This document shows, piece by piece, positions 1 to 64,000 of a DNA stretch of 64,000 nt. A program made the translations under genes and the position numbers. The stretch spans positions 17,030 through 81,029 of the forward strand of contig CASFQL010000023.1 in the NCBI GenBank assembly GCA_949296965.1. Direction: 5' to 3'. Each line of letters starts with the position of its first letter. Position 1 is the stretch's first letter. The DNA is from an uncultured Christensenella sp. (GTDB taxonomy: Bacteria; Bacillota; Clostridia; Christensenellales; UBA1242). The notes under the pieces are model-generated. The model was not told the DNA's origin and ran no database searches. It saw nothing but the letters and a program-made list of their open reading frames with translations.

Positions 1-1
1 T

Positions 2-271
2 TCAATGCTTGATGGGGTTTTAAATTGCGATGTCTTAATTATTGATGACCTTGGTAGCGAACCAAAGTTTAAAAATGTGACGGAAGAATATTTTTATTTA
101 ATTATAAATGAGCGTCTTGTAAAGAATAAAAGTACTATAATTACTACAAATTTATCCCCTAACCAAATTAGAGATAAATATGGAGAAAGAGTTTTTAGTA
201 GAATTTGTAATAAAGAAAACTCTTTGCTTATTAAAATAGAAAATAATGATTTAAGACTTAAAAAAAGATAG
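2..271 (+). CDS. DnaC/DnaI-like helicase loader ATPase, C-terminal part (truncated by window start)
   Basis: Only the C-terminal about 89 residues are visible; the frame is open to the window edge, so the gene starts upstream. A Walker B-like segment (VLIIDDLGSEP) is followed by a sensor-1-like strand (STIITTNL) and an arginine-finger-like SRI, the order found in the AAA+ ATPases DnaC, DnaI and IstB that load replicative helicase or act with transposases. Family knowledge suggests a helicase loader, but the Walker A half that would separate DnaI from an IstB-type protein lies outside the window. The next gene is on the opposite strand, so this one ends its transcription unit. Confidence 0.72.
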   Translation, partial: SMLDGVLNCDVLIIDDLGSEPKFKNVTEEYFYLIINERLVKNKSTIITTNLSPNQIRDKYGERVFSRICNKENSLLIKIENNDLRLKKR

Positions 272-288
272 TAAAATAATTAAAGTTA

Positions 289-621
289 TTACAGTGTAAT
301 CTCACGCTCTTGCTCATAAATACTAACTTCGTTTTTATACAATACTCCACCATCAAAAGACAGAGCAACTATTTCTTTCTTATCTTTATCTAGTATTGGA
401 GTTAAACATGTTGGATTTATTCCATATTTAACCTCAAACCAATCTGCTGAGTTTAATCCTTTTAGAATTGCTTGCATATATTTATTGGCATTGTATTTAC
501 TCATTAAACTTGTGTTGAATTTTTCTTTATTATTATTTTTATCAAATAAAGTTATTTCAACCCTACAAAAATTGTTTATTGGAACAATCTCAGATTTTGA
601 TATAAAATAATATGTATTCAT
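289..621 (-). CDS. Hypothetical protein, 110 aa
   Basis: This is a small soluble protein that I do not recognise. It has no signal peptide or membrane segment and is rich in Asn, Lys and Glu. A purine-rich site (AAGGAAGAG) lies just upstream of the ATG, which supports translation. It converges with the helicase-loader gene, with only 17 bases between the two stop codons. The pattern of short hydrophobic strands could suit a small alpha/beta domain, but this is only an impression. Confidence 0.5.
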   Translation of the reverse strand: MNTYYFISKSEIVPINNFCRVEITLFDKNNNKEKFNTSLMSKYNANKYMQAILKGLNSADWFEVKYGINPTCLTPILDKDKKEIVALSFDGGVLYKNEVSIYEQEREITL

Positions 622-765
622 AACTCTTCCTTCTTATGTTCATCTAAAATATAACATACTTTTTTAAAATTTAAAAATATTTTTTTAAAATTTTTATTTT
701 TGCTTGACGAATACATATTTTATCAATACAAAAATTGAAAAATAAGTTAGATATTGTTGTTATGC

Positions 766-859
766 GGGCTTTGTGGCGTAAAGATTTTACTAATCAAGTA
801 AAATCTTTACCGTGAAGTTAAAAACTTCACGCAAAAGTGGAACTTTTGGCACAAAGCCC
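766..859 (+). repeat. Cloverleaf intergenic element, copy 1
   Basis: A 10-bp closing stem (GGGCTTTGTG at 766-775 with CACAAAGCCC at 850-859) encloses three perfect hairpins: a 13-bp stem at 778-810, a 9-bp stem at 811-831 and CAAAAGT/ACTTTTG at 832-848. Hardly any bases are left unpaired at the junction. No poly-T run follows, so it is not an ordinary terminator. It lies 30 bases upstream of the AlkD-like gene. Seven more elements of the same design occur in the window. Confidence 0.8.
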
Positions 860-888
860 TGTATTTTAATATAGTTGTAGGAGAAATT

Positions 889-1611
889 ATGATTGAATTA
901 GTTAAAAAAAATTGGACAGAAAAGGACTTTGACGAGTTTGAGAAATATTTATATAGTTTAAAGGGCAATGAAAAAGAAATTGAATTTGAAAAAAAGATTG
1001 TAAATACTAACTTAGATTGCCTAGCAATTAAGGTAAAAGACATAAAATATATAGTTTCTGAAATATCAAAAGGTAATTATATATCTTATATAGATTTATT
1101 TAAAATAAATAACCATACGGAGAGTATTATTTTAGGTAATTTGATTTGTAAAATCAAAGATTTTGAAAATTTTAAAACTTTATTAACAAAATATGCAAAT
1201 GTTGTTGATAATTGGGCAAGTTGTGATTGTATAAAAGTCAAAATTAAAGATAAAGATTTAGAAAAATATTTTTTGTTAGCAGAAAAACTTATAAATTCTA
1301 AAAAAGAGTTTGCAACAAGGATTGGATTTAGAATTCTTTTTAATTTTATAAATACAAATTATCTAAGTAAAATTCTTAATATTTTAAATAATTTAAATAC
1401 TGATAAATATTATGTAAAAATGATATGTGCTTGGCTTCTCTGCGAATGTTTTATTAAAAAGAGAGATGAAACATTAATTTTTTTTAATAATAACACTTGT
1501 GATAATTTTATAATTAACAAATCAATTTCAAAATGCCACGACAGTTTTAGAGTTAATAAACAGGACAAAAAATTATTAAACACTTTTAAAAAAAATATAG
1601 TTAATAAATAA
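889..1611 (+). CDS. AlkD-like DNA alkylation repair protein
   Basis: The 240-residue helical protein resembles the AlkD/COG4912 family, HEAT-repeat DNA glycosylases that remove N3- and N7-alkylated purines by flipping the lesion away from the protein. Visible family features are a DNWASCD segment near residue 107 (the usual Trp/Asp-bearing helix), a WLLCECF helix near residue 182, and a C-terminal KSISKCHDSFRV that matches the usual lysine/arginine-rich last repeat. Length is normal for the family. A GGAGAAATT ribosome site precedes the ATG. The cloverleaf element sits directly upstream, and a hairpin terminator overlaps the stop codon. The substrate is inferred from family only. Confidence 0.75.
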   Translation: MIELVKKNWTEKDFDEFEKYLYSLKGNEKEIEFEKKIVNTNLDCLAIKVKDIKYIVSEISKGNYISYIDLFKINNHTESIILGNLICKIKDFENFKTLLTKYANVVDNWASCDCIKVKIKDKDLEKYFLLAEKLINSKKEFATRIGFRILFNFINTNYLSKILNILNNLNTDKYYVKMICAWLLCECFIKKRDETLIFFNNNTCDNFIINKSISKCHDSFRVNKQDKKLLNTFKKNIVNK

Positions 1612-1642
1612 GAAGTAACGATAACAAAATTACTTCTTTTTT
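1610..1642 (+). terminator. Rho-independent terminator after the AlkD-like gene
   Basis: AAGAAGTAA (1610-1618) pairs with TTACTTCTT (1630-1638) and is followed by a T run. The stem begins at the stop codon, so the AlkD-like gene is probably transcribed separately from the collagen-like gene. Confidence 0.75.
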
Positions 1643-1644
1643 CA

Positions 1645-2689
<1,045 letters not shown>

Positions 2690-2693
2690 AAAG

Positions 2694-2722
2694 AAAAAGA
2701 GTAGTTTAATACTACTCTTTTT
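2694..2722 (+). terminator. Terminator after the collagen-like gene
   Basis: AAAAAGAGTAGT (2694-2705) and ACTACTCTTTTT (2711-2722) form a 12-bp stem with a 5-nt loop, followed by a T-rich tail. It lies five bases past the stop codon. Confidence 0.8.
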
Positions 2723-2839
2723 ACTTATTCCTTTTAAGTTTAAGAATTATCAAATAATATCAATACATAATTTTATATTATAGGAAGTTAAGGTAAAAAG
2801 GAAAATTTATTTTCAATTTTACTTAACGACGACGAATCA

Positions 2840-2938
2840 AAATTATGTGTCAAAAATGCTAATTTTTGAATTTAAAATTTAACTTGCTTAAATTTTAAAG
2901 GTTGTGATTTTATAAAAAATCACAACAACACATAATTT
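2840..2938 (-). repeat. Cloverleaf intergenic element, copy 3 (reverse orientation)
   Basis: AAATTATGTG (2840-2849) pairs with CACATAATTT (2929-2938). Inside are CAAAAAT/ATTTTTG (2851-2868), a 12-bp stem at 2871-2899 and an 11-bp stem at 2901-2926. The CAAAA-type arm comes first, which marks the minus-strand orientation relative to copies 1 and 2. Confidence 0.75.
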
Positions 2939-3003
2939 ATATTATAGGAAGTTAAGGTAAAAGAGAAAATTTATTTTCAATTTTACTTAACGACGACAAA
3001 TTC

Positions 3004-3105
3004 AAATTTTGTGCCAAAAGTTTTAACTTTTGAATTAAAATTTACCTTGGTTAAATTTTAATAGTTGTTATTTTGTTTTACAAAATTACAACAGCAAATA
3101 ATTCA
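3004..3105 (-). repeat. Cloverleaf intergenic element, copy 4 (reverse orientation, decayed)
   Basis: CAAAAGTT/AACTTTTG (3015-3032), an 11-bp stem (3034-3062) and a GTTGT...ACAAC stem with one T-T mismatch are present. The closing stem is only partly complementary, so this copy appears degraded. It follows the same lead block as copy 3. Confidence 0.6.
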
Positions 3106-3384
3106 TATTATTTGATTTTTAAAAAAATCTATTTTATTTTAACTAATTTTTGATATAAAAAATTATTATAAAAAAAACTTTGTATTAAAAATTGTCTATT
3201 ATGTTATCTAAAAAACATTTTATTTTTAATTTACAATTTTATTAAAATGATAAAAATGATTAAATAAATATAATATTTAATTTAATTTTTTTTATAAAAA
3301 ATAGAGTTTTAACTAAATAATTACTTTATTTGCACATTTTTAAATAAATGTATATTTAACTTTATTATTATTTTAAAAATTATT
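3106..3384. other. AT-rich intergenic stretch without recognised features
   Basis: Very AT-rich sequence between the repeat block and the 3' end of the Sua5 gene on the minus strand. I see no open frame, clear terminator or conserved element. Confidence 0.5.
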
Positions 3385-4407
3385 TTATAATTCTATAATA
3401 TCAAAACCTGCTGACCTAATTAGTCTATTGTATACAGCAAGAGAAATCCCTTCTTTTTTAGGGCATCTAGCATAAACTATTTTAGCCCCTAATTCGTCAA
3501 AATGTCTTAGACAAGAAAAAAGGTTGTGTGCTTGGGCTTTTTCGTCCTCTAATTTTCCATATGTAACAAATTTTACCTTTAAATTTTTTTCTTCACCATC
3601 AAAGCACATAGCAAAAATACCGTCTTCATTTTGTTTAGAATTTACAAATTTAACAAATTTTTCAAGCGAACTTTTTACTATAACTATTTTTGCATTTGGC
3701 GAATAATGTTTGTATTTCATTCCAGGCGAAAGAACCTTTTTATTATCGTCAACTAATTCAGTTACGCCTTTTGCTATGCTAACGGGTTTGTGTAAGACAT
3801 TCTCAATATCTTCTTTTGTTATAACCCCAGGTCTTAAAATTATAGGGGTGTCATTTAAAACTGATATTACTGTTGACTCGACTCCGTTTATACATTCTCC
3901 GCCATCAATAATTAAAGGGATTCGACCTTTCATATCATTAAACACATCTTGTGCATTTGTTGGACTCGGTTTGCCACTTAAATTAGCACTTGGTGCGGAA
4001 AAAGCAACATTAGACTTTTCAATTATTCTTCTTGCTATTTCATTTTCGGGCATTCTTACTCCCACGCTATCAAGTCCCGCACAACTTTCGCTACAAACTT
4101 TATCTCCTTTTGGCATTATGATAGTTAATGGTCCCGGCCAAAAATGATGAGCAAGTGTTTTAGCATCAGTGCTTATTTGAGAAACAATACCTTTTAACAT
4201 TTTTAAATTTGATATGTGAACAATCAAAGGATTGTCCATAGGACGACCTTTTGCTTCAAATATCTTTTTTATAGCACTAGGATTTGAACAATCTCCCGCA
4301 AGTCCATATACTGTTTCTGTTGGAACACCAACAACTTCTCCCTGTTTTAGTAGTTTTATTGCAAGATCAATACTTTCTTCATTTGCTTTTAATAATTTTG
4401 TTTCCAT
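3385..4407 (-). CDS. tsaC: L-threonylcarbamoyladenylate synthase, Sua5/TsaC type
   Basis: The enzyme makes threonylcarbamoyl-AMP from threonine, bicarbonate and ATP, the first step of t6A37 tRNA modification. The YrdC domain fills about residues 5-200 and carries the conserved GVPTETVYGLAGD, KGRPMDNPL and SANLSGKPSPT segments. A linker leads to the C-terminal Sua5 domain (to residue 340), with the SPGMKYKHYSPNA motif where the linker enters it. Total length of 340 residues identifies the long Sua5 form rather than short TsaC. No strong ribosome site precedes the ATG. The other t6A genes (tsaB, tsaD, tsaE) are not in the window. Confidence 0.93.
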   Translation of the reverse strand: METKLLKANEESIDLAIKLLKQGEVVGVPTETVYGLAGDCSNPSAIKKIFEAKGRPMDNPLIVHISNLKMLKGIVSQISTDAKTLAHHFWPGPLTIIMPKGDKVCSESCAGLDSVGVRMPENEIARRIIEKSNVAFSAPSANLSGKPSPTNAQDVFNDMKGRIPLIIDGGECINGVESTVISVLNDTPIILRPGVITKEDIENVLHKPVSIAKGVTELVDDNKKVLSPGMKYKHYSPNAKIVIVKSSLEKFVKFVNSKQNEDGIFAMCFDGEEKNLKVKFVTYGKLEDEKAQAHNLFSCLRHFDELGAKIVYARCPKKEGISLAVYNRLIRSAGFDIIEL

Positions 4408-4504
4408 TTTTTTATTCTATCACTATTTGAAAAAATTGTTAACATATAAATAAAAAGATTTAAAATTTACAATTTTAGGAATTTGATTATTTTAATATTC
4501 TTTA

Positions 4505-4532
4505 TTGATTTTTGTCGAAAATTATATATAAT
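4505..4532 (+). promoter_or_regulatory. Candidate sigma-70-type promoter
   Basis: TTGATT (4505-4510) and TATAAT (4527-4532) are separated by 16 bases and lie just upstream of the AGAGGAAATT ribosome site of the gene starting at 4551. The -10 is a perfect match. In such AT-rich DNA chance matches are common. Confidence 0.4.
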
Positions 4533-4550
4533 ATAATAAAAGAGGAAATT

Positions 4551-5897
4551 ATGCACAAAAATTTTAAATTAAAAGATATGACAGAAGATGAAATTGCTGA
4601 ATACAAAAAGGAACAAGAAGAAAGAAAAAAGAGAAATCGTTTAATTAATATGAAGAAAAAGCAAGTCCTTAAAGATAAAAGGGAAAAAAGAAAGGAAAGA
4701 ATAAAAAATGGACTTGAACAACCAAGAGGGTATTTCATTGATTTAGATAGCAGTAGTGCAAATAATGAAAGCGGAGATGTTTTTATTGATGAAAAGTTTA
4801 AAAAAGAAACTTTAAGTTATTATGCTAAATGTATAAAAACAGGGAACAATAAAATTATCAAATTAAAATTTTTTGGACATGATTTTAATAAAAATGAGTT
4901 GAAACCATATGACCTAGAAATAGCAAGACTTCATTTTTTAGCAGATAAAGAAAATTGGAAATATTTAATTGATATTAATAGAAGTCATTTACGACAAATT
5001 TTCGGTGAAGATTATAATAATTATGGAATTTCTAATAAACAAAATATAAAAGATTTGTTTCCAACAGTGGGTTTAAGAAGTTTTGAAAATTATATTTTTA
5101 TTCATTCTGACGCCTATTTACAAGCAATTAAAAATGCACCGAAAATTCCAATACAAGATTGGTCTATTGTTTATAAAAATCCAGGCGTTATATGTGAAAA
5201 TAGAAAAGTGCTATTTAATATTGATGGTGAAATTCTACTTGGAGAATTTATTAGAGAAAAAACTATTAACGGAAATTATTTAAAGCCAGATGCGAATAGT
5301 AGTATAGGTTTTTTTGTGTATTATAAGGGATTGCCTAGTGGAAAGTTTAATGTAGAGAGATGGGACTATGAACCAGGTTGTTTTCATAAAAATAAATTTG
5401 ATAGCGATGGAAAGTTTAAAGTGAATGGGGCAAGGGCTAAAAATGTTGCTTTTAGTCATAGACATGTTTATACTCTTGGGCAAAGGTTAATTTTTGGGAA
5501 AAATTTTTCTGCAGATGTTTATCCTACTCCAATAAATTATGGTAATACAGGAGAAGAAAGACACTATGAAAAGTTTCAAGATATAGTAGAAGATTTTCTT
5601 AACGAATTTTCACTTCAAAAAGGGTCTTTCTTAACACCTAGTGAAAAGATTAACGGAAAACTTAAGAAAATTGGGTTGAAATACTGTCCTTGTTATAGTG
5701 TGAAAGAACAAAAAATTATTGAGAATCCTGTGTTTGATGAGAATTTGAAACAAAATAAATTTCATTTGAGTAGTGAAAAACATTTAAATAGAGATTTCTC
5801 ACTGTCATCTCAAAATGTGCTAAATGCAAATGCTAGTAACTATAGTAATCTTTTAAGTAGTGGAAGTGTTGAGGAGGAAAATGAATTATGCAGATAG
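4551..5897 (+). CDS. Hypothetical protein, 448 aa, with basic charged N-terminus
   Basis: I do not recognise this protein. The first about 60 residues are highly charged (Lys/Glu/Arg runs), likely a basic coil. The remainder looks globular and soluble, with aromatic-rich segments such as GFFVYYKGLPSG and WDYEPGCFH. I chose the ATG at 4551, which follows AGAGGAAATT, over an upstream TTG at 4512 that would place a promoter-like TATAAT inside the frame. The stop codon overlaps the next gene by 10 bases, so the two are probably translationally coupled and act together. No catalytic motif was identified. Confidence 0.6.
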   Translation: MHKNFKLKDMTEDEIAEYKKEQEERKKRNRLINMKKKQVLKDKREKRKERIKNGLEQPRGYFIDLDSSSANNESGDVFIDEKFKKETLSYYAKCIKTGNNKIIKLKFFGHDFNKNELKPYDLEIARLHFLADKENWKYLIDINRSHLRQIFGEDYNNYGISNKQNIKDLFPTVGLRSFENYIFIHSDAYLQAIKNAPKIPIQDWSIVYKNPGVICENRKVLFNIDGEILLGEFIREKTINGNYLKPDANSSIGFFVYYKGLPSGKFNVERWDYEPGCFHKNKFDSDGKFKVNGARAKNVAFSHRHVYTLGQRLIFGKNFSADVYPTPINYGNTGEERHYEKFQDIVEDFLNEFSLQKGSFLTPSEKINGKLKKIGLKYCPCYSVKEQKIIENPVFDENLKQNKFHLSSEKHLNRDFSLSSQNVLNANASNYSNLLSSGSVEEENELCR

Positions 5898-6277
5898 AAG
5901 AAGTAAAAAAATATTTAAGTCAAAATTATTTGGTTAGTGATTACAATAATTGTCTTTTAATAAATAACAATTTTTACTGTTACATTTATGAAGAAGACGA
6001 TATGTCTATTTGCTTAAAAGAACATAACGGAACGATTATATTAACAGATATGGCAAAAACTTACAATAGACTTATCCAAAATGGAATTGATATTGAAGAA
6101 GATGAGTTTTTTGAATATGTAAAAAATGTCCTTATAAATATGATTGTCGGATTTGATAGAAATACAAAAGAATTTTATGTTAAGATTACTCAACTTGAAG
6201 AAATCAATGAAGCAATGTCAAGGTTACTTCAAGTATTGATTTTAATTAATAATATTGAACTTCAATTTGAAGATTAG
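5888..6277 (+). CDS. DUF1828-like protein, 129 aa
   Basis: The protein has the order of DUF1828: an N-terminal segment with paired aromatic strands (FYCYIYEEDD), then an ILTDMAKTYNRLIQNGID stretch corresponding to the family's typical L(T)DxGxTxxxLxxxGI signature, and a helical tail. DUF1828 has no firmly known role and often sits in mobile or defence-like contexts. The start overlaps the preceding gene's end, and the GAGGAGG site at 5871-5877 lies inside that gene. This overlap argues for a two-gene functional unit. Family assignment is by eye. Confidence 0.55.
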   Translation: MQIEEVKKYLSQNYLVSDYNNCLLINNNFYCYIYEEDDMSICLKEHNGTIILTDMAKTYNRLIQNGIDIEEDEFFEYVKNVLINMIVGFDRNTKEFYVKITQLEEINEAMSRLLQVLILINNIELQFED

Positions 6278-6281
6278 GTGG

Positions 6282-6379
6282 GAACTTTGTGCGGTAAAAA
6301 TTTTATTGAATAAAATTTTTACGGTGAAATTTTAAATTTTAAAATTTCACTCAAAAGTGAAACTTTTGGCACAAAGTTC
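6282..6379 (+). repeat. Cloverleaf intergenic element, copy 2
   Basis: GAACTTTGTGC (6282-6292) pairs with GCACAAAGTTC (6369-6379). Enclosed are a 13-bp stem (6294-6322), an 11-bp stem (6324-6350) and CAAAAGT gaa ACTTTTG (6352-6368). The arm next to the closing stem is identical to those of copies 1 and 7, whereas the other stems have different sequences with pairing kept. It starts five bases past the DUF1828-like stop codon. Confidence 0.82.
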
Positions 6380-6612
6380 TTTTTTGTTGCCCGTAAAAAG
6401 ATAATTTTAAAACAAAAAATTAATTGCTTTTAATAGGTCGTAAAAAATAAAATGTATAATATAATAATGAAGTATTTTTTTAAAAATATATCAATTGATT
6501 AGTAAATAAAAATTTGTAAATGTTTCACAAATTAAATTTAGTAATAAAAAATATTTGTAGTTTATTAAAAATTTTTGATAAAATATCTTTATAAAAAAAG
6601 GAGAAAAATCAA

Positions 6613-7152
6613 ATGAAAAAATATGTTTGTCCTGTTTGTGGATATATTTATACCGGAGATAACCCACCAGAAAAGTGCCCTTTATGCGGAGCAAGTTTAA
6701 AAGAAGTTGAAGATGAAGAAATGACTTGGAGTGCAGAGCATATTGTTGGCGTTGTAAAAGATGCTCCAAAAGAAATTTTAGACGGACTTAGAATGAATTT
6801 TAATGGGGAGTGTAGTGAAGTTGGTATGTATCTTGCAATGAGTAGAGTTGCTTATAGAGAAGGATATAGTGAAATAGGTATGTATTTTGAAAAAGCGGCA
6901 TTTGAGGAGGCTGAGCACGCCGGGAGATTTGCTGAACTTCTTGGAGAAGTAGTTACTTCATCTACTAAGAAAAACCTTGAAATGAGAGTTATGGCAGAAA
7001 ACGAGGCAACAAAAAACAAAACAGATATTGCAACACTTGCTAAAAAATTGAATCTTGATGCTATCCACGATAGTGTTCATGAAATGGCTCGAGATGAGGC
7101 AAGGCACGGCAAGGCATTTAAAGGGTTATTAGATAGATATTTTAAATCATAA
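6613..7152 (+). CDS. rbr: Reverse rubrerythrin (N-terminal rubredoxin, C-terminal ferritin-like)
   Basis: The 179-residue protein begins with a rubredoxin-type FeS4 site ([12 protein letters not shown] and CPLCGAS, residues 4-27). A four-helix di-iron domain follows, with the ExxH-type ligands visible in EEAEHAGRF and [11 protein letters not shown]. Rubredoxin at the N-terminus defines the reverse rubrerythrins of Clostridia, which reduce hydrogen peroxide (and O2) with electrons from NAD(P)H via rubredoxin reductase. Length matches that group. The ATG is preceded by AAAGGAGAAAAA. The gene is monocistronic between a cloverleaf element and a convergent terminator. It strongly suggests an anaerobe. 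Confidence 0.92.
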
Positions 7153-7198
7153 ATTAAATTTAAAAAATTTAAGATTAGATAAGATTAATAACATTAAT

Positions 7199-7233
7199 AA
7201 AAAAGGGTAGTTCATTAAGAAACTACCTTTTTT
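7199..7233. terminator. Bidirectional terminator between rubrerythrin and the acyltransferase operon
   Basis: AAAAAAGGGTAGTT (7199-7212) pairs with AACTACCTTTTTT (7221-7233). A- and T-runs flank the stem, so it can stop transcripts from both converging units. Confidence 0.85.
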
Positions 7234-7253
7234 ATTTTTTACTTGCTCTTTTA

Positions 7254-8585
7254 TTAAATTCTAATATATTTTGATTTTCTAACCAATAACCAATTCATTA
7301 GTGTAAATAGTGCAAAAATTATAAGAACGATTGGTATTGTTGCCCAAACTGATAAAGACATAAGCACATCTCCTAAGAAAGTATCTAAAATTAATGCGAG
7401 TATTAGAGTTGTAATATAGGTAAGTATTGCATTGCTTCCCCAAATTTTTAAGAAATCAAATTTGAAATTAATATTTTCAAGGAAATTAAATCCACCCCAA
7501 ATGATAGAAGCAACACTTGCTGTAAATAGGGCAAACACAGGAGTGCATCCTCTTTTTGCGGCGATGAAATCATATCCAACAATTAGAACAACGGAAATAA
7601 GTAAACCTAAGGAAGATAAAACCCAATATAATTTGTCGTCCTTTAAGTCGGCAAAAATTGAACCTAAAAGCAAAATAGTTGACCAACTAAATGCACCAAT
7701 AAAGCCACCTTCTAATATTGTATTAGCAAGAGGGAACAGTCCGTTTTGCATAAGTATTGTAAGCCCAACAAAAGAAAGTCCACAAATTATAAGTCTACCC
7801 CATTTGTCATATCTAATAAATGGTAAAGCAAGTAATCCTGCTAATCCTATGTTTTGTAAGGTATCCCATTCGTGTCCGCCGAATTTTGATTGTGCAGGTG
7901 CTGTAATTTTTTCAGCGGTGCTAACTAATAAGAAAAATATTGCCAAGACTCCAGCAATAGCAAGAGTGTAAACGAAAATTTTGTTAGATATATCTTTGAA
8001 CTTTTCATTTTTGAAAAATAATGAAATAATATAAATAATTAATCCAGCAAGTGCTAACCAAAAGAATATTGCAGCAACTTGGGTTACTATTGCTAGGTTA
8101 TTAAAAGCAACATCATTAAAGAATACATCAGCCCAACCATTTTCAAAACCGTTAAAAGCATAACCTATTCCAATTAATGCTAAAAATCTTGTTGCTAATT
8201 GAAAATATGCTTTTCGTGTGCCTACTTTTTCTTCCCTTGACTTAAAACTTCTTATGATTGTAAGTCCAATAACAAAGATAAACATTGGGACAAACAAATC
8301 GGCAAAGGAAACCCCGGGTAAAATTTGAAAACCATTCTTATCGTGTTCAACATAAGGAGTTAAAAAATCAAATACTCCAAAAAGTGGAAGGATGTAGGAG
8401 CATACAAAAGCAAAAAAGCAAAGTCCACGAAATCTATCAATTGATAATATTCTTTCTTTTGTTTTTGCAGGTTTTGCATCTTGCTTGTAATCATTGTTTT
8501 GTTTTTCATCAACTTGTAAATTTTCAATTATTTCCTCATCTTGTTTTTCTTGTTTTTTTTCATTTTCTATTGTTTGATTTTTCAT
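7254..8585 (-). CDS. HGSNAT/DUF5009-like membrane acyltransferase, paralogue 2
   Basis: A 443-residue polytopic protein with a charged 45-residue cytosolic tail, then about ten hydrophobic segments. The first membrane helix is introduced by ILSIDRFRGLCFF, the signature of the DUF5009/heparan-alpha-glucosaminide N-acetyltransferase-like family, whose eukaryotic member moves acetyl groups from CoA across a membrane onto sugars. The charged N-terminal extension is shared with the paralogue just upstream. It is the third gene of a minus-strand operon behind an acyl-CoA-synthetase-like gene, with an 18-base gap. The acyl acceptor is unknown; a surface glycan or lipid would fit. Confidence 0.72.
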   Translation of the reverse strand: MKNQTIENEKKQEKQDEEIIENLQVDEKQNNDYKQDAKPAKTKERILSIDRFRGLCFFAFVCSYILPLFGVFDFLTPYVEHDKNGFQILPGVSFADLFVPMFIFVIGLTIIRSFKSREEKVGTRKAYFQLATRFLALIGIGYAFNGFENGWADVFFNDVAFNNLAIVTQVAAIFFWLALAGLIIYIISLFFKNEKFKDISNKIFVYTLAIAGVLAIFFLLVSTAEKITAPAQSKFGGHEWDTLQNIGLAGLLALPFIRYDKWGRLIICGLSFVGLTILMQNGLFPLANTILEGGFIGAFSWSTILLLGSIFADLKDDKLYWVLSSLGLLISVVLIVGYDFIAAKRGCTPVFALFTASVASIIWGGFNFLENINFKFDFLKIWGSNAILTYITTLILALILDTFLGDVLMSLSVWATIPIVLIIFALFTLMNWLLVRKSKYIRI

Positions 8586-8603
8586 TTTTTCTCCTTTTAT
8601 TTT

Positions 8604-9899
8604 TTATAAACTAATTGATTTCTTTTTCTTTGATAGAGCATAGGCAAAGAGAGTAAGTAAGACTATCGCTAATAAGCCTTGCACTAATGCAGAGAAAACA
8701 GAAGCATTAGCAATTAAACTATCATATAATAATTCGCCATACAACCCAAGGACGAAGAATTCTACAAGGAACATAATAATAGGATTTTTACCCCACCACG
8801 CAAGAGGGTCAAACTTTGAGTGGTAAATATTGTCAAATAAGGTAAATATTAAAAAGATTAAACCACTTAATCCTACTCCTACTAAGATAAATGTAGGGCT
8901 ACAACTTCCCATCCAAATATCACCTAACCATTGAACAAGAAACACCCCAAGAGTTGTAAATAAGGCAGAAGCAACTAAGGCATTTTCTTTCTTTTTGAAA
9001 AACAAGTCAGCAATAAACATATCAAATATTAACATTGTTCCCCAACCGAAGCCACCGACAACACCACCGTGAATGATTTCATCTAATAGTTGTTTATTGT
9101 TGCCTGTTTGATGGTAAATTGTAAATAAAATTGTAATTACGCTAGCACCTAAGAATTTTACCCACGATTTTGATTTAACAAAAGGAAATGCGATTAAGAT
9201 TGCAAAACCAATTCCTTGTAGTGTTACCCAATAACTGTAACGGAAAGTATTACCGTTTACAATGTTAGCATAATCAATTGAAGTTATTATTATGTTTAAA
9301 ATTCCCATTAGGGTTAAGGTAATATAAAAAATTTGATTAGCAATAATTTTAAAGAGTTTGTTTTTAGTAAAAGAAGAAATAATTCTCAATATTAAACCAA
9401 TAATTGCTATGATTGATAAAACAAGTATAGTTATGTCAAAAGCATTTAATACATAATCTGAACTAAAATTTGCAAGCATTTTATTACACAAATCAAGGAA
9501 AGTCCCAACTCCAATAATTGATAAAGCCCTTTCTAAATAATGAATAATAGCAAGTTTAGTTCCGTAAAGTTTTTGCCATTTTGTAAAAGAAAGTGTAAAA
9601 GTTAAACCTATTGCAAATATGAAAGCAGGGGCAATTATGTCAGCAAGTGTCATACCCGGCAAAATAACTATTCCATTTTCAAGCGAGTGGTCAGCAAGCC
9701 TTGACAATATTCCCAAGTTATCAAAATTCTTTAAGAATTGAAAGATGAGCATACAAAACACACAAAACCCTCTAAATCTATCAATACTCAATATTCTTTT
9801 TGATTGTGTTTCTTGTATGTCTTCACTTTCATCATTTTTTAAAGTAACATCTTTTTCTGTTAAGGTATTTTTATTTTCTAAAATCATATCTTCACTCAA
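8604..9899 (-). CDS. HGSNAT/DUF5009-like membrane acyltransferase, paralogue 1
   Basis: A 431-residue relative of the following gene, with the same layout: a charged tail of about 35 residues, then ILSIDRFRGFCVF and about ten membrane segments. LPGMTLADIIAPAFIFAIG parallels LPGVSFADLFVPMFIFVIG in the paralogue, so the pair arose by duplication. The gap to the upstream AMP-ligase gene is 11 bases. By family, it would transfer an acyl group across the membrane to an outward-facing acceptor; this is inference. Confidence 0.72.
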   Translation of the reverse strand: MSEDMILENKNTLTEKDVTLKNDESEDIQETQSKRILSIDRFRGFCVFCMLIFQFLKNFDNLGILSRLADHSLENGIVILPGMTLADIIAPAFIFAIGLTFTLSFTKWQKLYGTKLAIIHYLERALSIIGVGTFLDLCNKMLANFSSDYVLNAFDITILVLSIIAIIGLILRIISSFTKNKLFKIIANQIFYITLTLMGILNIIITSIDYANIVNGNTFRYSYWVTLQGIGFAILIAFPFVKSKSWVKFLGASVITILFTIYHQTGNNKQLLDEIIHGGVVGGFGWGTMLIFDMFIADLFFKKKENALVASALFTTLGVFLVQWLGDIWMGSCSPTFILVGVGLSGLIFLIFTLFDNIYHSKFDPLAWWGKNPIIMFLVEFFVLGLYGELLYDSLIANASVFSALVQGLLAIVLLTLFAYALSKKKKSISL

Positions 9900-9910
9900 A
9901 ATTTTTCCCC

Positions 9911-11506
9911 CTAAATAACACTAAATTTTTTATAATCAATTTTTCCAAAATTAGTTCTTGGCATTTCATCTATAACCTCTATAATTCTTGGAACTGCGTA
10001 TTTTAGTAAATTTTGTTTACATTTTAAAAGTATATCTTTTTTTATCTTATCAACATTTACATTTAATTCTTTGTCTTTTAAAGTAACAAATAACTTAACA
10101 TAAGTTTTCTCATCGTAGTGGTAAAAAATTGCACAAGCCTCGTCAACATTTTGATTAAGTTTTGCGGTGTTTTCAATTTCAGAAGGAAAAATGTTCATAG
10201 CATTAATTTTAATTGAACGCTTTTTTCTATCCAGCACATACAAAAAACCATTTTTATCAAGGTAACCCAAATCTCCCGTTTTTATCCATTTTTCTTCATT
10301 CTTAAAAACAAATCCGTCCTTGTCATCAATGTAATATTTCATTAGACTAGGAGAATTTACAACAATTTCGCCAACAGAATAATTTTTTAAAGAATTATTT
10401 TCTTCGTCCCAAATCTCAATTTTAGTGCCGGGAATTGCTTTACCACAACTATTTTTTCTATAATTTTCAATAGTATTTACACTGCAAACACTACAAGTTT
10501 CGGTTAAACCATAGCCCCTAAGTAGTCTAGCAGGACTTTTATTTTCTTTTAAAACAATATCAAAATGCTCAACAAATGCTTCATTCAAAACATCTCCGCC
10601 ACACCATAAATCTTGTAATTTTTTTAAATGTCTACCTGCAAATTTTTTGTTTTCTAAAAGTTTTTTAAACATTATAGGAACGCCAGCAAAAAAAGTAACA
10701 TTTCTTGTCTTTATTTGTTTTATAATTTTTTTAGGACAGAAATTAGGCATTAAAATTAAACTGTATTGATTTGTTAAACAAGTATGAACACAAACTCCCA
10801 GTCCATATGCGTGGAATAAAGGTAAACAGACTAGTGCATACTCGCTCCCACCTCCTCTAATTTTTCTAGTATACATTTTTTCTAGTGAAATACTTAATTC
10901 GTTAAATGCTTTATTTTGTAGCGCAACAATTTTTGGACAACCGCTTGTTCCACCACTATGCATTGTGCAAACTATTGTATTTTTATTTGGAAAAGTATTA
11001 ATAGCGTATTCTTTATAATCTTTTTGTGAGTGCCTTATAAGTTTTGTAAAACTTAGTGCTTCTTTACAAGATTTTGTTTTGAATTTTGAGTATATGTAAA
11101 AGAAGAATTTTCTTAGAACAATATAGTTTGTAATAGAACATTTAATAAGAATTTGATTTAATCCAATTAATGACTTTTGGCGCTTTATTAAAATATCATA
11201 ATACATTAAACCTTTTGAGTTAGTTTGAGTTAAATTTTCTTTTAATTTTTCAAGTGGGGTTAGTGGGTGAACGATATTTGCAATCACTCCAATTTTTGAA
11301 CAAGCATAAAAGGCGGTTAGGGCTTGTGGACAATTTGGTAAATATAAAGTCAGGGTATCTCCTTTTTTAAATCCAAGTTTTATAAGAGAAATTGCAAAAT
11401 CATCAATGTTTTTAATAAGTTTGTTTAAAGAAATATAGTGACCTAAATATATAATATGACCTTTTTTCTTATCATAAGTTTTTTTCAGAAAATCATAACA
11501 AGTCAT
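9911..11506 (-). CDS. Acyl-CoA synthetase-like AMP-forming ligase
   Basis: A 531-residue class I adenylate-forming enzyme. The phosphate-binding loop is TMHSGGTSGCPKIVAL (about residue 184), followed by GYGLTET (A5), the TGD motif in KTGDLGYLDKNGFLY with DRKKRSIKINAMNIFP (A7/A8 hinge), and the catalytic lysine in TNFGKIDYKKF at the C-terminus. It activates a carboxylic acid, probably a fatty acid, to acyl-AMP and then acyl-CoA. First gene of the operon with two membrane acyltransferase-like genes, which suggests it supplies their acyl donor. A carrier protein is not encoded nearby. Confidence 0.85.
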   Translation of the reverse strand: MTCYDFLKKTYDKKKGHIIYLGHYISLNKLIKNIDDFAISLIKLGFKKGDTLTLYLPNCPQALTAFYACSKIGVIANIVHPLTPLEKLKENLTQTNSKGLMYYDILIKRQKSLIGLNQILIKCSITNYIVLRKFFFYIYSKFKTKSCKEALSFTKLIRHSQKDYKEYAINTFPNKNTIVCTMHSGGTSGCPKIVALQNKAFNELSISLEKMYTRKIRGGGSEYALVCLPLFHAYGLGVCVHTCLTNQYSLILMPNFCPKKIIKQIKTRNVTFFAGVPIMFKKLLENKKFAGRHLKKLQDLWCGGDVLNEAFVEHFDIVLKENKSPARLLRGYGLTETCSVCSVNTIENYRKNSCGKAIPGTKIEIWDEENNSLKNYSVGEIVVNSPSLMKYYIDDKDGFVFKNEEKWIKTGDLGYLDKNGFLYVLDRKKRSIKINAMNIFPSEIENTAKLNQNVDEACAIFYHYDEKTYVKLFVTLKDKELNVNVDKIKKDILLKCKQNLLKYAVPRIIEVIDEMPRTNFGKIDYKKFSVI

Positions 11507-11869
11507 TTTTAATCCTTTTTATATTTATTTTGTCAAATATATGACTATTTTATCAATTTTTTTTATATTTTCAAAATAAATTTTTTAATTTTTTAATAAA
11601 TTAAATAAATTTATAAAAAGGTCATTTCTATTTGAAGATTGTATATCTCTTATGATATAATAAACTACTTTTCTTCTACCCTATTTTAAGTATTTTATTA
11701 GTATATTTTGAAAAGTTTTAATTTTTAGATAAAACTATAAACAAAATAAAAAAATTTAAAATAAAAATTATAAGTTAAATTAAGAGAATACTTAAAATAA
11801 AAATTAAAATAAAAGATTAAAAATAAATAAATAAAAATAACAATAAAAAAACTAAAAATGAAAGATATA
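11507..11869. other. AT-rich intergenic region upstream of the AMP-ligase operon
   Basis: This stretch must hold the promoter for the minus-strand operon, but its sequence is too AT-biased to choose one. No open frame or stable hairpin was seen before the terminator at 11870. Confidence 0.4.
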
Positions 11870-11901
11870 AAAAATCTCTAAGAGAAATCTTAGAGATTTT
11901 T
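11870..11901 (-). terminator. Terminator of the small membrane protein gene
   Basis: AAAAATCTCTAAG (11870-11882) pairs with CTTAGAGATTTTT (11889-11901), a 13-bp stem. On the minus strand it lies eight bases past the stop codon and ends in a T run. Confidence 0.85.
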
Positions 11902-11908
11902 AGTCAAA

Positions 11909-12244
11909 TTAGACAACAAGTGGAACGATTACGCCAGCGATTACTAAAAGAAGGCATAATACATAAAGAACTTTCCAAACCATTTGTTTTGGTCTAACAT
12001 ACTTCCAAGCAAGTATTGCTACTATTATAACCATAATTGCTGTTGCAAGACCTTGTAAAGCACTAACAACTTTTGCATTTACGCCTGCAAGGGATAAGAC
12101 CATTGAAATTGCATATAAAAGGGCAATTGCTACAATGGTATACATTGAAATTTTATTCAAACCCCAATGTGAATTAGAAGAACTTGATCTTGTAGTGCTA
12201 GACGATTTTGAACTTGAACTTTTAGTAGTTTTTTTAGTTGCCAT
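11909..12244 (-). CDS. Small membrane protein with Ser/Thr/Lys-rich N-terminus, 111 aa
   Basis: The first about 27 residues are almost only Ser, Thr, Lys and Arg. Three hydrophobic segments follow (about residues 34-54, 60-82 and 91-110). There is no recognised domain. The charged tail would stay in the cytosol. A GGAGGAAAGGAA site precedes the ATG, an unusually strong ribosome site for this window, which suggests high expression. Function unknown. Confidence 0.6.
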   Translation of the reverse strand: MATKKTTKSSSSKSSSTTRSSSSNSHWGLNKISMYTIVAIALLYAISMVLSLAGVNAKVVSALQGLATAIMVIIVAILAWKYVRPKQMVWKVLYVLCLLLVIAGVIVPLVV

Positions 12245-12670
12245 TTCCTTTCCTCCTATTTTTGTGATAATTATATATGTTTTTAAAAAAAATGTCTATT
12301 ATTATTCATATTTTATTTATAAAAAAATAAAAAATGTCAATAATCTTTAATTTATTATAAGCAAAAAAATAATAATTATTCCATTATGAATTTATTAGAA
12401 GTTTGAGTTTATAAAAAATAAAATTGTAAAAAATCACTTAATAAAACTACTAGTATAATCTAGTAAAATATGCTACTATATAATGAAATTATGTAGTAAA
12501 ATATTTCTTAACTTTTTTAAAATATAAGTAACGACAACTTATAATTTGATTTTTGTTACATAGTTTTATTTACTAAATAAGTAGATAAGATGTTACTTAA
12601 ATTTTTATCTATTTTGTATGTAATACTATTTAATGTAGTTAATTTTTTTAAAAGTAAAGGGGCATCAAAG
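12245..12670. other. Intergenic region between divergent genes
   Basis: Contains promoters for both directions in principle. A small palindrome ACTAG-tataat-CTAGT lies at about 12449-12464 and could be an operator or chance. No small gene was seen. The frame of the next gene stays open back to 12590, but that part reads as a hydrophobic stretch without a ribosome site and is treated as untranslated. Confidence 0.35.
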
Positions 12671-14764
12671 ATGGAGTTTATTTCAAAGATTAGTAAAAAT
12701 TATGATAAAATAGGACTTAAAAAAATACAGGAATTTTATGAGATATTAAAAAGACAAATTGTTTCAAAGGATATGCAAATTAAGTTTGAACAGGGTAAAA
12801 ATATTGCATTATTTGTTAATACTTTTTTAATTGATAGCGACACAATTTGTGCTTGTTTGTTATTACGACTTTTAAGAGAAAATTTAGTTGATGCTAGTAA
12901 TTTTAATCAATTTGAAGATATTGTTAATCTTTGCTCTCAGGTTATTAAAGTAGAAAGCATAAGATACCAAGACAAGCAGGTTGAATTTGAAGATTTAAGA
13001 GCAATGCTAGTTGCCATTGCCAAAGATATAAGGGTTATAATTATTAAATTATGCGAAGTCTTATATCTAGCACAAAACCCAAACTTAATTTCAAAAGAAC
13101 AGTTAAAACAATTACATTTTGAAATAAAAGAAGTTTATTCACCACTTGCAGGCCGTTTGGGGCTTGCTAGTATAAAGTCGGAACTCAATGACTTAAATTT
13201 AAAATACTTTTTCCCAAAAGAGTATGAAGTGCTAGAAAATGAAGTCAGTAAACACGCTTTAACTAGAGAAAAAAGTGTTAATCAAGTAGTAGAAGACTTA
13301 AAAAAAGAGTTAAAAGAGCAAAATATTTCAGGCACAGTTTACGGTAGAGTTAAACACATTTCAAGTATATACTACAAATTGAAAGATAAGAACTATACAC
13401 TAAGTAAAATATATGATTTGTCCGCAGTTAGAGTTATAGTTAATACCGTTAGCGAATGTTATGCTGTAATGGGAATTGTTCATTCAAAATATGTTCCGCT
13501 TGACAATAGATTTAAAGATTATATTGCAAGACCAAAGTCAAACGGATATCAATCTTTGCACACAACAGTAATTGTGAATGAAGAGCCACTCGAAATACAA
13601 ATTAGAACTACTCAAATGCATAATCACGCAGAATACGGTATAGCAGCCCACTATTTATATAAGGAGCATAAGACCAAAAAAAGTAGTTTAGACCAACGAC
13701 TTATTTGGATAAGAAAAATCCTTGAAAATAAAGAAAATAGTTCTGCAAGGGAGGTTTTAGACCAATTAAAGACAGATGTTTATAGCGGAGATATTTTTGT
13801 CCAAACACCTCTTGGAAAAATTATTCAATTGTTTGAAAACGCTACTCCAATAGATTTTGCTTATACAATTCATAGTGAAGTTGGTAATAAGTGTGTTGGC
13901 GCAAAAGTGAATGGTAAAATGGTTCCGCTAAATACAAGTTTAAAGAATGGAGATATTGTTGAAATAATAACTTCTCAAAATTCAAAAGGGCCTTCAAGGG
14001 ACTGGCTTAAAATAGTCAAAATGCAACACTCTAAAAATAAAATTAATGACTTTTTTAAGCACGGTATGAAAGAAGAAAATATAAAGAAAGGTAAATTAAT
14101 TTTAGAGCAAGCATCAAAATTTAAAGGTATTTCATTATCCTTTTTAAACGATGAAAAACAATTAAAAATTTTACTTGAAAAACTTGCATTTAACTCGCTT
14201 GATGAAATGTATGCTTCAATAGGATATGGAAGTGTTTCAAGCACTAGTATTTTAAATAAAGCAAACAACTTATTTTTAGAGAAAGAAAATTCTATAATAG
14301 ACACTCCAAAGGTCGTTAATGTTTCTAAAAAAACGGGGGCAAATATTGAAGGCTTTGAAACAATTTTAACTAGAATTGCTAATTGTTGCAAGCCAATTCC
14401 GGGGGATGAAATTATAGGTTATATTTCAAGGGGACACGGACTTACAATTCATAGAAAAGATTGTAGCGAAGTAAAATACCTTGAACAAGATAGGTTGCTA
14501 AATATAAAATGGGCAAACAAAGTCGAAGATAGTTCGTTTAGCGCTTTAATAAAAGTTATTGTAAATAATAAAACAGGTGTTCTTTCAAGTATAACAAATA
14601 AATTTACTGAGAATAAATTAAATATAACTTTTATAAAATCAGAAAATACTAAATACGGCGATAGCATTATCAATATAGGATTTTTAATTAACAATAGACA
14701 ATCATTGCTTGACATAATTAATAAAGTTAAATCTTTACCATATGTGGTAGATGTTATTAGATGA
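12671..14764 (+). CDS. relA: Rel-type (p)ppGpp synthetase with degenerate hydrolase domain
   Basis: A 697-residue RSH protein. The synthetase domain is intact (GRVKHISSIYYK; RFKDYIARPKSNGYQSLHT; EIQIRT), followed by a TGS domain (IFVQTPLGKIIQLF), a Cys-containing zinc-finger-like segment (ANCCKPIPGDEIIGY) and a C-terminal ACT domain. It transfers pyrophosphate from ATP to GTP/GDP. The N-terminal HD hydrolase region has lost its metal ligands: the usual LLHDxxEDT reads LLRLLREN, and KLADRLHN reads KLCEVLYL. I chose the ATG at 12671, preceded by AAAGGGG, over an upstream ATG at 12590 with no ribosome site. RFKD rather than ExDD in the synthetase marks descent from a bifunctional Rel. Confidence 0.9.
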   Translation: MEFISKISKNYDKIGLKKIQEFYEILKRQIVSKDMQIKFEQGKNIALFVNTFLIDSDTICACLLLRLLRENLVDASNFNQFEDIVNLCSQVIKVESIRYQDKQVEFEDLRAMLVAIAKDIRVIIIKLCEVLYLAQNPNLISKEQLKQLHFEIKEVYSPLAGRLGLASIKSELNDLNLKYFFPKEYEVLENEVSKHALTREKSVNQVVEDLKKELKEQNISGTVYGRVKHISSIYYKLKDKNYTLSKIYDLSAVRVIVNTVSECYAVMGIVHSKYVPLDNRFKDYIARPKSNGYQSLHTTVIVNEEPLEIQIRTTQMHNHAEYGIAAHYLYKEHKTKKSSLDQRLIWIRKILENKENSSAREVLDQLKTDVYSGDIFVQTPLGKIIQLFENATPIDFAYTIHSEVGNKCVGAKVNGKMVPLNTSLKNGDIVEIITSQNSKGPSRDWLKIVKMQHSKNKINDFFKHGMKEENIKKGKLILEQASKFKGISLSFLNDEKQLKILLEKLAFNSLDEMYASIGYGSVSSTSILNKANNLFLEKENSIIDTPKVVNVSKKTGANIEGFETILTRIANCCKPIPGDEIIGYISRGHGLTIHRKDCSEVKYLEQDRLLNIKWANKVEDSSFSALIKVIVNNKTGVLSSITNKFTENKLNITFIKSENTKYGDSIINIGFLINNRQSLLDIINKVKSLPYVVDVIR

Positions 14765-14962
14765 TTTTTATATATTTATCTTGTAAACTATTAGTAGAGT
14801 TTGTTTTTTTTAGGCTTGAATATACAAATTTTAAGTGAAAATAATATAATTTTTCAAAAAATTTTGTTTTTAGTTTTAAAATTATTAAATAAAAAAAAGA
14901 TTTTATATTTTTATAAACTCCTTTAAAATAGGGAAGTTTATCATAAATTCTCAAATTATGAG

Positions 14963-15025
14963 AGTCGAAAAATTAAATTCTCATTTTGCAAAATTAAGTT
15001 GAGAGAACTTTACCCCTTTTCGACT
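14963..15025 (+). promoter_or_regulatory. Long stem-loop upstream of the GT8 gene
   Basis: AGTCGAAAA (14963-14971) is complementary to TTTTCGACT (15017-15025). The 45-base interior contains a nested TTCTC/GAGAA pairing. It lies about 60 bases before the GT8 start, so it could be a leader structure or the terminator region of the preceding gene. No riboswitch class was recognised. Confidence 0.4.
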
Positions 15026-15082
15026 TGAAAATTTGTCATTACTTTGAGATAATTTGATATACTTTTAAAAAGGGGAAAACTT

Positions 15083-16042
15083 ATGACAAATTTTTCAGGA
15101 CATAAAAGTTTAAATGAGATACCAATTTTCTTTTCAACAGATGATAACTATATGCAATATTTAGATGTTGCTATTAGGTCTTTAATAAAAAACGCTTCAA
15201 GAGATTACAAGTATAGAATTGTAATTTTAAACACAGGACTTGACAGGGAAAAGGTTGATAAAATTAGAAGTTTAGAAGACGAAAATTTTATCATCAATTT
15301 TGTAGATATTACTCACGCAATAGGAGATATTAAATATCAACTAAAAAATATTTATCATTTTGGGCTTGCAACATATTATAGATTGTTTATTCAAAATCTC
15401 TTTACCGAGTATGATAAAATTTTGTATTTAGATTGCGATATTGTCGTGCTTGGAGATATTTCTAAACTCTATTTCACTGACTTGGACGATAATGCTATTG
15501 GTGGCGTTGTTGAACAATTTATATTACACTCTCCTGTTTTTAGCCATTATACAAAAGAGGCAATAGGTATAGATAGCAAAAATTATATTAATGCTGGTAT
15601 TATGATTATGGACCTTGCTAAACTTAGAGAACTCCAAATAGAAGAAAGATTTATTGATTTGATTAACACTTATAATTTTGATGTTATAGACCCTGACCAA
15701 GCATACATCAACTTTTTGTGCCAAGGTAAAATTAAATATCTACCTATCAATTGGAACAGAACTCCTTTGCAAGACATTGCTTGCGAAAGTCCAAATATTA
15801 TTCACTATGCTCTTGGCGAAAAACCTTGGCAAAATGATAAATCTTATCTTGCTGAATATTTTTGGGATTATGCAAAAGAGTCTTTATTCTATGATGATAT
15901 AAAAAAAGTTAGAGATGCCTATGATACTCTTGCTAGACTTAAAAAACAAAGAGCGGGAATTGACATTCAAATTCAAGGACTAGAATGTGCTTTGTCTAAA
16001 AATACTTTTAACAAAGTTTTTAATTGTCCATTAAATGCTTAA
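15083..16042 (+). CDS. Glycosyltransferase family 8 protein
   Basis: A 319-residue soluble GT-A fold enzyme. Visible GT8 features are IPIFFSTDDNYMQYL near the N-terminus, the metal-binding DxD in LYLDCDIVVLGDIS (about residue 119), NAGIMIMDLAKL and the C-terminal HYALGEKPW. GT8 enzymes are retaining transferases of glucose or galactose from UDP-sugars, often in lipopolysaccharide, teichoic-acid-type or surface glycan assembly. The donor cannot be set from sequence. The last about 30 residues form a short amphipathic helix. The ATG follows AAAGGGGAAAAC. The gene stands alone. Confidence 0.85.
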   Translation: MTNFSGHKSLNEIPIFFSTDDNYMQYLDVAIRSLIKNASRDYKYRIVILNTGLDREKVDKIRSLEDENFIINFVDITHAIGDIKYQLKNIYHFGLATYYRLFIQNLFTEYDKILYLDCDIVVLGDISKLYFTDLDDNAIGGVVEQFILHSPVFSHYTKEAIGIDSKNYINAGIMIMDLAKLRELQIEERFIDLINTYNFDVIDPDQAYINFLCQGKIKYLPINWNRTPLQDIACESPNIIHYALGEKPWQNDKSYLAEYFWDYAKESLFYDDIKKVRDAYDTLARLKKQRAGIDIQIQGLECALSKNTFNKVFNCPLNA

Positions 16043-16281
16043 TAATTTTTAATATTTGTTTTTTATAACTATGCTTGATGTTTTTTTAATTTATAATTTG
16101 AAAGTTGGGATTGAATATCAATATTCATTATCATAATATTTATTTAAAAAAAGTTTTAATGAAGTTTGTCATCAAAATTACAATTTTAATAATGTTATGA
16201 CTTATGTTAAAATAATAACTAAATAAATTGTGCTTAATTTTAATTATGACTAAGAACTAAATTATTTAAAACAAAAAAATT

Positions 16282-16312
16282 GAAACTTTAATAAAATAAA
16301 GTTTCTTTTTTT
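16282..16312. terminator. Terminator between the GT8 gene and alr
   Basis: GAAACTTTA (16282-16290) pairs with TAAAGTTTC (16297-16305) and is followed by seven T. A-runs on the other side let it serve the converging alr gene as well. Confidence 0.75.
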
Positions 16313-16351
16313 GTTAATATTTTGAATTGCTAAAATTAAAAAGATTATCTT

Positions 16352-17386
16352 TTACTCGTCGTAAACTTCTAAAATATTAAAATTAGTTAGAATTTCATAG
16401 GGAATAGTTTTTGTTGCTTTTGCAATATTTTGAGCAGTAATACTTTTATCTTTATCGCTACCTATTATTATAGCTTTATCGTTTATCTCACAATGAATAT
16501 CTGTGATATCAACAATTGTCATATTCATACAAATTTCAGCAACAATTTTACAATATGTATTGTTAATTATAACATAACCTTTTTTTGCCCATTTTCTTGG
16601 AAGTCCGTCAGCATATCCAATATCTAAAATTGCAATAGTCATATCTTTATTTGCTCTATGTTTACTTTGGTATCCAATAAATTCACCCTTCTTAATTCTT
16701 TTTATCTCAATTACATTTGAAGATATTTCCATAACAGGTTTTAGTTCCCTACTATAACCATAAAGGGCAATTCCAACTCTACACATATCTAGTTTTAATT
16801 TTGGATAATTAAAAAAGTTAGACGAGCAAAAATGTTTTAAACATTGATTTTTATAGTTTCCCATTATTTCTTTAAACTTTTCATATTGTTTTAGAGTTCT
16901 TTTTTTGTTTTTGGTGTCGCTAATGTGGCTAAACACTCCAACTATTTTTATATCTTGTAAATTCTGTATCTTTTCCACTAATAAATCAAATTCTTCTTGG
17001 GTATTTACTCCCAATCTATTCATACCGCTATTGAGTGCTATGTGAATTTTCTTTTCACCCACCTTTGATTGAAGAATATCTATTTCTTGGCTTTTGCTAA
17101 CACAAAATTCAATCCCTAAATCAATAGCTTTTTGTAAATTGTTTTCACTTAATTTGCCAAGAACAAGAATGGGTTTTTGAGTATAGTTTCTAAGGTCTAG
17201 TGCTTCTTTATTATCAATTACACAATAATAATCTACATACTTTTCGATTGCTAAACTAACTCTTTTTAAATCGTGGCCGTAAGCATTTGATTTAACGACC
17301 GCACAAAAAAGACTTTTATTTAGAGAATATTTTATTTCTTTTGCATTATTTACTAAATTTTGATAATTTAATTTTTTTATTGCCAT
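16352..17386 (-). CDS. alr: Alanine racemase
   Basis: A PLP-dependent enzyme that converts L-alanine to D-alanine for peptidoglycan. The PLP lysine lies in AVVKSNAYGHD (about residue 33). HIALNSGMNRLGV, MCRVGIALYGYS, the IGYADGLPR segment carrying the second catalytic tyrosine, and AEICMNMTIVDIT are also seen. At 344 residues it is slightly shorter than usual (about 370) but has both the TIM barrel and the C-terminal beta domain. A weak AAAGGTGAATT site precedes the ATG. The gene is monocistronic. Confidence 0.93.
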   Translation of the reverse strand: MAIKKLNYQNLVNNAKEIKYSLNKSLFCAVVKSNAYGHDLKRVSLAIEKYVDYYCVIDNKEALDLRNYTQKPILVLGKLSENNLQKAIDLGIEFCVSKSQEIDILQSKVGEKKIHIALNSGMNRLGVNTQEEFDLLVEKIQNLQDIKIVGVFSHISDTKNKKRTLKQYEKFKEIMGNYKNQCLKHFCSSNFFNYPKLKLDMCRVGIALYGYSRELKPVMEISSNVIEIKRIKKGEFIGYQSKHRANKDMTIAILDIGYADGLPRKWAKKGYVIINNTYCKIVAEICMNMTIVDITDIHCEINDKAIIIGSDKDKSITAQNIAKATKTIPYEILTNFNILEVYDE

Positions 17387-18070
17387 AATTCACCTTTTTA
17401 AAAATTAATTATTTATAAATATATGAAGATTTGGTCTAAAATATGATTTTATAAAATTTGGGGTTTTTATGTGTTTTTGTTAAAACATTTTATAACTTAT
17501 AAAAATTAATTTTTTACTAGAGAAATTTGCATTTATAATTTTGCAATATAGTAAAATTTTAGTTTATTTTATTTTGAAAAATTTTTGTTAATTTTATATA
17601 CGGACTTCATTTATATAAAAATTATTTTTTTATATTTTTTAAATTTATTTTTATATAATTTTTTTTTAAACTATCTTCTTTAAAAAATTTTTAATAAAAA
17701 TTCTAAAAAAGATAGTTTGAAAAAGATGTCTAAAAAAAACTTAAATTAATAAATAAAAAATTATAAAAATAAATATTAAAAAATTATTAAAAATTATTTG
17801 TTGTATTTTGTAAAAATATGTTAACATTATACTTAGATTAAATTTTGGCTTGAAGTTAATTAACTTTAGATATTTACTAGTTATTTATAAAAATTATTTA
17901 TTAAATTAATTAAATTAATTAATAAATAATGAACAAACTAAATACAGATATCTCTTAAGTAGTGTTTTTTTATTATGTTCTTTTTCAAACTTTTAGTAAA
18001 AAACATTTTTTAGATTCTGTAGGATTTGATTGTGTTGTTAAACAAATAGTTAAATTTTAGTAGGTAGAAA
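17387..18070. other. Long AT-rich intergenic region between divergent alr and malQ
   Basis: About 680 bases of extremely AT-rich DNA carrying promoters for both directions. I find no open frame of note, no RNA gene and no clear regulatory motif. Its length is unusual for this compact window. Confidence 0.4.
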
Positions 18071-19525
18071 ATGAAAAAAAATATTAGAAAAAGTGGTTTA
18101 TTACTACATATTACTTCATTGCCAGATAACTATGGGTGGGGTAAATTTTCAAAAGAGTGTTATGAGTTTATTGATTTTTTAAAAAAAGGCGGATTTTCAA
18201 TTTGGCAAGTCCTTCCTTTTACTCATTCGTCGCTTGGGGCTTCGCCATATAGTGCATATTCTTCTTTTGCTATAAATCCTATTTTCCTTGATTTAAGTGA
18301 GTTTTTAACTATTGAGGAATTAAATTCATTTAACTTAAATTGCTGTAATGATTTGGAAGAATATGCAAAAGTTTTTGATGACGCTTTAACTCTTGTTTGT
18401 GAAAAGTGTAAGAATAAATATGATTTGAGTGATTTCATTAAAAAAAATAATTATTGGTTACAAGATTATGCATTATTTATTTTGTTAAAGAAAAAATATG
18501 CTTGTCCTTGGTATGATTTTCCAAAAGAGTTTAAAAATAGAGAAAAAATTGCGATGGATAATTTTATTAAGGAAAATAAAAAAGGCATTGATAACATAAT
18601 TTTAATTCAATATCTACTTGACCTAGAATGGAACAAAATTAAAAAATATGCTAATGAAAATGGTATTGAGATTTTTGGAGATATTCCATTTTATACCTGC
18701 TTTGATAGTAGTGATGTATGGGCAAATAAACAATGTTGGTTACTTGAAGATGGTAAACCTAAACTTGTTTCTGGCGTTCCACCTGATTATTTTAATAGTG
18801 AAGGTCAACTTTGGGGCGACCCTATTTACGATTACGATTACTTAAAAAAGCATAACTATAATTTTTTTGTAAATAGATTTAAAAAACTCTCACAACTCTT
18901 TGACATTGTTAGGATTGACCACTTTGTTGCTTTTTCTAGGTATTGGGCAATTTTACCTAACAGTAAGACTGCAAAGAAAGGTAAGTGGATTAAAGGCGCA
19001 GATAAAGAGTTATTAAAAGCACTTACAAGTAAATGCTCTTGTAAAATAGTTGCCGAAGACCTTGGAATAGTTACTGATGATGTTATTAAGTTAAAGGAAG
19101 AATTTAATTTGTCCGGAGTTAAAGTTTTGCAATTTGCTTTTGATGACGATTATGATAATGCCTACAAACCTCATAATTATGAAAAAAATTGCGTTGCTTA
19201 TATTGGAACGCACGATAATAATACTTTTATGGGACTTTTAAATGAAGGCAATTGGGATAAAATTAATCGTTTTAAAAGATATTTTAATATGCCACTTGAA
19301 TATGGAAACGATGTAGTTGTAGATAATGCTATTTTAGCCCTTTATAAAAGTAGTGCCGATACAGTTATTTTTACAGTCCAAGATATTCTTAAATTAGGTT
19401 CAGATTGCAGAATGAATGTTCCTGGTGTTGCAAAAGGGAATTGGAAGTGGCAACTTAAATCTGGGTTAGATACTAATTTGTGTGAAAAATTTAAATATTA
19501 TGCTAATTTGTATGGTAGAAATTAA
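18071..19525 (+). CDS. malQ: 4-alpha-glucanotransferase (amylomaltase, GH77)
   Basis: The 484-residue protein transfers alpha-1,4-glucan segments between chains, recycling maltodextrins. GH77 signatures are visible: the N-terminal GLLLHITSLPDNYGWG, WQVLPFTHSSLGASPYS, the nucleophile aspartate in VRIDHFVAFSRYW, the acid/base glutamate in IVAEDLGIVT and the third carboxylate in YIGTHDNNTF. Length is normal. It heads a run of alpha-glucan genes but is separated from glgB by 570 bases, so it may have its own promoter. TAGGTAG provides a weak ribosome site. Confidence 0.94.
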   Translation: MKKNIRKSGLLLHITSLPDNYGWGKFSKECYEFIDFLKKGGFSIWQVLPFTHSSLGASPYSAYSSFAINPIFLDLSEFLTIEELNSFNLNCCNDLEEYAKVFDDALTLVCEKCKNKYDLSDFIKKNNYWLQDYALFILLKKKYACPWYDFPKEFKNREKIAMDNFIKENKKGIDNIILIQYLLDLEWNKIKKYANENGIEIFGDIPFYTCFDSSDVWANKQCWLLEDGKPKLVSGVPPDYFNSEGQLWGDPIYDYDYLKKHNYNFFVNRFKKLSQLFDIVRIDHFVAFSRYWAILPNSKTAKKGKWIKGADKELLKALTSKCSCKIVAEDLGIVTDDVIKLKEEFNLSGVKVLQFAFDDDYDNAYKPHNYEKNCVAYIGTHDNNTFMGLLNEGNWDKINRFKRYFNMPLEYGNDVVVDNAILALYKSSADTVIFTVQDILKLGSDCRMNVPGVAKGNWKWQLKSGLDTNLCEKFKYYANLYGRN

Positions 19526-20096
19526 TTAAAATTTTTATAGCCTTTTATGTTTTAGTTTTATTAGATTTTAAGTTAAGAATTAAAAAGTATATATTACTTA
19601 ATTGTAAATAGAAATTTTTGTAGCATAACATTTTTGATTTTGAGAAAGATAGCAAATATTTGAAGTTTTTGTTTTTGTTAATTAAATGATTTAGTCTAAG
19701 AATTATAATAATTACTAATTTGTAAAATTAATCTTATTAAGTAATTTTGAAAGTTTTTAACTTACTTAATTTGTATCTACAAAAAATATTTTTTATGAAT
19801 TTTAAAAGGTTTTTGTTTTATTATAATTTGTTTAAAGGTAATAAGGTTAGAAACTAAAAGGGCTTTTGTTTTACAAAAAAGATTAATTTTTAAAAAGTTA
19901 TTTATGTCGTAGTTAATTTTTAAAAAGTTGTTAGTTTGATAGTTAATTTATAAAAAATTTTTGTGTATTTGTGTAGTAGTTTAATTTAAAAATATTTTAG
20001 TGTTGCAGGTTAAGTTTAAAATGATTTTTGTTTTAGTATAGATAATCGATTTTTAAAAAAATGTTTATTTTAACAAGTGAAAAGTGAGGTCGGTTG
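19526..20096. repeat. AT-rich intergenic region with degenerate tandem repeats of about 31 bp
   Basis: Between about 19880 and 20010 a motif close to TAGTTAATTTTTAAAAAGTT recurs four times with a spacing of roughly 30 bases and progressive decay. The remainder is plain AT-rich DNA that should contain the glgB promoter. No coding potential was seen. Confidence 0.45.
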
Positions 20097-21992
20097 ATGG
20101 TTAAAAAGAATGAAAAAGAATTGTATTTATTTCATCAAGGAACATATTATTGTGCTTATGAGTTTTTAGGGGCGCATAAGGCATTTAGGAATTCTAAAAA
20201 GGGATATGTTTTTAGAATTTGGGCACCAAATGCTCTTAAAATAAATGTTGTTGGTGATTTTAATAATTGGAATAATACTTTAAATCCAATGCAGAAAATA
20301 AGTCAACAGGGTGTTTGGGAAGTTTTTATTGAAGGAGTTAAAGAGTTCCAAAAATATAAATTTGAGATTGTTGATAAAAATAATTATGCAAGATTAAAGG
20401 CTGACCCTTACGGATTTATGCAAGAAACAAACGGAAGAACGGCTTCAATTATTTATGATATCAAAGGTTATGAGTGGGGGGATAAAACTTATTTAGATTA
20501 TAGAAAAAATAAAAATAATTATGAGAGTCCTATGAATATTTACGAAGTCAATTTTGGCTCGTGGAAAAAACAAAGTGATTGTTCGTATTATACATATAGA
20601 ATGCTTGCTGACGAGTTAATTCCTTATGTTGTAAGTATGGGGTATACTCACATTGAAATAATGCCACTTACCGAATATCCTTTTGATGGTTCGTGGGGAT
20701 ATCAAGTAACGGGATATTTTGCTCCAACTTCAAGGTTTGGAGAGCCAAAAGATTTTATGTATTTTGTTGATAAATGTCATCAAAATGGTATTGGTGTTAT
20801 TTTAGATTGGGTCCCTGCACATTTTCCAAAAGATGATTACGGACTTATTGAATTTGATGGGACTTGTTTATATGAAAATCAAGGTTGGGATAGAAAAGAA
20901 CATAAAACTTGGGGCACTAGACGATTTGATTATGGGAGAAACGAAGTTCAATGTTTTTTAATTTCTAGTGCGATGATGTTTGTTAAAGAATATCATATTG
21001 ACGGACTTAGAGTTGATGCAGTTGCTTCAATGCTTTACCTTGATTATGACAAAAAACCTAACGAGTGGTTACCTAATCAAAATGGAGAAAATAAAAATTT
21101 AGAAGCGATTGCTTTTTTGCAAAGTCTAAATGTTGCACTCTTTAAAGAGTTCCCAAATATTTTAATGATTGCAGAAGAAAGCACCGCTTGGCCACTTGTT
21201 ACAAAGCCTACAAACATTGGTGGACTTGGCTTTAATTTTAAGTGGAACATTGGTTGGATGAACGACTCGCTGGAATACATAAAAACTGACTCTTATTTTA
21301 GGTCAAAAATTCATAACAAATTAACTTTTTCTATGTTTTATGCGTTTAGTGAAAATTTTATTTTACCTATTTCGCACGATGAAGTTGTTCACGGTAAATG
21401 CTCTTTACTTAATAAAATGTTTGGAGAATATTACGACAAATTTAAACTTATGAGAGCATTCTTATCATATATGTTTGCTCACCCCGGCAAAAAATTAACT
21501 TTTATGGGCACGGAATTTGCTCAGTTTAAAGAGTGGGATTATATGGCGGGAATTGATTTTTGTCTACTTGATTTTGAAACGCATAACAATATGCATAAAT
21601 TTGTTAAACAACTCAATTTGTTTTACCTTGAAAATAAAGAACTTTACCAAGATGATTTTTCGTGGGGTGGTTTTGAGTGGTTGGTCGCTAATGACAACAA
21701 TCAAAATGTTCTTGTCTTTAAGCGTATGGATAAAGAAGGTGGAGAACTTATTTATGCGGTTAATTTTTCTCCCAATGACCAATTTAATTATTCTTTTGGT
21801 GTTGACGCAAGTGAGTATGAAGAAGTTTTTAATACCGACGACAAAGAGTTTGGTGGTAGGGGGATAAAAAATGGCTTTGTAAAAGCAGAAAAAACTAGTT
21901 ACAATGGCAGAAATTATAAGATTACTATAAAAATTCCTGCTCTTAGTGGAGTTTTTTTAAAAAGAAAAAATAATATAATAAGGTTAGGTTAA
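20097..21992 (+). CDS. glgB: 1,4-alpha-glucan branching enzyme (GH13)
   Basis: A 631-residue enzyme that makes alpha-1,6 branches in glycogen. An N-terminal CBM48 domain (YVFRIWAPNALKINVVGDF, about residues 40-130) precedes the GH13 barrel. Catalytic residues are seen in the DGLRVDAVASML segment (nucleophile), LMIAEESTAWP (acid/base) and ILPISHDEVVHGKCSL (transition-state aspartate). The ATG at 20097 follows GAGGT at the right distance and is preferred to a TTG three bases upstream. glgA follows after three bases, so the two are cotranscribed and probably translationally linked. Confidence 0.95.
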   Translation: MVKKNEKELYLFHQGTYYCAYEFLGAHKAFRNSKKGYVFRIWAPNALKINVVGDFNNWNNTLNPMQKISQQGVWEVFIEGVKEFQKYKFEIVDKNNYARLKADPYGFMQETNGRTASIIYDIKGYEWGDKTYLDYRKNKNNYESPMNIYEVNFGSWKKQSDCSYYTYRMLADELIPYVVSMGYTHIEIMPLTEYPFDGSWGYQVTGYFAPTSRFGEPKDFMYFVDKCHQNGIGVILDWVPAHFPKDDYGLIEFDGTCLYENQGWDRKEHKTWGTRRFDYGRNEVQCFLISSAMMFVKEYHIDGLRVDAVASMLYLDYDKKPNEWLPNQNGENKNLEAIAFLQSLNVALFKEFPNILMIAEESTAWPLVTKPTNIGGLGFNFKWNIGWMNDSLEYIKTDSYFRSKIHNKLTFSMFYAFSENFILPISHDEVVHGKCSLLNKMFGEYYDKFKLMRAFLSYMFAHPGKKLTFMGTEFAQFKEWDYMAGIDFCLLDFETHNNMHKFVKQLNLFYLENKELYQDDFSWGGFEWLVANDNNQNVLVFKRMDKEGGELIYAVNFSPNDQFNYSFGVDASEYEEVFNTDDKEFGGRGIKNGFVKAEKTSYNGRNYKITIKIPALSGVFLKRKNNIIRLG

Positions 21993-21995
21993 ATT

Positions 21996-24284
21996 ATGAA
22001 AAAAAATACAAATGAGTTAAAAATTAAAGAAGAATTAAAACAAACTAAAAAAAGCACTTCAAAACCCGTTAAAGTTAATGATGAAAAGTCAAAAACTTTA
22101 AAAAAAGAGAGTAAAAATAGTTCTCTTAAATTAAGTAAAAATGAAAGTAAAGAAAAAAATACTACTAAAAAAGTAAGTAGTAAAGAAAAAATTTCATCAA
22201 ATGAAAAACCTATTAAAAAGGAAAATAAAATTTCTAAGAAAGCGGAAGAAAAGAAAATAGTAAAAAAAGCCCCTACTTTAACTACTCAAAATCAAAAAGT
22301 TGAACCTATAAAAGATAGTAAAGTTACTAAGGAAGAAAAGAGTAATTTAACTAGCAAAAAGAGTAGCCCTAAGAGTTTTGAAAAAAAGGTAGTTAATACT
22401 AATAAAGAGAAAAAAGAAGACAAAGAAAAAACTACAAAAGAAAGTAAAGAAAATAAAGAAATTAATGCCGAAAGCAAAGTAGAAAATAAAGCCGAAAGCA
22501 AAGTAGAAAATGAGAGTGCTTCTAAAAAAGCAGAACAATCGCCTAACCTTAAAAAAGATAAAAAAACAAATGCTAAGAGGAGTTCAAAGTTAGTTACAAA
22601 GGAAAGTCTAAAAAAGGTTAATAAAACTAAAAAAGTAGACAGTTTAAAAGACAACATAGACAAAGTAGAACAGGTAAAACAAGTTGAAAAAGAAAGTGAA
22701 AATAAGGCTAGTAAAACTGTTTTATCCACAAATGTAAATGAAAATGTTGATAATATCGTAAAAGATAACAACAAAAAACTTTTGATAAATGGGGAAAAAG
22801 TTTATCAAATTAATGACAATTTAGGTAAAGAAAATAAGGTTGTCGAAAAACAAAAAATAAAAGTTTTATATGTGGCAAGCGAGTGCCAGCCTTTTGTTGC
22901 AACGGGAGGACTTGGAGATGTTGCAGGTAGTTTACCAAAGGAAATTGCAAAGACGGGTAAGGTTGATATTAGAGTTGTTTTACCACTTTATGCTAATATA
23001 AAGGAAACATATTCTAATTCGTTAGAGTTTATTGGGTGGTTTACTACTCATCTTGCTTGGCGACAAGAGTATTGTGGTATTTTTAAATTAGTTGTAGATG
23101 GCGTAATTTACTATTTTATAGATAACGAAAGATATTTTAAAAGAGAAAAGCCTTATGGCTTTTATGATGACGGCGAAAGGTTTGCCTTTTTCTGCAAGTC
23201 TATTGTAGAAGGGCTGCCTTGTATGAATTTTATGCCTGATATTATCCATTGTAACGATTGGCAATCTGCTCTTGTTTCCACATATATTAAAACAGGTAAC
23301 TGGTCAGATTTGAGATATTATAATATTAAGAATGTTTACACAATTCACAATGTCGAGTATCAAGGCGTTTATGGAATGGAAAACTTAAATGACCTTTTTG
23401 GCATTGACTATAAGTTTAAAAATTTTGTTGAATATAATGGGGATATTAACCTAGCAAAAGGTGCCATTCAGTTTAGTGATAAATTCACCACCGTTAGCGA
23501 CAGTTATTGTGACAATCTAAAAGAATATTATTGTAGTGGTGGACTTAACTATATTATTACTCGAAATGAGTATAAGTTAAGTGGTATTTTAAATGGAATA
23601 GATTATGATTTTTATAATCCTAGAACGGACAAAATTATTTATGCTAATTACGACATCAATTCTTTTAAAGAAGGAAAAGCAAAGAATAAACTTGGACTTC
23701 AAAAAGATTTTGGCTTAGAGCAAAATGAAAATATTCCTTTAATTTCAATAGTAAGTAGACTTGTTTCTCATAAAGGAATAGGGCTACTAACAAAAGTCCT
23801 TGACGATATCTTAAAGAAGAATGTTCAACTCATTGTTGTAGGAACGGGCGATGAGTGGTATGTTAACTACTTTAATTCACTTCAAAAAAGATATCCAAAC
23901 AAAGTCCGTGCCTTAGTTGATAGATATTATGGCGATTTGGCTAGAAAGGCATATGCTGCAAGTGATATCTTCCTTATGCCTAGCAAAATAGAGCCTTGTG
24001 GAATTAGTCAAATGATTGCTAGCAGGTATGGCTCTATACCAATAGTAAGGGAAGTGGGTGGCTTAAAAGATACAATAAAAGATTTTGGGTGCGTCGGTGG
24101 CGGAAATGGTTACACTTTTACTTATTACAATCCAAATGATTTCTATAACCAAATTTGTAGGGCTTTAAATGACTATAAAAATAAAAAACTTTGGGCTCTG
24201 CAAGTAAAGACCGTTATGTCCCAAGATTTTAGTTGGAGTAAGTCGGCTCTTAAATATGTTGACTTATATAAATCTCTTGTTTAA
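21996..24284 (+). CDS. glgA: Glycogen synthase with a 286-residue lysine-rich N-terminal extension
   Basis: Residues 287-762 form a complete GT5 glycogen synthase that adds glucose from ADP-glucose to glycogen ends. KIKVLYVASECQPF and TGGLGDVAGSLP mark the N-terminal nucleotide-binding site, SIVSRLVSHKGI and PSKIEPCGISQM the C-terminal Rossmann domain. That part alone has the normal length of the enzyme. Residues 1-286 are low-complexity and highly charged, rich in Lys, Glu, Ser, Asn and Thr, with short repeats such as ESKVENKAESKVENE. No in-frame ATG with a ribosome site precedes the catalytic part, so this is a genuine fusion rather than a wrong start. It is followed by glgP after 17 bases. 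Confidence 0.93.
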   Translation: MKKNTNELKIKEELKQTKKSTSKPVKVNDEKSKTLKKESKNSSLKLSKNESKEKNTTKKVSSKEKISSNEKPIKKENKISKKAEEKKIVKKAPTLTTQNQKVEPIKDSKVTKEEKSNLTSKKSSPKSFEKKVVNTNKEKKEDKEKTTKESKENKEINAESKVENKAESKVENESASKKAEQSPNLKKDKKTNAKRSSKLVTKESLKKVNKTKKVDSLKDNIDKVEQVKQVEKESENKASKTVLSTNVNENVDNIVKDNNKKLLINGEKVYQINDNLGKENKVVEKQKIKVLYVASECQPFVATGGLGDVAGSLPKEIAKTGKVDIRVVLPLYANIKETYSNSLEFIGWFTTHLAWRQEYCGIFKLVVDGVIYYFIDNERYFKREKPYGFYDDGERFAFFCKSIVEGLPCMNFMPDIIHCNDWQSALVSTYIKTGNWSDLRYYNIKNVYTIHNVEYQGVYGMENLNDLFGIDYKFKNFVEYNGDINLAKGAIQFSDKFTTVSDSYCDNLKEYYCSGGLNYIITRNEYKLSGILNGIDYDFYNPRTDKIIYANYDINSFKEGKAKNKLGLQKDFGLEQNENIPLISIVSRLVSHKGIGLLTKVLDDILKKNVQLIVVGTGDEWYVNYFNSLQKRYPNKVRALVDRYYGDLARKAYAASDIFLMPSKIEPCGISQMIASRYGSIPIVREVGGLKDTIKDFGCVGGGNGYTFTYYNPNDFYNQICRALNDYKNKKLWALQVKTVMSQDFSWSKSALKYVDLYKSLV

Positions 24285-24301
24285 GGAGTTATTTTTTAAT
24301 T

Positions 24302-26719
24302 ATGACAGAACAAAAGGCTTTGAAATTACTAGAAGAATACTTAAATAAATACTGTGAAATAAGTTTGAAAGAAGCAAGTGTTAGAGATGTTTATAAGGCT
24401 CTAACACTTCTTGTCCACGATATGTTGTTAGAAAAAAGAGAAGATTTTCACTATGTTGTTATGAAAAAACAAGAAAAAAGAGTTCACTATTTATGTATGG
24501 AATTCTTGCTTGGCAGAAATTTAAAAAATAACCTTTTTAATTTAAGGCTTGACCAAACTTTTACTGATATTTTAAAGGATAATGATATTGACATTGAAAG
24601 AGTTTATGAAGTCGAAGATGACCCTGCTCTTGGTAATGGCGGACTTGGTAGACTTGCTTCGTGTTTTATGGATAGCCTTGCAACTCTAAGTTATCCTAGT
24701 GTGGGACATAGTATTTTATATGAATACGGACTATTTAAGCAAAAAATTGTAGATGGTGAGCAAATTGAACTTACTGATAGTTGGAGAACGACGGGAGATT
24801 TGTGGTTACAAAAAAGGCAAGAAAAGTCGGTTATTGTTAAGTTTGGTGGAACTGTTACAGATAGTTATGTAGATGGAAAACTTGTCCCTATTTACAGTAA
24901 TTACACTGAGGTTCAGGCAATACCATATGACCTTATTATTAGTGGTTATGATAGCGATGGAGTTGCTGTTTTAAGACTTTGGGAAGCAAAAAGTATTAAC
25001 AAATTTGACTTAAATAGTTTTAGTCAAGGGGCTTATGTAAAAGCAGTTGCAGAAGCAAGCGAGATTGAAATGATTTCAAAAGTTTTGTATCCTGCTGACG
25101 ACCATTATGAAGGTAAAATACTAAGGCTTAAACAACAATATTTTCTTGTTTCGTCCGCACTTCAAAATATTGTCTATTCTCACTACAAGAGAACTAATGA
25201 TTTAAAAAGGTTGCCAGAGTTAGTTAGTATTCATATTAATGATACTCATCCTGCTCTTTCTATACCAGAACTTATGAGAATTTTGCTTGACGACTTTGGT
25301 TGGGCTTGGGAAGACGCTTGGGAAATTGTAAAACAAACAATCAATTACACTAATCATACTGTTTTAATGGAAGCGCTTGAAAAGTGGGACGAAACTCTCT
25401 TTAAATCTATTTTGCCTAGAATTTATCAAATTGTTTTAGAGATTAATAAAAGATTTACAAAAGATTTGATTGATAATCATAGTAGTGAGTTTGACCTAGC
25501 AAAAATTGAAAAAATGTCTATTGTTAGTCAAAATCAAGTTAGAATGGCTAACTTATCCGTTATTGGAAGCAAAAGGGTAAACGGTGTTAGCAAGTTGCAT
25601 AGTGAGATTATTAAAAACGATTTGTTTTATGACTTTTCAAGGCTTTACCCAGATAAGTTTACTAATGTTACTAATGGTATGGCTCACCGTAGGTGGCTTT
25701 GTCAATCTAATGAGCAACTTACTGAATTACTTGAACAATGTATAGGACACGGCTTTTACACAAAAGCGCGCGAACTTGAAAAGTTTGCAAAATATGAAGA
25801 TGACAAATCTATGCTAAATTCTTTATATAAGATTAAGCAAAACAATAAAAAGGAATTTTGTGAATATATCAGGCGAACTCAAAATGTTATAGTTAATCCA
25901 AGTATGCGATTTGATGTCCATATTAAGAGGATACACGAGTATAAACGACAATTGCTTAATGTTTTAAAAATTATTTACTTATATTCAAATTTGCTAGAAA
26001 ATCCACAACTTGATGTTACTCCACAAGTTTTCTTTTTTGGTGGTAAATCTGCATCAAAATACTATATGGCAAAAAGAATTATTAAACTTATTTGTAAGTT
26101 ACAGCAAGATATTGATAAACACCCAGAAGTTGCAAGCAAATTAAGAGTTGTCTTTTTAGAAAATTACAATGTTAGCCTTGCAGAAAAAATTATTCCTGCT
26201 AGTGAAGTTAGCGAGCAGATTAGTCTTGCTGGTAAAGAGGCAAGCGGAACAAGTAATATGAAGTTTATGATTAACGGAGCATTAACTCTTGGAACTTTTG
26301 ACGGAGCAAATGTTGAGATGAGTCAGTGTGTTGGGCGTGATAATATGTTTATTTTTGGGCTAAGTAGTAATGAAGTTGATAACGAATGGAAAAAAGGTTA
26401 CAAACCTATGGATATATACAACAATAACCCAAGAGTAAGAAAAATTATTGATATGCTTAAAAAAGGTTTTGACGGAGAAAGTTTTGAAGATATTGCAAAT
26501 TATTTAACTAAGGGCGATAGACCTGACCCTTATATGTGCTTAATTGACTTTGATAGTTACCTTGAAGCATATTATAAAATGGATAAAACATATAAGGACC
26601 AACTGCTTTGGAATAAAATGAGTTTGCTCAATATTGCTAAGTCTGGCTTTTTTGCAACTGATAGATGTATTGAAGAATATGCTAAAAATATTTGGAATTT
26701 AAAGAGTGTAAAAGTTTAG
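24302..26719 (+). CDS. glgP: Glycogen/maltodextrin phosphorylase (GT35)
   Basis: An 805-residue PLP enzyme that releases glucose-1-phosphate from alpha-1,4-glucan ends. Family landmarks are YLCMEFLLGRNLKNNL, the EDDPALGNGGLGRLASCF segment, HINDTHPALSIPELMR, NVTNGMAHRRWL, the RIHEYKRQLLN loop and the PLP lysine in EASGTSNMKFMINGAL. Length is typical. The ATG follows AAGGAGTT. The gene ends the glgB-glgA-glgP operon. The cluster lacks glgC/glgD, so ADP-glucose must come from genes elsewhere. Confidence 0.95.
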   Translation: MTEQKALKLLEEYLNKYCEISLKEASVRDVYKALTLLVHDMLLEKREDFHYVVMKKQEKRVHYLCMEFLLGRNLKNNLFNLRLDQTFTDILKDNDIDIERVYEVEDDPALGNGGLGRLASCFMDSLATLSYPSVGHSILYEYGLFKQKIVDGEQIELTDSWRTTGDLWLQKRQEKSVIVKFGGTVTDSYVDGKLVPIYSNYTEVQAIPYDLIISGYDSDGVAVLRLWEAKSINKFDLNSFSQGAYVKAVAEASEIEMISKVLYPADDHYEGKILRLKQQYFLVSSALQNIVYSHYKRTNDLKRLPELVSIHINDTHPALSIPELMRILLDDFGWAWEDAWEIVKQTINYTNHTVLMEALEKWDETLFKSILPRIYQIVLEINKRFTKDLIDNHSSEFDLAKIEKMSIVSQNQVRMANLSVIGSKRVNGVSKLHSEIIKNDLFYDFSRLYPDKFTNVTNGMAHRRWLCQSNEQLTELLEQCIGHGFYTKARELEKFAKYEDDKSMLNSLYKIKQNNKKEFCEYIRRTQNVIVNPSMRFDVHIKRIHEYKRQLLNVLKIIYLYSNLLENPQLDVTPQVFFFGGKSASKYYMAKRIIKLICKLQQDIDKHPEVASKLRVVFLENYNVSLAEKIIPASEVSEQISLAGKEASGTSNMKFMINGALTLGTFDGANVEMSQCVGRDNMFIFGLSSNEVDNEWKKGYKPMDIYNNNPRVRKIIDMLKKGFDGESFEDIANYLTKGDRPDPYMCLIDFDSYLEAYYKMDKTYKDQLLWNKMSLLNIAKSGFFATDRCIEEYAKNIWNLKSVKV

Positions 26720-26963
26720 AAAATTTTTAGAGATATTTTTAATTTATAGATGTTTTAAATAAGAAATAAATTTAAAAATAATAAAAAAATCTAAAAATAT
26801 AAAAAGCATAAAAACAGAAAAATAATAAAAAAAGATTAAAATCAGTTAAAAATAATTAGAAATTTTATAAAATTTAATGCTATTTAATAAAAATAAACAA
26901 AATAAGCAAATAAAAAAATGATTGTTGTAAAAGAGTTAAAATTTTAGTTTTATAAGGAAGATT

Positions 26964-28784
26964 ATGAAAGAATTTGTTTTTAATCCGCTTGTAGACAAGC
27001 ACCCCATGGGCAGTTGCTACAAAAATAGTAAAGTTACTTATAAATTGAAAGTTAGCAAGTCTTTAAATTTTTTAGACGCTTTTTTTGTCGTGCATAAAGA
27101 TTACCAACAAGACAAATATTATAAAATGCAAACTGATTTAATAGATGAAAGATATGTTCATTTGAGTTGTGAAATTTCATTTAAAAGTAGTGGCCATTTT
27201 TGGTATCATTTTGAAGTTAAGACTAAAACGGGCAACTATAATTTAAGAAGGCTTGATAACCTTGATTGCAGTTGTGAGAGTGATTTAAGCGATTATTTAC
27301 AATTTGTTTATGATAAAAAATCTCAAATCAGTTCTAATTTTAATAGTGGTGCAATTTATCATATTTTTGTAGATAGATTTAATAAGGTTGGAAAGGTTAA
27401 GGCACGGGCTGGGTTAAATTTAGTAGATGATTGGGCTTATCCTGTTATGAAAGAATATAATCAAAATAATGAAAGAGTTAACATTAATTGCTACGGTGGA
27501 AATTTAAAGGGTGTGACAAGTAAGTTAGAGTATTTAAAAAAACTCAATGTAAGAACTATTTATTTGTCTCCAATCTTTGAAGCAAATAGTAGTCATAAAT
27601 ACAATGTTGCAGACTACTTAAAAGTTGATAGTATGTTTGGGGATTTTAATGATTTAGAAGAACTTATAGTAAAGGCAAAAGATTATGGTATAAAAATAAT
27701 TATTGACGGCGTCTTTAATCATACGGGAAGTGATAGTGTTTATTTTAACAAACTTGGAAGATATAATTCGGTTGGGGCTTATCAAAGCAAAGACTCTAAA
27801 TATTTTTCGTGGTATGATTTTTATGACTTCCCAGATAGTTATAGTTGTTGGTGGGGAATTAAAACTTTACCTCAAACAAATGAAAATTCGTCTTTTTTTG
27901 ATTTTATTACCGGCGATAAAGGCGTCATTCAAAAATATATGAAACTAGGACTTGCTGGATTTAGATTAGATGTTGCGGACGAACTTTCTAATAAATTCTT
28001 AAAGGCTATTTCTAGTGTAGTTAAAAAAGTTGATAGTAAGGCTATTATTGTTGGCGAAGTTTGGGAAGATGCTTCTCAAAAAATTTCGTATGGACAAAGA
28101 AAAGAATATTTTTCTGGAAAGTTGCTTGACAGTGTAACAAATTATCCTTTAAAGGACGGCATTTTAGAATTTGTTAAATATGGGAGTGTCGATACTTTTG
28201 TAAATACAATTTCTTTCATACTTGACCAATATCCAAGCGAAATTCAAAATAATTTAATGAACATTTTAGATACGCATGACACTTTAAGGGCAATAACTTA
28301 TTTGGGTGTTGAAGATTTATCTAAAATCAATGTAAATGAGCAGTATTTTTTGTCATGTGAAGAAAGAAAAAAGGGAAAAGAACTTCTAAAAATTGCTAGT
28401 CTTATGCAATTTACTGTTATGGGAATACCAACTATTTTTTATGGAGATGAAGTGGGACTTGAAGGAACGAAGGACCCTTTTTGTAGGCAGACTTATCCTT
28501 GGGGAAAGGAAGACAAAGACTTGTTGTCGTGGTATATTTTGTTAGGAGAGTTAAGGTCAAAAAAAGTCTTTGATGGTGGCGAATTTATTTTACTTTATGC
28601 TAAAAATTCTGTCATTGCCTATAAAAGACAGAAAGGTAAGGAAAAAATCATAGTTGTCATAAATCTCTCTAATTCTAATTTTGAATTTATTTTAGATACA
28701 CCTATGAAAAATTATTTTACTAAGCAAAAGTTATCAGGCGGTGTTAACCTAAATAGTGGAGATTATTTAGTTCTTACAAATTAA
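26964..28784 (+). CDS. GH13 alpha-amylase family enzyme (cyclomaltodextrinase/neopullulanase-like)
   Basis: A 606-residue intracellular enzyme without a signal peptide. An N-terminal beta domain of about 115 residues precedes GAIYHIFVDRFN, the usual entry to a neopullulanase-type barrel. DGVFNHTG, GFRLDVADEL (nucleophile), IIVGEVWEDA (acid/base) and ILDTHDT (third carboxylate) are all present, followed by a small C-terminal beta domain. It probably cleaves maltodextrins or branched limit dextrins beside GlgP and MalQ. The exact bond specificity cannot be read. The ATG follows AAGGAAG. Confidence 0.87.
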   Translation: MKEFVFNPLVDKHPMGSCYKNSKVTYKLKVSKSLNFLDAFFVVHKDYQQDKYYKMQTDLIDERYVHLSCEISFKSSGHFWYHFEVKTKTGNYNLRRLDNLDCSCESDLSDYLQFVYDKKSQISSNFNSGAIYHIFVDRFNKVGKVKARAGLNLVDDWAYPVMKEYNQNNERVNINCYGGNLKGVTSKLEYLKKLNVRTIYLSPIFEANSSHKYNVADYLKVDSMFGDFNDLEELIVKAKDYGIKIIIDGVFNHTGSDSVYFNKLGRYNSVGAYQSKDSKYFSWYDFYDFPDSYSCWWGIKTLPQTNENSSFFDFITGDKGVIQKYMKLGLAGFRLDVADELSNKFLKAISSVVKKVDSKAIIVGEVWEDASQKISYGQRKEYFSGKLLDSVTNYPLKDGILEFVKYGSVDTFVNTISFILDQYPSEIQNNLMNILDTHDTLRAITYLGVEDLSKINVNEQYFLSCEERKKGKELLKIASLMQFTVMGIPTIFYGDEVGLEGTKDPFCRQTYPWGKEDKDLLSWYILLGELRSKKVFDGGEFILLYAKNSVIAYKRQKGKEKIIVVINLSNSNFEFILDTPMKNYFTKQKLSGGVNLNSGDYLVLTN

Positions 28785-28792
28785 ATTTTTTA

Positions 28793-28831
28793 AAACTTAT
28801 CCACGAAATCTAAAATAAAGTGGATAAGTTT
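28793..28831 (+). promoter_or_regulatory. Twelve-base-pair stem-loop between the GH13 gene and pgi
   Basis: AAACTTATCCAC (28793-28804) pairs perfectly with GTGGATAAGTTT (28820-28831) around a 15-base loop. No long T run follows. It lies 22 bases before the pgi start, so it could be a weak terminator, a processing site or a leader structure. Confidence 0.5.
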
Positions 28832-28853
28832 AGTGTGTTTTTGGAGTTATATT

Positions 28854-30188
28854 ATGAAAATTGAATTATCAGGTGTTTTAAATAAAGAAAATAATTTTTT
28901 TATTAAAATCAACAAAATTAATCAAAAAAAATATGTTAACAATATTTTTCAAAAAAAAGCAAGCAATATGCTTGATTGGTTGGACCTTACTAACTTGGAT
29001 GATGATAAAATTTTAGAGATTGAAAATTATGCAACTATGGTTAGAAAAAAGTTTAAAAATTTGGTAGTTTTAGGAATAGGCGGAAGTGCCCTTGGTATCA
29101 AAATGATTAATGATGCCTTTTTTAGTTCGATTAATAAACAAAATAAAATTAAAACCTTTGTTTGCGACAATATTGACTCAGATAGTTTTTTGTCCTTTAT
29201 TTCTACGCTTGATTTAAAAAAAACAATTTTTAATGTAATTACAAAGTCTGGCAAAACTAGTGAAACACTTGCTCAGATGTCAATTATTTTAAATTTATTA
29301 ATTAAGAAAAAAATAAAAGTATGTGAAAATGTTTTTGTAACTACAACAAAGGATAATGAATTGTATACTTTTGCCATATCAAATAATATAAATGTTTTCA
29401 CAATTCCACAGGGAGTTGGGGGAAGATTTAGTGTTTTGTCAAATGTTGGCTTGGTCCCTTGTGCTATTATGGGGTTAGATATTAAAAAATTATTGTATGG
29501 AGCAAATTTAGTAAGAGAAAATTCTAAAAAGTTAGATGAAACTAATTTAGCATATCTCTGTGCTACTATTAATTATAAATGTCTTAAAAAAGGTTTTACA
29601 AATCTTGTTATTATGCCATATAGTGATAGGCTTAGATTTGCTAGTGAATATTTTGCTCAGTTGTGGGCTGAGAGTTTAGGAAAAAAGTTTGATTTAGATG
29701 GGAGTGAAGTCTTTGCGGGACAAAATCCTATAAAAGCACTTGGAGTAACTGACCAACATAGTCAATTGCAATTATATAGCGAGGGACCAAAAGACAAAGT
29801 TTTTATGTTTTTAAAAGTTGATAAATGTTTAAACGATACTAAATTAAGGCCAAATTTTAAGTTTGCTAAACACTTAAATGATATCTCTCTATTTGATTTG
29901 TTTAATGCGGAATTTTATTCTACACAGTTTTCGCTTACTTCTTTAAATAGACCTAACTACACAATTTATTTAGATAATATAAATGAAGAAAATATGGGAG
30001 CATTGATTTTCTTTATGCAAATGATGACTGCTTTTATGGGACAAATGATGAATGTCAATGCCTACGACCAAAATGGTGTTGAACTTAGTAAAATTTACAC
30101 TAGGGCTTTCTTTGATAAAAATAATATGCCAAATGAAAGCAAACAAATTAATGATTTTATAAAAAATAGAAAATTTATTGAGTTGTAA
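28854..30188 (+). CDS. pgi: Glucose-6-phosphate isomerase
   Basis: A 444-residue enzyme interconverting glucose-6-phosphate and fructose-6-phosphate. Typical SIS-fold segments are VLGIGGSALGIKMI, the phosphate-binding TKSGKTSETLAQM, GVGGRFSVLSNVGLVP and DQHSQLQLYSEGP, plus a C-terminal catalytic KxY-type region. I chose the ATG at 28854, preceded by TTGGAGTT, over an upstream in-frame GTG at 28833. It links glycogen turnover to glycolysis and provides the fructose-6-phosphate used by GlmS, encoded 7 kb downstream. Confidence 0.94.
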   Translation: MKIELSGVLNKENNFFIKINKINQKKYVNNIFQKKASNMLDWLDLTNLDDDKILEIENYATMVRKKFKNLVVLGIGGSALGIKMINDAFFSSINKQNKIKTFVCDNIDSDSFLSFISTLDLKKTIFNVITKSGKTSETLAQMSIILNLLIKKKIKVCENVFVTTTKDNELYTFAISNNINVFTIPQGVGGRFSVLSNVGLVPCAIMGLDIKKLLYGANLVRENSKKLDETNLAYLCATINYKCLKKGFTNLVIMPYSDRLRFASEYFAQLWAESLGKKFDLDGSEVFAGQNPIKALGVTDQHSQLQLYSEGPKDKVFMFLKVDKCLNDTKLRPNFKFAKHLNDISLFDLFNAEFYSTQFSLTSLNRPNYTIYLDNINEENMGALIFFMQMMTAFMGQMMNVNAYDQNGVELSKIYTRAFFDKNNMPNESKQINDFIKNRKFIEL

Positions 30189-30312
30189 AAGTTTTTATTG
30201 TTTTAAGTTGCACTTGACTCAAAATGAAAGATAATAGAAAAATAATTTAGTTTTTTCATTTTGTAGTTTGGTGCTTTTTTTATTTTTATTTTAATGACTT
30301 TTATTATGGAAG

Positions 30313-30411
30313 GCGGGCTATGTGCTAAAAAGCCACAGGCTTTTTGTGAGAAGTTTTTAAAACTTCTCAGCAAAAATTTCGCTATGTGAAATTTTTGCCG
30401 CACATAGCCCG
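30313..30411 (+). repeat. Cloverleaf intergenic element, copy 5
   Basis: CGGGCTATGTGC (30314-30325) pairs with GCACATAGCCCG (30400-30411). Inside are AAAAAGCC aca GGCTTTTT, a TGAGAAGTTT/AAACTTCTCA stem and a GCAAAAATTTC/GAAATTTTTGC stem. The CAAAAGT arm is absent, but the GTGC/GCAC closure and the three-hairpin plan are the same. It lies between pgi and the large lipoprotein gene. Confidence 0.75.
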
Positions 30412-30544
30412 TTTATAGTCAATAGTTTTTATACCACATAATAAATTTAATTGTGCCTTATTTTTTTGTTTTTTCTTTTTTTATGTGATATACTATTCAT
30501 AGTTATTAAGGTATTTACCTTAATTTTATCTATTGGAGGTAGTT

Positions 30545-33500
30545 ATGAAAAAGTCATTCTTCATTATTCTTTTAGTTTTATCAATTATTTTTCCTTGTGT
30601 TGTAATTCTTTCTGGTTGTTCTTGCAATGAACAAGATAAAGGAACTTTAACTGTTTTTGTTAATGATAAAGTTGTTACTCAACAAAATAACACGGTTGAA
30701 GTTGAATACGACCAACAACTTGATTGGGATAATTTAATTACTGTTAAATTACTCTTTAAGGATAATAGTCAAAAGGTTTTGACTTATGGACAAGATGGTT
30801 ATTCTATTGAAGGCTTACCGCAAGAATTGGTAGTAAACGAAACAAGTGGATATGAATTTTCTGTTACATACAAAGATTATTCTGCCGTTAGTCTTAGACT
30901 TCTTGTTAGAAAAACAAATCCTACTTACATTGTTCCTAATTCACTTGTTGCAACATATGGACAAACTCTTAATGACATAATATTGCCACAAGGCTTTTAT
31001 TTTCAAGATAGTTTGGACACTTCTGTTGGAAATGCAGGGACAAATACTTTTCTCTTAACATATGTTCCACAAGACCAACAAAATTATAACACTGTAAGAG
31101 ATATACCTGTTGAAATATTAGTAAATAAAATTCAACTTGATATGGCAAATGTAAAGTGGAGTTATGTTTCGGCTTTTACCTATGACGGAAAAGAAAAGAG
31201 TGTTGAACTTATTAATTTACCTAATGAAGTTTTGGCTACATATGAAAACAATGTAAAAATAGACGCAGACAATTACATTGCAACATTTAGTTTAATATTT
31301 GATAACGACATATATGAATTAATAAATAATAACCTACAACCACTAAATTGGGAGATTGAAAAAGCCGAAAATATTTTAAGCGGAACACTTACCATTGAAG
31401 ACTGGAAATTTAATGAACAAGCAAATCAACCAATGGGTTTAAGTGCTTTATATGGAAACATTATTTACTTGTATAAAAAAGTAGGAGAAGAAAGTTTTAC
31501 AAGTGAAGTTCCAAGTGAGATAGGTTTATACTTAGTAAAGGCAGTAGTTGAAGAGAGTCAAAATTATCTCAGAGTTGAAAGTAATGAAGTTGAATTTAAC
31601 ATAACAAAGGTTCAACTTGATATGGCAAATGTAAAGTGGAATTATGTTTCGGCTTTTACCTATGACGGAGAAGAAAAGAGTGTTGCACTTACTAATTTAC
31701 CTAATGAAGTTTTTGCTACATATGAAAACAATGTAAAAATAGACGCAGACAATTACATTGCAACATTTAGTTTAATATTTGATAACGACATATATGAATT
31801 AATAAATAATAACCTACAACCACTAAATTGGGAGATTAAAAAAGCAACAAATGAAATTTTAGGTAGTATTTTAATTGAAGATTGGACATATGGCGATTTA
31901 CCAAATTCTCCAAGTGGATTAAATGCTAGATTTGGGCAAATTGAGTATGTTTATTCTTCAACACTTGACGGAGAGTATTCTTCATTTATTCCAACTAACG
32001 CTGGAACATATTATATTAAAGGTGTGGTAGAAGAAGCAGATAATTATTATGGTGTTAGTAGTCAGGCACAATCTTTTAATATTAATAAAAAACAAATTTC
32101 AGCACCTATTCTTAATAACTCAAAGTTGCTACATACAGGTGAAAATCTAACATTAACTTTTAACTATGACCAAGAAATTTTCCAACTTGTAGGAGATTTA
32201 CAAGGAACAGAAGTCGCGCAATATTCGTTTACTTTAAGCATTAAAGATAAGCAAAATTATGAATGGATTACAGGTGGAAGTGAAGATAAGGTTTATAATT
32301 GGGAAATTGTTTCTACACCATTTTCAAAAATTTTGCTAGACGGGCAAGAGATTTCAAGTCAAGAATTAAATCAATTAGAGAAAGTAGATTATAATTCAAC
32401 AATGGAATTTGAGTTATATGAAAATTATTCAATAACAATTAATGGGGAAAGTGTTAATAGTTTTACTTTTAGTTATAGTCAAGCAGGTTATGAGATTATA
32501 GTTAAAGATAATAATCAAGTAATTGTTTTTAATAAAACAATATTAACAAACATAGATGTTAATCCTATTGAAAAAATTATAATTGGCGAGTCAATGCAGT
32601 TAAGTTACGAAGAATTTTTAAGTAATAATGTAGTAAAATATGGCGAAAATGTTCAAGTTGTTATATATTCAAAATTTAGCGACCTTTATGTAGATTATGC
32701 AAATTTTAATGTAACTAGTGATATAACAATAAAAGTTTATAGAGATGCAGAAGTTATTTTTAGCGTTCCCCTTATTTGTGATGACAGTTTTATAACAAAT
32801 ATAAAAATTGATAATAAATCAATCTCGTTAAAAGAATTAAGAGAATATAAAGCACTTGAATTAAATTCCACTATTTCATTTGATATCAATGCAGAGTTTA
32901 ATGATTTAGTTGATGTTAGAATTAAATTAAATAACGGGAATAGTTCTCCAATTACAGGTAGTTATAACTACACCATTAGAAGTTTAGATACAAATTTATC
33001 AATTGAATTTTATGATAAGAAAAATATGTATACTTTTGATAGTTTGTCATTTAGTTCAGTTTTATTTGAAAGTGTAAATGTTAATAATAAAGATTTATTA
33101 TTAACTAAATTAACTTCATACATAAGATATGATTTAGCAGAAAACGAAGAAAACTTTGTGATAACAATAGATGAAAATATAGTTAATCAATATAAATTGT
33201 ATTATTATACTGAAAAGAGTTCTAGCAAGACTTACATTTTACAACCTACTATAACCCTTACAAAAGAGCAACTTGGTTCTTTTATTAGTATTTCCGTAGA
33301 AGATGGTAATTCCGCTCCAACTGTATTATATATAACTTTTGTTAAGTTCAATGCAATTAACAAAATTATGTTTGAAGATGTTGGTATAAATAATATAGAA
33401 AATGTAAATATACTTGTAGATGAAAACAATGGAATTAGTAGACACGGTATTAATGGTTTTATTACTGATTTTACACTTGAATATAAAGAAGGATATGAAG

Positions 33501-35302
33501 ACTGCACTTTTAAAATATTCAATGAGCAGGGCAAAGATGTAACTTCACTTTTAGAGCAAAAGAGTGGAATTTATACAATAAAAGTTTATAGAGATAATGA
33601 AGTTATTACTGAATATGATATAGGTTTTGATTATAATCATTATTTCTTTTTAGAGCAACAACAATTAAATAGCCAAGAAAGAGATTATATCTTATTAGTT
33701 ACACAAGAAAATACATTATCTAAATCATCTTTTGAAACTTCTAATTATTTATCCAATCAATCACTTACTTTTAATAATAAGTCAACTTACTCGTTAGTAG
33801 AAGGACAAAATGTCTTAAATGCCGTTTACAGTGTTTACATTAATAATGTTGAGTATAAATATTTGTTTACTATGGTTGTCGAATATTTGCCAAGTTTTGC
33901 AAGTGAATATGTAGAAGATATAAAAATAAATATCCAAAATCAATATCCTATTGACTTTAATGACAATCTTACTTATTCTTTTGGTTCATCTAGTATGGTA
34001 AATTTAGTTAATGTAACTGAGCAAGATATTATCATTACAACAAAAGCCGGAGTTAGTGTATTAAGTAAAGAAATAAAACTATCAACTAATTATAACTATG
34101 CTTACCTTGAATATAAACTATCAACTTCAAGTGGAGAGAAAGTATTTAGAGCATATATTTTGACTTTTGACAAGGTAACTGATAATGTATCGGTAAAAAT
34201 TAAATTCTCGGACAATGACAATTCAAACACTGATATAACTCAGCAAATTCAAAATAATATCCTAAATATTAATGCAAAATTTAATTGTTATATTAATGTC
34301 GATAAAGACGATTATAACCAAGAAGTTATGTTTTATAAAGATGGAGAATTATATTCAACTGATTCATATCTAAATGTTGAAAGTAATGGAACTTATGTTT
34401 TAAAAATAGTTTCTTCTAGTGGTAAAGTTATAAGAGAAATAACAATAAATATTACGGTAGATACTACAATTTTTATCTTAACTTATAAAAACTATGAGTT
34501 TGGCCTTAAAAACAATGAGTATGGAGTCCCATCAGGTAATGTAGATGTTAGTTATGATATGGCGGAACAAAAGATTATTGTAAAAGCATATTTACCAGAA
34601 AGGGACGAACAAGATACAACAAGTATTGTTGTTGATATCCAAACTATTTATGCAGATAGTCTTTATCTTGCAGATGGAATAACAAAAGTAACAAATTTAG
34701 AAAATTTACAACTTGATATTTTTACAGACCAGGACGGAAGTGTTACAGGAAGTGCAGGAAAGGAATACTCTCAATTAAGAGTTATTACGCCAGAAGATCA
34801 AGAAGGAATGGATATTGATTTTTATATTATCTATGATGTAGAACCTGAGAAAATTTATCCTTTGGATTTTATTTTTGACACAAATAAAGACGGATTATAT
34901 AATGAAGAAGACTTTACTTGTTCTTTGCAGTTTGAAATGGAGTCAAGTTTAGATTTTGGAGATTTTACAATAAATCCAACAGGGGGTTTAGTTATTAATG
35001 TAACAAGACAACAACTTGGAATTGAAGAAGGGGAAAATTCAGTTGATTTTGTAGTAAAATGGAATAAAAGATATGAAGACTGCTCATATCAAATTTCGCT
35101 TACTGATTACGGTTATGAAACGCAACAATTACCTACAATTTATGCTCCAACTGACGAGAATGATAATATGGTTAAACTTTCATTACAATTTGATAATGAA
35201 ACTAACCTTGGAATATTTTACTTTATAGAAAGTGGAACAACACAAGAAGAATTGTCGCAAGGCAGGGGATTTATGCCTATTGTGTTTATTTTAACAGATT
35301 AA
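30545..35302 (+). CDS. Giant surface lipoprotein with internal repeats and MBG-like beta domains, 1585 aa
   Basis: The N-terminus is a lipoprotein signal (MKKSFFIILLVLSIIFPCVV then LSGC), so the mature protein is attached to the outer membrane leaflet through Cys at about residue 25. Beta-rich domains follow. Two near-identical modules (about residues 196-274 and 356-434) end in NIXK-like strands of the kind seen in MBG/bacterial Ig-like repeats. Between and after them are segments ending in AGTYYIKGVV, a typical MBG motif. The remaining 1000 residues are Asn/Asp/Ser-rich beta segments without an enzyme motif. The ATG at 30545 follows TTGGAGGTAGTT. It may be an adhesin or a surface scaffold; this is inference. 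Confidence 0.85.
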   Translation: MKKSFFIILLVLSIIFPCVVILSGCSCNEQDKGTLTVFVNDKVVTQQNNTVEVEYDQQLDWDNLITVKLLFKDNSQKVLTYGQDGYSIEGLPQELVVNETSGYEFSVTYKDYSAVSLRLLVRKTNPTYIVPNSLVATYGQTLNDIILPQGFYFQDSLDTSVGNAGTNTFLLTYVPQDQQNYNTVRDIPVEILVNKIQLDMANVKWSYVSAFTYDGKEKSVELINLPNEVLATYENNVKIDADNYIATFSLIFDNDIYELINNNLQPLNWEIEKAENILSGTLTIEDWKFNEQANQPMGLSALYGNIIYLYKKVGEESFTSEVPSEIGLYLVKAVVEESQNYLRVESNEVEFNITKVQLDMANVKWNYVSAFTYDGEEKSVALTNLPNEVFATYENNVKIDADNYIATFSLIFDNDIYELINNNLQPLNWEIKKATNEILGSILIEDWTYGDLPNSPSGLNARFGQIEYVYSSTLDGEYSSFIPTNAGTYYIKGVVEEADNYYGVSSQAQSFNINKKQISAPILNNSKLLHTGENLTLTFNYDQEIFQLVGDLQGTEVAQYSFTLSIKDKQNYEWITGGSEDKVYNWEIVSTPFSKILLDGQEISSQELNQLEKVDYNSTMEFELYENYSITINGESVNSFTFSYSQAGYEIIVKDNNQVIVFNKTILTNIDVNPIEKIIIGESMQLSYEEFLSNNVVKYGENVQVVIYSKFSDLYVDYANFNVTSDITIKVYRDAEVIFSVPLICDDSFITNIKIDNKSISLKELREYKALELNSTISFDINAEFNDLVDVRIKLNNGNSSPITGSYNYTIRSLDTNLSIEFYDKKNMYTFDSLSFSSVLFESVNVNNKDLLLTKLTSYIRYDLAENEENFVITIDENIVNQYKLYYYTEKSSSKTYILQPTITLTKEQLGSFISISVEDGNSAPTVLYITFVKFNAINKIMFEDVGINNIENVNILVDENNGISRHGINGFITDFTLEYKEGYEDCTFKIFNEQGKDVTSLLEQKSGIYTIKVYRDNEVITEYDIGFDYNHYFFLEQQQLNSQERDYILLVTQENTLSKSSFETSNYLSNQSLTFNNKSTYSLVEGQNVLNAVYSVYINNVEYKYLFTMVVEYLPSFASEYVEDIKINIQNQYPIDFNDNLTYSFGSSSMVNLVNVTEQDIIITTKAGVSVLSKEIKLSTNYNYAYLEYKLSTSSGEKVFRAYILTFDKVTDNVSVKIKFSDNDNSNTDITQQIQNNILNINAKFNCYINVDKDDYNQEVMFYKDGELYSTDSYLNVESNGTYVLKIVSSSGKVIREITINITVDTTIFILTYKNYEFGLKNNEYGVPSGNVDVSYDMAEQKIIVKAYLPERDEQDTTSIVVDIQTIYADSLYLADGITKVTNLENLQLDIFTDQDGSVTGSAGKEYSQLRVITPEDQEGMDIDFYIIYDVEPEKIYPLDFIFDTNKDGLYNEEDFTCSLQFEMESSLDFGDFTINPTGGLVINVTRQQLGIEEGENSVDFVVKWNKRYEDCSYQISLTDYGYETQQLPTIYAPTDENDNMVKLSLQFDNETNLGIFYFIESGTTQEELSQGRGFMPIVFILTD
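31131..31365 (+). repeat. Internal direct repeat of the lipoprotein gene, copy 1
   Basis: About 235 bases beginning TTCAACTTGATATGGCAAAT are nearly identical to the copy exactly 480 bases downstream. The few changes are mostly single bases, and long blocks are base-identical, which implies a recent duplication or gene conversion. Confidence 0.9.
31611..31845 (+). repeat. Internal direct repeat of the lipoprotein gene, copy 2
   Basis: Second copy, in the same reading frame, 480 bases after the first. The sequence between the copies is not repeated to the same degree, so only part of the 160-residue module has been kept homogeneous. Confidence 0.9.
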
Positions 35303-35318
35303 TTAAATAATTTTTAAC

Positions 35319-35374
35319 AAAAAAAAGGAAATGGTTTGAGCAAACATACTCGTTATCTCTCATTTCCTTTTTTT
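35319..35374. terminator. Strong terminator after the lipoprotein gene
   Basis: AAAAAAAGGAAATG and CATTTCCTTTTTTT form a long stem, with a small GTTT-GAGC-AAAC hairpin inside the loop. A- and T-runs on both sides let it work in either direction, which suits the convergent glmS gene. Confidence 0.85.
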
Positions 35375-35717
35375 ATTAATAAACAACTAATTATTTAGGA
35401 GTTTTTAACTAATAGTTATTAATTATTTATAAATTTTTTTATATTTTAATAATTATTGTTTATTTATTACTTTTTTTTGAGCCATTTTATTAAATTTTTA
35501 ATTATATATTTACTTTATTTTTTATTGTTTTGGCTTTTCTTTTTTTTTAATAATTTTTTCTATTTGTTGTTTTATTGAGTTTATAAAGGTTTCTTGTTTA
35601 TTTTATGAGATTTTGTTATTGTATTGTTTTAAAAATTTAATAAAATAAATATAATTTTAACTATTATATAATTGTAAAATTTTATAGTGAAAAACTAAGA
35701 AATTTTCTTTTTATAAA
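35375..35717. other. AT-rich intergenic region between convergent genes
   Basis: About 340 bases past the lipoprotein terminator and before the glmS stop codon. No open frame, repeat or stable structure was recognised. Confidence 0.45.
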
Positions 35718-37541
35718 TTATTCAACTGTTACACTTTTTGCTAAGTTTCTTGGTTTATCAACATCGTTTCCTTTTAATACACTTAGGTAATAACTCATAA
35801 TTTGTAGGGGTATTATTGCAAGACTTGTTGCAAATAAGTCGTTAGTTTTTGGAATTTTTATTGTGTAATCGCATATATTGCAGTCAATTTCGTTTGATGT
35901 AATAGCAAGTAGTTTTGCCCCTCTACTTTTTGTTTCTAGCATATTGCTAAAAGTTTTATCAATAACATTTTCTTGTGTTAAACTACCTATCACAAGAGTG
36001 TCTTTTTCAATTAAACTTATTGTTCCGTGTTTCAACTCGCCTGCGGGATATGCTTCGGTGTGAATATAACTAACTTCTTTCATTTTTAAACTACCTTCAA
36101 GAACTATTGCATAGTCAATGTTTCTGCCTATTAAAAAAATGTCTTTTGTGTTTATAAATTGAGATGAAAGATGTTGTATATTTTTTTCGTCTTTTAGAAT
36201 TTGCTCTATCTGATAAGGAAGTTCTTTTATTTGTTTTATAAGGGTTTGGTATTGTTCTTCATTGATTTTTTTTCTTACAGTCGCAAATTTTATTGCAAGC
36301 ATATATCCTAATACTAGTTGTGCACTATATGCTTTTGTTGTGGCAACTGATATTTCCGGTCCTGCATATGTATATAAAACATAATCTACTTCTCTTGCTA
36401 TTGACGAGCCAACTACATTTATTATTCCAAGGGTATCAACATTTTTTAATTTTGCTAATTTAATTCCAGCAAGACTGTCTGCTGTTTCGCCAGACTGACT
36501 AATTACTATAACTAATGTATTTTTTGATAAAATGCTTTCCCTATATCTAAATTCTGATGCATAGTCAACTTGAACAGGTATTTGACATAATTTCTCAAAT
36601 ACATATTTTAAACATACTCCTACATGATAGGCGGAGCCACACCCTAAAATTAAAATGTTATCATATCCTTTTATTTTGCTTTCGTTTAAACACGCAAATT
36701 GTATTTTATTCTCTTTTAAATAACTATTTATGGTTGATTTTACAGACAAAGGTTGCTCGTGTATTTCTTTTAACATAAAATGTTCATATCCGTTTTTCTC
36801 TGCACTTGATAAACTCATTGAGATATGACAAAGTTCTTTTTGTATTTGGGTTTTGTATGAGTTGTAAAATATAACTTTCCCAGCAATTATTTTAGCCATT
36901 TCGTTGTTTTCTAGGTAATAAACATTTCTTGTATGTTTAAGTATTGCGGGAACATCTGAAGCAATAAAAGTTTCGTCTTTATTTACTCCTATGATAAGAG
37001 GACTATCTTTTTTTGCAACATAAATTTCACTTTTTCTACTCTTAATCATAATCGCTAGGGCATATGAACCTGTTACTCTTAACATAAATTTATTTATGGC
37101 TTCCAAAATGTCGTTGTTGCTTTCTTTTAAATAATAGTCAAGTAATTTTGCAATAACTTCGGTGTCTGTTTGAGAGTAAAATTTATATCCTTTTTTTATG
37201 AGATTTGTTTTTATTTCTAGGTAATTTTCTATTATTCCATTGTGAACAACTACGATGTTCCCATCTTGGCTATTATGTGGATGAGCATTGTTTTCGCTTG
37301 GCTTTCCGTGTGTAGCCCATCTAGTATGACCTATTCCACAATTACTTTTTATTTCATCTATATTACCAATTTTTTTTATTAAATTTTCTAGTTTACCTTT
37401 GGCTTTTATAATATTAAATTTTTCTTTTTCTCTTAGGGCTATTCCTGCTGAGTCATATCCTCTATATTCTAGCCTTGAAAGCCCTTCTAATAATATTTTA
37501 CAAGCATTTTTATTTCCAATATATCCTACAATTCCACACAT
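35718..37541 (-). CDS. glmS: Glutamine-fructose-6-phosphate aminotransferase (isomerizing)
   Basis: A 607-residue enzyme making glucosamine-6-phosphate from fructose-6-phosphate and glutamine. The Ntn-type glutaminase domain starts at MCGIVGYIG with catalytic Cys2, and GIGHTRWATHGKP and HNGIIENY follow. The two SIS domains carry ISQSGETADSLAG and SLKMKEVSYIHTEAYPAGE, and the protein ends DKPRNLAKSVTVE as usual. The ATG follows AAAGGAAATTT. No glmS-ribozyme core was seen upstream; instead a cloverleaf element lies about 110 bases before the start. Confidence 0.96.
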   Translation of the reverse strand: MCGIVGYIGNKNACKILLEGLSRLEYRGYDSAGIALREKEKFNIIKAKGKLENLIKKIGNIDEIKSNCGIGHTRWATHGKPSENNAHPHNSQDGNIVVVHNGIIENYLEIKTNLIKKGYKFYSQTDTEVIAKLLDYYLKESNNDILEAINKFMLRVTGSYALAIMIKSRKSEIYVAKKDSPLIIGVNKDETFIASDVPAILKHTRNVYYLENNEMAKIIAGKVIFYNSYKTQIQKELCHISMSLSSAEKNGYEHFMLKEIHEQPLSVKSTINSYLKENKIQFACLNESKIKGYDNILILGCGSAYHVGVCLKYVFEKLCQIPVQVDYASEFRYRESILSKNTLVIVISQSGETADSLAGIKLAKLKNVDTLGIINVVGSSIAREVDYVLYTYAGPEISVATTKAYSAQLVLGYMLAIKFATVRKKINEEQYQTLIKQIKELPYQIEQILKDEKNIQHLSSQFINTKDIFLIGRNIDYAIVLEGSLKMKEVSYIHTEAYPAGELKHGTISLIEKDTLVIGSLTQENVIDKTFSNMLETKSRGAKLLAITSNEIDCNICDYTIKIPKTNDLFATSLAIIPLQIMSYYLSVLKGNDVDKPRNLAKSVTVE

Positions 37542-37649
37542 AAAAATTTCCTTTTTTTATTAAGTATTTTTATCAAGTATTTTTTATTATCTTATTTTAA
37601 TAGTTTTATTTTTGTTAAATTTTATTGCTTTAAGGGGGTTAAAAATTAT

Positions 37650-37735
37650 GGCTTTGCAGTGAGAATTTGCCTAAAAGCAAATTCTTGTAAAATATGAAAT
37701 ATTTTACCTGCTTAGTTAAGCAGGACTGCAAAGCC
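37650..37735 (+). repeat. Cloverleaf intergenic element, copy 6
   Basis: GGCTTTGCAGT (37650-37660) pairs with ACTGCAAAGCC (37725-37735). Inside are AGAATTTGC/GCAAATTCT, GTAAAATAT gaa ATATTTTAC and CTGCTTA/TAAGCAG. All four stems are perfect. The shared arm sequence of copies 1, 2, 7 and 8 is absent, so this is a divergent member or a subtype. Confidence 0.72.
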
Positions 37736-38115
37736 GTGTAATATAATTAATTACCATTAAATTAACTAAGAGTTTAGTAAACTTTAAAAAATTAATAGGT
37801 TAAAATAAAAAAAAATTACTATTATTAATTAAAACATATTTATTAATATATTATATAGTTTAAAAACAAAAAGACTGAATTATTTTTTTTAAATTGATAT
37901 AAAAAAGGGAACTTTGTTATCTCTATGGAGTCTCCTTTTATTCTGCTAGTTAAAAAATTGTTTTGTATTATAGAAGTAAATTTTATAATATTTTTATTAA
38001 AAATTTATTATAAGTTATAATAAATAAACTTAATATCACTTAATAAGCATAAATTTTTAAAATTGCACTTTTAGGTAAAAGTAATAACTCTTTTATCTAA
38101 ATTTTAAAACACAAA
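37736..38115. other. Intergenic region between glmM and glmS
   Basis: AT-rich. An imperfect AAAAGGGA...TCCTTTT hairpin near 37907-37942 might terminate one of the flanking transcripts. No gene was seen. Confidence 0.35.
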
Positions 38116-39492
38116 TTAAATGTCGTTATTTTTTATTTCCTCAACTATTAAATTTGCCAATGTTTCGCATATTTTTTGTTCTTTTGCTTCAACCATAACT
38201 CTAACGACAGGTTCAGTCCCAGAAGGTCTAACAAGAACGCGACCTTCGTTATTTAATTTACTTTGAGCATCGTCAATGCTTTTTAAAACATTTTTATTTT
38301 TTAAAATATTTTCTTTATTTTTTACCTTAACATTTATTGTAAGTTGAGGGTATCTTTCAAAGCCTTCAACAAGTTTACTAAGAGGAAGTTCTCGTGCTAG
38401 CATAACTTCCATTATTTTTAAACTAGTTAAAAGACCATCTCCGGTTGAAGCATATTTTGAAAAGATTATATGACCAGATTGTTCACCGCCTAAGGTATAA
38501 TTATTCTTGTTCATACATTCATAAACATACTTATCGCCGACATTTGTTTGTTCATATTTAATTCCAAGTTTATCAAAAGCCTTATACAAACCATAATTTG
38601 AAATTATAGTTGTAACGACAGTATTTTTTTCCAATTCCTTTTCTTCTTTCATATATTTCCCGCAGATATACAAAATACTATCGCCATCAATTATATTTCC
38701 TTTTTCATCTACACAAAAGCATCTATCCGCGTCCCCGTCGTAAGCGAATCCAACATCAAGGTTATTTTCAATTACATATTTTTGTAAATTTTCAATATGA
38801 GTTGAACCGCAATTCTCGTTAATATTAAGTCCATTTGGTTCTGCGTTTATTACATAAGTTGTCGCACCTATTGCATCAAAAACTGCTTTTGCAATGCTCC
38901 AAGCACTTCCATTAGCACAATCAAGTCCTACTTTTTTATTTCTAAATGAATATTTCCCAAGCGAAATTAAATACCCAATATACCTATTTCTGCCTGCTAT
39001 GTAGTCTACAATTTTGCCTATATTTTCTCTTGTTGCATATGGTAATTCTTGTATTCTTGCATTGTTTACGACTAAATTATTATCTAAATAATCTTCAAGT
39101 GGCAAAATAAAATCTTCTGGCATTTTTTCGCCAAAATTGTTTATTAACTTTATCCCATTGTCGTAAAATTTATTATGGCTAGCAGAAATCATAACTCCGC
39201 AGTCAAATTTGTCAGCCTTAACTAGATAAGCAACTGATGGAGTTGTCGTTACATGAAGAATGTATGCGTCTGCACCAGATGAAATTATCCCAGATGCTAT
39301 CATATATTCAAACATATAACTAGAGCGCCTTGTATCTTTACCTATTAAAACTCGTGGTCTTTCATTGTTATTTTTTTCTTTATGTTCATTTAAATACCAG
39401 CCTAAGTATCTTCCTATTTTATAAGCATGTTCGGCAAGAAGAGTTTTGTTACTTTCTCCTCTAAACCCGTCTGTTCCAAAATATTTTCCCAT
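38116..39492 (-). CDS. glmM: Phosphoglucosamine mutase
   Basis: A 458-residue alpha-D-phosphohexomutase that converts glucosamine-6-phosphate to glucosamine-1-phosphate. The N-terminal KYFGTDGFRGE, the phosphoserine loop GVMISASHNKFYDNG, the metal-binding DGDADRC, the sugar-binding GGEQSGHIIF and the C-terminal phosphate loop RPSGTEPVVRVMVEA are all intact. The ATG follows AAGGAGATAAAA. It lies ten bases after the GlmU-like gene, so these two form an operon, with glmS on the same strand further on. Confidence 0.96.
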   Translation of the reverse strand: MGKYFGTDGFRGESNKTLLAEHAYKIGRYLGWYLNEHKEKNNNERPRVLIGKDTRRSSYMFEYMIASGIISSGADAYILHVTTTPSVAYLVKADKFDCGVMISASHNKFYDNGIKLINNFGEKMPEDFILPLEDYLDNNLVVNNARIQELPYATRENIGKIVDYIAGRNRYIGYLISLGKYSFRNKKVGLDCANGSAWSIAKAVFDAIGATTYVINAEPNGLNINENCGSTHIENLQKYVIENNLDVGFAYDGDADRCFCVDEKGNIIDGDSILYICGKYMKEEKELEKNTVVTTIISNYGLYKAFDKLGIKYEQTNVGDKYVYECMNKNNYTLGGEQSGHIIFSKYASTGDGLLTSLKIMEVMLARELPLSKLVEGFERYPQLTINVKVKNKENILKNKNVLKSIDDAQSKLNNEGRVLVRPSGTEPVVRVMVEAKEQKICETLANLIVEEIKNNDI

Positions 39493-39502
39493 TTTTATCT
39501 CC

Positions 39503-40171
39503 TTAAATTTTTTTTATAATTTCATCGCAACTCTTAACAATATGGTATGGTGGATAATATCCCCTTAAAGAACTTGTTGGATAAACATTAGTGCATTTAC
39601 CTATAATTGTCCCAGGATTTAAAACAGTGTTGCACCCGATTTCAACATTATCCCCAAGAATTGCCCCAAATTTTTTTAGATTTGTATCAATTTTGTTTTT
39701 TATTCCACGAGAGATACTTACAAGAGTTTTATCGCTTTTTACATTTGAAGTAATTGAACCTGCTCCCATATGGGCTTTGTTTCCTAATATACTATCGCCA
39801 ACATAATTAAAATGTGGAACCTGAGAGTTGTTAAAAATTATTGCATTTTTTACTTCAACAGAATTTCCAATGACGCAATTTTCACCAATTAAAGCACTAC
39901 CACGAATAAATGCACAATGCCTAACTTCTGTGTTTGCTCCAATAATGCAAGGCCCATTAATTAAAGCACTATTTGCAATTTTTGCAGTTTTGTGGACAAA
40001 TACATTTTCTTTTATTTCTTCATATTCATTTTTGTCTAGGCTTTTAGAAATTTGTAAAATAGTTTCTTTTATTAGTGGTAAAACTTCCCAAGGATATTCA
40101 TATTTTTCTATGTAAGTTTTTGCTAGTGTTTGATTTAAGTCAACTAAGTTTTTTAATTTTAATTCTTCCAC
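39503..40171 (-). CDS. GlmU-like left-handed beta-helix acyltransferase-type protein
   Basis: A 222-residue protein with about 70 helical N-terminal residues and then hexapeptide repeats (VHKTAKIANSALINGPCIIG, VRHCAFIRGSALIG and so on to IGKCTNVYP) forming a left-handed beta helix. It belongs to a clostridial family usually annotated as UDP-N-acetylglucosamine pyrophosphorylase-related. The uridyltransferase domain of true GlmU (the GxGTRM loop) is absent. Conserved PHFNYVGDS, GAGSI and NVKSD match the acetyltransferase half of GlmU. The GTG at 40171 follows AAAGGAAA and is preferred to a TTG at 40204. It is the first gene of the glmM operon, so a role in UDP-GlcNAc supply is likely but the second activity must come from another gene. 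Confidence 0.8.
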   Translation of the reverse strand: MEELKLKNLVDLNQTLAKTYIEKYEYPWEVLPLIKETILQISKSLDKNEYEEIKENVFVHKTAKIANSALINGPCIIGANTEVRHCAFIRGSALIGENCVIGNSVEVKNAIIFNNSQVPHFNYVGDSILGNKAHMGAGSITSNVKSDKTLVSISRGIKNKIDTNLKKFGAILGDNVEIGCNTVLNPGTIIGKCTNVYPTSSLRGYYPPYHIVKSCDEIIKKI

Positions 40172-40533
40172 TTTTATTTTTCCTTTTAATGAGATTGAAT
40201 ACAATATATATAATAAAAAAAATTAGAGAAAGTGTAAAATGATTTAAAATATATTTTTATTTTTATTTCTTTATAAAAATTTAATTTAAAGAAGTTAAGA
40301 AAAATATTTTATATCAGTCCATTATTTTGAAACTAATGGGAAACGCTAATGTTATTTGTAGAATTTTTATTTAATTATTTTTGAAATTCTTTAACTTTAA
40401 ATTGTTTTTTATTTTAGTATTTTTTAATTTTTTTAAAAAATTAAATTGTTATAAAAAATTTTTATGTGAATTTTGCCTATTGAAATTTTTTAGTCTATGT
40501 TATATAATTCAATCATAATTAGGAGAAAAAGAA
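40172..40533. other. Divergent intergenic region
   Basis: AT-rich DNA between the glm operon and the coiled-coil gene, with promoters expected in both directions. TTATATAAT near 40500 would suit a -10 for the rightward gene. Nothing else was recognised. Confidence 0.35.
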
Positions 40534-41100
40534 ATGGAAAATAGTCAAATTGAAATAAATATTGTTTATGATAGAGATAAAATTTATGAAATTGCAAGAA
40601 AAAGATTAGATGCAAGTAGAAAAAGAATTTCAGAAATAGAAGCCCAAAAAGCACTAATTTTAGATATGTTAAGTGAATTAAAAGAGAATATTGACTATCT
40701 AAAAAAGGATATTGAGCAAGGTTTATTTGTTGAAAAAGATGTTGCTTTAAATGTTAAGTTAGAGATATATAATAATTTAAGACAGAAATTGGAAAATAAA
40801 GTAAAGGGACTCATTTTAGAAAATAAAAAATTAGAAAAAAACATTCCTGTGCTTGAAAATTTAATTCATAAAATAATTAATGAAATTACAACCGAAAGCC
40901 ATCGCAAAGAAGCTGTTTTAAGGGCTGAAAGAAATCTAATGAAAAAAGAAGAAGAGGCATTAAATGCTATGGAGATTGCAGAAAGGGCAAGAGAAAGAGC
41001 AAGAAAAGCAAGAAGAATGGAACTTGAAACAAGAGAAAAAAATGAAGAAAAGCAAATTAAAAAGATTAATACTTTGAAAGGGCTTTCACAAGAAAAATAA
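40534..41100 (+). CDS. Coiled-coil protein of unknown function, 188 aa
   Basis: Almost the whole protein is predicted helix, rich in Lys, Glu, Arg and Leu, with heptad-like spacing from about residue 25 to 175. No membrane segment or signal peptide is present. The start ATG follows TTAGGAGAAAAAG. Arg/Ala-rich runs near residue 150 (ERARERARKARR) could bind nucleic acid or another coil. It precedes the LRR gene and might be functionally linked to it and to the small coiled-coil gene at 43052. Confidence 0.55.
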   Translation: MENSQIEINIVYDRDKIYEIARKRLDASRKRISEIEAQKALILDMLSELKENIDYLKKDIEQGLFVEKDVALNVKLEIYNNLRQKLENKVKGLILENKKLEKNIPVLENLIHKIINEITTESHRKEAVLRAERNLMKKEEEALNAMEIAERARERARKARRMELETREKNEEKQIKKINTLKGLSQEK

Positions 41101-41263
41101 TATAGTAAATATTTTGACTTGCTTAAAAAATTTTTGTTTTATTAACTTTTAATATTTATAAAAATTTGGTAGGTGTTATAATCTATCAAATTTTTTTATA
41201 TTAATAAATGTTTTTGTATTTGACAAGATTTTGTTTGAAAGTTATCCTATTATTAGGTTAGAT

Positions 41264-43051
41264 ATGCAAATTATAAATAATGAATTAATTAAAGTAAATG
41301 AACAAGATATTGTCAATTTTGAGATTAGTGTCCCAGACAATGTAACAAGAATTTCTAAATATGCTTTTTTAAACTTAATCAATTTAAAAAGTGTGGTTTT
41401 ATCTAAAAATTTAACACACATATCAAAAGACGCTTTTAAGGGGTGTTATAATTTATCAAAGGTTTCTTTTCCACCTTCTTTAAAAATTATAGAAGAGGGG
41501 GCGTTTAAAGATTGTAATTTAATAGACCAAGTCATATTGCCAAAAAAATTAGAAAAAGTAGAAAGAAATGCTTTTTTATTTGAAAATTTTTCTTATTTAA
41601 TAGGTAAAGGTGATGAGTTAATTCTTACAAACTCTAAATTTAAAAGTGAAGATTTTATACAAATAGATTTAACAGATAAACCAAGAAGTTTAATTAAAAT
41701 GCTTATAACAAATTTTGATGATAAAGAGCAGTTATTAAAAGATTTTACAAAAGAAGAAAGTATGGAATTAAATAATATTTTGTATTCATTTTTAAGTAAA
41801 GAAGATTTTTCTAAATTTGTAAAGGATAAAAACTTAAAATTTTATAAACAGTTCAATCTCTCAAGTTTAACAAGAGAAGAAAAAATTAATTTTATTAAAT
41901 TTTATTATAATTTAGGTGGTTTCTTATCTCCTTTATATATGAAACAAGAAAAAAATGGTAAACAAAATATAAAACTTTTTGATTATGCTCAGTTTGTTGG
42001 CGAAACATTGAAAGATTTAATATTAAAGGGCTTAGATTTGAAGGAATTTTGTAGTAAGTTGGACGGCATAAGTTTACGAGAATTTAACAGTGAATTAACC
42101 GCTTTTATTTTAAACAAACAAAATTTTAATGAAATATTGCAAATTAGTCAGAACGATTGTAGTTTTATAAGCAAAATTTTTGGTTATTTTGAAAAAGTTC
42201 AAGATACAAATACTTCTAATAAGGGCAGGCAAAGACAACTATCTCCAACCGTCGAAAAATTTTATAATTATTTTAAAGAAAATAAGTTTTTTGGTGTAAC
42301 CAAAGCAAATAGGGATATAGCACAGACAATTTCTCCTTATTTCAATAATCAAAGTGATTTTATGTGTGCCGTAGAGATTATGAAAGAAAAACAAGAAAAC
42401 AATGTCCCAGATAATATTTTGCAAGATAAAATTGAAGATGAAAGTTTATTAAATATAGATGCTCTATATGAAAATATTTTTACATTAAATAAAAATACTC
42501 TAAATACTCTTACTGACCTTGCTAGTAAAAAATTTACTTTTGAGTGGCTTAGTAAATCTTCTCCTATAAACTTTATTTTAGGAAAACTTTGTAATTGTTG
42601 CTCCCACCTTAACGGAATGGGTTATGGCTTAATGTATGCTAGTATTGTTCACCCTGATTTTCAAACTTTGGTGATTAAAAACAATAAAGGTGAAATTATA
42701 GCAAAATCTACTTTATATCTTAATAGGGAGCAAGGATATGGAGTTTGTAATAATGTAGAAGTCAATGAAAAAATGAAGAAGAAAGATAAGGAAATTATAT
42801 ATTTGAAATTCAAGGCCGCAGTTTATTCTTTTGCTGAGAAATACAATAAGGAAAATAAAGATAATCCTATAAAAATCATTACTGTTGGTATGCAAGATAA
42901 TGATTTAGGAAAACAAATTGAAACAAATGATATAAAATCGTTAATTTTATATGACAATATTGATTTTAGTCGTTATAATAAACAAAAAGATGATTTTATT
43001 GGCAATAGTAGGGAAAGCCAATATATTGTTTGGGAAGGAAGAGAAAAATAA
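41264..43051 (+). CDS. LRR_5 (BspA-type) protein with C-terminal GNAT-like domain
   Basis: Residues 1 to about 105 hold BspA-type leucine-rich repeats (VTRISKYAFLNLINLKSVVL and relatives). A helical middle part of about 300 residues follows. The last about 150 residues begin CNCCSHLNGMGYGLMYASIV and continue with IAKSTLYL and a conserved CNNVEVNE, reminiscent of a GNAT-like fold with a Cys/His cluster; I base this on pattern only. No signal peptide is present, so unlike most BspA proteins it appears cytosolic. The ATG at 41264 is chosen over a TTG at 41231, but neither has a good ribosome site. The next gene starts at the base after the stop codon. Confidence 0.6.
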   Translation: MQIINNELIKVNEQDIVNFEISVPDNVTRISKYAFLNLINLKSVVLSKNLTHISKDAFKGCYNLSKVSFPPSLKIIEEGAFKDCNLIDQVILPKKLEKVERNAFLFENFSYLIGKGDELILTNSKFKSEDFIQIDLTDKPRSLIKMLITNFDDKEQLLKDFTKEESMELNNILYSFLSKEDFSKFVKDKNLKFYKQFNLSSLTREEKINFIKFYYNLGGFLSPLYMKQEKNGKQNIKLFDYAQFVGETLKDLILKGLDLKEFCSKLDGISLREFNSELTAFILNKQNFNEILQISQNDCSFISKIFGYFEKVQDTNTSNKGRQRQLSPTVEKFYNYFKENKFFGVTKANRDIAQTISPYFNNQSDFMCAVEIMKEKQENNVPDNILQDKIEDESLLNIDALYENIFTLNKNTLNTLTDLASKKFTFEWLSKSSPINFILGKLCNCCSHLNGMGYGLMYASIVHPDFQTLVIKNNKGEIIAKSTLYLNREQGYGVCNNVEVNEKMKKKDKEIIYLKFKAAVYSFAEKYNKENKDNPIKIITVGMQDNDLGKQIETNDIKSLILYDNIDFSRYNKQKDDFIGNSRESQYIVWEGREK

Positions 43052-43294
43052 ATGGATAATAAATTTTTAAAAGAATATGTTGACATTTTGCAAGAAATGG
43101 ACAATCTTCAAAAAGAATATGCTAATCTTAATAAAGAAATGGAATTGTTAAGAAATGAATACAACAAAGATAGAGATAATAAAGAATTGCTTGCAAAAAT
43201 TATAAAAAAAGAAAAATGTTATAAAGATTTTTATGAAAAATTTTCTATTTTAAACAATAAGGCTCAAACTTTAAAAGAGAAATATTATTCATAA
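43052..43294 (+). CDS. Small coiled-coil protein, 80 aa
   Basis: A fully helical, charged 80-residue protein with heptads such as LQKEYANLNKEMELLRNEY. Its ATG directly abuts the stop of the LRR gene, and GGAAGGAAGAG inside that gene serves as ribosome site, so the two are translationally coupled. It may be a partner that binds the LRR protein. No family recognised. Confidence 0.6.
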   Translation: MDNKFLKEYVDILQEMDNLQKEYANLNKEMELLRNEYNKDRDNKELLAKIIKKEKCYKDFYEKFSILNNKAQTLKEKYYS

Positions 43295-43412
43295 TGATTT
43301 CTGTCTTCATTAAGTATATTAAACTTTGATAACTTTTAAAGTGATTTAATTTTAAGAAACAAAAAAATGTTAGTTAAGAAACTTAGAATTTAATAAAGAT
43401 TAGGAGAAAAAA

Positions 43413-44399
43413 ATGGATTGGTCAAAACTTTGGAATGATATCGTTTCTTTTTTTAAGGCAAATGTTTGGAACATTATTTTATTTTTTGCAGTTTTGTTTT
43501 TTGGTATAATTTTAATAAAAATCTTTTTAAATATTATTAGAAGAATCTTAAATAGAACAAAAATGGAAAAAATAGCCTTAGGTTTTTCATTAGGTATTTT
43601 AAAAACTGTATTGTATTTATGCTTAATTTTAGCCTTACTTTCTATAATAGGCATACAAATCACAGGTATTCTTACCGCTTTAAGTGCATTACTTCTTGCA
43701 GTTGGACTTGCACTGCAAGGAATAATTGCTAATGCAGCAAATGGTGTTGTTGTCGTTTCGTCAAAAATGTTTGAAAAGGGAGATTATATTTCTGTTGACG
43801 GGCAAGAAGGAACAGTTATTAAAATAAATTTTTTATACACTACAATTATAACCGCAGATAATAAGAGAATAACAATTCCTAATTCGACTATGATTAATAA
43901 CCCCGTTGTAGATTACAACAGTTGTAAAACAAGAAGAATTGAATGGCGTCTTTCAGTAGCATATGAGACTGATGTCGAAAAGGTAAAGAAGATTGTCAAT
44001 GATTGCATGTATAGTAACGGTAAAGTTTTATTAGATCCAGCCCCTATGTGCAGGTTAATTTCTCTTGGTTCAAGCAGCATTGATTTTGTTGCTAGATGTT
44101 GGTGCGATTGCGAAGATTATTGGAGTATTTACTATGATGTATTGGAACTTATCTATGATGAATTTAAGAGAAATAATATTTCAATTCCATATAATCAACT
44201 TGAAATTAGAGAAAGAAAAGATAAAGTAATTATGCCTATATCAGGCAAAGGGATACCAAAAAGAATAGAAAAGATTAGACAAGAAAAGAAAACTTTTGAC
44301 TTAGAACAAGTAGACTTGACAGCACTCTTTAAGAAAAAGAAGAAAGAAAAGAAAGAACAAAAAGAAAAAAAAGAGAAAAAAGAAAAGAAAGAAAAATAA
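43413..44399 (+). CDS. mscS: MscS-family mechanosensitive ion channel
   Basis: A 328-residue channel that opens under membrane tension to release solutes on osmotic downshock. Three membrane helices are visible (about residues 17-40, 58-80 and 85-112). TM3 has the Ala/Gly-rich pore pattern LSALLLAVGLALQGIIANAANG, followed by the FEKGDYISVDGQEGTV beta domain and ITIPNSTMINNPVVDY. The C-terminal tail is nearly pure Lys/Glu (the last about 20 residues). The ATG follows TTAGGAGAAAAA. It is followed by a strong terminator. Confidence 0.92.
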   Translation: MDWSKLWNDIVSFFKANVWNIILFFAVLFFGIILIKIFLNIIRRILNRTKMEKIALGFSLGILKTVLYLCLILALLSIIGIQITGILTALSALLLAVGLALQGIIANAANGVVVVSSKMFEKGDYISVDGQEGTVIKINFLYTTIITADNKRITIPNSTMINNPVVDYNSCKTRRIEWRLSVAYETDVEKVKKIVNDCMYSNGKVLLDPAPMCRLISLGSSSIDFVARCWCDCEDYWSIYYDVLELIYDEFKRNNISIPYNQLEIRERKDKVIMPISGKGIPKRIEKIRQEKKTFDLEQVDLTALFKKKKKEKKEQKEKKEKKEKKEK

Positions 44400-44480
44400 A
44401 AATTACATAAATCTTACAAAAAAATAAGATGATAAGTTTAAAAGATTGTAAAATTTTAATAATCAATATAGAAAATTAAT

Positions 44481-44520
44481 AAAACTATGCACCAAATTTA
44501 TTTTGGTGCATAGTTTTATT
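44481..44520 (+). terminator. Terminator after the MscS gene
   Basis: AAAACTATGCACCAAA and TTTGGTGCATAGTTTT form a 16-bp perfect stem with a five-base loop and a T-rich tail. Confidence 0.9.
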
Positions 44521-44564
44521 TTTAAGAATTTAATATTTTTTATTAAAGTGAACAAATTAATTAT

Positions 44565-45422
44565 ATGAAAAAATTTTTTCTTTTTATCTTTTTTTCAATT
44601 TTTTTTATTTGTTTTTTTATTATAAATAATTTTAACAATTTTCTTTGTTTAGCAAAAAATGAAGAAAGTAAAAATATTAGAATGATACCAATAATTATGT
44701 ATCATTCGATTTTAAAGTCTAAAAAAAGTAATTACATAATTTCCCCTAGCACATTTGAAAGCGATATAAAGTATTTAGAAAAATTAGGATATGAAGCAAT
44801 CTTTATTAGTGATATAATTGCATATTGCTGTGGAGTTTGTGAATTGCCTGAAAAATGCGTTGTTTTATCTTTTGATGATGGGCATTATAACAATTATTTT
44901 TACGCTTACCCTATAATAAAAAAACATAATTTCAAAGCCAACTTAAATGTTATTGGTTCTTATAGTGATTTATCTATAAATAATAAAGATACTGATAATC
45001 CAAATTATTCGTATGTTACTTGGAAAGAAATAAAAATATTGCACGACTCAGGTTATTTTGAAATAGGTAATCATACTTATAATATGCATTCCCATAAGTC
45101 AAGGTGGGGAATAGAGAAGTTGTATAATGAAAGTTACGATGAATATAAAAATAATTTAACAAGAGATGTAATGAAGTTAGAACAAAAATTATTTGAAAAT
45201 TGTGGATTTAGGACACAAGTGTTTGCCTATCCATTTGGCAGATATAGTGCTGATAGTGAACAAATTTTAAAAGGACTTGGCTTTAAGGCTTTTCTAACTT
45301 GCTGTGAGGGGATAAATAAAGTAGAAAAAGGAAATTGCACCGTTTTATCTTCACTAAAAAGAATAAATAGAACGGGACTACTTTCTACAAGTGAGTTTTT
45401 TAAGAAAAATAAAATTTGTTAA
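44565..45422 (+). CDS. Membrane-anchored polysaccharide deacetylase (NodB/CE4 family)
   Basis: A 285-residue protein with a hydrophobic N-terminal segment (about residues 4-28) that acts as signal or anchor, so the enzyme is outside the cell. The CE4 domain has motif 1 in VVLSFDDGHYNN, motif 2 in EIGNHTYNMHS (His-x4-His with the first Asp supplying the metal site) and motif 3 in FAYPFGRYS. It removes acetyl groups from N-acetylated sugars, most likely in peptidoglycan or another wall glycan. The IPIIMYHSI segment before the domain is typical of extracellular Gram-positive members. No clear ribosome site precedes the ATG. Confidence 0.88.
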   Translation: MKKFFLFIFFSIFFICFFIINNFNNFLCLAKNEESKNIRMIPIIMYHSILKSKKSNYIISPSTFESDIKYLEKLGYEAIFISDIIAYCCGVCELPEKCVVLSFDDGHYNNYFYAYPIIKKHNFKANLNVIGSYSDLSINNKDTDNPNYSYVTWKEIKILHDSGYFEIGNHTYNMHSHKSRWGIEKLYNESYDEYKNNLTRDVMKLEQKLFENCGFRTQVFAYPFGRYSADSEQILKGLGFKAFLTCCEGINKVEKGNCTVLSSLKRINRTGLLSTSEFFKKNKIC

Positions 45423-45567
45423 AGTAATTAATCTTTAATTAAAACCTATTTATAAAAAAATAAAAAGCGTTTTTATAAGATTGATTATTTTTATAGAATA
45501 GCATAAAAATCTGCATAGCCATTTTATTAATTTTGTTTAAGGATAATTAAATTTTATGAAGTAAAAC

Positions 45568-45602
45568 AAAAGGGGATTTATTAATTTTATAAACCCTTTT
45601 CA
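45568..45602 (+). terminator. Probable terminator downstream of the deacetylase gene
   Basis: AAAAGGG and CCCTTTT with an additional TTTAT/ATAAA pairing form a bulged stem about 150 bases past the stop codon. The rest of 45423-45922 is AT-rich and I see nothing else in it apart from the ribosome site of the next gene. Confidence 0.5.
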
Positions 45603-45922
45603 TTTTTTAATTAAAATGATTTTTACAAATTTATTTTTTAAATAAAAACAAATATATTCTCTAATTTTTTAATTTTATTATGATAATAAATTAATATTTT
45701 GTCTTAATTTGTTTTAATTTTTATCTTATAAATTTTAACAGATGAAGATTTTGTTGATGTTGGTAATATTTATGAAGTTTTAAGTTTAAAAATATGTTAA
45801 AATTTTTATCAAACATTTGTAGTTTTACATATAAGGGCATATTTTTTTGTAAAAATGGGTATTGAAAGATAAAAAACTTTATGATAAAATATTATCACAC
45901 AAGAAAGTTTGGAGAAAAGAAT

Positions 45923-47737
45923 ATGATTAAGCAAAAAATTGCAGATTATAATAACGGGGCAACTCTTATATATGAAAAAGACAATAGTTTTGATGGATAC
46001 ACATTCGTAATTGGTTTTCGCTCTGGTTCGCAACTTGATAATGAACAAGACGCAAGTGGTATTGATGATATGTTACCAAAAAAGGTCGCAAAAAAAGACG
46101 ATAAGGCTGGGCTCGCTCACTTGTTAGAACATTTATTTTTCAGGGAAATTAGTGAGGATGATAGTAAAAAAACTGCAATTAACAGGTTAAATAACTATTG
46201 TTTAGATATAAATGCGTTTACAACAATGGATAGTGTATGTGCTGCTTTTTCAAGCACGGAAGAAAATATTGTTCCAGCAATTAAAAGCATTATGAGAATT
46301 TTAGTTAACAAGAAGTTTACACAAGAGCAAATAAATAAAGAAATTGAAGTTATAAGGCACGAGATTGACATATATAATAAAAAAATAACTAGGCATGATA
46401 AGCGTTTGTTTACAATGTATTTGAAAAAACTTTTAAATATTCATGCGAATGAAAATTTATATGATTCTCAACTTGTAGGCTCAGTTGAAACTTTAAAAAA
46501 CATAACCCCAAATGATTTAAAACAATATGTCGAAAAATATTTTAATTTAGATAACTTAATGATTTCGGTTGTAACAAATAAACCTTTTAAAGATGTTAAT
46601 ACTTTGTGCGAAAAATATATCTTCCCAAAATTATCTTCTGCACGCGATGAAAGTTTTGTCGTTGATTACACTCTCCCACAAGCATATAACTCTCAAAATG
46701 TTCTTATTGGAGCCCCTTCTAAATCAAGTAATGTTGAGTTAAATTTGATATTGAGAGAAAGATTTTCACTTGCTGTTGACCCAGAAAAAGAGATCGCTTA
46801 TGACATAATTGAAGAAAGAATGATGAACGGTTTATCGGGGATACTTTACAAACAATTAAGGACAGACTCGCAACTAGTCTACCAGTATGGCTTGCATAAT
46901 ATTGACCTTGAAACAACTAAGTTAAAAAACTTTGAATTAATTACAAATGGTGCGAAATTAAATAAAACAATAAGAACGGTTTGTAGTTTGATAAAAAAGA
47001 TTGGAACCCAAGGAATTCCAAAAGAGTCTTTTGAAAAGGCAAAAAAAGAACTTTGCGTATTAAAACAAAGTATTAAAACAAGTGACTCGGCAAGTGCTTG
47101 GGATAATTATTCAAAGTTGTTAAGTGGGGAACAATTGATTGATGAAGATAAAGTATGGGATTATATTAGAAATATGAAATTTGAAGACATTAATAGCCAC
47201 TTAACTAATATTTATAGCAAAGGGAATATTTCTATGCTAGTTGGTGGAGATTTTGATACAAGAAAGATACCTAACTTAATTGAACTTGAAGAATTGATAG
47301 GAAATAAAGCACATAGTAATTTGAAGCCATCGTTAAATTTTTCTATCAGTCAAACGGTAGATTGTGTTAATAACGATAGAACATTAATAGATGACTTTAT
47401 TATGCAATGTGGGTTAGCAGATATTCCACAACAAGATGAGAAAACAAAGCCAGTGACCTTGAAGAAGCAAGTAAATAAGACTAAACAAGATAGTAAAAAA
47501 GAGAATTTGTTAAAACAAAGCAGTCAGGTTGAAAAATCTAACAAAGCCCAACAAGAAAAAAAGAAAGACGCTAATAACGAAAGTCAAAAAGAATTGACTA
47601 AAATAAATGAACAGAAAAAAACAGATGATGAGATTTTGTCCGATAAAGGTTTTTTAAAACAAAAGGCAAAAGAAGAGAATATAAAATCAAAAATTGCCGA
47701 AAATTTATTAAATGAAGAAACTTCTTTTGAAAGGTAG
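45923..47737 (+). CDS. M16-family zinc metallopeptidase
   Basis: A 604-residue cytosolic protein. The inverted zinc motif HLLEH (in AGLAHLLEHLFFRE, about residue 66) is complete, and the third ligand glutamate lies in KEIEVIRHEI about 75 residues later, as in active M16 peptidases (pitrilysin, processing peptidases, bacteriocin-like peptide proteases). A second, catalytically inactive half follows to about residue 480. The last about 110 residues are a charged Lys/Gln/Glu tail absent from ordinary M16 enzymes. The ATG at 45923 follows TTTGGAGAAAAG. The end of the gene is close to the next start. Confidence 0.88.
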   Translation: MIKQKIADYNNGATLIYEKDNSFDGYTFVIGFRSGSQLDNEQDASGIDDMLPKKVAKKDDKAGLAHLLEHLFFREISEDDSKKTAINRLNNYCLDINAFTTMDSVCAAFSSTEENIVPAIKSIMRILVNKKFTQEQINKEIEVIRHEIDIYNKKITRHDKRLFTMYLKKLLNIHANENLYDSQLVGSVETLKNITPNDLKQYVEKYFNLDNLMISVVTNKPFKDVNTLCEKYIFPKLSSARDESFVVDYTLPQAYNSQNVLIGAPSKSSNVELNLILRERFSLAVDPEKEIAYDIIEERMMNGLSGILYKQLRTDSQLVYQYGLHNIDLETTKLKNFELITNGAKLNKTIRTVCSLIKKIGTQGIPKESFEKAKKELCVLKQSIKTSDSASAWDNYSKLLSGEQLIDEDKVWDYIRNMKFEDINSHLTNIYSKGNISMLVGGDFDTRKIPNLIELEELIGNKAHSNLKPSLNFSISQTVDCVNNDRTLIDDFIMQCGLADIPQQDEKTKPVTLKKQVNKTKQDSKKENLLKQSSQVEKSNKAQQEKKKDANNESQKELTKINEQKKTDDEILSDKGFLKQKAKEENIKSKIAENLLNEETSFER

Positions 47738-47747
47738 GGGAAATAAT

Positions 47748-48038
47748 ATGTTAGAAATAAATAATAATTTTAATGTAGATAAAATCAAAATTCCTATGGT
47801 AATTAGAAAAAAAGTTAAAAATAATCAAAGCACATATTGGGGATTTATACCGGGATTGACAAATAAAGATATAGTTAGTATTAATTTTGAAATATGCAAA
47901 AATAGTTTACTAGATACAACAAAGAAGTTTGCAAGAAAATTAGCAAGTGGAGAATTGCAATTCCCATTCTTTCCTAGCAAACAAGAATTAAAAGAAGACT
48001 TTAAGGACATTTTTTATCTAGCATATTTGAAAATATAG
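47748..48038 (+). CDS. Hypothetical protein, 96 aa (HicB-like pattern)
   Basis: A small protein starting ten bases after the M16 stop codon, with TAGGGGAAATAAT as ribosome site; an upstream ATG at 47712 overlaps the peptidase gene and is less likely. The pattern YWGFIPGL, then a helix with KKFARKLASGE and a PSKQEL tail, is reminiscent of HicB-type partial RNase H folds, but similarity is weak and no HicA partner is next to it. Coupling to the M16 gene suggests a shared function or regulation. Confidence 0.5.
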   Translation: MLEINNNFNVDKIKIPMVIRKKVKNNQSTYWGFIPGLTNKDIVSINFEICKNSLLDTTKKFARKLASGELQFPFFPSKQELKEDFKDIFYLAYLKI

Positions 48039-48084
48039 ATTATCATTATGAAAATTTTAGTTTATCAAATTTATTAAGTAAAAT

Positions 48085-48120
48085 AAAAAAAGATTATGTG
48101 TTTTTTACATAATCTTTTTT
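48085..48120 (+). terminator. Terminator of the M16 operon
   Basis: AAAAAAAGATTATGT and ACATAATCTTTTTT form a 14-bp stem with a seven-base loop and T run. It separates the rightward genes from the leftward DGR. Confidence 0.88.
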
Positions 48121-48530
48121 TACGATAAAAATCTTACATATTTTATTTTATAATTTTTTTTATTTTAAAATTTGAATTTGACTATCCTTTAACTTTTTTG
48201 TTGTAAAAAATACTCTATTGTTTTTAAATTAAATAAATTTATTATATTATTTTAAATTTATAATAACACTAAAATATATAAGTTAATTTTATAGATTTTA
48301 GATATTTAGTAGTTTATATCTAATTTCTAATTTAATTTAAATTATTCAAATAATTATTTTTTTATTATTTTATGTTACTAAAATATTTAATAAATTTGTG
48401 ACTTACAATAATTCTTCCCTTACAATATCTGTCGGTCTTTCAATCTCTTACTAAACCGACGGCAAACGATAAATTTTTAGATACACTAAGGAATAAAACT
48501 TGTAATAACAATTAAATATTGCTATAAGTA
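48121..48530. other. Intergenic region downstream of the DGR template array
   Basis: AT-rich. GTCGGT (48431-48436) and ACCGAC (48455-48460) form a small hairpin that could end the DGR transcript on the minus strand. No gene was seen. Confidence 0.4.
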
Positions 48531-48643
48531 AGGGAAAGGCGAAACCCGATAGCAACACTAGTCGTTGTGAGGGTACTATCCACACTGTAAAGGAAAGGCC
48601 CAGCAATACTACTGTAGCCAACACCACCGCCACGAAGAAGACC
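48531..48643 (-). repeat. DGR repeat unit A: VR-like, adenine-mutated copy of template D
   Basis: It is exactly 113 bp, like units B, C and D. Compared with unit D it has 14 differences, and on the minus strand every one falls on an adenine of D (for example AAT to GGT, AAC to TAC, AAT to CTT). This is the signature of mutagenic retrohoming. The frame that would match the target protein is closed by stop codons just upstream, so A is not the end of a coding gene here. It may be a relic VR or a copied-back template. Confidence 0.88.
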
Positions 48644-48702
48644 AAACGAATGAAACTATTGCTAGCACAAATTAGTTTTATCCCCAAATTAGCAAGATTA
48701 TA

Positions 48703-48815
48703 AGGGAAAGGCGAAACCCGATATTAGAACTCGTATTAGTAATGTTGTTATTCACATTGTAATTGAAAGGCCCAGCACTAGATGTGTTACCCGCATTACC
48801 GCCACGAAGAAGACC
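48703..48815 (-). repeat. DGR template repeat B, template of the 831-aa target's VR
   Basis: Over 113 bp it matches the VR at 51258-51370 at all but 10 positions. All 10 mismatches are adenines in B (minus strand) replaced by G, C or T in the VR. B is rich in AAT/AAC codons (translated GGNAGNTSSAGPFNYNVNNN), as expected for a template. A conserved leader, GGGGATAATTCTTGTGC on the minus strand, lies at 48834-48850. Confidence 0.93.
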
Positions 48816-48865
48816 ACTAAAACCGAGAAACTAGCACAAGAATTATCCCCAAATTATTAAAAGCA

Positions 48866-48978
48866 AGGGAAAGGCGAAACCCGAAATTAGAATTCGCATT
48901 ACCAATAGTATTGTCTACACGGAAGTAGAAAGGCCCAGCATTAGTGCTATTACTTACATTACCGCCACGAAGAAGACC
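48866..48978 (-). repeat. DGR template repeat C, no matching VR in the window
   Basis: A 113-bp unit with the same invariant ends as B and D but different core codons (GGNVSNSTNAGPFYFRVDN in the target frame), rich in AAT. It does not derive from B or D by adenine changes alone, so it is an independent template. The same 17-base leader lies at 49007-49023. Its VR is presumably elsewhere in the genome. Confidence 0.82.
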
Positions 48979-49032
48979 AAATACTAAAAGTAAAAAGTTA
49001 CCGCACGCACAAGAATTATCCCCATACAAGTA

Positions 49033-49145
49033 AGGGAAAGGCGAAACCCGATATTAACATTAGTCGTTGTGAGGGTATTATTCACATTGTAATTGAAAGG
49101 CCCAGCATTACTACTGTTGTTAACATTACCGCCACGAAGAAGACC
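49033..49145 (-). repeat. DGR template repeat D, source of unit A
   Basis: A 113-bp unit directly after the reverse transcriptase gene, rich in AAT/AAC codons (GGNVNNSSNAGPFNYNVNN). It has an adenine at each of the 14 positions where unit A differs, so it is the donor. The leader GGGGATAATTCTTGTGC is at 49168-49184, overlapping the end of the RT region. No coding VR of D is visible in the window. Confidence 0.88.
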
Positions 49146-49187
49146 AAACGAGAAAACAGGCACGCACGCACAAGAATTATCCCCAAA

Positions 49188-50285
49188 TTAATTAGCACTT
49201 GCTAGTGGAAGTTGAATAGAAGAATTTAGAATTTGAGATTTAGCAAATAAACTTATTTTCTTTCTACACCAGCCAATATTAAAATAAGGCTTAACATAAA
49301 ATTTGTAAATTTTATTGCCACTAGCAACCTTTATTCTTGCCATATAACTGACAATTGCTTGCGCATCTAAAATAGAAAGCCTTGGCTTTTTGTAAGCCTT
49401 TTTAATTCTTCTTTTAGCACGCAAAAAAGTTTTTCTACGCAATGACATAAATGTTCTGTAAAACTTGTAACCTAAAAAGTCAATAGGTCGACCAGACTTG
49501 TCTTCGCCGACTTTAAATAATTTCCAATTTTGTTTCAAGTTTAACTTTTGCTTTTTTAAATAATCTTCCATTAAACTTTCATTTAACAGCAAAGTCCTTT
49601 TATTAGAAGAGAGAAAAACCATATCGTCCATATACCTAATGTAGTAAGGTATGTGAAGTTGCTCTTTTACATAATGGTCAAATTCTTGTAAATAAAAGTT
49701 TGCAAACCACTGACTTGTTACATTGCCGATAGGTAGACCGCTATCAACCGAACGAACAATTTTTTCAATTAGGGCAATAGTTTTGTTGCATTTTATAACC
49801 TTTCTAAACTTATCAAGTAAAATATCTTGGTCAACACTAGGATAAAATTTTTTAATATCAACTTGTAGACAATATTTCGTATACTTTCTATCCCTTTCTA
49901 GCCACTTTTTCATATACCTAATGCCATAACTACCGCCACGACCATCAATAGAAGCACAACTAAATGCGTATATTCCACGAAAAAAAATCGGTTTTAAGAC
50001 TAATATTAATGCCCACTGGATAATCTGGTCAGGGAAAAACCGCGGAATAAAAATCTCTCTTACTTTTGCCGTCCCTTTGTCGATAAGAGTTTTCTTTGCA
50101 TACTTAACAGGGTGATAACTCTCGTCTTTTAAAATTCTCTCTAAAATGTCTAATTTACTGTCCTTGTCTTTTAAAACTCGTTGAACATCACGCCTTTTCT
50201 TTTTTCCACGAGAAGCCATTTTTAGTGCTAATTCGAGTAATGCCCTGTCGCAAATTTTTTCATACAAGAAGCCAACTCTCCGCAT
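49188..50285 (-). CDS. DGR-type reverse transcriptase
   Basis: A 365-residue reverse transcriptase. The catalytic box is YIRYMDDMVFLSS, and motif 4 reads GLPIGNVTSQWFAN, the IGxxTSQ form typical of diversity-generating retroelement RTs rather than the QG form of group II introns. LQVDIKKFYPSVD holds the first catalytic aspartate, and REIFIPRFFPDQIIQWAL is the usual entry to the palm. There is no maturase or endonuclease domain. It copies template RNA with adenine-specific errors. The ATG follows AAAGGAC. Four template-like repeats lie immediately downstream and the target gene upstream on the same strand. No Avd gene is present. Confidence 0.93.
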   Translation of the reverse strand: MRRVGFLYEKICDRALLELALKMASRGKKKRRDVQRVLKDKDSKLDILERILKDESYHPVKYAKKTLIDKGTAKVREIFIPRFFPDQIIQWALILVLKPIFFRGIYAFSCASIDGRGGSYGIRYMKKWLERDRKYTKYCLQVDIKKFYPSVDQDILLDKFRKVIKCNKTIALIEKIVRSVDSGLPIGNVTSQWFANFYLQEFDHYVKEQLHIPYYIRYMDDMVFLSSNKRTLLLNESLMEDYLKKQKLNLKQNWKLFKVGEDKSGRPIDFLGYKFYRTFMSLRRKTFLRAKRRIKKAYKKPRLSILDAQAIVSYMARIKVASGNKIYKFYVKPYFNIGWCRKKISLFAKSQILNSSIQLPLASAN

Positions 50286-50717
50286 AAAAAAAGTCCTTTT
50301 GTAAAATTATGAGTTTTTAGAAAAAGTATTTAAAAAGCATTTTTGTTATTGATTATTTTCAATAACAATTTGATTATACATAAAAAAAGAAAATTTTGCT
50401 ACTAAAAAATTGAAGTTTTTAAAAAAAATTCACTAAAATGGATATAAATTAGTAAAATTTATAGAAAAATTTTGCCAAAATGGATAAAAATATTGAAATT
50501 TTTAAATTTTTTATAAAAAAGAAGTTATAATTTTGTATTTTTATTAAAAATCTATTTGTATAATTTTTCTTGTAGTTACAATTTTATTTAATATGATTTA
50601 AAGGTTAGTGTATTTTTGTAAAACAAACTATAATATAAGTTACAATGAGATTGACAATAAATTAAAATGAAGTTGACTAATTACTCTAAAAAAATAAAAG
50701 GACGATAAAAAATAAAA
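50286..50717. other. AT-rich region between the RT gene and cloverleaf copy 7
   Basis: Lies upstream of the RT gene on the minus strand, where its promoter is expected. No Avd-like small gene (about 120 codons) is visible on either strand here or up to 51247. Confidence 0.45.
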
Positions 50718-50812
50718 GGGCGATTTTGTGCGGTAAAAATTTTAGAATAAAATTTTTACAATGAAGTCCTTGGACTTCATACAAAAGTGAAACTTTTGGC
50801 ACAAAATCGCCC
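50718..50812 (+). repeat. Cloverleaf intergenic element, copy 7
   Basis: A 14-bp closing stem (GGGCGATTTTGTGC with GCACAAAATCGCCC) encloses a 12-bp stem at 50733-50759, ATGAAGTCC/GGACTTCAT and CAAAAGT gaa ACTTTTG. It is the best-paired member of the family. It lies within the DGR locus between target and RT. A TAATAGGTCGTTAAAAC motif follows about 45 bases later, as a close variant does after copy 2. Confidence 0.83.
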
Positions 50813-50856
50813 TGATAGTAGACATAACCAATTTTTTACAAGATATAGATTTTTTC

Positions 50857-51110
50857 TAATAGGTCGTTAAAACAAAAATTTGATAGGCTATTAAAATAAA
50901 AACAATAGGTCGTTAAAACAAAAATAATAGTAATTGAAATAAATAATTTTCATAGGTTATTAGAATAAAAGTTCTAGTAGTTATTTAATTGTTTAGTTCA
51001 TAATTATTTAATCATTTAGTTATTATTTATTTAATTATTGATTATTTATTTAATTATTAATCATCTAATTAATTAGTTATTAGCCATTTAGTTATTAATA
51101 TTTAGTTTAT
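50857..51110. repeat. AT-rich degenerate repeats
   Basis: ATAGGTCGTTAAAACAAAAA and close variants recur about four times between 50857 and 50970 (roughly 28-base steps), followed by low-complexity TTATTTAATTATT-type sequence to about 51110. No coding potential. Confidence 0.5.
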
Positions 51111-51114
51111 TTTG

Positions 51115-51240
51115 GGGGTAAAAAATATCGCGAGGCGCTTACGCGCCTAGGGCACTCACTGCGTTTCGTGTTATCGTGGCGGGGTCGCCACTACACTCAA
51201 CTTGTGAGTGCGTGAGTAGGGGGAAGGTTTTCCCCCTTAA
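51115..51240 (-). other. GC-rich, hairpin-dense block downstream of the DGR target gene
   Basis: Within otherwise AT-rich DNA this block contains AGGCGC-TTAC-GCGCCT (51133-51148), GCACTCAC...GTGAGTGC (51152-51211) enclosing GTGGCG-GGGT-CGCCAC (51176-51191), and finally the 8-bp hairpin at 51218-51237. It is noncoding and abuts the target gene's stop codon. The base composition suggests it travels with the DGR target region. Confidence 0.7.
51218..51237 (-). promoter_or_regulatory. DGR target-site hairpin (8-bp stem, 4-nt loop)
   Basis: AGGGGGAA and TTCCCCCT form a perfect 8-bp stem with a four-base loop, 20 bases past the VR's 3' end and 10 bases past the target stop codon. The best-studied phage DGR (BPP-1) requires a hairpin/cruciform of this size just downstream of the VR for efficient retrohoming. 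None of the template repeats has one next to it, which helps mark the true recipient. Confidence 0.8.
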
Positions 51241-51247
51241 ACCCCTA

Positions 51248-53743
51248 TCAGACGCCCAGGGAAAGGCGAAACCCGATATCAGAACTCGTACCAGTAATGT
51301 TGCTATTCACATGGTAAAGGAAAGGCCCAGCACTAGATGAGTAACCCGCACTACCGCCACGAAGAAGACCAAACGAATAGGTCGTTGCGTAAAGAGATAG
51401 ATTAGTGTTTACATAATAATAATCACTTAGTCCGCCACCTGCTGAACTTGAAGCAGTTTGAACACCTATTAAACTTTGCAAACCGTTACCACCTGTGATT
51501 TTACTTGTCCCTAAGTAGTTATATGTTCCAGCAGTAGTTGGTAAGTTATAAGACATTTGAGTATAATTATAAGGAGAAGTTACTAATGTTTCATAAGAAC
51601 TCTTGGAAGAAGAAGTATACCAATTTTTTGTTGTATAATTATAATCTTCAAAAGAAGTGTAGAGTTGAATTGTATAAGTGCTTGGAGAAACTTCCATTCC
51701 ATTAACAACATTGCCAAACACCCAAGTCCAAACATTGCCCCACGCATTGCACTGACCTAGACAAAATACCGAAGTGTATCTGTCGCTACCAACATAACCG
51801 TCAAGCAATACTCTCTTTGAGCCTGTGTTATAGACTAAAAATTGATTTGCATAAAGACCTTTTTTAGATATGGAGTTATTAGAACGGTTATCTGTATAAC
51901 TTGTATATTGATAGCCATAGGACATTTTTGCTTGGTTCATATAACTATCATTTGAGTTATAACAACCTATGACGGCGCCACCTTTTTCTGCTTCGTAATA
52001 AACCCTTGAAGAATTTGTAACTTCGCCTGCTTCGTTTTTGTCAACTGTTAGGAAAGTTTTACCGCTTAAAGTTGTTATTGTTACGCCGTTGTTGCTATTT
52101 ATATATAGCGAATATGTATAGGTGTTACCATAACCAACTTGTGATTGAGCATTGTTATTTGCATATTTTACTAGGTATAACCAATTATAGATAAATGCAA
52201 CATAATTTTCGCCTTGGGCTAGGGTAGCATTTGGAAGATATCCGCTGGCGCTTGTCATGCCTGCACTTTCCCACGCCTTTGTTAAGTTGCTTGCCCAAAG
52301 TAGCATATTTGCTTGGGTTGTAGAAGTCGTTGCACTTAGTCCGCTATTATTTTCGTATAGGTAGTAGGTCAACAAATGATTTACAGAACCGTTTGTGATT
52401 GGGGTGTAGTCATATACATAACTCCTTGGTATTATTCCGTTTGAGTTATAAGAAACTTCATAGGCAACAGAACCGTTTGCGTCCTTTGCGACTGTTCCAT
52501 CTTCATTATATTTTGGACTAAACATTGTGCTTTCAAAAGTTGCTGTGTAGAAGTTGTCTATTTTAACAGAGCCCGCAAAATATTTATCACTCACACTTAT
52601 GTATTGATAATCGCCCACTACCCATCTTCTTATATAAAATGTTGGGTAGTATGTATAAACATCTACCGTAAATGTTTCTGAGGCTGTAAGTTGTCTTCCG
52701 CTTGCTAACCTTGTCCCAGATGGGAGTGTTACTCTGCCACCATACCATTCAAAGTTATAGTTTAGGTCAGAAAATTTGCCTATTGGCTCTCCCGTTGCTA
52801 TGTCTATGTTAACAAGGTCTATGTCTTTATAAACTACTGTATTTATGTAATCGTCGCTTACGCTTGTGACTACATTGTTTGTCCCTGCATTTGTCAACTG
52901 TTGGGCTAGGCTAGATAAAGAACTGTTTTCTATTTTTGTGGCACTTGCGTTAAGTGTGCTATTGTATCCGTATTTTGTCCAAGCCGACCTTGAACTATTT
53001 AACTGTTGGTATACTGTTAAAACATTGTCCGCTTCATAATCTATATCTGGTGCAAAATTTACACTTAATGTTAAGTCGTTACTAACTAACTCTTGTTTAC
53101 TATCTTGCAACTGTATTGTGTAAACTTGCAAATATACATCATTTACATCTAGTGAAGAATTATCTAAAAACTCCTCGCCTTTATTTAGGTTGTCCGCTAT
53201 TTTGTTTAGGTAGGACATTGAGTTTGACGAAGTTTTGATTTTGTATGGGTCTATGCTCGCTGGGGAACTTGTGTCGAATGTATATTTTTTTGTTTCAACT
53301 ATTTCATAACTACTTGTCTGACTATTTGAAAATAGTGAGGTCGTAGGTATTATGTATCTATCTCCTATATTTTTTACAAAAACATATAAGGTTAATTCTT
53401 TCTCGCTAGTTAAATATGGAGTCAATCTCGTGCTTATTCTTGTAAATTCATTATCCTGTCCTAATATTGATATTACTTCTCCTGTTTGTTCATTTTCTTC
53501 AATTTTTGTATTCTCATTTGTTTTATCAAAGTTTAGGGACAGTCCTATGTCGTTGTCGTCCATTGTGTATCCACCCCAGATGCTTGCTCCTATACTTTGC
53601 GAATAACTGCTTTCATTTGCTTTTCTGCTCTCGTTTATTATGCTATATATAAGTTCAAAAACAACAAATGCAATAAAACACATACAAATGAATATATTTA
53701 ACATTGTATTATCTTTTTTCTTTACAAGTATATTGTTATTCAT
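51248..53743 (-). CDS. DGR target protein, membrane-anchored with C-type-lectin/FGE-like variable domain
   Basis: An 831-residue protein. Residues 14-38 form one hydrophobic signal-anchor (MLNIFICMCFIAFVVFELIY), leaving a large outward-facing part. The middle is Ser/Thr/Tyr/Asn-rich beta sequence. The C-terminal about 250 residues fit the FGE-sulfatase/C-type-lectin fold of known DGR targets: CNAWGNVWTWVFG at 665-677 corresponds to the usual WEWV core, and the end FGLLRGG...AGPF...IGFRLSLG carries the variable residues. The product is probably a surface binding protein with a massively variable ligand site. The ATG follows AAAAGGGGAAAA. The gene, RT and templates lie in one direction, with 960 bases between target and RT. 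Confidence 0.92.
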   Translation of the reverse strand: MNNNILVKKKDNTMLNIFICMCFIAFVVFELIYSIINESRKANESSYSQSIGASIWGGYTMDDNDIGLSLNFDKTNENTKIEENEQTGEVISILGQDNEFTRISTRLTPYLTSEKELTLYVFVKNIGDRYIIPTTSLFSNSQTSSYEIVETKKYTFDTSSPASIDPYKIKTSSNSMSYLNKIADNLNKGEEFLDNSSLDVNDVYLQVYTIQLQDSKQELVSNDLTLSVNFAPDIDYEADNVLTVYQQLNSSRSAWTKYGYNSTLNASATKIENSSLSSLAQQLTNAGTNNVVTSVSDDYINTVVYKDIDLVNIDIATGEPIGKFSDLNYNFEWYGGRVTLPSGTRLASGRQLTASETFTVDVYTYYPTFYIRRWVVGDYQYISVSDKYFAGSVKIDNFYTATFESTMFSPKYNEDGTVAKDANGSVAYEVSYNSNGIIPRSYVYDYTPITNGSVNHLLTYYLYENNSGLSATTSTTQANMLLWASNLTKAWESAGMTSASGYLPNATLAQGENYVAFIYNWLYLVKYANNNAQSQVGYGNTYTYSLYINSNNGVTITTLSGKTFLTVDKNEAGEVTNSSRVYYEAEKGGAVIGCYNSNDSYMNQAKMSYGYQYTSYTDNRSNNSISKKGLYANQFLVYNTGSKRVLLDGYVGSDRYTSVFCLGQCNAWGNVWTWVFGNVVNGMEVSPSTYTIQLYTSFEDYNYTTKNWYTSSSKSSYETLVTSPYNYTQMSYNLPTTAGTYNYLGTSKITGGNGLQSLIGVQTASSSAGGGLSDYYYVNTNLSLYATTYSFGLLRGGSAGYSSSAGPFLYHVNSNITGTSSDIGFRLSLGV
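51258..51370 (-). repeat. DGR variable repeat (VR) of the target protein
   Basis: The last coding 113 bp before the target C-terminus, residues 792-828. Its 10 differences from template B change eight residues: 798 N to S, 801 N to Y, 802 T to S, 809 N to L, 811 N to H, 814 N to S, 818 N to G and 822 N to D. Both ends are invariant: GGTCTTCTTCGTGGCGG at the 5' side and CGGGTTTCGCCTTTCCC at the 3' side, where the latter probably acts as the initiation site (IMH). Confidence 0.93.
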
Positions 53744-53891
53744 TAATTTTCCCCTTTTGCTTTTGTTTTTATATTATATATTATCTTCTTTCTAGCAATT
53801 AATATTATACTAACACAATAATTTTAAAAAGGCAAAAATTTTAGCGGGGTTTTTAGGTATTAAATTTCTGTCGGTGGGGCGGGAGAATAGG

Positions 53892-53987
53892 GGAACTATG
53901 TGCACCTAGAAATCGCGGAGAGATTTCTAGGGGGCGGAGTTTTTAAAAACTCCGCCTACAAAAGTTTCACTTTTGGCACATAGTTCC
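53892..53987 (+). repeat. Cloverleaf intergenic element, copy 8 (GC-richer)
   Basis: GGAACTATGTGC (53892-53903) pairs with GCACATAGTTCC (53976-53987). Inside are CCTAGAAATC/GATTTCTAGG, a perfect 24-base palindrome (GGCGGAGTTTTT and its complement) and CAAAAGT ttc ACTTTTG. It stands between the divergent DGR target and folD. Its stems are GC-richer than in other copies but the conserved arm is identical. Confidence 0.83.
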
Positions 53988-54124
53988 GTATTTTATCAAC
54001 TTTTTGTAAAATTCAGAATTTGGGACTTTCTATTTTATTAATTGAAAAGTCCTATTTTATTAAATTAATTTAAAATGAATAAATTGTTTGATAATTTGCT
54101 ATCTATGTTGTAAAATATATTTGT

Positions 54125-54967
54125 ATGAATTTGTTAGATGGAAAAAGTTTGGCTCTTTTACTTAAAAATCAAGTTAGAGAAAATATTGCAAATTGTTTTG
54201 CTAATTTTAAGCCTTTATTAGAATGTATTATTGTTGAAGGTAATCCTGCTAGCGAAACTTATGTAAAGTCTAAGCAGAAAGCGTGTGATTATTGTGGTTT
54301 TTCTTCTCATATTACTAGGCTAAGTAGTGATGTTTCTCAATTTGAACTTGAAAATGTTATTGAAAGACTGAATAATGACAGTTCTGTTTCTGCCATTCTT
54401 TTGCAGTTGCCACTACCTAATCATTTGGACGCCACTCGTGCTTTAAATAAAATTTCGCCTAAAAAAGATGTTGACTGTTTGACTAATTTCAATTTGGGTA
54501 GGTTGTTTTCGGGCAATTCTTCCTTTGCTCCTTGCACTGCTAGCGGTATTATTAAACTACTTGATTTTAACAACATTTCTATTCAAGGTAAGCATGTCGT
54601 TGTGGTCGGTAGAAGTTTATTAGTTGGCAAGAGCGTCGCTTGTTTATTTGAGCAAAGGAACGCGACAGTTACTCTTTGTCATAGTAAGACTAGTAATTTA
54701 TCTAGTTTAACTCGTCAGGCTGATATTTTGGTCGTTGCTATTGGCAAGCCTAAATTTATTACAAAAGATTTTGTCAAGCCTAATGCAGTTGTTGTCGATG
54801 TTGGTATTAATAGAATTGATGGCAAATTGTGCGGTGATGTCGATTTTGACAATGTTAAGGATATTTGTTCCTTTATTAGTCCTGTCCCAGGCGGTGTTGG
54901 ACCTTTGACGGTCGCTTGTCTTATGGAAAATACTTTTAAACTTGCTCTTAATAAATTTAGTTTTTAA
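54125..54967 (+). CDS. folD: Methylenetetrahydrofolate dehydrogenase/cyclohydrolase
   Basis: A 280-residue bifunctional enzyme that interconverts 5,10-methylene-, methenyl- and 10-formyl-tetrahydrofolate using NADP(H). Signature segments are ASETYVKSKQKACDYCG with the catalytic Lys and Tyr, AILLQLPLPNHLD, PKKDVDCLTNFNLG, the NADP-binding VVVGRSLLVGKSVA and ISPVPGGVGPLTVACLMEN. The usual GRSxxVGxP reads GRSLLVGKS, a small deviation. Length is normal. No good ribosome site precedes the ATG. It forms a one-carbon pair with glyA 37 bases downstream. Confidence 0.95.
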   Translation: MNLLDGKSLALLLKNQVRENIANCFANFKPLLECIIVEGNPASETYVKSKQKACDYCGFSSHITRLSSDVSQFELENVIERLNNDSSVSAILLQLPLPNHLDATRALNKISPKKDVDCLTNFNLGRLFSGNSSFAPCTASGIIKLLDFNNISIQGKHVVVVGRSLLVGKSVACLFEQRNATVTLCHSKTSNLSSLTRQADILVVAIGKPKFITKDFVKPNAVVVDVGINRIDGKLCGDVDFDNVKDICSFISPVPGGVGPLTVACLMENTFKLALNKFSF

Positions 54968-55004
54968 GTGATTTTAGTTTTTATCTATTTTTTGGAGGTG
55001 TTTT

Positions 55005-56234
55005 ATGAATTATAAAGAACTCAAAAATACTGACTTTGAAGTTTACAAACTTATTAAAAAAGAAGAAAAACGACAAAAACAACATATCGAATTAATTGCT
55101 AGTGAAAATTTTGTCAGTTTAGCCGTTAGAGAGTCCGTTTCTAGTGTTCTTACAAATAAATATGCCGAGGGTTATCCACAAAAAAGATACTATTGTGGGT
55201 GCGAAAATGTTGACGAGATTGAGTCCCTCGCTATTGAAAGAGCAAAAAAACTATTTAATGCCGAACACGCTAATGTCCAACCTCACTCGGGCGCTAATGC
55301 AAATTTCGCAGTTTTTTCCGCTTTGTTGAAGCCGGGGGACACTGTTCTTGGTATGTCCTTGCCAGCAGGCGGACATTTGACTCACGGCACAAAGGTTAAT
55401 GTTTCGGGGAAAATGTTTAACTCCATTTCTTACGGACTTGATAGCAATACAGAACTTATCGACTATGACCAAGTTGAACAACTTGCAAAAGAGTTTAAGC
55501 CTAAACTAATTGTCGCAGGGGCTAGTGCTTATCCTCGTATTATTGATTTTAAAAGGTTTAGACAAATCGCAGATAGCGTTGGCGCTTATCTTATGGTAGA
55601 TATGGCTCATATTGCAGGACTCGTCGCTGCGGGACTTCATCCTAATCCTTGTGAAGTTGCTGATGTCGTTACCACAACTACTCATAAAACTCTAAGGGGT
55701 CCACGCGGGGGTATGATTTTATGCAAAAATGAACTTGCTAAAAAAATTGATAGCGCAGTTTTCCCGGGGACTCAGGGTGGTCCGCTTGAACACATTATAG
55801 CAGGTAAGGCCGTAATGCTTAAAGAGGCTTTCTCGCCAGAGTTTAAACAATATCAATCTCAGGTTTTGAAAAACTGCAAGGCTCTTAGCGATCAACTTAA
55901 AAAGTATGGGTTTAGACTCGTTTCGGGGGGAAGTGATAACCATCTTATTTTAGTAGATTTGACTCCTTTTAATGAAACGGGTAAACATATTTCAGATTTG
56001 CTACATATGGCTAACATTACTACTAATAAAAATTCTATCCCTAACGAAAAATTAAGCCCTACTATCACTAGCGGTCTTAGACTTGGAACTCCTGCCGTTA
56101 CAACTCTTGGAATGAAAGAAAATGAAATGGTCGAAATCGCTGGTATGATTTATAAAATTGTTACTCAAAAAGAAAAAGCCGTTAAAGAAGTAAAAAAACA
56201 AGTCATTCAATTAATGAAAAGATTTACTAAATAA
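55005..56234 (+). CDS. glyA: Serine hydroxymethyltransferase
   Basis: A 409-residue PLP enzyme converting serine and tetrahydrofolate to glycine and methylene-tetrahydrofolate, which feeds Fol[49 protein letters not shown], the PLP lysine in [14 protein letters not shown] and [16 protein letters not shown] are all intact. The ATG follows GGAGGTG. It is probably cotranscribed with folD and ends at a hairpin terminator about 150 bases downstream. Confidence 0.97.
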
Positions 56235-56387
56235 ATTTTGACTCAATTTGTATTTATGCTAATTACATTGTTAATTTTTTAACTTGTAAAGACTTTTTGT
56301 AAAATTTTGAACATTTATATTGGATTTTTTTCGCTCATTGTTGCAGATTTTTTAACTTTAATATTTAACTTTCTTATAAATTTTCTT

Positions 56388-56412
56388 GCATAGATTTATT
56401 CTATGCTTTTTT
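56388..56412 (+). terminator. Terminator of folD-glyA
   Basis: GCATAG (56388-56393) and CTATGC (56401-56406) form a hairpin followed by six T. Confidence 0.7.
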
Positions 56413-56453
56413 GTTTAATAAAACCACCAGATAGTCTGGTGGTTTTATTAAAC
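56413..56453. terminator. Very stable 19-bp stem-loop
   Basis: GTTTAATAAAACCACCAGA pairs perfectly with its complement at 56435-56453 around the loop TAG. A second imperfect AAAAAGCCTTAT/ATAAGCCTTTTT hairpin follows at about 56456. These lie between the glyA terminator and the integrase module and could mark the border of the mobile region or act as a back-up terminator. Confidence 0.6.
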
Positions 56454-56520
56454 AACAAAAAGCCTTATAAAATAAGCCTTTTTACCATGTTACATTTTTG
56501 ACTCAAAACTACTTCCTATC

Positions 56521-56572
56521 TTTTCGAGAAATGGGATACCCATTTTCGATGTTTAGTGATTAAAATCACAGT
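56521..56572. other. Two small palindromes upstream of the excisionase gene
   Basis: AAATGGG-ata-CCCATTT (56530-56546) and GTGATT-aa-AATCAC (56556-56569) lie about 100 bases before the excisionase start. They could be operator or integrase/excisionase binding sites. This is inference from position only. Confidence 0.35.
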
Positions 56573-56664
56573 TTAAAAATAAAAAATAGAAATTAAAAAA
56601 TATAAAACATAATATAAAAATTTAATTTGAAATAGAAAGAAATTTTAATTTGTTAGGAGGACAA

Positions 56665-56922
56665 ATGAATAATACAAACATCAATATAAACGACTTAATA
56701 CAAAATGAAGTAAATAGAATTTCTTTGAAATATGGTAAAGATTTTTTAGACTGTGAAGACCTTGTCAAAATCACTGGACTTGGCAGAGATAATGTTCGTT
56801 CTCTTATGAGAAGTAAAAACTTTCCAACAACAAAAGTCGGCAAAAGACAAGTTGTAAGCGTGCTCAATTTTGTGACTTGGCTAACTCTCAACAATGCGCA
56901 AAGTGAGGTGGATAATGGCTAG
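56665..56922 (+). CDS. Excisionase-like helix-turn-helix protein
   Basis: An 85-residue protein with a winged-helix excisionase/HTH_17 pattern: DFLDCEDLVKITGLGRDNVRSLMRSKNFPTTKVGKRQVVSV. Such proteins bend attachment DNA and turn integration into excision. The ATG at 56665 follows TTAGGAGGACAA; the TTG at 56650 that would lie upstream of that site is rejected. It overlaps the start of the integrase gene by eight bases, which is the usual xis-int order. Confidence 0.75.
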   Translation: MNNTNININDLIQNEVNRISLKYGKDFLDCEDLVKITGLGRDNVRSLMRSKNFPTTKVGKRQVVSVLNFVTWLTLNNAQSEVDNG

Positions 56923-58345
56923 AAGTAAAATTATAAAAGACAGCAAGGCATTACCCAAAAACAAAGTTATAACGAAATATCGTAGAGCAAATGGTGAAGG
57001 AACAATTTATCAAAGAAAAGATGGCAGATGGACTGGTGCTGTTACGATAGGTTATGATGAGAATGGCAAACAAATAAAAAAGACTGTTTATGGTAGAAAT
57101 CAAACTGAAGTAGCAAAAAAGTTAAGCGATATTTCTGGGAGATTAAAAAGCAATTCTTATGAAGTAATGGAGAAAAAAACTTTTGGAGAACTTATGTCAG
57201 AGTGGCTTTTAGTGTTTAAAAAGAGTGCTGTAACTCCACGAACATTTGAAGGTATTATTCGCAATTATCGTTTGCATATTGAGCCAATAATTGGCAAAAT
57301 GAAAATTTATGAAATCGACACATTTGTTGTCCAACAAGTTTTCAATAAAATGATTGATGCCGATTATAGTTTAAATGTTGTAAAGAAAAATAAACATTTA
57401 ATCTCACAATTTTTTGAATATGCAATTGATAACAAGTGGGTTCAAGATAATCCAACAAGAAAAGTTTTAGTAAAGGTAAAGGATAGGAGAGTTTATAGTG
57501 GCAAAGAAAGATACAAAGCTTTAACACCAGAATCCAGAAGAATTTTTCTCAAAGCACTAAACGAAGATGAAAGCAATTTTTTAAAGCCTTTATGTTATGT
57601 GCTTCTGTTTGCTGGACTAAGAATAGGTGAAGCACTCGCTTTGCAATGGAAGAATGTTAATTTTGAAGAAAAGACTTTAAAAATTGAACGAAGTGTAACG
57701 CAAATTCCAAAGTTTGACAGCAATGGGAAAATTCTTTCTAGGGTTACGGTTATTGGAGACACAAAAACGACCTGCAGTGTTAGAGAAGTGCCAATCACAG
57801 ATATTGTTGTGAATACATTGAAAGAATGGAAAGAAAAACAAACTATTCGAGAAAGAACAAATCAAAATGTTACGGCTGAGCTCACAGCTCCAACATCTTT
57901 TATTTTTGCGAAAGACGATGGAAGTGTTAGGTCATACTCTGGTTGCAGAATGATTTTTGATAGATTTATTAGGCGTCATAACTTGAATAAATATAATATT
58001 CATTTTCACGGGCTTAGGCACACTTTTTCAAATATGCTTTTTGAAATGAATGAGAACCCAAAAGTAATTCAACAACTGCTTGGGCATAGAGACGTAAAAA
58101 CTACAATCACGGTGTATAACTCAGTTGATAGTGAATATATACGAAACACTACCGAGAAACTTAACGAAAAGATTAAAGAAGTGCAAATGTATTTGGACGA
58201 CCAAAAAAGAAAGGAAGACATAGAAAGCCGAAAAGAAGATTTGATTTCAAGAATGACCGATGAAGAGTATGACGATTTGCTTATGCAATTACTTGAAGAA
58301 CGAAAAGAGAGAAAACGCAAGAAAGAAGAAGATATGGAGATGTAA
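56915..58345 (+). CDS. int: Tyrosine recombinase (integrase)
   Basis: A 476-residue phage/ICE-type integrase. An N-terminal arm-binding domain (GEGTIYQRKDGRWTGAVTIG, about residues 25-60), a SAM-like core-binding domain (KTFGELMSEWLLVF onward) and the catalytic domain are seen in order. Catalytic residues are Arg in LLFAGLRIGEAL, His-x-x-Arg in HFHGLRHTFSNM, His in LLGHRDVKTT and the nucleophile Tyr in TVYNSV. The C-terminal about 50 residues are a charged helix. The ATG at 56915 follows GAGGTG; an in-frame ATG at 56894 has no such site. It probably acts at the tRNA-Thr-derived site near 60.3 kb. Confidence 0.93.
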   Translation: MARSKIIKDSKALPKNKVITKYRRANGEGTIYQRKDGRWTGAVTIGYDENGKQIKKTVYGRNQTEVAKKLSDISGRLKSNSYEVMEKKTFGELMSEWLLVFKKSAVTPRTFEGIIRNYRLHIEPIIGKMKIYEIDTFVVQQVFNKMIDADYSLNVVKKNKHLISQFFEYAIDNKWVQDNPTRKVLVKVKDRRVYSGKERYKALTPESRRIFLKALNEDESNFLKPLCYVLLFAGLRIGEALALQWKNVNFEEKTLKIERSVTQIPKFDSNGKILSRVTVIGDTKTTCSVREVPITDIVVNTLKEWKEKQTIRERTNQNVTAELTAPTSFIFAKDDGSVRSYSGCRMIFDRFIRRHNLNKYNIHFHGLRHTFSNMLFEMNENPKVIQQLLGHRDVKTTITVYNSVDSEYIRNTTEKLNEKIKEVQMYLDDQKRKEDIESRKEDLISRMTDEEYDDLLMQLLEERKERKRKKEEDMEM

Positions 58346-58399
58346 AAAAGTGGCATATAAGTATTGATTTTAAAAAATCTTATGATAAAATCTAATTAG

Positions 58400-58434
58400 A
58401 AGGTTGGAGAAACAAATTTTTCTTCAACCTTTTG
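58400..58434 (+). terminator. Possible terminator after int
   Basis: AAGGTTG (58400-58406) pairs with CAACCTT (58425-58431), extended by AGAA/TTCT pairing inside. The T run is short, so read-through into the cargo genes is possible. Confidence 0.45.
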
Positions 58435-58493
58435 CAGTTTTACAAGAAAAAACTTAGCAAAAAAGAAAGCAAAATAAATATGGAGGTGTTATA

Positions 58494-58787
58494 ATGGGTT
58501 CAGGGGGAGTTCCCAATAGAACAATAGAACGAGTAGATGGCAGACGTGGTGACTTGCCAACAAGTGGAGCGAAACCAAATTCAAGATATGATTTGTATGT
58601 GAACGGAGAAAAAGTGCAAAGCAGATGGTTTGATTCAAATGGAAGAGTTACAAGAAATAGAGATTATAACCATCAAAATGCACACAATAATCATGAGTTT
58701 CCACATGATCATAATTGGAGTTGGGAGAAAGGATATCCAGAGAGAAATCCTGAGAATTTAGATCCAAATTATAATCTTTATTTTTAA
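58494..58787 (+). CDS. Small His/Asn-rich protein of unknown function, 97 aa
   Basis: The start is MGSGGVPNRTIERVDGRRGD, then RYDLYVNGEKVQSRWFDSNG and a His-rich DYNHQNAHNNHEFPHDHNW segment near residues 62-80. That His spacing, together with the Tyr-Asp-strand pattern before it, looks like the C-terminal domain of polymorphic-toxin or phage-cargo proteins, but I cannot name a family with confidence. The ATG follows GGAGGTG. It lies 11 bases before the DUF4417 gene, so the two form one unit carried by the integrase element. Confidence 0.6.
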   Translation: MGSGGVPNRTIERVDGRRGDLPTSGAKPNSRYDLYVNGEKVQSRWFDSNGRVTRNRDYNHQNAHNNHEFPHDHNWSWEKGYPERNPENLDPNYNLYF

Positions 58788-58798
58788 AAGGAGAAGAA

Positions 58799-60019
58799 AT
58801 GACAAAACAGTTAAGTGATTATGAAATAGAAAAACAAAAGAAAAAGCAAGAACTTGTTAGAAATGAATTTTTATACCAAAATAAATCAGCTGGGAAATAT
58901 GAATTTCCTATAATTAAAAAGCAAAATATTAATATTGATAAAATTGAATTTTTAAGTTATGTAAATGCTAAAAAAAATGATGATGACAATAGAAATAAAA
59001 CAATTCATTTCTTTACTTATGATTGGAAATTTGAGAAAGTTTACGAAAATGCGGAAGAAGAATTAGAAAAGTTGAGTCAATATTTTTGTTTACTTAGCCC
59101 AGACTTTAGCATATTTACAAATATGCCACTTGCTCTTCAAATTGAAAGTGTTTTTAAAAATAGATGGTGTGGTGCTTACTGGCAGTCAAAAGGACTAAAA
59201 GTTATTCCAACAGTATCTTGGGGAGATGAAAGAAGTTTTGATTTTTGTTTTGATGGAATTGAAGAAGGTTCAATTGTTGCTGTATGCACTTATTATAGAG
59301 AAAATTGCGAAGAAGAGTTTATTCTAGGTTATAATGAAATGCTAAAACGAATCAAACCAAGTATGGTTTTATGCTATGATGAGCCTTTTAAATCAATGAA
59401 AGGGAATATAAAAGAATTTTTGCCAACAACTTATGAATGGACAAAAGATTTAAATTGGAAAGATTTGGTTCAATTTAAATGGAAAAAATTAAACAGAAAT
59501 GTTTCGGGATTAAATGAAAATAACTTTAAGTATTTCAAGTATGATGATCCTTATGTAAAAGACCAATTAGTTAAATGTTCAATATGTGGTCATGTTGCAA
59601 TGCAAGATCAATATGGTAATGGCGAATGTAAAAATTGCGGTTGGAAATTTAGTAAAAATGAGGAAGAATTAGAAAAGAAAGTAGGGATAAGTTATCCTAT
59701 GCTTGTTACTCCAACAACTGCAAGAAAACAATATAAAAAAGGATTGCCATTTAAAGCAACATTTGATGAATTTGTTAATGGTTTATATTTTTATAGTGAA
59801 ATGCTTTTTGAATATAATAATGAAGTGTATGAAGTGTTTTTAAGAGCCAATAAAAATTCTAAAAGTAATGAAGATTGTGATATTGTATTTTGTTCTAAAG
59901 ATTTTCAGCAAGAATATAAAACAAGAGAAGAATTTGAGAATAATGCAAACATAAACGGCAAACTATTAAAAGAAATATGGAATGAAGTATCATTTGCTGG
60001 TTTTATGTTTTGTGAATAA
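58799..60019 (+). CDS. DUF4417-family protein with zinc ribbon
   Basis: Residues about 50-220 match the DUF4417 pattern seen in phage and mobile elements: an FFTYDWKFEKVY strand, LLSPDFSIFTNMPLALQ, NRWCGAYWQSKGLKVIPTVS and SFDFCFDGIEEGSIVAVCT. A CxxC...CxxC zinc ribbon (CSICGHVAMQ and CKNCGWKF) follows at about residues 260-280, then an extra C-terminal domain of about 120 residues. The biochemical role of DUF4417 is not known. The ATG follows AAAAGGAGAAG. A strong terminator lies 60 bases downstream. Confidence 0.75.
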   Translation: MTKQLSDYEIEKQKKKQELVRNEFLYQNKSAGKYEFPIIKKQNINIDKIEFLSYVNAKKNDDDNRNKTIHFFTYDWKFEKVYENAEEELEKLSQYFCLLSPDFSIFTNMPLALQIESVFKNRWCGAYWQSKGLKVIPTVSWGDERSFDFCFDGIEEGSIVAVCTYYRENCEEEFILGYNEMLKRIKPSMVLCYDEPFKSMKGNIKEFLPTTYEWTKDLNWKDLVQFKWKKLNRNVSGLNENNFKYFKYDDPYVKDQLVKCSICGHVAMQDQYGNGECKNCGWKFSKNEEELEKKVGISYPMLVTPTTARKQYKKGLPFKATFDEFVNGLYFYSEMLFEYNNEVYEVFLRANKNSKSNEDCDIVFCSKDFQQEYKTREEFENNANINGKLLKEIWNEVSFAGFMFCE

Positions 60020-60077
60020 ATGAATTGACACCTACTGACACCTACGGGAGCAGTTTTAGGCAGTTTTTGAGAGTTTT

Positions 60078-60117
60078 AGACCGAAAGTTGAGATTTTCAA
60101 TTTTCGGTCTTTTTTTT
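60078..60117 (+). terminator. Terminator of the cargo operon
   Basis: AGACCGAAA (60078-60086) and TTTTCGGTCT (60101-60110), with inner TTGA/TCAA pairing, are followed by a run of T. Confidence 0.85.
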
Positions 60118-60191
60118 ATACAAAAAGTTAACACCTACAACAGTTAAAATTAACACCTATTGCATTTTTTGAAAAGGATAGTGCTCTCTAA

Positions 60192-60250
60192 AATTGAAAA
60201 GAAAAAATCGCTTAATCCCTTTATTTATAAGGTTTTTAGCGATTTTTGTT
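60192..60250 (-). terminator. Terminator-like stem downstream of the tRNA-Thr fragment
   Basis: AAAAATCGCTTAATCCC pairs imperfectly with the GGTTTTTAGCGATTTTT side, giving an AAAAATCGC/GCGATTTTT stem with T-rich ends. On the minus strand it directly follows the tRNA 3' half, as the natural terminator of a tRNA gene would. Confidence 0.6.
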
Positions 60251-60252
60251 TA

Positions 60253-60300
60253 TGGAGCTGATGACGGGGCTCGAACCCGTGATCTCCACCTTACCAAGGT
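60253..60300 (-). pseudogene. 3' half of tRNA-Thr (anticodon GGT), att core
   Basis: On the minus strand the sequence runs from ACC of the anticodon stem through loop TTGGTAA (anticodon GGT), the T-arm ACGGG-TTCGAGC-CCCGT and the acceptor strand CATCAGC to T-CCA. The 5' half (D-arm and acceptor 5' strand, expected GCTGATG) is missing; the adjacent bases break the anticodon stem. Such 3' fragments are left when an element integrates into a tRNA gene, the intact gene being restored at the other end. Confidence 0.85.
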
Positions 60301-60580
60301 CGGGTTCTAGTAAAATAAAGTGTGTGCTCTATACATTAAAACATTAGGAAAATAAAGGGGTTTAGCGATATAAAAAAATATTTGCTGTCTTTTGATAATT
60401 TAAAATGACAGCAATTGACAGCAAATGTGATGTTTTTACTAAACTTGATTGCTCTTGAACTGCCTAAAACGATATGAAACTTTTCTCGTCTATAATAAAT
60501 AAAAAACAATCTTTTAGTTGTATTAGTTATGTAAAATTAGGAATTTACTGTATAATTATGTACAATAAAGGAGAAAAGTT

Positions 60581-61453
60581 ATGACTGAATGGGAATCTGC
60601 AAAGCACTTTATTTATGCGAAAAAAGATATTGATAGTATGATGTACATTGATGAAAATTTATTTAAAATTCCAATGCCGTTAAGGAAAGAATATGTTGAC
60701 AGGATTAGAGACCACTTTTACATAAATTGTTGTGTTGTAGTTGATGCTTTTTTGGATAAAAATAAAATAGAAAATTCTAAAGAACATAAATATAGAACAG
60801 AATGGAAAGAACATAGAGAGCACATTAAACAGATTTATTACGAAAGAGATAAAAATTCAGCTCATATAGATGAAGACTATAGAAGCACTTATTATCAATC
60901 TTTTAAACAATTAATCAACGAAATGAAAAGACAATTAAACTCTGTATATGTTGAATGCAGGAACAGTTTGCCAGATGAAATTACTATTGATTATTTCCCC
61001 CATGATAAGGTATTGTTTAGACTTATTAATAAAGTGGATAGTGTATATGAAGATGAGATAAATAAAACAAAATATGTTGACCACAAAGAAGGATACGCAA
61101 CTGGTAATTTGATGAAGCCAAGGCAAGTCGTTTATGATATAAAGGAACTTAGGGGTTTATCTGAAGATAAGAAAAAGGAACTTGCAGTTTTGGTTGAAGC
61201 TGGATTAAATTTTTATGAAGCACAACAAAACTTACAAGATTTTTATATTTTGGTAAACGAAATTCATCAATTACATTTATGGACATTTAATGTCCCTAAT
61301 AGAATTAATGTATATAAAAAATTGAAAGAAACAGGAATTATTGACCAATTTGATAGACCAAAGAAAATTTGTTTATTAACTCAAAAAGCAATTAATAATG
61401 CTTACAACATGGCAAATTATATTTGGGGATATGGTATTTGGGATAAAAAATAA
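60581..61453 (+). CDS. Hypothetical protein, 290 aa, with a possible HEPN R-x5-H motif
   Basis: A helical soluble protein with no clear family. The segment YERDKNSAHIDEDY (about residues 87-100) fits the R-[NDH]-x4-H signature of HEPN ribonuclease-type domains, which are common in toxin and anti-phage systems. Long amphipathic helices before and after would suit the HEPN bundle. The ATG follows AAAGGAGAAAAG. It lies 77 bases before a restriction-modification pair on the same strand, so a defence role is plausible. The HEPN call rests on one motif. Confidence 0.5.
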   Translation: MTEWESAKHFIYAKKDIDSMMYIDENLFKIPMPLRKEYVDRIRDHFYINCCVVVDAFLDKNKIENSKEHKYRTEWKEHREHIKQIYYERDKNSAHIDEDYRSTYYQSFKQLINEMKRQLNSVYVECRNSLPDEITIDYFPHDKVLFRLINKVDSVYEDEINKTKYVDHKEGYATGNLMKPRQVVYDIKELRGLSEDKKKELAVLVEAGLNFYEAQQNLQDFYILVNEIHQLHLWTFNVPNRINVYKKLKETGIIDQFDRPKKICLLTQKAINNAYNMANYIWGYGIWDKK

Positions 61454-61530
61454 AATTTTTAATATTAAGCGATGCAAATTTGTTAAATTTATGGTATAAT
61501 GCACTTATATCATATTAAAGGGAAATATTT

Positions 61531-62529
61531 ATGAAAATTTTGAGTTTATTTAGTGGTTGTGGCGGATTAGATTTAGGGTTTGAAAAGGCAGGATTTGAAA
61601 TACCAGTAGCAAATGAGTTTGACCCAACAATTTGGGAAACATTTAAGGTCAATCATCCAAAGACACAACTATTAGAGTGTGATATAAAAAATATAAAAGA
61701 AGAAGATTTACCAAAAGATATAGATGGCATTATTGGTGGACCACCTTGCCAATCTTGGTCTGAAGCAGGAGCAATGAGAGGAATAAATGATAGTCGTGGT
61801 CAATTATTTTTTGAATATATACGATTACTAAAAATTTTAAAACCAAAATTCTTTTTAGCTGAAAATGTAAGTGGAATGCTATCAAAAAAACATAAAGAAG
61901 CAGTTGATAACTTTATTAAACTTTTTAAAGATTGTGGCTATGATGTGTCTTTGACATTGGTAAATGCAAAAGATTATGGCGTTGCAGAAGAAAGGAAAAG
62001 AGTCTTTTATATTGGATTTAGGAACGACCTAAAGATTGACTTTAAATTTCCAGAAGGTTCAACAAAAGATGATAATAAGAAAATTACATTACGTGAAATA
62101 TTATGGGATTTAAAAGACTCAGCTGTTCCAGCTGAAGATAAAAACTATCATAATCCAAAAGCAGTAAATAATAATGAATATTTTGTTGGTGCATATTCCC
62201 CTATGTTTATGAGCAGAAATAGAGTGAAATCATGGAATGAACAAGCATTTACTGTACAAGCTTCTGGAAGACAGTGTCAAATTCATCCACAAGCTCCTAA
62301 AATGATTAAAGTTGGGTTGAATAGATGTGAGTTTGAAAGTGGTAAAGAATATCTTTATAGAAGAATGTCTATTAGAGAAGTCGCAAGAATTCAAGGTTTT
62401 CCTGATAACTTTAAATTTATTTACAATAAAGTTGATAACGCTTACAAAATGATTGGTAATGCTGTCCCTGTTAATTTGGCATATGAAATTGCGTTAGCGA
62501 TTAAAAAAGTTTTAGAAGATAAGGAGTAA
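61531..62529 (+). CDS. DNA (cytosine-5-)-methyltransferase, M.HaeIII-like
   Basis: A 332-residue C5 methyltransferase. Motif I is [19 protein letters not shown], motif IV with the catalytic Cys is [16 protein letters not shown], motif VI is FLAENVSGM, motif VIII is in [18 protein letters not shown], motif IX is [16 protein letters not shown] and motif X is [14 protein letters not shown]. Segment after segment is close to M.HaeIII as I recall it, including [12 protein letters not shown] in the target-recognition region, so GGCC is the likely site (inference). The ATG follows AAAGGGAAAT. The endonuclease gene starts three bases after the stop. Confidence 0.93.
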
Positions 62530-62532
62530 ATT

Positions 62533-63486
62533 ATGAGTATTCAAAGCAATAATCAAGGTAGAGCTTACGAGTATATCTGCATAAACACTTTAAACAACGA
62601 AATAAATAAATATCGTAAATCTGAGATAATAAAAAATTCAGCTTTGATGGCTGATGAGCATGCTTGGAATTTGATAAATAGTGAGTTAAAAACATTATTG
62701 ATTGAAAGTGCAAATGCTGTTGTATCTACAATTTTTGAAATGGAACCAATGATTTTAGAAAATGACAATGATTTATTAACATTAAAAATACAAACCGATA
62801 GTGAAGGCAAAGAAGGAGATGTTAGAGACATTGTTATATCCCGTACGAATATTGAATGGCAAATAGGTCTAAGTATAAAACATAATCATTTTGCCGTAAA
62901 ACATAGCAGATTAGCAAAGAATTTGGACTTTGGAAAAAAGTGGTTTAATGTTCCTTGCTCACCAACATATTGGAATGAAGTTAAACCTATTTTTACAATG
63001 CTTGAAAATTTAAAACAGCAAAAAACCAAATGGAATGAACTTTCATCAAAAGATAAACAAGTTTATGTTCCATTGCTAACAGCTTTTAAAAACGAAATCT
63101 TAAATTCTTGTAAAGAAGATAAAACGATTCCAAAGAAAATGGTTGAATACTTATTGGGTGAGTTTGATTTTTATAAAGTGATTAGTATAGATGCAAAGAA
63201 GATAACTAGAATACAATCATACAATATGCATGGAACATTAAATCAATCAACTAGAACAATAAAACCTAAAATATTCATTCCTGTTGCAGAATTACCAACA
63301 AGAATTGTAAGCTTAGATTTTAAACCTAATAGCACAAACACATTAGAACTTTATATGGATTGTGGATGGCAGTTTAGTTTTAGAATACATAACGCAGAAA
63401 CAATGGTAGTTCCAAGCTTAAAATTTGATGTCCAAATTGTTGGAATGCCAGCAACCATTATAACTATCGATTGTTTGTGGAAATAA
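62533..63486 (+). CDS. Type II restriction endonuclease, HaeIII-like
   Basis: A 317-residue protein starting MSIQSNNQGRAYEYICINTL, very like the N-terminus of the HaeIII endonuclease as I recall it. KIQTDSEGKEGDVRDIVI and IGLSIKHNHFAVKHSRLAK follow, where the Asp and the Lys fit a PD-(D/E)xK-type active site. It would cut unmethylated GGCC protected by the neighbouring methyltransferase. The start follows AAGGAG at the methyltransferase stop, so the two are coupled. Length matches the family. Confidence 0.88.
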   Translation: MSIQSNNQGRAYEYICINTLNNEINKYRKSEIIKNSALMADEHAWNLINSELKTLLIESANAVVSTIFEMEPMILENDNDLLTLKIQTDSEGKEGDVRDIVISRTNIEWQIGLSIKHNHFAVKHSRLAKNLDFGKKWFNVPCSPTYWNEVKPIFTMLENLKQQKTKWNELSSKDKQVYVPLLTAFKNEILNSCKEDKTIPKKMVEYLLGEFDFYKVISIDAKKITRIQSYNMHGTLNQSTRTIKPKIFIPVAELPTRIVSLDFKPNSTNTLELYMDCGWQFSFRIHNAETMVVPSLKFDVQIVGMPATIITIDCLWK

Positions 63487-63540
63487 TTATTTCTTGTAAT
63501 AATTCTATATAAACAATTTAAAATTATAAAGGTAATATTA

Positions 63541-64000
63541 TGAGTGAAAAAGAAATAAAGGAAGAAAGCAAAGACAGAAAAATAAGACGACACGAAGTTA
63601 GTTTTTCACAGATTGAACAGAAAACTGGTCAAGATATAGAAAATGTTATCGCAAATCATGGGCACTACTCTGTTTCTGCTGAAGATGAATGGCAGAAGAA
63701 AATCAACACTAAAGTTTTATATAGGAATATTTATAAATTGTCACAAGAAGATAGAGAAATTTTGCTTGACTATATGACTGGTGTTAAACAAAAAGATATA
63801 GCCGAGAAGCTTGGAATAAGCCCTGCTGCTATCAATGGCAGACTTGATACAATTTTCTTAAATTATCGTACTTATCTTTGCAATGATAAAGAATTTAAAG
63901 ACACAGAAGAATTTTATAATCTACAACTTGAAACCGAACAAGGATTTAAACAATATATTGAAGAAATAAGAAAAACTGGTCAATTTAAAGTAAATTTGAA
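63541..64000 (+). CDS. Sigma-70 region 4-like HTH protein, truncated by window end
   Basis: The frame opens with ATG at 63541 (MSEKEIKEESKDRKIRRHEV) and runs to the window edge for 153 residues without a stop. LSQEDREILLDYMTGVKQKD with DIAEKLGISPAAINGRL (about residues 67-103) is a region-4-type helix-turn-helix. It resembles small sigma-factor-like regulators of phages and integrative elements. AAAGGTAATATT precedes the start. It lies 54 bases after the endonuclease gene. Confidence 0.7.

Follow-up and report, generated by a model that had tools for sequence, protein, structure and literature searches.

In the usual picture of a diversity-generating retroelement (DGR), the template is a master copy that stays fixed, and the variable repeat (VR) is the sole part that is rewritten. 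The locus analysed here, in a 64,000-nucleotide stretch (the window) of the genome of an uncultured Christensenella sp., carries a reverse transcriptase (RT) gene followed by four tandem repeat units, and raises the question of which of these units act as templates and whether non-coding units can be changed as well. The genome is a draft of 33 contigs, 91% complete with 0.81% contamination. Target gene and RT are laid out as follows:

51248-53743, minus strand: target gene, an ORF of 831 aa with the VR at its C-terminus
51258-51369, minus strand: VR core of 112 nt, at the 3' end of the target gene
51219-51236, minus strand: hairpin with a 7-bp stem and a 4-nt loop, read from the sequence, 21 nt 3' of the VR core
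49188-50285, minus strand: reverse transcriptase of the DGR type, 365 aa (RVT_1 in Pfam, PDB match)

The best PDB sequence match of the RT was 8ub7 (E = 3.5e-27), labelled 'Reverse transcriptase' in the PDB table and presumably the RT of the Bordetella phage DGR, followed by 8bgj (E = 3.9e-11). In contrast, group II intron RTs in the PDB reached E = 2.2e-10 or weaker, and the group II NCBIfam model scored 96.9 bits against a cut-off of 300; this ranking and the score below cut-off ruled out a group II intron RT, as the original prediction had expected. Relatives of the RT carry adenine-specific template repeat (TR)/VR pairs (100 non-redundant pairs in 160 loci). Judged by its sequence, the enzyme belongs to the DGR type and not to group II introns or retrons. 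No match to Avd (PF05635) was obtained in the genome, with a search that was also silent in 14 of 14 control genomes, and no ORF of at least 80 aa lies between target and RT.

A repeat search of the window identified the 3' end of the target gene as a fifth copy of the repeat; the VR is coding and the TR units are non-coding, the arrangement of a DGR. All ten differences between VR and unit B fall on B adenines (hypergeometric P = 1.5e-7), and B is therefore regarded as the template of the target VR. The hairpin agrees in size and distance with elements of other DGR targets described in the part of PMC3240598 used here, while its AACC loop is unlike the GRNA loop given there for phage DGRs. 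Adenine-specific changes, RT matches and hairpin together uphold the proposed DGR identity. The N-terminal segment of the target protein is hydrophobic as judged by eye. Neither the protein (Pfam, NCBIfam and PDB) nor its C-terminal domain searched separately (PDB and Pfam) gave a hit above cut-off, and a structure prediction of the C-terminus (pLDDT 30.6) was set aside. Target homologues occur in five of 11 other genomes of the genus, and eight aligned homologue C-termini from four genus genomes are diverse at the VR positions.

The array consists of four 112-nt units in the order D, C, B, A:

49033-49144, minus strand: unit D, a template-like unit with 10 AAY codons, the donor sequence for A
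48866-48977, minus strand: unit C, template-like, 7 AAY codons
48703-48814, minus strand: unit B, 9 AAY codons, template for the VR of the target
48531-48642, minus strand: unit A, a copy of D mutated at adenines, no AAY codons, template-type flanks, non-coding

Position and spacing of the units (steps of 172, 163 and 167 nt; 163-172 predicted) were borne out by the repeat search, and target, RT and units indeed run in one direction, all on the minus strand. Units A and D differ at 14 positions, and 14/14 lie on D adenines (P = 3.2e-10), so that here, as in the 10/10 of B and VR, the repeats do not vary at all four bases equally. A as the parent of D was ruled out, since 14 changes would be needed, every one to adenine. 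Because no AAY codon is left in unit A, it is not template-like, and four equal templates were likewise ruled out. The predicted picture of template-like units with different cores between invariant ends thus holds for B, C and D, whereas A is a mutated copy of D. B is shown to be the donor to the VR and D the donor sequence of A; no recipient was found for C.

The original prediction further suggested that one RT could serve several targets, each array unit having a target gene of its own. The backbones of B, C and D do differ, and one genus-mate, G004, has several target homologues. However, a whole-genome protein search with the target returned one target gene, the other eight matches being array or dispersed non-coding units, and because the genome (91% complete) shows a single target gene the suggestion is not supported. 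In G004, one template was found, and of its three readable VRs only one resembles it, with adenines accounting for 22 of the 32 differences. We therefore consider this explanation very unlikely. DGRs with several TRs have been published before: in the portion of PMC6642488 drawn on here, 79.9% of 271 multi-VR DGRs have one TR only, Stenotrophomonas has two TRs, and Pseudomonas costantinii has six, which are termed atypical and show few adenine changes. Individuals with multiple TRs are also recorded from metagenomes in excerpts of PMC4891356. The window system likewise has several TRs per genome, but the same portion of PMC6642488 makes no mention of a tandem array sharing one 3' domain or of adenine-mutated template units.

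Compared with BPP-1, the canonical DGR, the system is alike in RT, template repeat, VR at the target 3' end, adenine-specific changes, post-VR hairpin and structured RNA 3' of the template. It differs in having four units instead of one template, an array placed after the RT, a mutated unit A, dispersed copies of the template RNA and no Avd found (by a search without positive control). The structured RNA of the window follows unit A:

48415-48530, minus strand: structured 3' domain of about 116 nt, RT-18-like (Rfam, covariation, six genome copies)

Rfam RT-18 (RF03021) matched positions 48417-48488 with 30.7 bits, below the gathering threshold of 41.3, and the domain, which has the hairpin and long helix in common with RT-18, was therefore filed as RT-18-like only. 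Hairpin and helix are conserved in 28 aligned tails, six of them from this genome, with 97.6% of cells paired and 64 double-sided changes; the covariation score was reached by 0 of 500 shuffles, the structure being derived from these same tails. Pairing with the RNA 3' end would be possible over 9 to 12 bp for every unit and over 6 for the VR, while the same test in relatives gave 5-9 for units against 6 for the VR and thus no clear advantage for units.

The whole template RNA (leader, core and 3' domain) is present at five further intergenic places with six cores. A genome search with the tail found six copies at E = 9.5e-35 or better, the next match being 3.9e-4 over 23 nt. Among the dispersed elements, cores are 58-77% and tails 90-97% identical, and 5' flanks are 74-85% identical among four of the five (53-60% for C21:29689), while the DNA outside them is AT-rich and 38-62% identical, a range without shuffled control. 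One place holds a tandem pair, in which C12:112505 differs from D at 16 positions, 12 of them adenines (P = 1.1e-5), and C12:112331 from B at 16, 13 of them adenines (P = 2.2e-7). The four other cores differ from D at adenines in 15/24, 14/30, 12/28 and 19/40 positions (P = 1.7e-5, 0.0033, 0.019 and 0.00015, uncorrected). The dispersed cores also depart from the template compared at 3 to 21 positions other than adenines, so the genome does not contain their exact donors. In the tandem pair, the 5' flanks are identical over 43/43 bases and the first 21 core bases are common to both, whereas the cores differ at 35/112 positions, one being D-like and one B-like, and the spacer best matches the B-to-A spacer of the array (score 66 vs 45.5-54.5). 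A spacer like B-to-A and shared flanks around differing cores indicate that cores have moved relative to positions. The predicted evolution of the template set by duplication fits the array, this pair and the dispersed copies.

Could the copies come from other organisms through faulty binning or assembly? The draft state of the genome would allow it. However, contigs C12 and C21 carry single-copy genes whose nearest genus matches are 74% and 88% identical, contamination is low, and tail similarity links the copies to the array, which makes an artefact barely credible. At C12:15833 and C21:104036, the element is absent in the syntenic genus-mates G011 and G001. Flanks checked by eye showed no consistent target-site duplications. 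Transposon-driven duplication of DGR loci is on record in the section of PMC10907252 used. That the scattered elements are long coding genes was rejected, as the VR frame is closed by a stop after 1 to 17 open codons upstream of each of the seven non-coding mutated cores, unit A included.

At the level of sequence comparison, the DGR type of the RT, B as donor of the VR, A as a mutated copy of D and the five further RNA sites, whose cores bear the adenine signature and diverge much more than their tails, can be taken as established. We infer that this is probably a DGR with several templates, that its template RNA has spread and that the non-coding copies have been rewritten, either through retrohoming directly or through conversion from the expressed VR. 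The array would be transcribed as a single RNA ending in the RT-18-like domain, which may bind the RT and pair through its 3' end with the 3' end of one unit; since such pairing is possible for every unit, different units could be selected as template. B cDNA would be written into the target VR, and mutated cores might reach the last array unit and the scattered copies in this way too, or through recombination with the VR. The latter seem bounded like the RNA and so may stem from insertion of reverse-transcribed template RNA.

The pattern of changed adenines counts against direct rewriting, which should not spare the adenines outside AAY codons. In unit A, 14/20 AAY adenines and 0/9 others changed (Fisher P = 0.0007), resembling the coding VR (9/18 and 1/9; P = 0.09, a bias that is not significant). 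The dispersed pair gave 10/20 vs 2/9 (P = 0.23) and 11/18 vs 2/9 (P = 0.10), neither significant. In relatives (91 coding VR/TR pairs), change affected 57% of AAY adenines and almost as many of the others, 50%; among pairs with at least five of these other adenines, so few changes at them occurred in 1/70, and a second low pair had 1/8 changed. In addition, the BPP-1 RT misreads adenines in all NAN contexts tested, at varying rates, according to the part of PMC12875486 used here. Mutated cores might thus be old VR versions, gene-converted from the VR into non-coding units, a possible account that we do not favour. As the VR here has the same AAY tendency, a quirk of the RT would explain VR and unit A alike. 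The VR frame is open through each of the seven non-coding mutated cores, as gene conversion would predict, but open frames are to be expected in any case, because no AAY codon can mutate into a stop. Moreover, none of the cores found in the genome is identical to today's VR, and the 3' flanks of the units are unlike the VR flank.

Relatives provide a view of arrays elsewhere. Tandem arrays of 2 to 7 non-coding units occur in the relatives L054, L055, L056, L067 and L132/L133, where they lie before the RT, unlike the window array. Like here, some of their units are adenine-poor: 6/19 have at most one AAY codon (L133 omitted as a near copy of L132). In L054, L055, L056 and L132, one array unit is closest to the VR. 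Between the viral contigs L132 and L133, the VR differs at three positions, each a template adenine, and 1301 positions of array and tail show 0 differences. The VR was rewritten there and the array was not, which counts against rewritten non-coding units and would suit scattered elements and unit A being inert duplicates of template RNA genes, mutated formerly beside a VR or in an older array and now without a role. The intergenic location, the lack of a matching target gene and core changes at non-adenine sites also fit this idea, as do the own tails, two of six of which had no RT-18 match at E 1 or better (four listed at 30.6-31.1 bits). However, the tails are alike with base pairs kept, and two sites are empty in genus-mates, so the copies appear recent when set against the divergence of their cores. 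Inert duplicates are thus a somewhat doubtful explanation, and we retain the reading of a spread and rewritten template RNA.

Extending that reading, the template RNA might be a mobile, rewritable store. The RT would insert full-length copies at new intergenic sites, and variant cores, including protein-selected ones, would be written back into array and scattered copies as a heritable record of past receptor variants, reusable as templates; we consider this unlikely, if conceivable. Silent-cassette antigenic variation, as in pilin or VlsE systems, also involves non-coding variant copies of a variable gene segment. The window system is alike in these copies but differs in its RT and adenine-specific changes.

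A non-coding VR is known from Pelodictyon phaeoclathratiforme, where one of four VRs lies outside a coding region; according to the portion of PMC3521204 used, it is likewise an adenine-mutated copy in DNA without an identifiable gene, and template-type flanks or an RNA domain are not mentioned there. No description of scattered template RNA copies or adenine-mutated template units was found in the parts covered of the DGR literature searched (PMC6642488, PMC3521204, PMC8144416, PMC3240598, PMC4372165, PMC12875486, PMC8867640, PMC10907252 and PMC4891356). Here, non-coding template-type units bear the same adenine-specific change, and a whole template RNA is multiplied in the genome. If confirmed, this would have a bearing on how the template of a DGR is kept safe or lost, on how one is picked among several, and on whether the RT of a DGR is able to mobilise its own RNA.

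Promoter scans gave 20 matches in the array region (15.7 in shuffles) and 8 at one of the five dispersed places (6.1 in shuffles). Strong tail copies numbered one per genome in 25/25 related DGR genomes, 14 of which had supplied a tail to the search model. One strong copy was also found in 6/6 other genomes with a match in the family search (309 genomes) and in 2/2 in the class search (391 genomes), these sets overlapping. Two exact-pattern scans of viral contigs gave zero exact matches to two conserved stretches, and 10/11 genus-mates have no template RNA tail. L054, L055, L056 and L067 carry one strong RT-18 copy each, compared with six copies of the RT-18-like domain here. In five relatives searched, RT-18 scored above gathering (50.7-59.8 bits) and was located between TR and RT, which assigns this Rfam RNA to that position in five DGR loci.

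The genome is a draft of 1.15 Mb (completeness 91%, contamination 0.81%), and the window carries in it a genuine diversity-generating retroelement (DGR), as the original prediction held, with an adenine-specific pair of template repeat (TR) and variable repeat (VR) and a DGR-type reverse transcriptase (RT). Its parts, in locus order, are:

53743-51248, minus strand: target gene, an ORF
51258-51369, minus strand: VR, a fifth copy of the repeat, at the 3' end of the target gene
50285-49188, minus strand: RT gene
49033-49144, minus strand: unit D, 112 nt, downstream of the RT gene
48866-48977, minus strand: unit C, 112 nt
48703-48814, minus strand: unit B, 112 nt
48531-48642, minus strand: unit A, 112 nt
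48530-48415, minus strand: tail, 116 nt, after unit A

A hairpin, read from the sequence, lies 3' of the VR copy, and a 24-nt repeat of palindromic look, 88% alike in its two copies (50780-50803 and 53957-53980), flanks the target gene. Beyond folD- and glyA-like genes, an excisionase-like ORF (56650-56922) and a tyrosine-recombinase-like ORF (56894-58345), both on the plus strand and recognized by eye, point to an integrative element whose span, from roughly 56.6 kb onward, excludes the DGR.

The RT matches Pfam RVT_1, and its best PDB sequence match is 8ub7 (E 3.5e-27; runner-up 3.9e-11), the DGR RT of the Bordetella phage. Against the NCBIfam model for group II introns, the score stays below the cut-off. 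As had been proposed, the enzyme is of the DGR type rather than a group II intron RT. Relatives were collected by RT search, keeping the best 80 of 135 genome-contig loci and the best 80 of 162 viral-contig loci. A repeat finder that penalizes changes at A and T only lightly drew from these 160 loci 100 non-redundant pairs that exceed 80 nt and have 85% or more of their differences at adenines; for 91 pairs, the ORF containing the VR stays open for at least 100 codons upstream.

Sorting the mismatches according to which base the presumed template carries separated the roles of the units. All 10 differences between VR and B fall at B adenines (chance P 1.5e-7) and all 14 between A and D at D adenines (chance P 3.2e-10), so that these two pairs, as had been expected, differ at template adenines and not equally at all bases. 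The remaining array pairs were not clean, with adenine differences of 10/27 for D vs C, 10/24 for B vs C, 6/21 for D vs B and 14/28 for B vs A. AAY codons number 9 in B, 10 in D and 7 in C, compared to 2 in VR and none in A, which lies within the array with template-type flanks and without a long reading frame of its own. Judged from these patterns, B is the template of the target and A a mutated copy of D. The predicted tandem array of four units stands, but not all four are template-like.

The tail, the structured 3' domain of the template RNA, occurs six times in the genome, the next match reaching only 3.9e-4 over 23 nt:

Window: after array unit A
C12:15833, C12:43047, C21:29689 and C21:104036: each with a core
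C12:112331: with a core, second of a tandem pair (partner core C12:112505)

All of the scattered copies, located on two other contigs, combine a core with a 5' flank resembling the array units and are sited between ORFs. Similarity extends from ~44 nt upstream of the core to ~117 nt downstream; beyond these bounds identity is 38-62%, in AT-rich DNA and with no shuffled baseline. Pairwise identity among the five elements is 58-77% in the core, 90-97% in the tail and 74-85% in the 5' flank, except for C21:29689 (53-60%). In all six scattered cores, adenines account for an excess of the differences from D or B (12/16, 13/16, 15/24, 14/30, 12/28 and 19/40; P 2.2e-7 to 0.019, uncorrected), leaving 4, 3, 9, 16, 16 and 21 non-adenine differences, and exact donors of the more diverged cores were thus not found in the genome. 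The C12 tandem pair adjoins a leucine-rich-repeat-like gene (L009, 4839-7079) resembling, by eye, a 606-aa ORF of the window (41231-43051).

The two members of this pair share the whole 43-nt 5' flank and the first 21 bases of the core, yet 35 of the 112 core positions differ between them, and one core is D-like, the other B-like. The spacer separating them best matches the array's B-to-A spacer, whereas in the array the corresponding positions are taken by a B core and a D-derived one. Slow mutation does not easily fit this arrangement. Core replacement does explain it, and cores would accordingly appear to move INDEPENDENTLY of flanks.

To count copies elsewhere, we ran a covariance model built from the tail over overlapping genus, family and class sets that include the own genome, the latter two filtered more strictly. 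Among 12 genomes of the genus, the own genome shows six strong copies plus a weak match (E 0.03), G004 a single copy, and the other ten none. More than one copy was found in the own genome only, both in the family (7 of 309 genomes matched) and in the class sample (3 of 391). Following 25 of the 80 genome loci to their genomes gave 25 genomes with one strong copy each (G025 adds a weak match, E 0.008); 14 of them had contributed a tail to the model, which makes the presence of a copy partly built in, but not the absence of second copies. Both contigs carry genes that occur once in this genome and once in most genus-mates: those of C21 in 11 of 12 genomes, our own included (nearest mate 88% identical), those of C12 in 10 of 12 (74%). 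In G011 and G001, the genes flanking C12:15833 adjoin each other with no element between them, as do those flanking C21:104036, where a small ORF present here is also missing. This comparison covers two of five sites; in other genus-mates, the neighbour gene is absent or cut off within 1.5 kb.

The tail is a structured end of the template RNA. Rfam RT-18 (RF03021) matches 48417-48488 below gathering (E 0.012), as it does four of the six own tails, two being absent at E 1; in five relatives searched it matches above gathering, between TR and RT. Across 28 aligned tails (six own, 22 from relatives), two helices are paired in 97.6% of cells with 64 double-sided changes, a covariation score unreached by 500 shuffles and by slid versions, with the structure derived from the same alignment. 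The 3' end of the window units can pair with the RNA 3' end over 9 to 12 bp, longest in B, and that of VR over 6 bp; units of relatives reach 5-9 bp against 6 for their VR, no clear advantage. Two of the scattered tails (L017 and L018, 1499-1606) are overlapped by RT-14 matches of 34.7 and 33.9 bits, short of the gathering threshold of 48.1, and RT-17 weakly matches two relatives (L053, L056); RT-14, RT-17 and RT-18 may be one group.

Of the AAY adenines of unit A, 14 of 20 are changed, compared to none of its 9 other adenines (P 0.0007). VR (9/18 vs 1/9) and the tandem pair (10/20 vs 2/9; 11/18 vs 2/9) lean likewise, none significant alone. Among relatives, the 91 coding pairs have changes at 57% of AAY adenines and 50% of the others, and only 1 of 70 pairs with at least 5 other adenines changes these as little as A does. 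The BPP-1 RT misreads adenines in all contexts tested, at differing rates (PMC12875486). Either the RT of this system differs in how it misreads adenines, or A's core had earlier been expressed and, after selection at the protein level, was copied into the array.

Counting the VR, three or more anchored copies of a single TR type occur in 6 of 160 loci, a lower bound because the anchor fits one TR type and other arrays may be missed. Non-coding units number 2 in L054, 3 in L055, 5 in L056, 2 in L067 and 7 each in L132 and L133; leaving out L133, 6 of 19 have at most one AAY codon. L132 and L133 are near-identical IMG/VR contigs from two metagenomes, with a seven-unit array including two adenine-poor units. 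Three VR positions, each a template adenine, separate the two contigs, compared to 0 of 1301 positions in array and tail and 0 of 1572 upstream of VR: the VR is active there, and the array shows no measurable change. This identity made us slightly less confident in what we still consider the best explanation, and a fairly probable one, namely a DGR with a template array, whose template RNA has spread and whose non-coding copies are rewritten; any function of the scattered copies is putative. This DGR is a variant that combines a multi-unit template array, one unit that is a mutated copy of another and dispersed template RNA. Published work already describes multi-TR DGRs (PMC6642488) and one VR outside a gene (PMC3521204), and the parts of the literature searched hold no description of template RNA dispersal or mutated template units. 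L067 (1836-2098) stands out in that the two non-coding units found before its RT are both poor in adenines, with 0 and 1 AAY codons, and would seem to leave it without a good template.

Among genus-mates, G004 has one template, one RT-18 copy and five places with target homologues, some of them truncated at contig ends. Of its three readable VRs, one is template-like (22/32 differences at adenines) and two have no clear template likeness (20/43 and 17/49). Target homologues also occur in G005, G006, G010 and G011 (L216-L221, L238-L245), where neither an RT-18 copy nor an RT at E 1e-20 was found (a distant RT in G010 contains a stop), so that targets persist there without a visible DGR. In G010 (L238, 2924-3136), a second VR-like segment directly follows the target gene, in its own short ORF.
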